NCBI GenBank assembly: GCA_017433125.1
Contig: JAFRHT010000048.1
Location: forward strand, 1-35,480
DNA: 35,480 nucleotides
Origin: Solobacterium sp.
GTDB lineage: Bacteria > Bacillota_I > Bacilli_A > Erysipelotrichales > Erysipelotrichaceae
Direction: 5' to 3'
This document shows, in pieces, positions 1-35,480 of the stretch (its first letter is position 1; every line of letters starts with the position of its first letter). Both the position numbers and the translations under genes were made by a program. Below the pieces are notes generated by a model. That model did no database searches. It was not told the DNA's origin and was given only the letters and a program-made list of their open reading frames with translations.

Positions 1-140
1 CCATTTCAGACTATATCTATTACTACAATCATCAGCGTATCAAAGAACGTTTAAAAGGCCTCACTCCTCTCGAATGGAGAGAAATGAGGTCTCTGGTTCA
101 AATCTAATATTTATCTGTCCAACTTTTGGGGATCAGTACA
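1..140 (+). mobile_element. Right end of an IS3-family (IS150-like) insertion sequence, truncated by the window edge
   Basis: The first 107 bases encode the C-terminus of an IS3-type transposase. They are followed by a terminal sequence that ends in GGGGATCAGTACA at about 140, the usual ...CA end of IS3/IS150 elements (read inward, TGTACTGATCCCC). The left part lies outside the window, so neither the target duplication nor intactness can be judged. The element stops only 20 bases from the stop codon of the next gene, so it inserted just downstream of that gene. Confidence 0.75.
3..107 (+). CDS. IS3-family transposase OrfB, C-terminal fragment
   Basis: An open frame enters from the left edge and ends with TAA at 105-107, giving 34 residues. 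The residues include YYYNHQRIKERLKGLTPLEW, the typical end of the DDE integrase domain of IS150-group IS3 transposases (pattern YNxxRIKxxLKGLSPxxYR). The catalytic DDE residues would lie upstream, outside the window. The DNA after the stop carries the terminal inverted repeat, which supports a genuine IS end. Function (known for the family): cut-and-paste or copy-out transposition through a circular intermediate. Whether the full gene is intact cannot be seen. Confidence 0.8.
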   Translation: MSDYIYYYNHQRIKERLKGLTPLEWREMRSLVQI

Positions 141-159
141 GCTGGCAGGACTTCTTTTT

Positions 160-1194
160 TTACTGTACCTTGACTTCCCCGGCCAGTACCCGGCGGTAAT
201 CCGCCAGGTTCTTTTCCAGAAGCGCGGGCGTATCCAGTTCGTACGGGCATTTCGAGGCGCACTGGTAACAGTGGATGCACGTTTCGATCTTTTCCATCTC
301 CGCCTGGCCGGTTTCGCTCAGCCATTTCGCGGACGGCGCCCGCCGCAGCAGCAGGCTCATCCGGGCACAGGTGTTGATCTTGATCCCCATCGGGCAGGGC
401 ATGCAGTAACCGCAGCCGCGGCAGAAGTCCCCGGCCAGTTCCTGCTTTTCCTTTTCGATGAAGGCCCGGATCTCATCTGTCATCACCGCGTCATGGTCCA
501 TGAAGGACAGCCACTCATCAAGCTCACTTTCCCGCTGAATGCCCCAGATCGGCAGGACATCATGTTCCAGGGCAAACGCCATGGCCGCTTCCGCATGTGT
601 GATCAGGCCTCCGGCCAGGCTCTTCATCGCGATAAAGCCCATATTACGTTCATGGCACATGCTGACCAGACGGATCTCCTTTTCCCCGGACAGATAGCTG
701 AACGGGAACTGCATGGTTTCATACAGGCCGGATTCGACGCATTCATACGCCACCTCGATCTTATGGGCAGCCACGCCGATATGCCTGATTTTGCCGGCTG
801 CCTTCGCTTCCAGCATGCACTCATACATGCCGCTGCCGTCACCGGGCTTCCAGCACTGATTGACCTGGTGGAACTGATACAGGTCAATATAGTCTGTCTG
901 CAGTTTTTCCAGCGATGTTTCCAGATCCTTCCGGAATTCATCCGGAGTCAGGGCATGCGTCTTGGAAGCGATGAAGACTTTGTCCCGCATGCCGGCAAAT
1001 GCCTTTCCGACCTTCTCTTCACTGTCGGTGTATGCCCTTGCCGTGTCAAAGAACCGCATGCCGCCGTCATAGGCTTTCCGCAGAATCATAACCGCTGTTT
1101 CCATATCGGTACGCTGCAGCGGCAGAACCCCGAATGCGTTCTGCGGTACGGTGATGCCGGTCTGTCCCAGCGTGTAGTTTCTGATCATGCTCAT
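160..1194 (-). CDS. Aldo/keto reductase with C-terminal 4Fe-4S ferredoxin domain
   Basis: The protein has 344 residues. The N-terminal 240 or so form an aldo/keto reductase barrel with the catalytic tetrad visible as Asp50 and Tyr55 (FFDTARAY), Lys78 (IASKTH) and His109 (LYQFHQ). The C-terminal part carries two cysteine clusters, CRGCGYCMPCPMG and CIHCYQCASKCPY, which is the pattern of two 4Fe-4S clusters. This fused architecture is common in anaerobes, where the proteins are annotated as ferredoxin-type aldo/keto reductases; substrates are mostly unknown. Likely cytoplasmic NAD(P)H-dependent reduction of an aldehyde or ketone, with electrons possibly passing via the clusters (inference). A ribosome binding site (GGAGGAAATGAGC context) precedes the start at 1194. 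It is the last gene of a probable three-gene minus-strand unit with the transporter and the isomerase upstream. Confidence 0.9.
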   Translation of the reverse strand: MSMIRNYTLGQTGITVPQNAFGVLPLQRTDMETAVMILRKAYDGGMRFFDTARAYTDSEEKVGKAFAGMRDKVFIASKTHALTPDEFRKDLETSLEKLQTDYIDLYQFHQVNQCWKPGDGSGMYECMLEAKAAGKIRHIGVAAHKIEVAYECVESGLYETMQFPFSYLSGEKEIRLVSMCHERNMGFIAMKSLAGGLITHAEAAMAFALEHDVLPIWGIQRESELDEWLSFMDHDAVMTDEIRAFIEKEKQELAGDFCRGCGYCMPCPMGIKINTCARMSLLLRRAPSAKWLSETGQAEMEKIETCIHCYQCASKCPYELDTPALLEKNLADYRRVLAGEVKVQ

Positions 1195-1286
1195 TTCCTC
1201 CTGTACGCTTTCATCTTATCAGGTGTTTATCTGATCATTTATATCAAAAAGGTTTTTATCTGTTCTTGCAAATTACAAAATGTTAT

Positions 1287-2207
1287 TTACAGCAGTCTGA
1301 TGAGACCTGCCCCGATCATCATGATGAGCAGGCCCGCTGCCTTGCGCAGGGTTACCGGCCGGCGGGCTGTGCTGAACCAGCCGAAATGATCCACCAGTGT
1401 CCCCATTGCGGTTGAACCCAGCAGGTTCATGATAACCGTCATGCCGGTGCCGATATGGGCCGGGGTTACCGTGTTGGCCGAAAGGCACAGTGCCCCGAGG
1501 ATACCGCCGATCCACATCCACCACGGCTTCAAGTTTCCTTTCAAAGCATCTGCCGGGAGCTTCTGGCGGCCGGAGACAAGCAGCGCAGCCAGAATACAGC
1601 AGATCGTCAGGAAGGATACCGAGCTGGACACCAGCGCGGTCTGGAACGGATTGCCGGTAAGCCGGCCGAAATAGCCGTTGATCGAGGTCTGGGTCGTGCC
1701 GATGGCCCCGACCAGGACTGCACAGAGCCGGTACAGATTAACACCCGCAGCACCGGTCTGCTGTTTCTCCCGGGTCAAAGATGCCGTCAGAACACCGGTA
1801 AATACCAGCACCGCCCCGCCGAGCCGGAACGCGGTCAGCGGGGTCACGTTTCCCCGGAACAGGCCGAGGGCATCAATGAGCAGCCCCGTGACAATCTGCC
1901 CGAGAATCGGGAAAATTACTGTCTGCACGCCGCCTAGTTTTGGGAACAGCAGGATGTTGCCGGTCATGACCGTTACCCCGCAGAGCCCGCCGATGTAAAT
2001 CCACTTCGGCTCCCCGGCCAATCTGTCCCAGGGAAGGCGCAGGCTTCCCGTCGTGAAAAACAGCACGCCGGCAATGAACAGCAGCGAGGTCAGTACAGAT
2101 ACAAAGGCAGCAGAAAACGGCGATCCGAGCCGCTTTCTGAGTCTGGTATTAATGCACGTCTGCAGCGGCATCAGCATGCCGACTGCCATGGCGAGAAGGA
2201 ACATCAT
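1287..2207 (-). CDS. DMT-superfamily transporter, YdcZ/DUF606 type (two tandem domains)
   Basis: The protein has 306 residues and is strongly hydrophobic, with about ten predicted membrane helices arranged as two similar halves. The first half begins MMFLLAMAVGMLMPLQTCIN and the second at about residue 155 with LYRLCAVLVGAIGTTQTSIN; the shared Q-T-x-I-N motif after the first helix of each half marks the duplication. This is the architecture of the fused form of YdcZ/DUF606 proteins in the drug/metabolite transporter superfamily. No substrate is known for most members. The start lies 10 bases beyond the end of the isomerase gene, so it is probably translated from the same transcript. Confidence 0.82.
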   Translation of the reverse strand: MMFLLAMAVGMLMPLQTCINTRLRKRLGSPFSAAFVSVLTSLLFIAGVLFFTTGSLRLPWDRLAGEPKWIYIGGLCGVTVMTGNILLFPKLGGVQTVIFPILGQIVTGLLIDALGLFRGNVTPLTAFRLGGAVLVFTGVLTASLTREKQQTGAAGVNLYRLCAVLVGAIGTTQTSINGYFGRLTGNPFQTALVSSSVSFLTICCILAALLVSGRQKLPADALKGNLKPWWMWIGGILGALCLSANTVTPAHIGTGMTVIMNLLGSTAMGTLVDHFGWFSTARRPVTLRKAAGLLIMMIGAGLIRLL

Positions 2208-2217
2208 ACCGCTTTAT

Positions 2218-2790
2218 TTATTTCCAGGTCGGCGGTGTCCAGTCTTCACTCATCCGCACCGGCTCCGGATACGTCTGGCCGAACAGGCGCAGTTCCACAT
2301 GATCGATAACCTGCGCTTCCAGCGGCTCATAGACGATCATCTCCGGGATGATGAAATCCTCCAGCAGTCTGGTTTCACATGCGGCAATGCGCAGCACTTC
2401 CTCCATGCCTTCAATGACATGTCCGAAGACCGGATAGATACCCTTGTGCTCCGGACAGTCCTTCAGCGGGAAAAAGAACTCCCCGCCCGCCAGGCCATGG
2501 CTGCCGTAGCCGCCCATGCATACACAGCCCGGGTGCGAGTCAAGCGGTTCGATCTCCGGGTGCAGGCTGAATTCATTCGGAATCAGATAGCGGGCTTCTT
2601 CCTTTCCGAAGCCGGAGTAGGATACATCCACCCACTTGCCGGGCACGATTCTCTGTATGGCATAATGATCCATCAGTCCCTGCCGGGCGATGTGGATGAA
2701 GCTGGCAACCGTGTTCGGGGCTGCCTCAGGCAGAAGTTCAATGACGATCTTTCTGCCGTTTTCCATATGCAGGATTGCTTGCGGGTTCAT
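2218..2790 (-). CDS. Cyclophilin-type peptidyl-prolyl cis-trans isomerase
   Basis: The protein has 190 residues from a start at 2790 preceded by GGAGGAGATCAG. The frame stays open further upstream, but that extension runs antisense through the promoter and start of the neighbouring stomatin gene and has no ribosome binding site, so the shorter start is chosen. The sequence shows the cyclophilin core: MENGRKIVIELLPEAAPNTV, FIHIARQGLMDHYAIQRIVP, and GIYPVFGHVIEGMEEVLRIA near the C-terminus. The central region has GYGSHGLAGGEFFFPL in place of the usual GxxxxxSQFFI motif. It has no signal peptide, so it is probably a cytoplasmic folding helper. It is the first gene of a minus-strand unit with the DUF606 transporter and aldo/keto reductase. 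Confidence 0.88.
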   Translation of the reverse strand: MNPQAILHMENGRKIVIELLPEAAPNTVASFIHIARQGLMDHYAIQRIVPGKWVDVSYSGFGKEEARYLIPNEFSLHPEIEPLDSHPGCVCMGGYGSHGLAGGEFFFPLKDCPEHKGIYPVFGHVIEGMEEVLRIAACETRLLEDFIIPEMIVYEPLEAQVIDHVELRLFGQTYPEPVRMSEDWTPPTWK

Positions 2791-2967
2791 CTGATCTCCT
2801 CCGTATTCATGATATGATCTGTGCCGGGAACATATTGTTAAGAAATATGTCCGCTCATTTGTTTTATTATAGCATTGGATGAAGCCGCTGCCGGACACAC
2901 CGGGCAGTGTCTCTTTATCCAGTAATGATTCTGTTTCTGCTAAAATATCTGTTGGGAGGTAACTGAT

Positions 2968-3975
2968 ATGCCATGGATTCTGATTCTCATCATTCTGGCG
3001 GGATATATTGTATTCAGCTGTATCCGCATTGTTCCCCAGGGCTACGAATATGTCATTGAGCTTCTGGGCCGTTTCAAGACCATCTGGCCGGCCGGCCTGC
3101 ACCTGAAGATGCCTGTTGTTGAGCGTATTGCCAACAAGGTCAACATCAAGGAGATGCTGCTGGACGGTGATCTGCTGCCGGTGATTACCAAGGATAACGT
3201 CACCATGCAGATTGACTCGGTCGTATACTTCAAGGTCTTTGACTCGCATCTGTTTACCTACGGGATTACCGATGCCCTCAAGGCAATGGATCTGCTTTCA
3301 GCCACAACGCTGCGCAACATCATCGGTGAAATGACGCTGGATGAAACCCTGACCAGCCGTGAAACCGTAAACTCCAAGATGCGCACAGTTCTCGATGAGG
3401 CCACCGATCAGTGGGGCATCAAGGTCACCCGTGTGGAGATCAAGAACATCGTGCCGCCGCAGCAGGTCAAGGAAGCGATGGAACAGCAGGTCACTGCCGA
3501 ACGCAACAAGCGGGCGGAAATCCTTGAAGCCGAAGGCCACAAGCAGTCTGACATTCTCAAGGCAGAAGGCCATAAAGCTGCCCTGATTCTCGACGCGGAA
3601 GCTGACAAGCAGAAAAAGATTCTGGAAGCAGAAGCGGAACGCCAGGCCCAGATTGAACGGGCTACCGGCCAGGCGGATGCTATCCGACGGGTGGAACAGG
3701 CCAACGCCGACGGTCTGCGCATGCTGAAGGATGCCGGCGCGGATGAAACCGTCCTGCGGCTCAAGAGCATTGAAGCGCTGGCTACGATCGCTGACGGCAA
3801 CGCCACCAAGATCTTCCTGCCGGCCGAACTGTCCGGTATTGCCGGTCTGGCCAGCGGTTTCGGGGAAATGATTAAAACATCCCAGGAAGATGCCGCAAAG
3901 AAAAAAGAACCGGCCCAGCCGGAACAGAAAAACATCCATCAGGAACCTGATTTCCTGAACCGGAAAATTGTGTAG
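2968..3975 (+). CDS. SPFH/band 7 (stomatin-like) membrane protein
   Basis: The protein has 335 residues. An N-terminal membrane helix (residues 3-20, WILILIILAGYIVFSC) is followed by an SPFH domain with the typical VPQGYEYVIELLGRF start. A long charged coiled-coil comes next, containing about four near-repeats of 11 residues (ILEAEGHKQSD, ILKAEGHKAAL, ILDAEADKQKK, ILEAEAERQAQ), then a hydrophobic segment and a polar tail rich in K, P and E. Such proteins form oligomeric rings and membrane microdomains and are often tied to protease control or membrane stress. The NfeD-like partner often found next to them is absent here. GGGAGG precedes the start and a strong terminator follows, so it is a single-gene transcript. 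Confidence 0.9.
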   Translation: MPWILILIILAGYIVFSCIRIVPQGYEYVIELLGRFKTIWPAGLHLKMPVVERIANKVNIKEMLLDGDLLPVITKDNVTMQIDSVVYFKVFDSHLFTYGITDALKAMDLLSATTLRNIIGEMTLDETLTSRETVNSKMRTVLDEATDQWGIKVTRVEIKNIVPPQQVKEAMEQQVTAERNKRAEILEAEGHKQSDILKAEGHKAALILDAEADKQKKILEAEAERQAQIERATGQADAIRRVEQANADGLRMLKDAGADETVLRLKSIEALATIADGNATKIFLPAELSGIAGLASGFGEMIKTSQEDAAKKKEPAQPEQKNIHQEPDFLNRKIV

Positions 3976-3990
3976 TATTGCCTTGGCAGG

Positions 3991-4022
3991 GGCAGTCTCC
4001 CTAACGGGAGGCTGCCTTTTTT
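3991..4022 (+). terminator. Rho-independent terminator after the SPFH gene
   Basis: An 11-bp stem (GGCAGTCTCCC / GGGAGGCTGCC, one G-T pair) with a TAAC loop is followed by seven T. It sits 15 bases after the stop codon. Confidence 0.9.
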
Positions 4023-4109
4023 ATTCGTTATCCACTTCATAAAACGTGGTTATAACAATTCGGCTGTTATGTTCATATTGCAATCGATATACACATAACA
4101 GATAGCAGA

Positions 4110-4139
4110 TTATGCATGATTCCATATATGAACATGTAT
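4110..4139. promoter_or_regulatory. Candidate operator pair upstream of the M20/carrier operon (ATGCAT box)
   Basis: TTATGCATGAT at 4110-4120 is followed by ATGTATCAT with its ATGTAT core at 4134, exactly 22 bases after the ATGCAT core at 4112. The same 22-base pairing occurs upstream of the LysR gene and of the decarboxylase operon. The site lies about 150 bases before the peptidase start, in an A/T-rich stretch. It is probably bound by the LysR-type regulator encoded at 7130 (inference). Confidence 0.4.
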
Positions 4140-4279
4140 CATTTGCTTTTTTTTAATAACTTAAAATCAAAAAAAGGATAGCCTCTGATCAATGGTACCC
4201 CTTTCAGCATCATAAATCGCCGGTTCGGGGTCAGCGGTTTATACATCCACTGTCAGAAGTACATCCGGAAAGGAAAAGT

Positions 4280-5458
4280 ATGCAGAAAATTATTGAAGAG
4301 TACATTGACTCACATCGTGATGAGATCATCCAGAAATGGCGTGAACTCGTCGAAATCGAGGCATTCTGGTCCGAAACGGAATACACCAGGGAAGTCGCAG
4401 CCTATGTAAAGCAGCTCTTCGAGGACGCAGGATGCGAATGCGAGATGGTCGATCCTGATCCTTCCATTCCGACCCCGCCGGTTGTCACCGGTGTGATCGG
4501 TAAAGATCGTCCGGGCACTCCGATCCTGTTCGGCGGTCATTATGACACCGTCTTCAAGCGCGGTTTCCTGAAGGATCATCCGTTCCGCATCGATGAAGAA
4601 GGCCGTGCCTATGGCCCTGGCGTCCTTGACATGAAGGGCGGCATCGTTATTGCCGCATATGTCATCAAGGCCCTGGAAGCCGCCGGCTACAACGAGCGTC
4701 CGATCCGCATTTCCTTCTGCGGTGACGAAGAAGGCGGCAGCAATCACGGCAAAGTTGCCGATGTCCTGGCAGAGTCCGGCCGCGGATGCGAGTACGCATT
4801 CAACATGGAAACCGGCATCCCGAAGGACAACGCCATCTGTGTCGGCCGCAAAGGCGCCGCTGCCGGCAAGTTCATCGTTCACGGTGTCGCAGCGCACTCC
4901 GGCAATGCTTTCGAAGCAGGCCGCAATGCCGTCATCGAAGCCGCTCACAAAATGCTCGAAATCGATGCCCTGACCAACCTGGAAACAGGTACGCACATGA
5001 ATGTGGCCATGGTCAAGGGCGGCCTGGTCCCTAACCAGGTTCCGGACATCTGCGAAGTCACCTGGATGTGCCGCTTCCGTTACATGGATGAAATGGAAAA
5101 GACCGTCAAGGCAGTGAATGAAATCCTTGCCAAGACCTTCATCGAGGGCACAACCACAGAGAACATCTACCTCGGCGGCGGCAACGTCTTCGAAGACACC
5201 AAAGAGAACAATGCCCTGGTTGACTTCATCGACAAGATCAGCCAGCAGTATGGTTACGGTTCTGTCGGCAGGATCTTCCTGGGCGGCGGTTCCGATGCCC
5301 CGAACTTTGCCCGCTATGGTGCCATCACCATCTGTGCCTGCGGTGTCCTGGGCGAATGGAACCACACCGACCGTGAATATGCGATTGTCGAATCCATGTT
5401 CACAAGAGCCAAGATGTGGGGTGCTGTTGTCACACATCTCAGCGAACACAAGCATTAA
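4280..5458 (+). CDS. M20-family metallopeptidase (carboxypeptidase G2/ArgE-like)
   Basis: The protein has 392 residues. The two-zinc site of the M20 family is visible: FGGHYDTV (His, then catalytic-site Asp), GPGVLDMKGG (bridging Asp), GDEEGG (general-base Glu and metal Glu), NMETG, and the C-terminal EWNHTDREYA histidine. The lid/dimerisation domain carries HSGNAFEAGRNAVIEAA, as in glutamate carboxypeptidase-type members. Family enzymes hydrolyse the amide bond of N-acyl amino acids, dipeptides or p-aminobenzoyl-glutamate; the substrate here is unknown. No signal peptide is present, so it acts in the cytoplasm on imported substrate. It is followed after 38 bases by a carrier gene with its own ribosome binding site, forming an operon. 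It is closely similar to three other M20 proteins in this window. Confidence 0.92.
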   Translation: MQKIIEEYIDSHRDEIIQKWRELVEIEAFWSETEYTREVAAYVKQLFEDAGCECEMVDPDPSIPTPPVVTGVIGKDRPGTPILFGGHYDTVFKRGFLKDHPFRIDEEGRAYGPGVLDMKGGIVIAAYVIKALEAAGYNERPIRISFCGDEEGGSNHGKVADVLAESGRGCEYAFNMETGIPKDNAICVGRKGAAAGKFIVHGVAAHSGNAFEAGRNAVIEAAHKMLEIDALTNLETGTHMNVAMVKGGLVPNQVPDICEVTWMCRFRYMDEMEKTVKAVNEILAKTFIEGTTTENIYLGGGNVFEDTKENNALVDFIDKISQQYGYGSVGRIFLGGGSDAPNFARYGAITICACGVLGEWNHTDREYAIVESMFTRAKMWGAVVTHLSEHKH

Positions 5459-5496
5459 TTCCAGGTTTGGTTGATAAATAAAGGAGATAGAAAACT

Positions 5497-6864
5497 ATGT
5501 CAACTGCTGCTGTGCCGAAGAAGAAGGGGTTCAAGATTCCGCATCTGTTCTTCCTCATCCTCTTCATCCTCATCTTCATGAGTCTTATGACTTATGTCAT
5601 TCCGCCGGGAGTATTCGAAGAAGGTGTCTTCACATACCTGCCTGAGAGAACTCCGGTCAATCCGTGGAAGGCAATGATGCTGATCCTGGACGGTATGAAG
5701 AATTCCGGCCAGATCGTCGGTCTGCTTCTGGCTGCCGGTGGTTATACCAGCGTTGTTCTTTCCACCAAGTCCATTGACAAGATGATCGACTTCGCGATCT
5801 ATAAGCTGCAGGACAAGGGTATGTCCGTGCTCGTACCGGGCGTCTTCCTGCTCTACTGCTTCATCGGCTGCTTCGCCGGTGGTGACCAGATCATCGCGAT
5901 GGTCCCGATCGGCCTCATGTTTGCCAAGAAGATGCGTCTTGACCCGGTCTGCGGTCTGGCTCTGGTCCTGTTTGCATATCATATCGGCGGTCTTTCTTCC
6001 CCGAACTATGCTATGCAGCCGCAGCTGCTGATGGACGTCCCGGTTTACTCCGGCTTCGGTCCGCGTGTTGTCTGCTTCATCATCATTTCCCTGCTGTCCC
6101 TGCCGCCGGTTCTCAGCTACTGCAAGAAGGTCGCTGCTGATCCGACAAAGTCCGTACTGCCGGTTGAAGACTGGGTTCCGGAACTGGATACAAAGGCTGA
6201 TGCTGTTGAAGAAAAGACAGTCAGCACACAGGATATCCTTACGGTTGTCATCTTCCTGCTCCAGCCGATTCTCGCCCTCACCCTGGTCACAGGCATGAAG
6301 CTTGGCAACGGCGCTCTGGTTGCTCTGCAGATCATCCTGGCCATTGTCATTGGTCTGATTCACAAGTATGACATGGACAAGACCGGTAAGACATTCGCCC
6401 AGGGTACAGCTATGATGGCTTTCGTCGGCTACATCATCGGCTGTGCTTCCGCCATGTCTCTGGTTATGAGCCAGGGCCAGATCATTGCCACAATCGTCAA
6501 CTTCTTCTGCATCCCGCTGAAGAACCTCGGTTCCGGTCTGGCTTCCGTCGGTATCTCCATGGTCTGCACAATCGTCAACATGATCGTTCCGTCCGCTTCC
6601 GCCAAGGCTGCCATCCTCTGCCCGATTATCAAGCCGATGTGCGAAAACCTCGGTATCACTCTGCAGATGGGTGTTCAGGCGCTGGGTTACGGCGACAAGC
6701 TGACAAACATCATTTCCCCGGTTCTGGGTACAACTGTTGCTGCTCTTGGCCTTGCCAACATTCCGTATGACAAGTGGTTCAAGTGGGTCGCTCCGAAAAT
6801 CGCTTACATCGCAGTAATCTGCTGGGCTTCCCTGTACGTTCTGTCGATGCTGGGCTTCGCGTGA
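5497..6864 (+). CDS. YfcC/DcuC-family carboxylate or amino-acid carrier
   Basis: The protein has 455 residues and about 11-12 membrane segments. The N-terminus (KIPHLFFLILFILIFMSLMT followed by YVIPPG) matches the start of the YfcC/C4-dicarboxylate anaerobic carrier group, whose members have H-x-hydrophobic followed by W/Y-I-I/V-P-A/P-G. Other conserved-looking segments are CFAGGDQIIAMVPIG and MIVPSASAKAAILCPI. The family contains carriers for C4-dicarboxylates, arginine/ornithine and possibly dipeptides. It directly follows an M20 peptidase, so its substrate is probably an acylated amino acid, peptide or carboxylate that the peptidase then cleaves (inference). AAAGGAGATAG precedes the start and a strong terminator follows the stop. 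Confidence 0.85.
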   Translation: MSTAAVPKKKGFKIPHLFFLILFILIFMSLMTYVIPPGVFEEGVFTYLPERTPVNPWKAMMLILDGMKNSGQIVGLLLAAGGYTSVVLSTKSIDKMIDFAIYKLQDKGMSVLVPGVFLLYCFIGCFAGGDQIIAMVPIGLMFAKKMRLDPVCGLALVLFAYHIGGLSSPNYAMQPQLLMDVPVYSGFGPRVVCFIIISLLSLPPVLSYCKKVAADPTKSVLPVEDWVPELDTKADAVEEKTVSTQDILTVVIFLLQPILALTLVTGMKLGNGALVALQIILAIVIGLIHKYDMDKTGKTFAQGTAMMAFVGYIIGCASAMSLVMSQGQIIATIVNFFCIPLKNLGSGLASVGISMVCTIVNMIVPSASAKAAILCPIIKPMCENLGITLQMGVQALGYGDKLTNIISPVLGTTVAALGLANIPYDKWFKWVAPKIAYIAVICWASLYVLSMLGFA

Positions 6865-6897
6865 TTCTCTAAGCGGAAACAAGTCAAACAGTATTGG

Positions 6898-6939
6898 AAA
6901 AAGCATATTTCCTGGTTAAAACAGGAGATATGCTTTTTT
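6898..6939 (+). terminator. Strong rho-independent terminator after the M20/carrier operon
   Basis: A 17-bp stem with one G-T pair (left arm 6898-6914, right arm 6922-6938) has a 7-base loop and ends in a run of T. A complementary A run on the left means it could also stop minus-strand transcription. Confidence 0.92.
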
Positions 6940-6965
6940 GTGGTTTTTCTCATATTTATAACAGT

Positions 6966-7057
6966 TTATGCATGATAAACGCCATTTATATGCATGATTA
7001 CGTATTATCTATTATGTTTTAATAGCAATGTATGCATGAATTGTATCGTGTATTACA
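6966..7057. promoter_or_regulatory. Clustered operator-like motifs upstream of the LysR gene
   Basis: Three ATGCAT cores lie at 6968, 6990 and 7032, spaced 22 and 42 bases, close to two and four helical turns. The first is embedded in GTTTATGCATGATAAAC, a dyad with 6-bp arms that also fits the T-N11-A form of LysR boxes. Next to the third core, TGTATCGTGTATTACA (7042-7057) is a TGTA-N8-TACA dyad like those near the Crp-family gene. The stretch is strongly A/T-rich and probably holds the promoter of the LysR gene with autoregulation (inference). Confidence 0.5.
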
Positions 7058-7129
7058 TATTATCTTAATCAAAACAAACAAAATAGTATTATCCCTGCAA
7101 AAGCACTGACGCGGAAAGAGAGGCACCGA

Positions 7130-8038
7130 ATGGCAATTACAATATCTGAATTGATTTACTTTCTGAAAACTGCGGAGCTCCAGAATGTAACCAAAGCTGC
7201 GCAGGAACTGCATATTATGCAGCCGTCACTGAGCCGTTCCATTTCCGCCCTGGAAGATGACCTCGGTGTACAGCTGTTTGACCGTACCGGCAGAAATGTT
7301 GTGCTCAACCGCTACGGGGAGATTGTCCAGAGCTATGCCAGCCGGATCATCAATCTGCTGAATACCATGCAGAATGAACTGGACAACGAAAAAGGCATCG
7401 GCGACAAGACCATCACGGTCTCCTTCTCCTCTGCCTCGACGCATCTGGCGGTCCTGATCAGTGACTTTAACAAGACATTCCCGGATATTCATTTCGATAT
7501 CCTGCAGCACAATCAGCGTGAACTGAACGCCTTTTCCCGGCAGACTGACCTGAACATTTTCTCCAGTTCAGTCCCCATCAGCAATGATCACACGGTTATC
7601 CTGCTGCAGGAAAACCTCCTGCTGGCCGTACCGGAAAATGATCCGGCCGCAAAGCTGAATGATGTCCGGCTGTCCGACTTCGCCGACCATGGCTTTATTG
7701 CCATGCAGAAATGGAATGACCTGCGCACGATTACGGATTACTACTGCAAGATGGCTGACTTTGTTCCGCAGATCCTGCTGGAAAGCGACAGCCCGCACAC
7801 CGTCCGGGAATTCATCAAGGCCGGCATCGGCGTTGCCTTTGTTCCAGAGATCACCTGGAGTGAAGTCAGCGGTGAGAACATCTCCCTGAAGCGGATCCAG
7901 TCGCCTTCCTGCGTCCGGTATATCTGCCTGTCCTGGAATCCGACCGGGTATCTGTCTGCTCACGCAACAAGGTTCCGTGACTTCCTGATCAACCACTTTG
8001 AAGAATACGCCCGCCGCGGCAAACCGAATTCCAGATAA
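7130..8038 (+). CDS. LysR-family transcriptional regulator
   Basis: The protein has 302 residues. The N-terminal winged helix-turn-helix reads LIYFLKTAELQNVTKAAQEL followed by MQPSLSRSISALEDDLGVQLFDR, the standard LysR DNA-binding signature. Residues from about 90 to 290 form the periplasmic-binding-like effector domain. It lies between the M20/carrier operon on the same strand and the decarboxylase operon on the other strand, and matching ATGCAT boxes stand before all three. It is therefore the natural candidate to control both operons, with a small carboxylate or amino acid as co-inducer (inference). A paired terminator follows. Confidence 0.93.
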   Translation: MAITISELIYFLKTAELQNVTKAAQELHIMQPSLSRSISALEDDLGVQLFDRTGRNVVLNRYGEIVQSYASRIINLLNTMQNELDNEKGIGDKTITVSFSSASTHLAVLISDFNKTFPDIHFDILQHNQRELNAFSRQTDLNIFSSSVPISNDHTVILLQENLLLAVPENDPAAKLNDVRLSDFADHGFIAMQKWNDLRTITDYYCKMADFVPQILLESDSPHTVREFIKAGIGVAFVPEITWSEVSGENISLKRIQSPSCVRYICLSWNPTGYLSAHATRFRDFLINHFEEYARRGKPNSR

Positions 8039-8047
8039 ACGATACAG

Positions 8048-8076
8048 ACGGACAGTTCAGACTGTCCGTTTTCTTT
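8048..8076 (+). terminator. Rho-independent terminator of the LysR gene
   Basis: A perfect 9-bp stem (ACGGACAGT / ACTGTCCGT) with TCAG loop is followed by TTTTCTTT. Confidence 0.88.
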
Positions 8077-8085
8077 GAAGCATAC

Positions 8086-8114
8086 AAAAACCGATCCGTA
8101 CGGATCGGCTTTCT
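8086..8114. terminator. Bidirectional terminator between LysR gene and decarboxylase operon
   Basis: The 18-base perfect palindrome CCGATCCGTACGGATCGG (8091-8108) is flanked by AAAAA on the left and CTTTCTTTG on the right. It can therefore end the minus-strand decarboxylase operon and back up the LysR terminator. Confidence 0.85.
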
Positions 8115-8129
8115 TTGTTTTTCAGCTGA

Positions 8130-9293
8130 TTACTTGAAGAACAGCAGCAGCATGCCTGCCGCAACCGCCGAACCGATGACACCGGCCACATTCGGGCCCA
8201 TGGCATGCATCAGCAGGAAGTTGGCAGGATTGTACTTCTGTCCTTCCTTCTGGACAACTCTGGCTGCCATCGGAACCGCCGAGACACCGGCCGCGCCGAT
8301 CAGCGGGTTGGTCTTGCCGCCGTCCAGTTTGCTCATGAGCTTGCCCAGCATGATACCGCCGGCCGTACCCATGGAGAAGGCAACGACACCCAGGACGATG
8401 ATCTTGATGGTCTCGGCCCGCAGGAACATTTCTGCCGAAGCCTTGGCACCGACGGTAACACCCAGGAAGATCGAAACAATATACATCAGGGAATTCTGCA
8501 GGGCATCCACCAGATGCGGCACCCGGCCGCTTTCCTTGATCAGGTTGCCCAGCATGAGCATGCCGATCAGCGGTGCGGCATCCGGCAGCAGCAGGATCGT
8601 GAAGATCGTCACCACAATCGGGAAGATGATCTTTTCGGTCGTGCTGACAGGACGAAGCTGTTCCATCTTGATCTTGCGCTCTTCTTCCGTTGTCAGCAGC
8701 TTCATGATCGGCGGCTGAATGACCGGGACCAGGGCCATGTAGGAATAGGCCGCGATGGCAATTGCGCCCAGCAGGTGCGGGGCCAGCTGGCTGGTCAGCA
8801 GCAGGGCTGTCGGGCCGTCAGCACCGCCGATAATACCGATGGAGGCCGCTTCCCGGCCGGTAAAGCCCAGGAAGATCGCGCCGAAGAATGTAACGAAGAT
8901 ACCCAGCTGGGCAGCCGCGCCCAGCAGCAGGCTTTTCGGATTGGCAATCAGCGGTCCGAAGTCCGTGCCGGCACCGATGCACAGGAAGATGAGCGGCGGA
9001 TAAATACCCAGATCAACACCCTGGTACAGGTAGTAGAGCAGGCCGCCGTGTTCATCCCCGATCGCATGCTTCATTAGACCGGCAAACGGGAAGTTTACCA
9101 GCAGCATGCCGAAGGCAATCGGAATCAGCAGATACGGTTCGAACCCTTTTTTGATCGCCAGATACAGGAACAGACAGGCCAGCAGGATCATGACCAGATG
9201 GCCCGGGATCATAATCCCGAACAGTTCTGTGTCCAGAGCGAAGATCTGAGAAAACCCTGTACTGTTCCAGAAATCGAGCAGTATATCAAGCAT
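8130..9293 (-). CDS. Na+-translocating decarboxylase, beta (membrane carboxybiotin decarboxylase) subunit
   Basis: The protein has 387 residues with many membrane helices. It belongs to the OadB/MmdB/GcdB family, which decarboxylates carboxybiotin and uses the energy to export Na+. The key motif IGGADGPTA carries the membrane Asp equivalent to Asp203 of Klebsiella OadB. The segment starting [18 protein letters not shown] keeps the Asn, Gly, Ser and Arg at relative positions 0, +4, +9 and +16, matching Asn373, Gly377, Ser382 and Arg389 of OadB. The C-terminus [19 protein letters not shown] is also typical. It is the last gene of the five-gene operon and ends just before a bidirectional terminator, 11 bases after the biotin carrier. 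Confidence 0.95.
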
Positions 9294-9304
9294 GAGGGCT
9301 CCTC

Positions 9305-9781
9305 CTATCGCAGGGATACGAGCAGGTCACCCGCAGCCACTGTCTGGCCCTTGCTGACAGAAACAGATGCGACTGTGCCATCGGCCGGAGCAACGATTTC
9401 GTTCTCCATCTTCATGGCTTCAATGATCACCAGGGTCTGACCGGACTTGACAGCATCACCGGCCTTGACATTCACTGCCAGGATCGTCCCCTGCAGCGGG
9501 GCAGTCACATCACCCGCACCTGCCGGGGCAACCGCTCTGGCCGGAGCAGCCGGAGCCGCAGCGACCGGGGCCGGGGCAGCCTGAACAACCGGGGCCGGCG
9601 CAGGAGCCGGGGCCGGACCGGCACCGGACTTGACGAATCTCGTCGGGGCCTGGCCCTGGTCATAGACCGGAGCCGGAACTCTCTCCATCGGTGCTTCAAT
9701 ATTGCCGGTAACGGTACCGAGTTCTTCAACTTCTACTTCGTGTGTCTTTCCATCGACAACAATGCGGAATTTCTTAATCAT
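9305..9781 (-). CDS. Biotin carboxyl carrier subunit of the decarboxylase
   Basis: The protein has 158 residues. The C-terminal 70 form a biotinyl domain with the biotinylation motif EAMKMEN; the modified lysine is Lys124. A flexible linker rich in Ala and Pro (about residues 53-88) joins it to a short N-terminal part starting [20 protein letters not shown], which resembles the start of GcdC/MmdC-type carriers. It shuttles the carboxyl group from the cytoplasmic carboxyltransferase to the membrane beta subunit. No biotin ligase gene is present in the window. The gene lies between the small membrane subunit and the beta subunit, as in methylmalonyl-CoA decarboxylase operons. Confidence 0.95.
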
Positions 9782-9796
9782 CTTTCTATCCTCTCT

Positions 9797-10147
9797 TTAC
9801 TGCAGTGAATTTGTTCTTGAAATGCGGCTCCAGTCAGACTCACCGCTGACCGGGCGGATGCTGCGGACAACAAACTGGCTTGAGTTCTTGCCCAGATATG
9901 CTGCTACGGCAGCGGTAATGGCCGCGGTGATTTCCCCGCTGTCCTCTGCCGGTGCTTTGACCGGCTCAGGTTCCGGGGCAGCCGCTGCGGCAATTGCCTG
10001 TACCGGGGAAGGTGACTTCTTCCGGTTCAGGATTTTCGCTGTCAGCGTAATCAGCCATGAAATGGACAGCAGCACCAGGAAGACGATGCTGATCGAAAAC
10101 AGACACACCGTAACCGCCTGGGATAACGTTAACTGATCTCCAAACAT
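9797..10147 (-). CDS. Small membrane-anchor subunit (OadG/MmdD-like) of the decarboxylase
   Basis: The protein has 116 residues. One N-terminal membrane helix (residues about 10-38, AVTVCLFSISIVFLVLLSIS onward) is followed by a basic stop signal NRKKS, an Ala/Pro/Glu linker, and a conserved-looking tail with FVVRSIRP and SDWSRISR. This is the form of the delta/gamma subunits of methylmalonyl-CoA and glutaconyl-CoA decarboxylases, which hold the carboxyltransferase and biotin carrier to the membrane. It lies 9 bases from the carboxyltransferase gene and 15 from the biotin carrier gene. Identification rests on organisation plus operon position, because the family is short and divergent. Confidence 0.88.
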   Translation of the reverse strand: MFGDQLTLSQAVTVCLFSISIVFLVLLSISWLITLTAKILNRKKSPSPVQAIAAAAAPEPEPVKAPAEDSGEITAAITAAVAAYLGKNSSQFVVRSIRPVSGESDWSRISRTNSLQ

Positions 10148-10156
10148 GATGGCTCC

Positions 10157-11704
10157 TTACAGCGGAATGTTGCCGTGCTTCTTCAGCGGCTTGCTGACCC
10201 GCTTGCCCTGCAGTGATTCAAAGGCAGAGATCAGATACTTTCTGGATTCATGCGGCATGATGACATCATCCACATAACCGCGGGAAGCCGCGATATACGG
10301 ATTCATCATGGTATCCTGATATTCCTTGATCCGGGCTTTTCTTTCAGCTGCCGGATCTTCGGCATTCTTGATGGCTCTGGAGAAGATAATGTTGGCTGCA
10401 CCCTCAGCACCCATGACGGCGATTTCGGTATCCGGCCAGGCGTAGACGAAGTCTGCCCCCAGGTGCTTGGAGCACATGCCGATGTAGGCACCGCCGTAAG
10501 CCTTACGGGTAATCAGCGTGACCTTCGGTACGGACGCTTCACTGTAGGCAAACAGCATCTTGGCACCGTGCCGGATGATGCCGCCGTGTTCCTGGGCCGT
10601 GCCCGGCAGGAAGCCCGGGACATCTTCCAGGGTCAGCAGCGGGATATTGAAGGCATCACAGGTCCGGATGAAACGGCTGGCCTTGTCGCTGGAGTTGATG
10701 TCCAGAACACCTGCCATGGCCTTCGGCTGGGAAGCGATGACCCCGATGCTGCGGCCGTTGAGACGGATGTAGCCGGTGATGATGTTCGGCGCGAAGTATC
10801 TCTGGTATTCGAAGAACTCACCGTTGTCGGCGATCGAATGGATGATGTCGTACATGTCATATGCCTTGTTCGGATTCTCCGGGACAATCGTGTCGAGCAT
10901 TTCATCTTCCCGGTTGAGATCGTCCGTGCAGGCATACTGCGGCGCGGTTTCATTGTTGTTCTGCGGCAGGAAGGTCAGCAGCGCGCGGATTTCCTGCAGG
11001 CAGGAATCTTCATCGGCACAGGCGAAGTGGGCACAGCCGGAAATCCGGTTGTGCGCCATGGCGCCGCCGAGGGCCTCGGCAGTAACTTCCTCACCGGTAA
11101 CGGCCTTGATGACCTGCGGGCCGGTGATAAACATTTCACCGGTACCCTGCACCATGAAGATGAAGTCGGTAATGGCCGGGGAATACACGGCACCGCCGGC
11201 ACACGGACCCATGATGACGGAAATCTGCGGAATGACACCACTCGCCATCGTGTTGTTGTAGAAGATGCGGCCATAGCCGGCCAGAGCGTCAACACCTTCC
11301 TGAATCCGGGCCCCGCCGGAGTCATTGATGCTGATCATCGGGCAGCCGACCTTCATGGCCGCTTCCTGGGCCGCCGCGATCTTCTGCGCATGCATTTCAC
11401 CCAGCGAACCGCCGATGACCGTGAAGTCCTGTGCGGAGGCATAGGCCATACGGCCGTTGATCAGGCCATAGCCGGTCACAACGCCGTCTCCGGCTGCTTC
11501 TTTCTTTTCCATGCCGAAATTGACACAGCGGTGTTTTACAAACAGGCCGGTTTCGACAAAGGTATCCGGATCGAACAGTCTTTCAAGCCGTTCCCGGGCT
11601 GTATACTTGCCCTGGCTGTGCTGTCTGTCGATGGCCTTCTCACCGCCGCCCAGACGCAGCTGTGCTTTCCGGTCCAGCATTTCCTGCTGCTTAACAGTAG
11701 TCAT
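10157..11704 (-). CDS. Acyl-CoA carboxyltransferase, decarboxylase alpha subunit (MmdA-like)
   Basis: The protein has 515 residues, the usual length of methylmalonyl-CoA decarboxylase alpha / propionyl-CoA carboxylase beta and shorter than glutaconyl-CoA decarboxylase alpha (about 585). The two crotonase-like halves carry DSGGARIQEGVDAL and MGPCAGGAVYSPA in the first, and PGFLPGTAQEHGGIIRHGAK and KAYGGAYIGMCSK in the second; these Gly-rich turns form the CoA-thioester oxyanion holes. It transfers the carboxyl group of an acyl-CoA to biotin on the carrier. The exact acyl-CoA cannot be read from the sequence: malonyl-CoA or methylmalonyl-CoA are the best guesses given length and the CoA transferase gene just upstream. 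GGAGAGGAATCT precedes the start. Confidence 0.93.
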   Translation of the reverse strand: MTTVKQQEMLDRKAQLRLGGGEKAIDRQHSQGKYTARERLERLFDPDTFVETGLFVKHRCVNFGMEKKEAAGDGVVTGYGLINGRMAYASAQDFTVIGGSLGEMHAQKIAAAQEAAMKVGCPMISINDSGGARIQEGVDALAGYGRIFYNNTMASGVIPQISVIMGPCAGGAVYSPAITDFIFMVQGTGEMFITGPQVIKAVTGEEVTAEALGGAMAHNRISGCAHFACADEDSCLQEIRALLTFLPQNNNETAPQYACTDDLNREDEMLDTIVPENPNKAYDMYDIIHSIADNGEFFEYQRYFAPNIITGYIRLNGRSIGVIASQPKAMAGVLDINSSDKASRFIRTCDAFNIPLLTLEDVPGFLPGTAQEHGGIIRHGAKMLFAYSEASVPKVTLITRKAYGGAYIGMCSKHLGADFVYAWPDTEIAVMGAEGAANIIFSRAIKNAEDPAAERKARIKEYQDTMMNPYIAASRGYVDDVIMPHESRKYLISAFESLQGKRVSKPLKKHGNIPL

Positions 11705-11715
11705 AGATTCCTCTC

Positions 11716-13344
11716 CTATTTCTTAAAGCTTGCCGGCACTTCATACAGTCCGCCGGAGATTTCTGCGAGTTCATCAAGGGTCTTGGCTGCCAGCATATCC
11801 CTGTTGGCCCGGGCCGGATCAATATCCAGGTCTTCCGGATAGGCAACCTTGCCGGCTTTTCTGAGTTCGGCGATCTCTTCCTTTGTGAGCCTGTCACCCA
11901 GCGGCGTGCCCTGGGCTACAGCGCCCATCAGGCGGCCTCTTTCTTCAGCATCCGCAGCCATGTACAGATAGGCAATGCCCTGCTCGGTGACGACATGTGT
12001 GACATCTTCGCCGTACATCATGACCGGTACGGAGTCCATGCCGGCATCGCGGCCGATCTTGACCGCATCCAGTTCAGGCACAAAGGCCGGGCCGAACTTG
12101 GAAGAGCTCTTGACCATCTGCACGACTAATTTGCGGCCGGAGATCATTGAGCCGTTGCCCGGGGCCATATCCTTCCAGGCCTGGGTGACGTGTCTTCTGC
12201 CGCCGGACATGTTGCCCATGTTCGGGGCGCCGCCGTAACCGGACAGCCGGCCGTTGGTGACGGTGGAAGAGTTGCCGGCATAGTCCATCTGCAGGGTGCC
12301 GCCGAGGAACAGGTCCATGCCGTACAGACCGGCGACCTGTGCCAGCGCGCGGTTGGAGCGGAGCGAGCCGTCCTTGCCGGTGAAGAAGATGTCCGGTCTG
12401 GCCGCAGCGTATTTCTCCATGCCGACTTCACCGCCGAACGCGCAGACCTGCTTGACCCAGCCGTCTTCAATCGCCGGGATCAGCGTCGGATGCGGATTCA
12501 GCACCCAGTGTGTGCAGATCTTGCCCTTCAGGCCAAGTTCATTGCCGTAGGTCGGCAGCAGCAGTTCAATGGCACAGCCGTTATAGCCGATGCCATGGTT
12601 CAGGGACATGACCCCATGCTTGGCATAGATGCCCTTGATGACCATCATGCCCATCAGGATATGCGCGTCCTGAATTTTGGCCGGATCCCTGGTAAACAGC
12701 GGCACCATTGGGTACGGCTGGTCAGCCTTGACGATATAGTCAATCCAGTCACCGGGGATATCCACCCGCGGCAGTTCTTCGGTTTCGACAATTTCATTAA
12801 CCTGTACGATGACGATGCCGTTCTTGAAGGCAGCCGCCTCGGCAATGGTCGGGGTTTCTTCAGTATTGTGGCCGGTGAACAGGTTGCCGTGCCGGTCCGC
12901 CTTGTCCGCGGCCAGCAGCACCACATTCGGGGTCAGGTCAACATACAGACGACCATACAGTTCCAGATAGGTATGGATCGCACCGATCCGCAGTTTGCCT
13001 TCTGACAGATATTTCGCCAGCTGCAGGCTCTGCACACCCGCAAACGCGAAGTTCAGTTCCTCGGCTATGCCTCTGGCAAACAGTTCCAGATGTTCATCCC
13101 GTGAGATGGACGGAATGATCATATTCAGATGATTGATTTTTCCCGGGCTGACCTTTGTCAGGGCACCGGCGAGGAAAGCGGCCTGCTTCTGGTTGCACCC
13201 TTCCAGGACAACCTTGTCATGCGGTCTTATGACCGCTTCCAGAAACGGGACAATGTCTTCGGTAGACACGATCTTCCCGTTTGTCAGAGAAGCTGCTGCA
13301 TCCATTCTTTCCGCTTTGGAAAGCTTCTGTGTATTCCACTCCAT
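11716..13344 (-). CDS. Malonate decarboxylase alpha-subunit-like CoA transferase (MdcA-like)
   Basis: The protein has 542 residues. The segments GNLFTGHNTEETPTIAEAAA, IVQVNEIVETEELPRVDIPG and PLFTRDPAKI strongly recall MdcA/MadA, the alpha subunit of malonate decarboxylase, which is a member of the CoA-transferase superfamily of similar length (about 550). In the classical enzyme it swaps malonate for acetate on an acyl carrier protein, and related proteins can use CoA. No ACP, prosthetic-group synthase or MdcD/E-type subunit lies in this window. It therefore probably makes malonyl-CoA (or a related acyl-CoA) from the free acid for the MmdA-like subunit 11 bases downstream (inference). It heads the operon, with AAAGGAG before its start and paired ATGCAT boxes upstream. 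A general acetyl-CoA hydrolase/transferase role is the alternative. Confidence 0.8.
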   Translation of the reverse strand: MEWNTQKLSKAERMDAAASLTNGKIVSTEDIVPFLEAVIRPHDKVVLEGCNQKQAAFLAGALTKVSPGKINHLNMIIPSISRDEHLELFARGIAEELNFAFAGVQSLQLAKYLSEGKLRIGAIHTYLELYGRLYVDLTPNVVLLAADKADRHGNLFTGHNTEETPTIAEAAAFKNGIVIVQVNEIVETEELPRVDIPGDWIDYIVKADQPYPMVPLFTRDPAKIQDAHILMGMMVIKGIYAKHGVMSLNHGIGYNGCAIELLLPTYGNELGLKGKICTHWVLNPHPTLIPAIEDGWVKQVCAFGGEVGMEKYAAARPDIFFTGKDGSLRSNRALAQVAGLYGMDLFLGGTLQMDYAGNSSTVTNGRLSGYGGAPNMGNMSGGRRHVTQAWKDMAPGNGSMISGRKLVVQMVKSSSKFGPAFVPELDAVKIGRDAGMDSVPVMMYGEDVTHVVTEQGIAYLYMAADAEERGRLMGAVAQGTPLGDRLTKEEIAELRKAGKVAYPEDLDIDPARANRDMLAAKTLDELAEISGGLYEVPASFKK

Positions 13345-13397
13345 GTGCTATTCTCCTTTTTTTACTTTTAAATAATAAATAGAGAATAGATAACGAA

Positions 13398-13429
13398 TTA
13401 TGCATGTTGCGGTGGTTGCCGATGCATAA
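13398..13429. promoter_or_regulatory. Paired ATGCAT operator-like boxes upstream of the decarboxylase operon
   Basis: ATGCAT cores lie at 13400 and 13422, again exactly 22 bases apart. The contexts are TTATGCATG and, on the minus strand, TTTATGCATC. They lie 56-83 bases upstream of the decarboxylase operon start, where a LysR-type activator would bind. The arrangement mirrors those at 4110 and 6966. Confidence 0.45.
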
Positions 13430-13450
13430 ACGGTTATGTATTTGCAGAAC

Positions 13451-13486
13451 AAAAAAAGGCGCATTCCCGCAGCTGCGGGAATACAC
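13451..13486 (-). terminator. Terminator of the aminotransferase/racemase-like operon
   Basis: A perfect 9-bp stem inside ATTCCCGCAGCTGCGGGAAT (13463-13482) is followed on the minus strand by GCGCC and seven T. It sits just after the stop codon at 13494. Confidence 0.9.
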
Positions 13487-13493
13487 CTTCTGC

Positions 13494-14207
13494 TCAGTAA
13501 TAAACCGTCGGATTAATGCCGTATTCCAGAAGATTTGCCGTTGAAATGATGTCAAATACCGGAACATCCAGATCCTCCCGGAGGGCCCGGGCATACGAAG
13601 GAAGATTGCTGCATTCCAGGATGACCGCTTTCAGGTCCGGGGTCTTTTCCTTCAGCTTCCGGCCGGCGTTCAGCACATCCTGTTCCATCCTGGCCACATC
13701 GATGTCATGACCGCCGTTGATGACAATCTCGGCAAAGTGGGCCTCGTCCTCCATGCCCTGGATGGACAGGCGGATATCGGGTGTCCAGCCCGAGTTCATG
13801 ATGTGCTTCATGCTGAGCAGTTCGGAATGGCCGGTGATGATGCCGATGGCACCGCTGCGGCCGATCAGCTGCCAGACCAGGGGAATCTGCACCAGGGCCG
13901 AGCCGGCAAACAGGAGGTCTGCTTCCCTGCCGATCTCGTGCTGGTACAGCGACATCATGCCGCAGTCCCCCAGCACGGTCCGGATCCCGTATTTCTTCAG
14001 ATTCAGGCAGCCGTCAATGATCCTCTGCCGGATCTCGCCCGAACCCTGAATCAGGTCCGCGAATCCGCCCTGAATGACTTCATAACGGACCTGATAATCA
14101 AATGTTTCGGCGTTGCCGGCATCGCCCGGAATCCGCGGCGTATCGGTCGAGAACACGAGAATCCCGACGTTCTGTCCGTAGAACGGACGGCCAGTTTCGA
14201 TCTTCAT
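13494..14207 (-). CDS. Asp/Glu/hydantoin racemase-superfamily protein
   Basis: The protein has 237 residues. The N-terminus VGILVFSTDTPRIPGDAGN is followed by two cysteine motifs, LGDCGMMSL (Cys82) and VILECSNLPSYA (Cys199). These sit where the Asp/Glu racemase fold places its two catalytic cysteines. The superfamily includes aspartate, glutamate and hydantoin racemases, maleate isomerase and arylmalonate decarboxylase. Members with an N-terminal R-x-P-G-D-x-G-N motif are, to my knowledge, without an assigned reaction. The gene starts 9 bases after the aminotransferase stop without a clear ribosome binding site, which suggests translational coupling. It probably acts on the substrate or product of that PLP enzyme, but the reaction is unknown. 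Confidence 0.82.
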   Translation of the reverse strand: MKIETGRPFYGQNVGILVFSTDTPRIPGDAGNAETFDYQVRYEVIQGGFADLIQGSGEIRQRIIDGCLNLKKYGIRTVLGDCGMMSLYQHEIGREADLLFAGSALVQIPLVWQLIGRSGAIGIITGHSELLSMKHIMNSGWTPDIRLSIQGMEDEAHFAEIVINGGHDIDVARMEQDVLNAGRKLKEKTPDLKAVILECSNLPSYARALREDLDVPVFDIISTANLLEYGINPTVYY

Positions 14208-14216
14208 GGAAACCGA

Positions 14217-15467
14217 TTACTTGTTGTAATCCGGCTCTCTGCCGACCAGGGCAATGATGTCCTTCATGCCCTTGATCATGGCATCGATGTCTTCCTTGAC
14301 ATTGAACCACTGGCAGGAGATACGGAAGCCGCCGACACTGTCAGTGAATCTCTGGGCAACGAAGATGTTCTTGGCATGCAGTTCACGCATGATCATGCGG
14401 TCGAATTCCGGATCCTTGTACAGGCGGGCGATGATGATGCCGGCCCGGCGTTCCGGATCGCGGTGTGTGATGCATGTGCCGCCGATTGCTTCGATCTGGT
14501 CCATGCAGTATTCGCCCAGTTCCCAGACATGTTCCTGGATGTTCTCAATGCCGATTTCGTTGACCAGGCCGAGGGATTCACCAAGGGCGATGGCACCGGC
14601 ATAGTTGGATGTGCCGCCGATTTCATACTTGCGGGCTGTGTTCGGGAATGTCCAGTCATAGACAGCCTGGGCATCAACCTTCTCCCAGTAAGCGCCCCAG
14701 CCGCCTTCCGGAACAGTTGTGTTCAGGTAGCCGCCGTAGGACTGCTTGATCTTGTCCAGGGAACCCTTGTTGACATACAGGATACCTGTGCCGTACGGGC
14801 TGTTGGCCCACTTGTGGCCGCCGGCAGCCAGCAGGTCGATGTGGCACTGCTTGGTGTCGATCTTTGTGACACCCATCTGCTGGACGGCATCTACAACGAA
14901 CATGATGTTGTTGGCCTGGCACCAGTCACCGATTTCCTTCAGATCGCTGGCCCAGCCGTTGCACCACTCAACCGTGGACATGACCAGGATCTTGGTTGTC
15001 TCATCCGCCAGCTTGGCGAAGTCGGAAGCGCGGAACCGGTTGTCTTCGGTCTTGCAGACACGGATGTCAATGTTCTTTGTCTTCCGCATCAGGCACCACG
15101 GCAGGGCAACCTGGATGAATTCAAGGTTGGTCGTGATGATGCTGTCACCGTCATTGAGTTCGATGCCGGCTGCGGCGATGTTCAGACCATGGGATGTGGA
15201 TTCGATCAGCGCGATTTCTTCCGGATCGGCATTGAAGAGCTTCTGTGCTTCTTCGTAAGCCTTGCCGCGCAGGCTGTCCATGGCGATATGATGTGCGGAG
15301 CTGTTTTCCTCGTCCTGTACACCGGTCATGTCAGCGAAAGCCTTGACGGCGTTGATGGCACGCTGCGGCGCGAAGCTGACACAGGCAGCGTCCAGGAATG
15401 TCATGGTTTCGAGGACCGGGAATTCCCTGGTCCGCAGTTCTCTCCAGTTGATGTCTTTTGCACTCAT
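14217..15467 (-). CDS. Class V aminotransferase-fold PLP enzyme
   Basis: The protein has 416 residues. The fold-type I PLP site is seen as FVVDAVQQMG (Asp193, pyridine-nitrogen partner) and LLAAGGHKWANSPYGTGILY, with Lys219 the Schiff-base lysine. The N-terminus FPVLETMTFLDAACVSFAPQ and the SxxHGLN phosphate-binding turn are typical of the NifS/CsdA/isopenicillin-N-epimerase-like class V group. Cysteine desulfurases have a catalytic Cys in a C-terminal loop; here the equivalent region has only Cys355-type residues outside a clear SGxxC motif, so a desulfurase role is unlikely. Lyase, epimerase or transaminase activity on an amino acid is possible. It forms an operon with the racemase-like gene. 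AGGGAGGAAAAG precedes the start and the gene diverges from the Crp-type regulator. Confidence 0.85.
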   Translation of the reverse strand: MSAKDINWRELRTREFPVLETMTFLDAACVSFAPQRAINAVKAFADMTGVQDEENSSAHHIAMDSLRGKAYEEAQKLFNADPEEIALIESTSHGLNIAAAGIELNDGDSIITTNLEFIQVALPWCLMRKTKNIDIRVCKTEDNRFRASDFAKLADETTKILVMSTVEWCNGWASDLKEIGDWCQANNIMFVVDAVQQMGVTKIDTKQCHIDLLAAGGHKWANSPYGTGILYVNKGSLDKIKQSYGGYLNTTVPEGGWGAYWEKVDAQAVYDWTFPNTARKYEIGGTSNYAGAIALGESLGLVNEIGIENIQEHVWELGEYCMDQIEAIGGTCITHRDPERRAGIIIARLYKDPEFDRMIMRELHAKNIFVAQRFTDSVGGFRISCQWFNVKEDIDAMIKGMKDIIALVGREPDYNK

Positions 15468-15501
15468 TCTCTTTTCCTCCCTTTTTTCTCAATCAAGAAA
15501 T

Positions 15502-15653
15502 GTGTACGTTTTACACGGTAAGCATAACCGCTCCTTGAAAAAGTATTTGTAAACCAGATGACAAACAGCGGAAAAAATCAAAAAAGATTTTTTTATTTGT
15601 AACGAATATTACAAAACTGTCTGATAATAAAATCGTATTTTATACATGACAGC
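15502..15653. promoter_or_regulatory. Divergent promoter region with Crp/NtcA-like dyads
   Basis: Two dyads of the form TTTGT-N10-ACAAA begin exactly 50 bases apart: 15546-15565 and 15596-15615. The second reads TTTGTAACGAATATTACAAA and contains GTA-N8-TAC. A third dyad, GTGTA-N5-TACAC, lies at 15502-15516 near the aminotransferase start. About 42 bases downstream of the centre of the best site there would be a start point served by TATTTT (15636-15641), which is the class II activator arrangement. This suggests autoregulation of the Crp-type gene and control of the divergent aminotransferase (inference). Confidence 0.55.
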
Positions 15654-15695
15654 GAAGTTCATTGCCGAAACATGCACGCGGAAAGGAACGGTAAC

Positions 15696-16394
15696 ATGAA
15701 TAAACATCAGTCAACTTCTCCGTGGATTTCCGGTGATCTGGAATGCCTGCGGGCATTGACGGATAACCGGCTGCCGGCCGCATACAAAAAGGATGCCATT
15801 GTGTATTACCAGGATGACGCGGCAGAAAACATTTTCATTGTCAAATCCGGCCGGATACGGATTACAACCTATGCCGAAAACGGCCTGGAAAAACAGGTAT
15901 TTATTGCAGAAAAAGGAGCGGTTTTCGGAGAATTGTCCGCCCTGGTGGACAGTGTCTACCGCTGCAGCGCCGTTGCTATTGTCGACGCGCAGATCTACCG
16001 GATCCCGATTGGTGAATTCATGCGGATTCTGGAATCTGACTGGAAAACCGCCGCCTACTTCATCCGCTCGCTGTGCCGCAAGGGTCTGACCTTTGAGCAG
16101 GAAATCCTGGATCTTTCCTTTATGCAGGCGACCCACCGGACCATCAAAACCCTGCTGAACCTGTGTGACCAGTACGGCACCCCCTGTATGGTGGATGGCC
16201 GGCCGGGCACCCGGATCAACATCCGGTTCTCCCATCAGGATGTCGCCAACCTGATCGGTTCCAACCGGGTAACCGTATCCAACATCTTCTCTGACCTGGC
16301 CAAAAATGACATCGTTACCAAGGACAGCGGACGCTACATCGTACTGAACCGGCAGAAAATGCTTGACCTGCTGGAACAGGAATCAGAACTATAG
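15696..16394 (+). CDS. Crp/Fnr-family transcriptional regulator
   Basis: The protein has 232 residues from an ATG at 15696 preceded by GAAAGGAACGG. An ATG 24 bases upstream is in frame but lacks a ribosome binding site. Residues about 20-120 form the cyclic-nucleotide-binding-like barrel (IVKSGRIRITTYAENGLEKQ; GAVFGELSALVD), then the dimer helix, then a helix-turn-helix RFSHQDVANLIGSNRVTVSN. The recognition helix has R-V-T-V, not the R-E-T-V of Crp. As I recall, R-V-T-V is the form found in NtcA, which binds GTA-N8-TAC; that motif is present in this gene's own promoter. No N-terminal cysteine cluster is seen, so it is not an Fnr-type iron-sulfur sensor. The effector is unknown. It is followed after 11 bases by the GNAT gene. 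Confidence 0.93.
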   Translation: MNKHQSTSPWISGDLECLRALTDNRLPAAYKKDAIVYYQDDAAENIFIVKSGRIRITTYAENGLEKQVFIAEKGAVFGELSALVDSVYRCSAVAIVDAQIYRIPIGEFMRILESDWKTAAYFIRSLCRKGLTFEQEILDLSFMQATHRTIKTLLNLCDQYGTPCMVDGRPGTRINIRFSHQDVANLIGSNRVTVSNIFSDLAKNDIVTKDSGRYIVLNRQKMLDLLEQESEL

Positions 16395-16405
16395 GAGGAC
16401 AGTAT

Positions 16406-16867
16406 ATGAAATACGTGATCAAAACATTCGATGAACTGACAAAAGAAGAACTTTACGATATCGCCCGTCACCGCCAGACAGTCCTGATTATCGGCCAGGG
16501 AAACATCTTCCATGACCTCGACGGCCGGGATAATGAATGCATTCACCTGTCAGCTTACGATGATGACGGAATGATCGGCTATTCACGCATCATGCCCAGT
16601 TCCACCGGCCTGCACGGCGACAACGGTTCCTTCGGCCGTCTCTCTGTGCTGGAAGAAAAAAGAAAACACGGCACGGGCAGCGAACTGGTCAGAAGATCCG
16701 TGGATTATCTGCAGAACACCCTGCATGAGCCGAAGATCATGATTTCCGCAATGTCCTATCTGGAGCACTTCTACAACCGCCTCGGCTTTGAACGAGTCGG
16801 CGATCTGTACTTCATTGAAGGCGTTGAACACATCAACATGATCTACACCGGCAAGCCGCACGAATAA
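16406..16867 (+). CDS. GNAT-family N-acetyltransferase (ElaA-like)
   Basis: The protein has 153 residues. The start (YDIARHRQTVLIIGQGNIFH) and the DGxxIGYSRIMPS and FGRLSVLEEKRKHGTGSELV segments match the ElaA subgroup of GNAT acetyltransferases. The latter segment holds the acetyl-CoA pyrophosphate loop (R/Q-x-x-G-x-G/A), here in the form KRKHGTGSEL. The last part, AMSYLEHFYNRLGFERVGD, is the usual C-terminal GNAT motif. The substrate is unknown. AGGAGGACAGTAT precedes the start, 11 bases after the Crp-type gene, so they are co-transcribed. Confidence 0.88.
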   Translation: MKYVIKTFDELTKEELYDIARHRQTVLIIGQGNIFHDLDGRDNECIHLSAYDDDGMIGYSRIMPSSTGLHGDNGSFGRLSVLEEKRKHGTGSELVRRSVDYLQNTLHEPKIMISAMSYLEHFYNRLGFERVGDLYFIEGVEHINMIYTGKPHE

Positions 16868-16877
16868 ACATACAGAA

Positions 16878-16904
16878 AAGGCTCTTCACTGAAGAGCCTT
16901 ATTG
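16878..16904. terminator. Bidirectional terminator between the GNAT gene and the phosphofructokinase gene
   Basis: A 10-bp perfect stem (AAGGCTCTTC / GAAGAGCCTT) with ACT loop lies between two convergent genes. T-rich sequence is present on both sides, short on the plus strand and TTTTC on the minus strand. Confidence 0.75.
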
Positions 16905-16910
16905 ATTCTG

Positions 16911-17902
16911 TTAATCTTCCGGGAATGCCTTGATGCCGACTGTCTCAAGGATTTCGTACCGGTCCATCTGCAGGCTGCGCTTCATCTTCAGCGCGTCCTC
17001 AATCGGGATTGCCGTTATCGTGCCGTTCTGGATGCAGATGACGGTATTTTCTTTTTCTTCGGCAAAGGCCTTGACCGCGTAATAGCCCATCCGGGTTGCC
17101 GTTTCACGGTCTCTGGCACTCGGCGAGCCGCCGCGCTGGATATGGCCCAGAACGGTCACCCGGGGATCAATGCCGATTTCATCCCTGATGGCAGCCGCGA
17201 TGTCATAAGCCTTTCCGGCTCCTTCCGCCACAACGATCATGAAGTGTGTATTGCCGGCAATGCGTGAATCCCGGATCTTTTCAATGACGTCTTCTTCGAT
17301 ATTGAGCTTCTTCTCCGGCACCAGCACGGCGGTTGCCCCGACGGCAATGCCGACATACAGCGCCAGGAAGCCGGCATCCCGCCCCATAACCTCAATCACT
17401 GAGCAGCGCTCATGCGACTGCATGGTATCCCGCAGCTTATCGATGCAGTCAATGGCTGTATTGCAGGCGGTATCAAAGCCGATCGAGTAGTTCGTGCAGC
17501 CGATGTCATTGTCAATTGTTGCCGGCACCCCGACCACCGGGATACCCATGCGGGACAGTTCCAGCGCACCGCGGAACGTACCGTCCCCGCCGATGGCCAC
17601 GATTCCGTCAATGCCCAGCATCTTGCAGGTCGCAACAGCCTTTTTCCGGCCTTCCTTTGTTTTGAACTCTCACTGCGGGCCGTGTAGAGAATGGTTCCGC
17701 CCCGGGTCAGGATATGGCTGACACTGCCTGGCTTGAGAACCTCAAAGTCCCCGGAAATCAGCCCGTGCCATCCCCGGCGGATACCGATACATTCAATTCC
17801 CATGGACTGTGCGGTCCGGACAACTGCCCGGACGGCCGCGTTCATGCCCGGCGCGTCACCGCCGCTGGTCAGTACGCCGATCCGATCGATTTTCTTTTCC
17901 AT
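16911..17902 (-). pseudogene. pfkA: ATP-dependent 6-phosphofructokinase with a single frameshift
   Basis: The first part (from 17902, preceded by GGAAAGGCGG) reads [20 protein letters not shown], and its frame carries on through [11 protein letters not shown]. Near 17666-17672 the frame is lost, and the rest of the enzyme ([11 protein letters not shown]..., [43 protein letters not shown]) continues in another frame to 16911. Restoring one base where the strand reads GAGAGTTC (expected GAGGAGTTC) would give one continuous protein of about 330 residues. GGDGT and PATIDND indicate an ATP-dependent enzyme, because PPi-dependent ones have GGDDT and PKTIDND. All catalytic motifs are kept. The break is therefore either recent or a sequencing error; a main glycolytic gene would be an unusual loss unless a second copy exists. 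Confidence 0.88.
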
Positions 17903-17980
17903 ATGTGCCGCCTTTCCAAATGCCCAAGGCACTTTACAACAAATAAATTATATAACTCCCGGAAGCGTTAAGAAAGAATC

Positions 17981-18009
17981 AAAAAGCAGGAACCGCGGAC
18001 GATTCCTGC
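17981..18009 (-). terminator. Terminator of the M20/carrier operon (minus strand)
   Basis: A 7-bp stem (GCAGGAA at 17986-17992, TTCCTGC at 18003-18009) with a 10-base loop is followed on the minus strand by TTTTTG. It lies 28 bases after the stop codon of the carrier. Confidence 0.75.
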
Positions 18010-18036
18010 CTGTTTGGAATATTTCTGTACCTGCTC

Positions 18037-19224
18037 TTACAGCATGCCGATGACGATGCCGGCCAGAACAACGGACAGAATCGTAACCACGGTGATGCCG
18101 CCGAGGACATACGGAACGGACAGTGTATCTTCGATGTAGGTCTTTTCATCCGGTGTTTCACCGACTGCTTCGGCAACTTCACGGCAGATGACGACATTGG
18201 ACGGGAAACCCAGGAACTGTTCGACACCGATACCCATGGCCAGATCCTTGTCTCCGACAAGCTTCCAGACCGGCAGCACATAGCTGATCAGGGCAATACC
18301 GGCAACCGCGAAGGCGAACAGGACAACTGTCTGGAAAGCCATTGTGCCGAGGTCGGCAATGGAAACCTTGGCCAGGGACGGGATGATGCCGCCGAAGACA
18401 GCAACCATCAGCAGACCATAAGCCTGGGAACGCTGCAGCGGCTTCGGCGGGAAGAAACCGCCAAGACCGGAAATGGAACCGAGCAGCAGGCACCAGATCG
18501 AGTAGTTGATCGGGGTCAGGCTGCCGAGCACCCGGCCCAGCCATGCGGCCAGGGCAACAATTGCCATCTGTACATTGGCTGTATAGAAACCCGGGTGTGT
18601 TTCCCAGAAAGCCTTCTTGGCATTCGGATCGGTATTGCCGCTCTGCTTTGCCTTGAGTTCTGCCATATATCTGGCTGGATCCTTGCGGAATTCAACCATG
18701 AGTTTCTTGGCATACTTCAGACCCATGGCGGAAGCGATCGGCGCACCGACAAACTTCTGCACGGAGTAGATGACGGCGCACAGGGCCGCGGCGGTTGTCA
18801 GACCTCTTTCCGCAGCCGCCTGGGTCATCAGTGTGGTAGCCATGGCGGCACCGTTGATAACCGGCATGCCGACGAGGACAGCGTCCTTGCCGACGATCGG
18901 AATGGCAACGAGCATGAGGATGCAGGAAGCCAGCATGCAGGCCGCAGCCATGGCAACGACCCGCCATTCCTTGACCATCTGCTTGATATTGATGGTGGAA
19001 CCCATGTTGAACAGGACCATGCCGGTTGCCAGGCCGGCCATGGATGTCAGACCTGCCTGATCAATGATGTCACCCGGGAGAACGCCTGTCAGGAACAGCA
19101 CCAGGAAGATGAGCATGACCATCATCATGCCGGAGAGTTTTCCCTTGGTAAAGAAACCGATGATGTCGCCAAAGCCGAAGATCAGCATGACAATGGCAAA
19201 GTAGAAATACATTGAACTGAACAT
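18037..19224 (-). CDS. Multi-pass membrane carrier, possibly GltS-like (Na+-coupled carboxylate or amino-acid symporter)
   Basis: The protein has 395 residues with about 10-11 membrane segments. The N-terminus runs FYFAIVMLIFGFGDIIGFFT, and a polar region of about 40 residues (roughly 175-215) separates two halves. Conserved-looking segments such as NGAAMATTLMTQAAAERGLT and LGFPSNVVICREVAEAVGET suggest substrate-binding re-entrant loops, loosely like the glutamate/Na+ symporter group, but I do not recognise the exact family. The gene follows an M20 peptidase after 70 bases, the same peptidase-plus-carrier pairing as at 4280-6864, so it probably imports that peptidase's substrate or exchanges its product. 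An ATGCAT core lies 53 bases before the start, at 19277. Confidence 0.7.
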   Translation of the reverse strand: MFSSMYFYFAIVMLIFGFGDIIGFFTKGKLSGMMMVMLIFLVLFLTGVLPGDIIDQAGLTSMAGLATGMVLFNMGSTINIKQMVKEWRVVAMAAACMLASCILMLVAIPIVGKDAVLVGMPVINGAAMATTLMTQAAAERGLTTAAALCAVIYSVQKFVGAPIASAMGLKYAKKLMVEFRKDPARYMAELKAKQSGNTDPNAKKAFWETHPGFYTANVQMAIVALAAWLGRVLGSLTPINYSIWCLLLGSISGLGGFFPPKPLQRSQAYGLLMVAVFGGIIPSLAKVSIADLGTMAFQTVVLFAFAVAGIALISYVLPVWKLVGDKDLAMGIGVEQFLGFPSNVVICREVAEAVGETPDEKTYIEDTLSVPYVLGGITVVTILSVVLAGIVIGML

Positions 19225-19294
19225 AATTTTTCCCCTTTTTTTTATTTTTCAGTTAATCAGTTGGTTGATGCACAGTATGCATCTGAAGTCATTG

Positions 19295-20473
19295 TTATTC
19301 GCCGATACGGGCAGCGAATTCGTCGATGCGGACAACCGCATTGGCCAGCAGTTCGGTTCTTTCGAAGATGCTCTCTTTCAGGGCATATTCTTTTTCCGTA
19401 TGGTTGAACTGGCCGCGGACCCCGATCGAGCAGATGGTTGGTACACCGGCAATGGTGATGTGTGATGCGTCAGATCCGCCGCCCAGTGTAACGGTACCCA
19501 TTTTCCCCCAGCCCAGTTCTTCGGAGATGTCCGAAACAAAGCCGGCAAGGATATGGTTCTTCTCATTCGGCTCAAACGGCGGCATGTATTCTTCACAGGT
19601 GTATTCTGTGGAGCATCCTTCAATGAACGTATCAGCTGCGATCTCCTTCATGGCGGCAAGAATCCGTTCTCTTTCATCCATCCGGAAGATCCGGGAGTCA
19701 ACGGTCAGCCGGCAGACCGGCGGGATACTGTTCATGACCGTGCCGCCTTCAATCAGGGTTGTGGCAACCGTGGTCTGTTTGTCGAGGTTGGTCAGGGCTT
19801 CGATCATCGGGATCTTGTGGGCCGCCTCGGCAATAGCGCTGCGGCCGCTCAGGAAATCATTGCCGGAATGCGCACCAACCCCGTGAATTGTCATCTTGGT
19901 GATGATGGTGCCTTTGCGGCCGACGCAGATCGCGTTGGAGACCAGTCCGGTTTCCATATTGAAGTCACACAGTGCCCCCGGTGCCAGTTCGCGCATGACT
20001 TCGACTGCCGTGCCGTCCACATGTCCCTTTTCTTCATCGCCAAGGAAAAGGATCTTGACAGGACGTTCAGCCCAGCCCAGTTCATTCAGCATCCTGCAGA
20101 TATGATAGGCAATCGTAATGCCGCCCTTCATATCCAGGGAACCCAGGCCGCGCACATGCCCTTCATCGTCATAACGGAACGGATGTTCTCCGGCCAGCGG
20201 CACAGTGTCGTAATGACCGCTGAACATGACCGGCTTGCCGGGTCTGTCCTTACCGAGAATCCCGGAGAACGCCGGCCCGTTTACCGGACCGACATCATGC
20301 TTCTGCACTTCGAAGCCGATTCCTTCGAACAGTGCAATCAGCTTGTCACAGCAGGCATTGAGGTCATCCCGCTGATTCACCTTGCTAGGTGTATCCACAA
20401 TATCCTTCCATGTCGCAATGATTTCGTCCTGATGGGTCAGGACATAGTCGTGAATTTCTTTCTTAAGATTCAT
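19295..20473 (-). CDS. M20-family metallopeptidase (second copy)
   Basis: The protein has 392 residues with the full M20 set: FSGHYDTVPL, GLGSLDMKGG, LGDEEKGH, NMETG, HSGNDFLSGRSAIAEAA in the dimerisation domain, and QFNHTEKEYA at the C-terminus. It has the same N-terminal pattern as the other copies here (H-x-D-E-I-I-x-T-W-x-D-I-V-D-T). It closely resembles the protein at 23715 (shared GHVDGT/GHEGGN region, GVRGQFNHT). Expected to cleave an N-acyl amino acid or small peptide in the cytoplasm; substrate unknown. GGAAAGGAGGAACC precedes the start. A TGTA-N8-TACA dyad lies 64-79 bases upstream, suggesting control by the Crp-family regulator. Confidence 0.9.
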   Translation of the reverse strand: MNLKKEIHDYVLTHQDEIIATWKDIVDTPSKVNQRDDLNACCDKLIALFEGIGFEVQKHDVGPVNGPAFSGILGKDRPGKPVMFSGHYDTVPLAGEHPFRYDDEGHVRGLGSLDMKGGITIAYHICRMLNELGWAERPVKILFLGDEEKGHVDGTAVEVMRELAPGALCDFNMETGLVSNAICVGRKGTIITKMTIHGVGAHSGNDFLSGRSAIAEAAHKIPMIEALTNLDKQTTVATTLIEGGTVMNSIPPVCRLTVDSRIFRMDERERILAAMKEIAADTFIEGCSTEYTCEEYMPPFEPNEKNHILAGFVSDISEELGWGKMGTVTLGGGSDASHITIAGVPTICSIGVRGQFNHTEKEYALKESIFERTELLANAVVRIDEFAARIGE

Positions 20474-20536
20474 TGGTTCCTCCTTTCCAGCGAAATCTAT
20501 TCAATGCAAATTGTTCAATTTCCAGGCTCACAAATC

Positions 20537-20552
20537 TGTAACTGCCGCTACA
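20537..20552. promoter_or_regulatory. TGTA-N8-TACA dyad upstream of the M20/carrier operon
   Basis: The dyad TGTAACTGCCGCTACA matches the half-sites of the best Crp/NtcA-like site at 15598. It lies 64-79 bases before the peptidase start, at activator distance. No convincing -10 box could be fixed. Confidence 0.35.
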
Positions 20553-20626
20553 CTTCATAAAAATACCGAAAAATTTTGCAAGTTTATAAAACAGCAGTGT
20601 TCCCCTTCTGCTTCGGCTGAGCGACA

Positions 20627-20650
20627 AAGAGGTGCCATTCAGCACCTCTT
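20627..20650 (-). terminator. Probable terminator after the tryptophanase gene
   Basis: A 9-bp perfect stem (AAGAGGTGC / GCACCTCTT) with a 6-base loop lies 24 bases past the stop codon. The T tract on the minus strand is short (TTTG), so termination may be partial. Confidence 0.6.
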
Positions 20651-20674
20651 GTTTCCATTACTGCTGCTGTGAAA

Positions 20675-22333
20675 TTACTTGTCGCAGAGTTCTTCTTCTG
20701 ACGGTGCGTACGGTTCCAGCCAGGCGTGGAAGTGCCGCATCGGCAGTTCCCGGCCATAGGTGATTTTCAGGTTCGGAATCGTATCCCTGTCCTTGTACAG
20801 CTGGGCTACAGCCGCGATGATGTAGTCCATATGCTGCTTGGAAAGCTGGCTGCGGTTGATGGCCAGTCTGACAACATTGCAGACCTCTTCCTGCTGTTCC
20901 GGTGTCTTGAGGTCATATTCCATGGAATAGTCACCCAGTTCGGAGCAGCGGATACCGTACCGGTGGATCATCTCCAGCGACAGGGCCTGACCGGCAAAGG
21001 TCTCATGGCCGCGCTTGTAGTCAAAGAATCTGTCGACGTCAATATAGACACCGTGACCGCCGGCCGGCAGGACAACCGGAACACCGGCTTCATACAGACC
21101 CTGGGCGAGGTATTCAACCTGGCTGACCCGCTCGTGCTGATATTCGAATCTCTGTTCTTCATAGAGACCCTGGGTGAGAGCCATGATGTCATGACCGGAC
21201 ATGGCGCCGTAGGAGTCATTGCCGTATGCGCAGATCTGACGGACCTTCAGCAGGTGACCGATATCGGTCTTGACTGTGCCGTCCTCGTTGAATTCGGAGA
21301 ACTTCCGCCAGAAGTAGCCCTTGTCCTTGAACATCAGGACACCGCCCATGTTGGCGTGACCGTTCTTCTTGAGCGATGCGGACATGGCATCGAAGTAGGA
21401 GAACATTTCCTTGGCAATGGCCGGGATGGACTTGTCGGCATAGCCTTCTTCATACATCTTGATGAAGTAGCAGTTTTCAGCCCAGCGGGCACCGTCCATG
21501 ATGTACGGAATGTCATACTTGTGGGCAATCTCGGAAACAGCCTTGATGTTGGCCATGGAGACCGGCTGGCCGCAGACGGAGTTGTTTGTAACAGTGGAAT
21601 AGATCAGCGGTACATTTTCCGGCCCGACAGTATCCAGCAGCTGCTGCAGCTTGTCCAGGTCCATGTTGCCCTTGAACGGGTTGGTCGGATACTTGCCGCC
21701 TTCCGGAACTTCAAACAGCAGTTCCTTGTTGTACATGTTGCGCGGGATGGAACCCATCTGCTTGATGTTGCCTTCGGTTGTATCAAAATGGGCATTGGAC
21801 GGAATTGTGAAGACCCTGCCCGGATACTTTTCGGCCAGCAGCGGCTTGATAACATCGAACAGCAGTGCTTCGGCACAGCGGCCCTGCGGGACGATAAAGG
21901 TGTTCGGCCGTTCCAGCTGGTACGCGCCGCCGTTGATGAAGCCGCCTTCGTAATCGAGCAGGTATACTTCGTCCATCATTTTCTGGATATCATCGATATC
22001 CGTTCCGTTTCTGATGTAGTCAATCAGGCGTTTCTGGTCATCCCCGCGTTCGAAAGCATCGCGCATGGCATCCAGCAGGACATAGTAGCCCTTGTTGCGG
22101 CCATACGCTTCATCACCGAGCATCAGGGCAGACCACTGCTTGTCGGTCATGGCAGTCGTACCGGAGTCGGACAGGCAGTCAATGTACAGCATGCCGGCCG
22201 GGAATGCGAATTCGTTGTAGTGTGTCTTCTTGAGTGCTTCCAGTCTCTGTTCCGCGGTAACCGTCGGCAGGTTTCTGGTCACAAAGGTCACTGACTTTGG
22301 CGGTTCAACATTCAAAGGGAACTTTTCGCTCAT
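20675..22333 (-). CDS. Tryptophanase/tyrosine phenol-lyase-family beta-eliminating lyase
   Basis: The protein has 552 residues from the ATG at 22333, which has a strong GAGGAGGT site; an in-frame ATG 21 bases earlier lacks one. The family signature is clear: GMLYIDCLSDSGTTAMTDKQ, MLGDEAYGRNKGYY, YIMDGARWAEN (Asp280, Arg283) and SASLKKNGHANMGG with the PLP lysine probably Lys323. Such enzymes split L-tryptophan to indole, or tyrosine to phenol, plus pyruvate and ammonia. The usual length is about 460-475. About 50 extra residues (roughly 94-143, between DAMRD and FIVPQGR) form an insertion not present in E. coli TnaA. The sequence alone does not settle whether tryptophan or tyrosine is the substrate. 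It has its own leader and terminator. Confidence 0.9.
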   Translation of the reverse strand: MSEKFPLNVEPPKSVTFVTRNLPTVTAEQRLEALKKTHYNEFAFPAGMLYIDCLSDSGTTAMTDKQWSALMLGDEAYGRNKGYYVLLDAMRDAFERGDDQKRLIDYIRNGTDIDDIQKMMDEVYLLDYEGGFINGGAYQLERPNTFIVPQGRCAEALLFDVIKPLLAEKYPGRVFTIPSNAHFDTTEGNIKQMGSIPRNMYNKELLFEVPEGGKYPTNPFKGNMDLDKLQQLLDTVGPENVPLIYSTVTNNSVCGQPVSMANIKAVSEIAHKYDIPYIMDGARWAENCYFIKMYEEGYADKSIPAIAKEMFSYFDAMSASLKKNGHANMGGVLMFKDKGYFWRKFSEFNEDGTVKTDIGHLLKVRQICAYGNDSYGAMSGHDIMALTQGLYEEQRFEYQHERVSQVEYLAQGLYEAGVPVVLPAGGHGVYIDVDRFFDYKRGHETFAGQALSLEMIHRYGIRCSELGDYSMEYDLKTPEQQEEVCNVVRLAINRSQLSKQHMDYIIAAVAQLYKDRDTIPNLKITYGRELPMRHFHAWLEPYAPSEEELCDK

Positions 22334-22377
22334 AATTACCTCCTCTTTTTTCATTTCATGATTATGTGCGTTCGGTT

Positions 22378-22421
22378 AAAAATTGCCTACTCCGGTCACC
22401 GGCATTCTTCTGCTCTGCCGG
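22378..22421 (-). promoter_or_regulatory. Possible attenuator in the tryptophanase leader
   Basis: Read on the minus strand, CCGGCA (22416-22421) can pair with TGCCGG (22399-22404). That pairing excludes a downstream TGCC/GGCA pairing (22401-22404 with 22384-22387), and TTTTT follows at 22382-22378. Mutually exclusive stems before a U-tract are the layout of an attenuator, about 45 bases ahead of the lyase start. The stems are short and the case is weak. Confidence 0.25.
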
Positions 22422-22526
22422 CTGGCGGTCAGCACTCAATTTCTGATTTCATTGTATTTTGCCTGTCCGGGCCCTGTATAAGGCAGAATATCTATAATCC
22501 AGTAGTAACTGCTGTTTATAATCCGG

Positions 22527-22554
22527 AAGAAAAACAGGATCACGGGGATCCTGT
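22527..22554 (-). terminator. Terminator of the second LysR gene
   Basis: A perfect 8-bp stem (ACAGGATC / GATCCTGT) with a 5-base loop is followed on the minus strand by TTTTTCTTCC. It lies about 45 bases after the stop codon. Confidence 0.8.
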
Positions 22555-22597
22555 CAGTAATTACTGATAAGCCGGCAATGCCTGCGGATTTAACCTT

Positions 22598-23536
22598 TTA
22601 ATAGTTGACGGGGTTCTTTCCGTAGTATTCCTCACACCGGCTGATCAGCAGGTCAAGCAGTTCCTGAGCCGCTGCCGTATACTTCTGCCGGTGCCGGCAG
22701 ACATATCCTGCTGTCACCTTTACATTGCAGTTGCGGATCGGAATCGTGCGGATGCCCAGCGCGGCATAATCCTCTGCCGACAGACCCGGGCCAAAACGGA
22801 ATGCATCCGTATGCAGCAGGGTGCTGATGATGGCCCCGGTATCATTGACATGAATAACCCGCTTGATCCGGTTCAGGGAAATCTCATCAATGGTCAGGAA
22901 GAACGTCAGATTTGAAAAATAGTCATCCGGCATGCGCACACAGGCATAATCCATCAGTTCCCGCATCTCCACTTCGTCACGCTCATAAAGCGGATGGCAT
23001 GGCCCGATGTTGGCATACCAGGTATCTGTGCCAAGCGGATGGAACTCCAGTTTTTTCATCCGCAATGTATGCTGGACTTCTTTTTTCTGCTTCTCGTTGA
23101 ACATGAGGAACCCGATTTCGGCTGTCCCGTTTTCGACCATCTCCATGGCCTGCATGGTGCGGCATTCAATCATCTTCAGGTGAATATACGGTTCCTTGTG
23201 CCGGTTGTAAAACTCCGTAAACCATTTCCCCATGGTGATGATCGGATAAGTAGCCAGGGTCAGATTCTCCGGTACTTCCCTGGCCTGGATGCCCAGTTTC
23301 TGGATCATGTCCGTGCGTTCCATGATGGCTTTTGCGTATTCATACAGCTTGCGGCCTTCCTCGGTCATCTGCACCCCGTTTTTGGAACGCACAAAAACAT
23401 GGATGCCCAGCTCCGCCTCGAGATTGGCGATGGCCTTGCTCAGGGACGGCTGGGTCAGATACAGTCTTTCCGCAGCCTTGTTCAGACTGCCGGCATCAGC
23501 GATTGCGATGAAATATTCCAGCTGCTGCAGCTGCAT
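22598..23536 (-). CDS. LysR-family transcriptional regulator (second)
   Basis: The protein has 312 residues from the ATG at 23536, which follows AAAGGAGAAGCAT; an in-frame ATG 27 bases earlier has no ribosome binding site. The winged helix reads LEYFIAIADAGSLNKAAERL followed by TQPSLSKAIANLEAELGIHVFVR, the LysR signature. The remaining 220 residues form the effector-binding domain. It lies between the tryptophanase gene (same strand, downstream) and two divergent M20 genes, and probably regulates one or both. No ATGCAT or TGTA-N8-TACA motif was seen in the 180 bases upstream, so its operator differs from those of the first LysR gene. Confidence 0.92.
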   Translation of the reverse strand: MQLQQLEYFIAIADAGSLNKAAERLYLTQPSLSKAIANLEAELGIHVFVRSKNGVQMTEEGRKLYEYAKAIMERTDMIQKLGIQAREVPENLTLATYPIITMGKWFTEFYNRHKEPYIHLKMIECRTMQAMEMVENGTAEIGFLMFNEKQKKEVQHTLRMKKLEFHPLGTDTWYANIGPCHPLYERDEVEMRELMDYACVRMPDDYFSNLTFFLTIDEISLNRIKRVIHVNDTGAIISTLLHTDAFRFGPGLSAEDYAALGIRTIPIRNCNVKVTAGYVCRHRQKYTAAAQELLDLLISRCEEYYGKNPVNY

Positions 23537-23714
23537 ATGCTTCTCCTTTTTTTTCGTGTGCAATAAACGTACTATTATTTTAATTTTATTATATTTTCTA
23601 TAAGTTCTTTCTCATATGAGTCTTCGGGAATGAAAAGGCATATTTATATAACCGACTTATTATCAAAAGTAAAACAGTCCGTATGCTACGATGAAATAAA
23701 TAATGGAGGATAAT

Positions 23715-24944
23715 ATGGATCATTACAGACAACTTGAAGCCTTCATCGAAAGTCATCGTGAAGACATGCTTTCCATGTGGGCAGATTTCGTCAATACACC
23801 AAGCCAGGCCCGTAACCGGGATGCCGCCTGGAAGATGGGCGACAAGCTGGTCAGTGTTTTCAAGGAGATGGGCATGGAAGTGGCCGAATACGATGCCGGA
23901 CCGGTCAACAGCCGGACCATCGAAGCCATCTGGAACAAGGATCTGCCGGGTGCGCCGATCCTGTTCAGCGGCCATTATGACACAGTAAACAGTTCCCCGG
24001 TCAAAGACGCAAAGCCTGGCGATCCGGATGAGTTTGACGGTACGCCGCACTTCCGTGTCGACAGCGAAGGCAAAGCCTATGGCCTGGGTGCCCTGGACAT
24101 GAAGGGCGGCATCGTCATTGCCATCTGGGTCACAAAGGCCCTGCAGTCCATCGGCTGGAATGAAAGACCGATCAAGTTCCTGTGGGCCGGTGATGAAGAC
24201 AAGGGCCATGAAGGCGGCAATACACCTGATCTGCTCATGGAACACGCCAAGGGTGCTCTGTGCTGCTTCAACATGGAAACCGGCCGGGTCAACAATGATC
24301 TGTGCATCGGCCGCAAGGGCGGCGGCCAGGCTGATCTTGAGGTCACAGGGGTCGGCGCGCATGCCGGCAACGACTTCCAGAGCGGCCGCAACGCGGTTCT
24401 GGAAATGGCACACAAGGCCATCGAACTGGCAGCCCTTACCAACATCGAACTCGGCACCACCATCTCCCCGGATGTCATTTCCGGCGGCACCGTGCCCAAC
24501 GGCATTCCGGAGAACTGCCATCTGCAGGTTGACGTCCGCTATACCCGTCTGGAAGAAAGAGACCGGGTTGTCGAAGAGATGAAGAAGATCTGCGCTGTTC
24601 CGTTTATCGAAGGCACAACCTGTGCTTTGACTTACAAGGAATTCATGGCGCCGTTTGCCACGACCCCGGAAGGTCTGCGGCTGGCTGACTTCGTCGCGGC
24701 TGTTTCCAGAGATCACGGACTCGGTGACATGGGCCAGATTTTCCTGGGCGGCGGTTCGGACGCGTCCTACATAACTATTGCCGGTGTTCCGACGGTATGC
24801 TCGACCGGCGTGAGAGGCCAGTTCAACCACACCAGCAAGGAATATGCCGAAGTCGAATCCCTGTATGACCGGGCCAAGCTGTTCTGTGCCGTTGTCCTGA
24901 ACATTCAGAAATTCGCCGACGGAAAATACTGTGACGGATATTGA
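23715..24944 (+). CDS. M20-family metallopeptidase (third copy)
   Basis: The protein has 409 residues. The start at 23715 sits five bases after GGAGG; the ATG 12 bases earlier overlaps that site and is rejected. M20 motifs: FSGHYDTVNS, GLGALDMKGG, GDEDKGHEGGN, NMETG, HAGNDFQSGRNAVLEMA, and QFNHTSKEYAEVESL at the end. GDEDKG has Asp where other copies have a second Glu; this metal-ligand position tolerates Asp in some family members. A short insertion after HYDTV (SSPVKDAKPGDPDEFDG) explains the extra length. Probably cytoplasmic hydrolysis of N-acyl amino acids or peptides. The next M20 gene follows after 51 bases on the same strand, so the two are probably co-transcribed. Confidence 0.9.
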   Translation: MDHYRQLEAFIESHREDMLSMWADFVNTPSQARNRDAAWKMGDKLVSVFKEMGMEVAEYDAGPVNSRTIEAIWNKDLPGAPILFSGHYDTVNSSPVKDAKPGDPDEFDGTPHFRVDSEGKAYGLGALDMKGGIVIAIWVTKALQSIGWNERPIKFLWAGDEDKGHEGGNTPDLLMEHAKGALCCFNMETGRVNNDLCIGRKGGGQADLEVTGVGAHAGNDFQSGRNAVLEMAHKAIELAALTNIELGTTISPDVISGGTVPNGIPENCHLQVDVRYTRLEERDRVVEEMKKICAVPFIEGTTCALTYKEFMAPFATTPEGLRLADFVAAVSRDHGLGDMGQIFLGGGSDASYITIAGVPTVCSTGVRGQFNHTSKEYAEVESLYDRAKLFCAVVLNIQKFADGKYCDGY

Positions 24945-24995
24945 GAAACAAATCTGAACAGACAGATTTATAACTGAGTAAAGGAGAAAAAAACT

Positions 24996-26168
24996 ATGGA
25001 TCAGAGAATTGTCGAATTTGTCAAAGCGCATGAAAATGACATTATCAATGACTGGCGCGACCTGGTTAACCTCGAAGGAAGCCTGAGAGAACCGCAGTAC
25101 CTTTATCCGGAAGCCGAGTGGCTGAAGGCGAAGTTCACCGAAGCCGGTGTCAAATGCGAAATCATCTCCACAGCAGACAATTATCCGCCACTGGTCTGCG
25201 GCACCATCGGTGAGAACCGTCCGGGTGTCCCGGTCATCTTTGCCGGCCACTTTGACACTGTCTTCAACAAGGGCACTTACGGTGACAACCCGTTCCGGAT
25301 CGATGAGGACGGCAAGGCCCACGGCCCGGGTGTCCTGGATATGAAGGGCGGCATCATCATCGCTCTCTGGACCATCAAGGCACTGGAATCCATCGGCTAC
25401 AACGACCGGCCGATCCGCGTCTGCTGGTGCTCCGATGAAGAAGGCGGCACTGATCACGGCCCGGTTTCCAAGCTCATCACGGAATGGACCAGCGGCTGCG
25501 TTGCCGGCTTCAACATGGAAACATCCCCGGTTGACTGGAGACTCTGTGTCGGCCGCAAGTACATCTTCAGCGGCAAGGCAGTCTTCCATGGCATCAGCGC
25601 GCACTCCGGCAACAACTACGAAGCCGGCCGCAACGCCATTGTCGAAGCAGCCTACAAGGTCATTGCCATCCAGAACATGAACAACATGGAACTGGGCACC
25701 CACATGAACCCGGCTATTATCGCCGGCGGCCGGATGCCGAACTCCATCCCGGATGAATGCACCCTGACCTTCAGCGGCCGTTTCAAGACCAAGGCTGAAA
25801 TCGAGCGGGTCCGCGGCGAACTGAAGGAACTCTTCAGCAAGACCGAAATCGACGGCTGCTCCATCGAATACACTCTGTCCGATCCGGCCGGCGGCTTCGA
25901 AGCCAGCGACAAGAACATGGCCCTGTGGAGCTTTGTCAACGATGTCTGCAAGGCTGAGGGCTTCCACGAAGTCGGCCATGTCTTCCTGGGCGGCGGTTCT
26001 GACGCCTCCGGCATGGCCGAATCCGGTGTGCCGGTCCTGTGCAGCTGCGGTGTCCGCGGTGAATGGAACCACACTGACCGGGAATACGCGGTTGTCGATT
26101 CGATGTTCGAGCGGGTCAATATGTGGTCCAATGTCGTTCTGCACCTGGACGAATTCAAGCTTGACTGA
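24996..26168 (+). CDS. M20-family metallopeptidase (fourth copy)
   Basis: The protein has 390 residues with FAGHFDTV, GPGVLDMKGG, SDEEGG, NMETS, HSGNNYEAGRNAIVEAA and EWNHTDREYAVVDSMF. It is most like the copy at 4280 (shared FNKG/FKRG loop after HxDTV, PFRIDEDGKAHGPGVLDMKG, and the C-terminal GVRGEWNHTDREYA block). The two tandem copies here therefore correspond to two different sub-lineages: this one pairs with 4280 and the one before it pairs with 19295. This suggests different substrate ranges that are expressed together. AAAGGAGAAAAAAACT precedes the start, and a strong terminator follows the stop. No carrier gene is adjacent to this pair. Confidence 0.9.
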   Translation: MDQRIVEFVKAHENDIINDWRDLVNLEGSLREPQYLYPEAEWLKAKFTEAGVKCEIISTADNYPPLVCGTIGENRPGVPVIFAGHFDTVFNKGTYGDNPFRIDEDGKAHGPGVLDMKGGIIIALWTIKALESIGYNDRPIRVCWCSDEEGGTDHGPVSKLITEWTSGCVAGFNMETSPVDWRLCVGRKYIFSGKAVFHGISAHSGNNYEAGRNAIVEAAYKVIAIQNMNNMELGTHMNPAIIAGGRMPNSIPDECTLTFSGRFKTKAEIERVRGELKELFSKTEIDGCSIEYTLSDPAGGFEASDKNMALWSFVNDVCKAEGFHEVGHVFLGGGSDASGMAESGVPVLCSCGVRGEWNHTDREYAVVDSMFERVNMWSNVVLHLDEFKLD

Positions 26169-26180
26169 ACCTGCTGACAC

Positions 26181-26211
26181 AAAAAGCACTGCATGCCGCA
26201 GTGCTTTTTTT
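26181..26211. terminator. Bidirectional terminator after the tandem M20 genes
   Basis: A stem AGCACTGC / GCAGTGCT with ATGCC loop is flanked by AAAA on the left and TTTTTTT on the right. It serves both the M20 genes and the convergent minus-strand gene, whose stop codon lies at its edge. Confidence 0.9.
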
Positions 26212-26906
26212 CATCCCCTGATCAGGTATTCGATTTCATTGCGCTTTGCCCCGGTCACCTTCATCAGATGCCGGATGATCCGTTCCCGTGATTCTTCGGG
26301 TTTACGTTTATATACATTATTCGTGAAGTAGCGGCCCAGGTACTTCTCCGGCGTGGCGTAGCGGGCAATCCCCCAGCCGTATGTATTGCCCTGGCTGTCT
26401 GTTTCATATTCAAAGTTCGTAGTGATCACATAACACTTCATCTGCAGCTTTGTAATCTGGGTATCAAAACCCTTGCGGGGAATCCACTGGTCTTTCCCGT
26501 TTTCCCGCGGCTTGACATACCCGCCGATGGCCTTGGCTTCCTTGGAGAGAACCGAGGGACGGGCAGCGATGATATTGTACAGATACTCTTCACTTCCAGA
26601 GAGACCTTCGTCTACACGGGCATCATAGTCATAGCCGTCCCGGCGCATGTTGGCAAAATCACAGAACCACTTCCGGCTGATGAATACCGCCTTATTGTGA
26701 AAGAATTTCCCGTAGGCGCACCTGAGTTCACTGATGACCGGTCCTTTCCATTCCCATGGGCCCGGCTGGTCCGAGAACCAGAGCTCCCGTGGGGTATGTT
26801 CCTCAATGGAAAAACCGGCTATTTCATTGGCAAAAAACGGCAGGAAGCCCAGTTCTTCCACTGCCTGTTCCACATCTGCCATGGTGCGGAATACGTAATC
26901 CATCAC
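26211..26906 (-). CDS. AlkZ-related / uncharacterised protein
   Basis: The protein has 231 residues, no membrane segment and no signal peptide. Segments such as LGFLPFFANEIAGFSIEEHT, PGPWEWKGPVI and YGKFFHNKAVFISRKWFCDF recall a group annotated in Bacillota genomes as AlkZ-related proteins, which are linked by name to the DNA-glycosylase YcaQ/AlkZ family. I recall this similarity but cannot confirm it here, and no catalytic motif of the glycosylases can be pointed to. The C-terminal part ESRERIIRHLMKVTGAKRNE looks like a short helical, possibly DNA-binding segment. It is a single gene between convergent M20 genes and the divergent MFS gene. Confidence 0.6.
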   Translation of the reverse strand: MMDYVFRTMADVEQAVEELGFLPFFANEIAGFSIEEHTPRELWFSDQPGPWEWKGPVISELRCAYGKFFHNKAVFISRKWFCDFANMRRDGYDYDARVDEGLSGSEEYLYNIIAARPSVLSKEAKAIGGYVKPRENGKDQWIPRKGFDTQITKLQMKCYVITTNFEYETDSQGNTYGWGIARYATPEKYLGRYFTNNVYKRKPEESRERIIRHLMKVTGAKRNEIEYLIRG

Positions 26907-27012
26907 ACTGTCCCCCTATCCTGGTTCATTATATCCCATGACAGGGTTTTTTCATTAGGCATATACCCTGTTTGGTGGTAAGATTATAACGTTCTTTTAA
27001 TAGGGGGTAATC

Positions 27013-28290
27013 ATGTCCGCATCCAATTCAAATTCCGTCTTCAATATTCCGGCATTCTGGAAAGCCCAGATGCAGGACTGGCGGGTCACCGTTATCCGGA
27101 CTTCTCTGGAACGTCTGGGTTACAAGATGATCCTGCCGTATCTGACACTCTACGTCATCATGCTGGGGGCTACAAAGACACAGTTCGGGTATGTCAACAG
27201 CCTCGGCATGGTCATGGGCGGCCTGCTGGCACCGCTGATCGGTTCCATCATTGACCGCAACGGGCCCAAAAAAGTCTATATCTTCGGTATTCTGGTGCTG
27301 GCCGGCGGCTATCTGGCCCTGGCTGAAGCCCGGATCTGGCAGGTCGCTGCGCTGGGCGTCTTCCTGCATGCCATGGGACAGCGTCTCGGCGGGCAGAGCT
27401 GCTCGACCATCTGCGGCAACTGCCTGGCCAACTGTGACCGGGCCAAGGGCATGCTGGTATGCGAGTCGCTCGCGGCCGGTGTCCTCGGCATGATCGGTCC
27501 GATGATGTCCGGCTGGATCCTGGTCAATCTGATGCACGTGACCGGGGCCCCGACAGATCCGAACACCGTCAGGCCGCTGTTCTATATCGCCCTTGCCTGC
27601 ACGCTTGTTTCCCTGCTGATCGTCGTCTTCCGGCTCTCGTTCAAGAGCTGGGGCACCAGCAAGGCCAAGTCCAATGTCTTCGCTGACGGCGTCGCCATCC
27701 TCAAGGCAGACAAGAACTGCCGCAAGTGGCTGCTGATCTCCGCTGTCGGCGGTATGCCGCTGGCCATGGTCACACCATATGTCCAGGTCTTCGCCGCGGA
27801 AGTCAAGTCCGCTGATGCCGGCACACTGGCTGCCATGGTTACGGCCACAGCCCTGACTTCGGTTCTCTGCGGATATGTCTTCGGCATCATCAGTGACAAG
27901 TATGGCCGCAAGCCGGTGCTGCTGCTGACCATCGTGCTTTATATGGCTGGCCTGGGCATCCTGATCACAACCAAGCGGGTATCGCTGCTGCTGATCGTCG
28001 GCATGCTGCAGGGTTTCCAGGAAATCGGTGCCACCGTTGCCGGTTCCATCGCGCACGAACTTGTTCCGCACCGCATCATGGGCCGCTGGCTCGGTGCCAC
28101 CGCCATGTTCACCCAGCTGTTCAGTGCCGCAATGGCTGCCATGAGCGGACTGATCTATGACAACGTCGGCGGCAAGTGGGTCTTCATCATCTACATCGTC
28201 TGTGAACTGGTCATCCGGATCCCGCTCCTGCTGAGCATGCCGGAAACCCTGACCACCCCGGTCGATGCCGACAAGTTTGCCAATATCTGA
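27013..28290 (+). CDS. Major facilitator superfamily transporter
   Basis: The protein has 425 residues with about 12 membrane segments in two six-helix halves. MFS motif A appears between helices 2 and 3 as GSIIDRNGPKKV and again between helices 8 and 9 as GIISDKYGRKPV, which marks the two repeats. The half-way loop is at about residues 205-235. The substrate cannot be told: many relatives are drug or metabolite exporters. AGGGGGTAATC precedes the start and a strong terminator follows. It is a single-gene transcript divergent from the AlkZ-related gene. Confidence 0.9.
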   Translation: MSASNSNSVFNIPAFWKAQMQDWRVTVIRTSLERLGYKMILPYLTLYVIMLGATKTQFGYVNSLGMVMGGLLAPLIGSIIDRNGPKKVYIFGILVLAGGYLALAEARIWQVAALGVFLHAMGQRLGGQSCSTICGNCLANCDRAKGMLVCESLAAGVLGMIGPMMSGWILVNLMHVTGAPTDPNTVRPLFYIALACTLVSLLIVVFRLSFKSWGTSKAKSNVFADGVAILKADKNCRKWLLISAVGGMPLAMVTPYVQVFAAEVKSADAGTLAAMVTATALTSVLCGYVFGIISDKYGRKPVLLLTIVLYMAGLGILITTKRVSLLLIVGMLQGFQEIGATVAGSIAHELVPHRIMGRWLGATAMFTQLFSAAMAAMSGLIYDNVGGKWVFIIYIVCELVIRIPLLLSMPETLTTPVDADKFANI

Positions 28291-28307
28291 CGGATTGTCT
28301 GCCATAT

Positions 28308-28360
28308 AAAAAACTGTTCCCGCCCCGGCCCTGCCGCAGTAAGGGAACAGTTTTATTTTC
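28308..28360. terminator. Bidirectional terminator between the MFS and NUDIX genes
   Basis: A 12-bp perfect stem (AAAACTGTTCCC / GGGAACAGTTTT) encloses a 21-base G/C-rich loop with A run before and T-rich sequence after. It lies between convergent genes. Confidence 0.88.
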
Positions 28361-28372
28361 TCCGGACAAAGA

Positions 28373-28765
28373 TCAGGCCGCAAATGAAGCCTGGATCTGA
28401 TCCACGATCTGCCGGTCTGCCGGAAGCCAGGTGACATAATCCAGTTCCAGCGGCCGCAGCCAGTGCATGATATCGGAGTCAACCCCTTCCAGGTAACCCT
28501 TTTTCACTTTGCACCAGTATGCGTCCATGATCACATGCTGATCCTGGAAATCGTATTCCACCGTACACAGTTTATCCTGGACTTCTACCATTGTTTCAAA
28601 TTCCTCAACAATGGCTTCCACCAGGCGGGAAGGACCGTATTCACCCTCTTCGTAAATCACCCCAGGGAATTCCCAGCCTTCATCCAAATCCCCGTAACCC
28701 CGCTGGGAAACAAAGATACGGTCATTCCAGCGGATTACGGCACAGCACATTCTTATTGTTTCCAT
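28373..28765 (-). CDS. NUDIX-like hydrolase with degenerate NUDIX box
   Basis: The protein has 130 residues from ATG at 28765, with AGGAGCAGAG upstream; an in-frame GTG 27 bases earlier lacks a good site. The sequence (CCAVIRWNDRIFVSQRGYGD then WEFPGVIYEEGE) fits the MutT/CTP-pyrophosphohydrolase branch, which usually begins V-A-A-V-I-x-x-x-x-x-I-L-x-A-Q-R and has W-E-F-P-G-G-K. Here the usual Gly-Gly-Lys is GVI, and the helix that should read R-E-U-x-E-E-x-G-U reads EAIVEEFETM. The Arg and first Glu are thus lost while the Glu-Glu pair is kept. The metal site may be weakened, or the protein may have another role. The C-terminal LELDYVTWLPADRQIVDQI is normal for the group. Confidence 0.8.
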   Translation of the reverse strand: METIRMCCAVIRWNDRIFVSQRGYGDLDEGWEFPGVIYEEGEYGPSRLVEAIVEEFETMVEVQDKLCTVEYDFQDQHVIMDAYWCKVKKGYLEGVDSDIMHWLRPLELDYVTWLPADRQIVDQIQASFAA

Positions 28766-28806
28766 TCTCTGCTCCTGTCTTTTGTACTCCACCTATTGTA
28801 ACAGAA

Positions 28807-28827
28807 AATCCGGGACAGGCCCGGATT
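28807..28827 (-). terminator. Terminator of the feoAB fusion gene
   Basis: An 8-bp perfect stem (AATCCGGG / CCCGGATT) with ACAGG loop is followed on the minus strand by TTTCTG. It sits 32 bases past the stop codon. Confidence 0.7.
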
Positions 28828-28858
28828 CTCTCTTTCTGTATCAGCCGGGCCAGCCGCA

Positions 28859-31207
28859 TCAAAGACCCAGCAGGATCAGGATAAACCGCATGACAAACGC
28901 GCATATCCAGGCAATAACACACTGGAACACCACCATGAACGCGGCCCACCGGCCGCCCAGTTCCCGCCGCACTGAGGCAACAGCCGCCACACACGGCGTG
29001 TACAGCAGGCAGAAGACCAGCAGCACCGCAACCGCCAGCGGGGTCAGCACCTGGGCCATGGCCGCTTCACTGCCGAACAGGATATTGAGGGTCGAGACTA
29101 CGCTTTCCTTGGCCATGAAACCGGTCAGCAGCGCTGTGGAAATACGCCAGTCACCCAGGCCCAGCGGCTTCAGCACCGGGGCAATGAAACCGGCCAGCAG
29201 TGCCAGAATGCTGTCATGGCTGTCCTGCACCATAGTCAGATGCGGGTCCAGATTCTGCAGGAACCAGATGACAACTGTAGCCACAAAGATAATCGTGAAC
29301 GCCCTGGTCAGAAAATCCTTTGCCTTCTCCCACAGCAGCTGGCCCACGTTGCGGGCACTCGGAAGACGGTAATTCGGCAGTTCCATGACAAACGGTACGG
29401 CTTCCCCGCGGAAGACAAACTGCTTGGACAGCAGGGCTGTCAGAATGCCGACGATGATACCCAGCACATACAGGCCAACCATGATCAGCGCGCCATGCCG
29501 GGGGAAGAACGCTGCGGTAAAGAACGCGTAGATCGGCAGTTTCGCCGAACAGCTCATAAACGGTGCCAGCAGGATTGTCATCCGCCGGTCCCGTTCCGAC
29601 GGCAGTGTGCGGCTGGCCATAACCGCCGGCACTGTGCAGCCGAAACCGATCAGCATCGGCACAATACTCCGGCCGGACAGACCGATTTTCCGCAGCAGCT
29701 TGTCCATCACGAAGGCAATCCGGGCCATATACCCGGTGTCTTCCAGCAGGGACAGGAAGAAGAACAGGGTGACGATGATCGGCAGGAAGCTGAGCACGCT
29801 GCCGACCCCGTTGAAGATGCCGTCAATGACCAGTGACCGAATCATCGCATTGATACCGGCGGCTTCCATTGCTGCCGCGCAGGCTGCTGTCAGATGATCA
29901 ATACCGGCGGCCAGCAGATCCTGCAGCCATGCGCCGATCGTATTGAAAGTCAACCAGAAAACCGCGCCCATGATGAGAATAAACGCAGGGATAGCTGTAT
30001 ACCGGCCGGTCAGGAAGCGGTCAAGTGCTTCCGAGCGGCTCCGCTCCACACTTGTATGCGGCTTGATAACTGTCTGGTCAACTACCCGGCGGATGAAGTC
30101 GAAGCGCATTTCGGCAATAGCTGCCGCGTGATCCAGGCCGCGTTCCTTTTCCATCTGCAGGACAATGTGATCCAGCATCTCCTTTTCATTGGCATCCAAC
30201 TGCAGCTTTTCCAGAATCATGCCATCCCCTTCGATGAGCTTGCCGGCCGCAAACCGCAGCGGTATCCCTGCCTTGACCGCGTGATCCTCAATCAGGTGCA
30301 TGACCCCGTGCAGGCATCTGTGGACAGCGCCGTTATGATCTTCCGCTTCACAGAAGTCCTGTTCCCTGGGACGTTCCTGGTATTTTGCTACATGCACCGC
30401 GTGTTCGATCAGTTCATCTACACCCTGGTTCCTGATGGCCGCGATCGGCACCACCGGCACCCCGAGCATTTCCTCCATCTCGTTGATGCGCACCGAGCCG
30501 CCGTTGTTCTGCACTTCGTCCATCATATTCAGCGCCACAACCATCGGCACCTGCAGTTCAAGAAGCTGCAGGGTCAGATACAGGTTGCGTTCAATATTCG
30601 TCGCGTCAACGATATTGATGATGCCCTTCGGTTTTTCATCCAGGATAAACTGCCGGGATACGATTTCCTCACTGCTGTACGGGGACATCGAGTAGATCCC
30701 GGGCAGATCGGTTACTTCCGTCTCAGGATAGCCCCGGATGACCCCGCTCTTACGGTCCACTGTCACTCCCGGGAAATTACCCACATGCTGGGAGGAACCC
30801 GTCAGTTGATTAAACAGGGTTGTCTTGCCCGAGTTCTGGTTGCCGACCAGGGCAAAGGTCAGTTTCTCCCCTTCCGGCAGCGGATGTTCATCGCGGCGGG
30901 AATGGAATCTGCCGCCTTCCCCGAGGCCCGGATGATCATGGCCGGCTTTCTTCCGGTTTTCATCGTTTTCTTCCGCTTCCGCCATATCCATACTGATTTC
31001 GATTTTTCTGGCATCGTCCAGCCGCAGCGTCAGTTCATACCCGCGCAGCCGGATTTCCATCGGATCTCCCATCGGGGCATACTTCACCAGGGTTACCGTC
31101 GTGCCGGGAATCAGACCCATGTCAAGAAAATGCTGGCGCAGGGCACCGCTTCCGCCGACTGTCATTACAACGGCTGACTGGCCTTCTTTCAGTTCATTCA
31201 GATTCAT
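28859..31207 (-). CDS. feoB: Ferrous iron transporter, FeoA-FeoB fusion
   Basis: The protein has 782 residues from the ATG at 31207 after ACGGAGAACAAAG. Residues 1 to about 80 are a FeoA SH3-like domain (LKEGQSAVVMTVGGSGALRQ, LDMGLIPGTTVTLV). A charged linker with several His residues (about 85-110) follows, then the FeoB G domain with GNQNSGKTT (G1), VTDLPGIYSMSPYSSEE (G3), and NMMDE (G4; NKxD is common elsewhere). The C-terminal two-thirds is the membrane channel with two Gate motifs, including GFGCTVPAVMASRTL. It moves Fe2+ into the cell under GTP control. Fusion of FeoA to FeoB occurs in some anaerobes and removes the need for a separate small gene. No FeoC gene is adjacent. A palindrome lies 17 bases upstream. 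Confidence 0.95.
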   Translation of the reverse strand: MNLNELKEGQSAVVMTVGGSGALRQHFLDMGLIPGTTVTLVKYAPMGDPMEIRLRGYELTLRLDDARKIEISMDMAEAEENDENRKKAGHDHPGLGEGGRFHSRRDEHPLPEGEKLTFALVGNQNSGKTTLFNQLTGSSQHVGNFPGVTVDRKSGVIRGYPETEVTDLPGIYSMSPYSSEEIVSRQFILDEKPKGIINIVDATNIERNLYLTLQLLELQVPMVVALNMMDEVQNNGGSVRINEMEEMLGVPVVPIAAIRNQGVDELIEHAVHVAKYQERPREQDFCEAEDHNGAVHRCLHGVMHLIEDHAVKAGIPLRFAAGKLIEGDGMILEKLQLDANEKEMLDHIVLQMEKERGLDHAAAIAEMRFDFIRRVVDQTVIKPHTSVERSRSEALDRFLTGRYTAIPAFILIMGAVFWLTFNTIGAWLQDLLAAGIDHLTAACAAAMEAAGINAMIRSLVIDGIFNGVGSVLSFLPIIVTLFFFLSLLEDTGYMARIAFVMDKLLRKIGLSGRSIVPMLIGFGCTVPAVMASRTLPSERDRRMTILLAPFMSCSAKLPIYAFFTAAFFPRHGALIMVGLYVLGIIVGILTALLSKQFVFRGEAVPFVMELPNYRLPSARNVGQLLWEKAKDFLTRAFTIIFVATVVIWFLQNLDPHLTMVQDSHDSILALLAGFIAPVLKPLGLGDWRISTALLTGFMAKESVVSTLNILFGSEAAMAQVLTPLAVAVLLVFCLLYTPCVAAVASVRRELGGRWAAFMVVFQCVIAWICAFVMRFILILLGL

Positions 31208-31223
31208 CTTTGTTCTCCGTGCA

Positions 31224-31238
31224 TCTAACAATGTTAGA
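31224..31238. promoter_or_regulatory. Perfect palindrome upstream of feoAB, candidate iron-regulator operator
   Basis: TCTAACAATGTTAGA has 7-bp arms around a single central base. Its distance of 17 bases from the start puts it in the promoter-proximal or leader position typical of a repressor site. The CTAACA/TGTTAG arms faintly recall DtxR/MntR-family half-sites (CTAACC in DtxR) more than a Fur box. The regulator is not in the window. Confidence 0.45.
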
Positions 31239-31277
31239 CGATACAAACAGTATTGTACTATGAATCCGGATAAATGA

Positions 31278-31299
31278 AAGGATGCATTTCCGCATCCTT
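31278..31299 (-). terminator. Possible terminator of the AbgB-like gene
   Basis: An 8-bp stem (AAGGATGC / GCATCCTT) with 6-base loop is followed on the minus strand by TTCATTTA. The T tract is imperfect. Confidence 0.5.
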
Positions 31300-31324
31300 C
31301 CGGGAATTTGTTCCGGGTATTCCG

Positions 31325-32767
31325 TTAATCTTCCAACGGCCGCAGGACCGCGTCAGCCGGCACAGGGCTCAGGAAACCGTCCTTAACCCGTTCAGCGTGC
31401 TCGCTCTTTGCGGCTTCGATCAGTTCCGGATGCTCATACAGGTCAATTGCCGCCCCGCACAGCACCTTACCGGCCAGGATCAGACCCTTGTGGCCGATTT
31501 CCGTCCGGCCGCAGGAAACATTCTGCCAGCTGTGCCCCGGGCTTCTCGCGACAAAGCAGGCCGTATGGATCTGCGCCGTCGGTACGCACCAGCTGACATC
31601 GCCGACATCGGTCGAGCCTTTGCTTTGCAGTTCGTTGTGCTCATACGGCACCAGGAAGTCATTGATGACCCTTGTACCGTTTTCGGAGTGTTCACGCACA
31701 TAGGCAACCGCTGCCGGTGAAGAAGCTTCATTGATGCCCGGCAGGGTGTCGCTCTTCATTTCAATGGACGCGTTCAGCTCCCTTGCGTAGGCCCACTCCT
31801 CTTCGGTATATTCCGGCAGCGGCACAGCCTTGAAGTTATCATACAGGACTTCTTCCAGGACTTTGTTCGGCACTGTGTTTGAGCAGCCGTCGATGAATAC
31901 CCTGGTCAGTTCTGTCTCGGTCATCATGGACGCAGCCAGGGCGATCTTATCCAGTCTTTCCTGCAGTTTCAGCGCATTCTTCACCCAGGTGGAGCGCACC
32001 ATGTAAAGCACCCGGGCATGGGGCTGCACAACATTCGGAGAAGGTCCGCCGGCATCGGTGATCGCGTAGTGGATCCGGTCATTGTCAGGGATGTGTTCCC
32101 GCATGAATTCCACGCCCATGTTCATCAGCTGCACCGCATCCAGGGCTGAACGGCCCCGCTCCGGTGCGCCGGCCGCGTGGCTGGCAATACCTTTGAACCA
32201 GTATTCAGTCTGAATGCAGGAATTGCAGGTCCCGCTGACAACCTCATTCTCGGTGCCCGGATGCCAGGTCAGGCAGACATCTGTATCCCGGAACACCTGA
32301 TCTCTCGCAAAGAACGCTTTTGCGGCACCGCCCTCCTCACCCGGACAGCCATAGAAAATTACTGTGCCCTGCCCCGGATGATCTTCCAGATAGCACTTGA
32401 TGCCATACGCGGCTGCCAATGATCCGGCTCCCAGCATATTATGGCCGCAGCCATGCCCGCTGCCGTTTTTTACCAGTTCCTCGCGGACCGCCGAGCCGCC
32501 TTTCTGCGACAGGCCGGACAGGGCATCGTATTCTGCCAGAATGCCGATCACCGGGCGGCCGCTGCCATAAGTACCGATAAAGGCTGTCTCAATGCTGTCA
32601 AACGGAGCTGTCACCGCAAAGCCGAGCTCCTTCAGTACTTTGACATACAAGGCCGCAGACTGATGTTCCTTGACCGACAGTTCGGCATATTCCCAGATCT
32701 GATCCGAAACATCCGTAAAGATCTTCCGATTCTCTTCAATATAGCCGGCATACGTCTTTTTCTCCAT
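31325..32767 (-). CDS. M20-family amidohydrolase, AbgB-like
   Basis: The protein has 480 residues, longer than the four other M20 proteins here and of a different branch (M20D/amidohydrolase). Motifs: GILAEYDALSG in place of the H-x-D pair, GHGCGHNMLGAGSL (metal-binding Cys/His cluster), FYGCPGEEGGAAKAFFARDQ, and CLTWHPGTEN. A second CIQTEYWFKGIASHAAGAPE marks the dimerisation-domain start. The length and the GxGCGHN motif fit the p-aminobenzoyl-glutamate hydrolase subunit AbgB and related aminoacylases, which cleave N-acyl bonds of amino acids or folate breakdown products. No AbgA or AbgT gene is adjacent. GGAGGATCAGTAAAT precedes the start. The TetR gene lies divergently upstream and may regulate it. 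Confidence 0.88.
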   Translation of the reverse strand: MEKKTYAGYIEENRKIFTDVSDQIWEYAELSVKEHQSAALYVKVLKELGFAVTAPFDSIETAFIGTYGSGRPVIGILAEYDALSGLSQKGGSAVREELVKNGSGHGCGHNMLGAGSLAAAYGIKCYLEDHPGQGTVIFYGCPGEEGGAAKAFFARDQVFRDTDVCLTWHPGTENEVVSGTCNSCIQTEYWFKGIASHAAGAPERGRSALDAVQLMNMGVEFMREHIPDNDRIHYAITDAGGPSPNVVQPHARVLYMVRSTWVKNALKLQERLDKIALAASMMTETELTRVFIDGCSNTVPNKVLEEVLYDNFKAVPLPEYTEEEWAYARELNASIEMKSDTLPGINEASSPAAVAYVREHSENGTRVINDFLVPYEHNELQSKGSTDVGDVSWCVPTAQIHTACFVARSPGHSWQNVSCGRTEIGHKGLILAGKVLCGAAIDLYEHPELIEAAKSEHAERVKDGFLSPVPADAVLRPLED

Positions 32768-32972
32768 ATTTACTGATCCTCCATTTCTTTTATTGTATTC
32801 ATTTTTTATTAGAAAATTGCCCTGTCTTTGTTCTCTTTTTTACGGTGGAGATCTTTTTAAATTCTTTTAATTTTTTCTCTTCAGAACAAAAAAATTATTT
32901 ATGGCATGCATATGAAACCTTATGAAAGAGCAGAAAACTAATAACGTATAATGTATAAGGAGGATTATTCCT

Positions 32973-33539
32973 ATGGCGAATCAACACACGCGAAAGGCCA
33001 TTCAGGACGAATTCCTGATTCAGCTCAGCCATAAACCTCTTAACAAAATCACCGTATCTTCCATTGTCCAGAACTGCCGGATTAATCGGAATACTTTCTA
33101 TTATTACTATCAGGACATCTATGACCTGCTCAGGGACATTCTGAACAGTGAATTAAAAAAGACCATCGCATACAGCAGCAGTTCTGCCTCCTGGGAAGAA
33201 TGGTTTTTATATGCCCTTCAGGTTATACTTCAGAATCCGGAGGCCATCAGCAATCTTTATCATTCCAGCCAGCAGAACCTCCTTCATGCCTATGTGTTTG
33301 AAAGCACCGGCATCATCATGCGGCAGTATATTGCATCTGTCGGGCAGGATCTGAAGCCGCAGCCGGCTGATGCTGAACTGCTGACCCTGTTCTATCAGTG
33401 TGCCCTCACGGAACTGGTGGAACAATGGCTCAAAACCGGCATGACCGATGATGCGGAAAGCATCATCCGGCATATCGGCCTGCTGATGAACGGCACCATA
33501 CGGGAAGCCCTTATACGCAGCGAAAGTCTCCGCGGCTGA
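32973..33539 (+). CDS. TetR/AcrR-family transcriptional regulator
   Basis: The protein has 188 residues. The N-terminal helix-turn-helix is KITVSSIVQNCRINRNTFYY followed by YYQDIYDLLRDIL, the normal TetR pattern. The C-terminal part is a helical ligand-binding/dimer domain of the type often annotated TetR_C in Bacillota, with a polyserine stretch at 53-58 of the domain linker. GGAGGATTATTCCT precedes the start. It is divergent from the AbgB-like gene, 205 bases away, and probably controls it or itself (inference). The 205-base gap is strongly A/T-rich with an ATGCAT core at 32906; no palindrome longer than six bases was found there. Confidence 0.88.
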   Translation: MANQHTRKAIQDEFLIQLSHKPLNKITVSSIVQNCRINRNTFYYYYQDIYDLLRDILNSELKKTIAYSSSSASWEEWFLYALQVILQNPEAISNLYHSSQQNLLHAYVFESTGIIMRQYIASVGQDLKPQPADAELLTLFYQCALTELVEQWLKTGMTDDAESIIRHIGLLMNGTIREALIRSESLRG

Positions 33540-33587
33540 GCGGAGCAATAAGAAAACAGGCATTGCCTGCTTTGCCGGACATGAAAA

Positions 33588-33608
33588 AATGACCCTCACC
33601 AGGTCATT
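33588..33608. terminator. Bidirectional terminator between TetR and the small cysteine-rich gene
   Basis: A 7-bp stem (AATGACC / GGTCATT) with CTCACCA loop has AAAAA before and ATTTT after. It serves the convergent genes on both sides. Confidence 0.7.
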
Positions 33609-33885
33609 ATTTTACGTTCGGATCGCCGTGATCTTTTCCGTACATGCAGTAATTCTTAATGTCACGGATATGAATATTCCACCAGCAGCACACATTGTCA
33701 CTGTCTCTTCTGACACAGTCTTTGCACTGGATGATCTGTTCCACATCCGGATCCGGCTGTCTATTGATCAGTTCTTCAATTTCCTTTGCGGAAAAGCGGG
33801 CCACATCATAGCCGCCCTTTTCTCTTGCCAGAGCGGAAAGCTGTTCCTTCAGAAACGGGCTGTCAATCTGTCCTGTATGTCTCAT
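33607..33885 (-). CDS. Small cysteine-rich protein, phage-like, unknown function
   Basis: The protein has 92 residues. The second half has CKDC (residues 54-57), then CC and YCMYGKD, a four-to-five-cysteine pattern suggesting one bound zinc. Short proteins with a C-x2-C-x(8-12)-C...C-S/M-Y-G-K/E motif are common in phages and prophages of anaerobic Bacillota, where they are uncharacterised. It has no membrane segment. It sits 107 bases from cas1 on the opposite strand. It could be a remnant of a prophage, or a small factor of the neighbouring defence locus; the sequence does not decide this. No strong ribosome binding site was found upstream. Confidence 0.5.
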   Translation of the reverse strand: MRHTGQIDSPFLKEQLSALAREKGGYDVARFSAKEIEELINRQPDPDVEQIIQCKDCVRRDSDNVCCWWNIHIRDIKNYCMYGKDHGDPNVK

Positions 33886-33992
33886 TGTTCCTACCTGCCT
33901 TTATATACATTTGTCATTGTATAACAAAACCGTGAGAAAGAACAGATGCCAGCTTCCGGCATCTCGTATGATAGATCCCGGGAGGTGTTTTC

Positions 33993-34895
33993 ATGTCTTT
34001 TCGTGCTCTTGAAATCAATAAACCGTCAGAACTTCATATTCATCATCATGTTCTGGAAATTCAGCAGGAGGACCAGATCCTGCGGATTCCGGTTGATGAC
34101 TGCAACGTGATCATCGCATCCGGTCCTGATGTCAGACTGTCCGCCAATGATCTGTCTGTTCTCGCCGACAGTGATGTACTTTTCATGACCATAGACAATC
34201 ATTATCTGCCCTCCTCCATGACGCTTTCATTTGCGAACAACGTCAGGCAGGCGCGGACGATGAAAAAACAGCTAACCATGTCCCGGCGGCGCAGAAACAA
34301 TCTTTGGGATCAATTGATCTGTGCAAAAATTCGTAACCAGTCTGCTGTACTATATCTTCTGCAAAGGGATGGGAGCCAGGAGATCTATGACTATGCCGGC
34401 AGGGTCAACCGTGGTGACAGAGATCACATCGAAGCGCTGGCTGCCAACAGGTATTTCCAGTATTATCACTCGGGTTTAAACCGGCGCTGTGATGATCCGG
34501 TCAACAGCTGTCTGAATTACGGCTATACCATTCTGCGCAGTGCTGTCGCAAGAAGTGCGGCCGCTCATGGCTTTCTTCTTTCTGAAGGCACATATCATCA
34601 CAACACGTTCAATTCTTTCAATCTTGTGGACGATCTGATTGAGCCATTCCGTCCGATTGCCGATCTTCAGTCAGCATACATCGTTTCGAATCAGATCCGT
34701 CTGTCCCGGGAACAGCGCAGAAAACTGATGGGTATTCTGTATCTTGAAACAAGAATTAACGGAGAAATCAACACCGTACTGCAGGCTATCGATATTATGG
34801 TGAACAGTGTCAAATCTTATATGTACTCTGAAACCGATGAAATATTGGTGCCTGAACTTCTTTCCATTCATGAGAAAGGAGGTGTCAGTGAATGA
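33993..34895 (+). CDS. cas1: CRISPR-associated integrase Cas1, type II style
   Basis: The protein has 300 residues, the usual length of type II Cas1 (about 290-305). The start MSFRALEINKPSELHIHHHV, the block LNYGYTILRSAVARSAAAHG and the FNSFNLVDDLIEPFRP motif match type II-A/II-C Cas1. Metal-binding residues are in place: Glu147 (DHIEALAA), His202 (EGTYHHNTFN) and Asp214, with Glu217 nearby. Cas1 with Cas2 inserts new spacers into a CRISPR array. GGGAGGTGTTTTC precedes the start and cas2 overlaps its end. Type II loci normally have cas9 directly upstream on the same strand; here the upstream genes are a small phage-like gene on the other strand and a TetR gene. A 7-bp hairpin (33944-33964) lies 28 bases before the start. 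Confidence 0.95.
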   Translation: MSFRALEINKPSELHIHHHVLEIQQEDQILRIPVDDCNVIIASGPDVRLSANDLSVLADSDVLFMTIDNHYLPSSMTLSFANNVRQARTMKKQLTMSRRRRNNLWDQLICAKIRNQSAVLYLLQRDGSQEIYDYAGRVNRGDRDHIEALAANRYFQYYHSGLNRRCDDPVNSCLNYGYTILRSAVARSAAAHGFLLSEGTYHHNTFNSFNLVDDLIEPFRPIADLQSAYIVSNQIRLSREQRRKLMGILYLETRINGEINTVLQAIDIMVNSVKSYMYSETDEILVPELLSIHEKGGVSE

Positions 34896-35197
34896 GAATA
34901 TTTGTTCTTTTAAATCCGACAAACAAGCACGGAACAAAGACAGAATATACCTTATTCCGGAAAGAACTTCAGAAATTAGGCTTCCTGCAGCTGCAGCCGG
35001 AAGTGTTCATGCGAGTCACTTCCAGCAGAAAATCATGTGATAAGTTTTTTACAAAAATGTCTGCAAAAGCCCCAAAAACGGGAAGAATTATCGCATATAA
35101 AATGACAGAAAAACAGTTCAGCAGACTTGTATACATTACAGGAAAAGCCTCTGTTCAAGAAGAATTAATAGGATCGAAGGATGTTATAATATTATAA
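34892..35197 (+). CDS. cas2: CRISPR-associated Cas2
   Basis: The protein has 101 residues and overlaps the cas1 stop by four bases (ATGA), so it is translationally coupled. The N-terminus MRIFVLLNPTNKHGTKTEYT, then FRKELQKLGFLQLQPEVFMR, is the ferredoxin-like fold of type II Cas2, where the first strand is usually followed by an aspartate (F-F-D-L-P). Here that position is Asn8 (VLLNP). The aspartate is the proposed metal ligand for nuclease activity and is dispensable for spacer integration in E. coli. The fit to the Cas2 fold is good in length and pattern, and the neighbourhood makes it firm. Confidence 0.88.
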   Translation: MRIFVLLNPTNKHGTKTEYTLFRKELQKLGFLQLQPEVFMRVTSSRKSCDKFFTKMSAKAPKTGRIIAYKMTEKQFSRLVYITGKASVQEELIGSKDVIIL

Positions 35198-35200
35198 ATA

Positions 35201-35236
35201 GTTTGACGAGGGTCGGAATTCGGAGGGGTGTCAAAC
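35201..35236. repeat. 36-base element with CRISPR-repeat-like ends (single copy)
   Basis: It starts GTTTGAC, ends GTCAAAC, and is 36 bases long, the length and terminal form of many type II CRISPR repeats (GTTTGAG...CAAAC in relatives). It begins three bases after the cas2 stop. Only one copy is visible; no second copy follows after a 28-32 base spacer. It may be a degenerate last repeat or chance. Confidence 0.3.
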
Positions 35237-35480
35237 AATGGGCAGAGATATATACAGGATGTTGTAATTAGACAGGCGCCATTAAAAGAAAACAGATACG
35301 TAACTAGAATGTATCTGCACGATGTGAATCTTGTCAAAATAGAAAATGGGATTCAATCGTTTACTAATCCAGCCCTTGGATTACAAGGAGTCCGGCCGAT
35401 TGAATCCCTTAATCAAAATATAGCAGATTCTCAAGACAATTCAAGTGGCAGCACACAGTTTTCTCGGCAATTAAATGACG
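35228..35480 (+). CDS. Unidentified open reading frame, truncated by the window edge
   Basis: A frame is open from 35207 to the edge. If it starts at GTG 35228 it reads VSNNGQRYIQDVVIRQAPLK and continues for 84 codons; the first ATG in frame is at 35309. The amino-acid content is rich in Asn, Gln and Ser in the last 35 residues. GGAGG lies too close to the GTG (one base gap). An ATG at 35238, in a different frame and better spaced, opens only a nine-residue peptide. The frame contains the inverted repeats described separately, which is unusual for a coding region. It is not recognisable as Csn2 or Cas9. It may be noncoding. Confidence 0.25.
   Translation, partial: MSNNGQRYIQDVVIRQAPLKENRYVTRMYLHDVNLVKIENGIQSFTNPALGLQGVRPIESLNQNIADSQDNSSGSTQFSRQLND
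35293..35317. repeat. Short inverted repeat
   Basis: CAGATAC (35293-35299) and GTATCTG (35311-35317) form 7-bp arms around an 11-base loop. It lies 30 bases before the larger nested repeat. Confidence 0.5.
35348..35408. repeat. Nested inverted repeat (12-bp outer arms, 7-bp inner hairpin)
   Basis: Outer arms GGGATTCAATCG (35348-35359) and CGATTGAATCCC (35397-35408) are perfectly complementary. Inside, TAATCCA (35365-35371) and TGGATTA (35377-35383) form a second perfect hairpin with GCCCT loop. The result is an interrupted long stem enclosing a hairpin, with 13 unpaired bases on the right side. No T run follows, so it is not a plain terminator. Confidence 0.7.

Follow-up and report, generated by a model that had tools for sequence, protein, structure and literature searches.

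Cas1-Cas2 loci without Cas9 and with gene-sized DNA behind their repeats in Solobacterium and distant bacteria

Cas1-Cas2 is known as the writer of ~30-nt memories for RNA-guided effectors. The family of loci described here shares with the type II CRISPR-Cas systems homologous Cas1 and Cas2 proteins, a 36-nt repeat beside cas2, an intact Cas1 active site and, probably, leader-side polarity, but differs from them in having neither cas9 nor 30-nt spacers, in repeat intervals of 229-1458 nt, in a Cas2 that lacks the FDLP motif, and in hairpin repeats that lie 2-66 nt behind cas2. Integrons provide a second comparison, in that an array of gene-sized, apparently captured DNA stands behind an integrase gene and contains short repeated sites, with a resistance gene included in Campylobacter coli; however, the presumed integrase of the family is Cas1-Cas2 in place of the tyrosine recombinase IntI, the sites are 36-nt repeats in place of attC, most inserts are cut mid-gene, and no excision is known. 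Casposons (Cas1-solo transposons) also use a Cas1-family enzyme outside CRISPR immunity, but the family has cas2 and a repeat array, and there is no PolB among the annotated cas1 neighbours in its three complete replicons (L070, L102 and L104). Isolated or orphan cas1-cas2 loci likewise have cas genes without an effector or a normal array (PMC5294841); the survey of these joined arrays only if they were ≤200 bp apart, and long-interval arrays would therefore have gone unrecognised there as one array. A search of the open-access literature, with preprints and most subscription papers outside its scope, gave no match to a long-spacer or gene-capturing Cas1-Cas2.

The window, by which we mean the whole 35,480-nt stretch of Solobacterium sp. 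DNA that was analysed, ends at position 35480 together with its contig, 244 nt past the first repeat, and belongs to a 2.18-Mb genome that is 96.8% complete. Its right edge contains the following features.

32973-33539, + strand: TetR/DhaS-like gene, upstream of cas1
33607-33885, - strand: 92-aa ORF, upstream of cas1, with no family match
33993-34895, + strand: cas1, 300 aa; NCBIfam cas1_NMENI (TIGR03639, 'type II Cas1', E=2e-64) and Pfam Cas_Cas1 (7e-23)
34892-35197, + strand: cas2, 101 aa, divergent; TIGR01573 (1.3e-10)
35201-35236, + strand: first 36-nt repeat, GTTTGACGAGGGTCGGAATTCGGAGGGGTGTCAAAC, with ends GTTTGAC...GTCAAAC, 3 nt past the cas2 stop
35237-35480, + strand: start of the first long insert, an open frame of 81 codons that runs to the contig end

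The original prediction of a complete type II-style cas1 with a coupled cas2 is borne out by both gene families and by the 4-nt overlap of the cas2 start with the cas1 end, and the repeat-like element that it placed three bases behind the cas2 stop is a 36-nt CRISPR-type repeat. It also recorded a TetR gene and a small phage-like gene in the usual place of cas9; the TetR assignment holds, but the 'phage-like' label is unsupported because the 92-aa ORF has no match among Pfam, NCBIfam or PADLOC models. Further left, a 795-aa leftwards-transcribed ORF (28859-31246) resembles, by eye only, a FeoA-FeoB fusion for ferrous iron transport.

The window cas1 encodes the sole Cas1 found in a whole-genome search, and Cas9 was not found in the same genome with models TIGR01865 and HNH_4. 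The catalytic Glu, His and Glu of Cas1 integrases are present as E147, H202 and E217 (profile alignment to PDB 4zkj and 5xvn), and these are invariant across the three complete Cas1 members of the family. The repeat folds as a hairpin (-9.9 kcal/mol) and is a single copy in the genome, with zero chance matches expected at ≤3 mismatches. There is no second repeat in the 244 nt that remain before the contig end, and this DNA (35237-35480) has no match to families, phages or viral contigs.

A goat-gut MAG contig of the same species (L005) is 99.8% identical to window positions 29544-35236, and the match goes no further than the final base of the repeat. Beyond that point the two are wholly unlike: the MAG contig continues with 417 nt of unrelated DNA containing an antisense gene, a second exact 36-nt repeat, and then other DNA again.

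More distant relatives were found in two genomes of the same genus, G057 (locus L018) and G052 (L019), whose Cas1 proteins are 50-53% identical to that of the window, and in G166 (L061), which belongs to another genus. In G057, cas1-cas2 is followed 4 nt past the cas2 stop by a 36-nt hairpin repeat and a complete 110-aa gene; the second repeat, 737 nt on, is degenerate with 13 mismatches. An HNH_4 search of this genome revealed no Cas9, only a 122-aa HNH ORF. G052 has cas1 and a cas2 that is truncated, and an antisense 102-aa gene lies between its two 36-nt repeats, which are 391 nt apart. By the second repeat is a HIRAN-domain gene that matches the candidate defence family PDC-M03B (1e-12), in a row with a DnaJ-like gene and a Sel1/TPR gene (L019 8508-8900 and 6864-8511).

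The G166 locus has the longest array, with six identical 36-nt repeats (GGTTGATAGGGGACTGAAAACCGTCCCTCGTCAAAC), the first of them 2 nt past the cas2 stop, at intervals of 839, 677, 483, 335 and 229 nt, and no 30-nt spacer is left among them. Genes in these inserts, mostly cut at the repeat borders, encode a Prp protease, the first part of a head-scaffold protein, the last part of a phage ejection protein, an uncharacterised phage protein and an FMN-binding protein. The 335-nt fourth insert, with the FMN-binding gene, matches contig C162 of the same genome at 98% identity over its exact full length; C162 carries a longer FMN-binding gene followed by another reading frame, a putative flavodoxin. 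On this alignment, insert 4 reads as a captured copy with exact borders. It is the one insert for which a source was located; searches of phage records, viral contigs, plasmids and 70 genomes of the genus gave none for the others, apart from one distant Prp. The G166 cas1 is split between the ends of contigs C75 and C73; judging from the end sequences, an IS200/IS605-type insertion seems to lie at the break.

The same architecture is present in complete replicons of three distant bacteria: the C. coli plasmid p13786 (L070; NZ_OQ553946.1), which was reached by a protein search of plasmids, Eubacterium eligens ATCC 27750 (L102; NC_012780.1) and Treponema saccharophilum pTS1 (L104). In p13786 a 5'-truncated cas1 and cas2 precede the repeat GTTGAATGACCCGCCAAAAATGGTGCATCGTTCAAC, which occurs twice without mismatch at a distance of 1458 nt (L070 9897-11426); the insert starts with a truncated reading frame and carries aph(2'')-Ii as well as a GNAT gene that is complete. 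The published account of p13786 (PMC10800408) notes cas1 and cas2 next to tet(O), in passages that leave the flanking repeats undescribed. The cas2 region is 88% identical to that of E. eligens, and the similarity ends where the first repeat ends. E. eligens itself has an exact repeat and a one-base-deleted repeat 676 nt apart, enclosing one small gene that is complete and a C39 peptidase that is truncated, and a second record, FDAARGOS_1570, has the identical arrangement. In pTS1 two 36-nt repeats (one mismatch) lie 1339 nt apart and the insert has two complete genes and a tRNA-Glu (TTC) gene (L104 9356-9429).

The architecture is thus present in seven lineages: the window species, the three relatives, and the C. 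coli, E. eligens and T. saccharophilum replicons. Six of the seven have 36-nt repeats at intervals of 229-1458 nt, the exception being G057 with its degenerate second copy, and the first repeat is always 2-66 nt behind cas2. Among the insert contents are fragments of phage genes, part of an FMN-binding gene, the GNAT and aph(2'')-Ii pair, and a gene for a tRNA. No further long-interval arrays were found among 392 genomes of the phylum or in viral contigs. Five of the seven lineages have a damaged cas gene, and only the window species and G057 appear intact; besides the split G166 cas1, the truncated G052 cas2 and the 5'-truncated C. coli cas1, E. eligens lacks cas1 and has a frameshifted cas2, and the T. 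saccharophilum cas2 is 5'-truncated.

As controls we used type II cas2 loci from other Bacilli, 39 of which have readable repeats. The array period is 64-67 nt in all 39 (with three 132-nt double steps) and the arrays usually begin 0.7-1.2 kb past cas2. One control (L055) has a regular array with a 66-nt period only ~60 nt past cas2, and because of this, closeness of an array to cas2 does not by itself define the long-interval family. In a tree of five long-interval Cas1 sequences (two of them partial) and 45 controls, the five form one clade with an ultrafast bootstrap of 100 and SH-aLRT of 99, recovered in all bootstrap trees. The Cas2 proteins differ too, in that an F/Y-D-L/M-P (FDLP) motif with its Asp is present in every control Cas2 aligned (~50) and lost in all long-interval Cas2 proteins, in which the N-terminus has LLN-PTNK (as in the window) or ILS-PTDR in its place. 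The repeats form hairpins of -9.5 to -19.9 kcal/mol in the family versus 0 to -5.8 in 30 control repeats, with no overlap. Distant Cas1 loci of the window's own genus do have large HNH_4 (Cas9-sized) frames. No cas9 is seen in the DNA assembled downstream of cas1-cas2 for L018, L019 and L061, or among the genes annotated near this pair in L070, L102 and L104.

Three interpretations had been offered from the window sequence, and one of them, an effector-less adaptation module, agrees with the lack of Cas9 in the window genome and in G057 and of cas9 near the other loci read. A rearranged locus with cas9 downstream finds no support in the whole-genome searches or in the assembled relatives, and a new effector beyond the edge likewise lacks support, as the DNA after the first repeat is unrelated in every relative and contains no conserved gene. 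The main point, arrays with gene-sized intervals, was not visible from the window sequence. Of the comparisons suggested along with these interpretations, synteny shows that cas1-cas2 and the adjacent 36-nt repeat recur while their neighbours differ, and the tree places the type II-like Cas1 in the long-interval clade, apart from the controls.

We consider it probable that these loci are effector-less, type II-derived Cas1-Cas2 modules that capture long DNA at the leader-side repeat, forming an integron-like but CRISPR-derived collector. The architecture is shared by seven lineages with a single Cas1 clade and an altered Cas2, the insert borders fall exactly at the repeats, one insert has a source of the same length in its own genome, and two pairs of relatives diverge after repeat 1. 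Because of the homology to CRISPR adaptation, the two pairs that differ only after repeat 1, and the exact insert borders, we propose that the leader-side repeat is where Cas1-Cas2 would attach a long piece of DNA, and that repair would then duplicate this repeat, as in CRISPR adaptation. The inserted piece would be a long and mostly randomly cut fragment of 0.2-1.5 kb, made up of parts of phage, plasmid or cell genes and sometimes of whole genes. A collector of whole-gene cassettes only was rejected as an explanation because most inserts are cut mid-gene. Since the first repeat is 2-66 nt behind cas2, the 3' end of cas2 may serve as the leader, with acquisition at the leader end, and the captured DNA would sit in the transcribed tail of the cas operon. 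The 30-nt ruler may have been lost because Cas9, the csn2-sized gap of the control loci and the usual Cas2 N-terminus are all gone. In ten of 12 inserts the genes point the same way as the operon (p=0.04), so that expression of captured genes and fragments, as RNA or protein read out from the cas operon, is plausible. The likeliest benefits to the cell would be gene acquisition, as with integrons, or phage interference brought about by the expression of phage fragments.

The main rival explanation is that these are decaying type II remnants from which cas9 and the spacers have been lost, with long DNA introduced between leftover repeats by deletions, insertions and homologous recombination and without capture by Cas1-Cas2. 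The broken cas genes in five of seven lineages and the degenerate second repeat of G057 fit such decay, but the L061 array, in which six identical repeats enclose five long intervals and no 30-nt spacer remains, the restriction of the pattern to one Cas1 clade with a common Cas2 change and a common repeat type, and a copy whose borders fall exactly at the repeats do not, and we regard it as unlikely. Somewhat less likely again is that cas1-cas2 is a passenger and that another recombinase, or homologous recombination, places long DNA at the repeats. The ~30-nt measure of normal Cas1-Cas2 speaks for this, integration of long fragments by these proteins being our proposal; yet neither the ORFs nor the gene annotations examined near the loci include an integrase gene, let alone one common to them, the neighbours of cas1-cas2 differ in every lineage, and the first repeat is always directly behind cas2.

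Two further explanations concern the assemblies and seem to us very improbable. The sequences of the window, L005, L018, L019 and L061 come from draft or metagenome assemblies, and the contigs of the window and L005 both end near the array, as would be expected if an assembler had walked from a spacer of an ordinary array into a matching phage or plasmid. The divergence of L005 right after the repeat had suggested this, but L061 and the complete replicons speak against it: the pattern is the same in three complete replicons, one of which is represented by two records, L061 would implausibly require five chimeras in succession, and the 2% difference of insert 4 from C162 argues against an assembly walk. 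With 244 nt of contig past the window repeat and a genome completeness of 96.8%, a stretch could be missing that holds a normal cas9, tracrRNA and array, which would leave only a change in gene order. We give this equally little credence, as no Cas9 was found anywhere in the window genome, an ordinary array would show three more repeats in those 244 nt, cas9 is absent downstream in the assembled relatives, and the repeat type and Cas2 are unlike those of the controls.

Capture of long DNA by Cas1-Cas2 thus remains our preferred reading, and what is new in it is the whole, an effector-less Cas1-Cas2 with gene-sized inserts, as the parts are homologous to CRISPR. Whether it extends to a Cas9-less platform that samples phage, plasmid and cell DNA of hundreds to more than 1000 bases, keeps the pieces between hairpin repeats just downstream of its own operon and expresses them, as a counterpart of integrons able to carry resistance genes between distant bacteria, we consider evenly balanced. 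If true, there would be a second use of the Cas1-Cas2 integrase, with gene-sized pieces and no effector, in a lineage spread across several phyla; the length ruler of Cas1-Cas2 could be lost; genes, resistance genes among them, would have an additional capture route alongside integrons; and efforts to record long DNA would have somewhere to begin. A directly testable question also arises, namely whether Cas1-Cas2 can insert pieces several hundred bases long at a repeat.

The bias towards sense inserts offers a hint of retro-capture of RNA, and no more than a hint because the L005 and L019 inserts are antisense. In the G166 array (L061 557-3335) insert length falls steadily with distance from cas2, an order with a chance of 1 in 120; simple shrinkage with age fails to explain it, because insert 4 is full length relative to its source. 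The same genome has a second, distant Cas1, a 356-aa open frame on contig C94 (L067 1547-2299).
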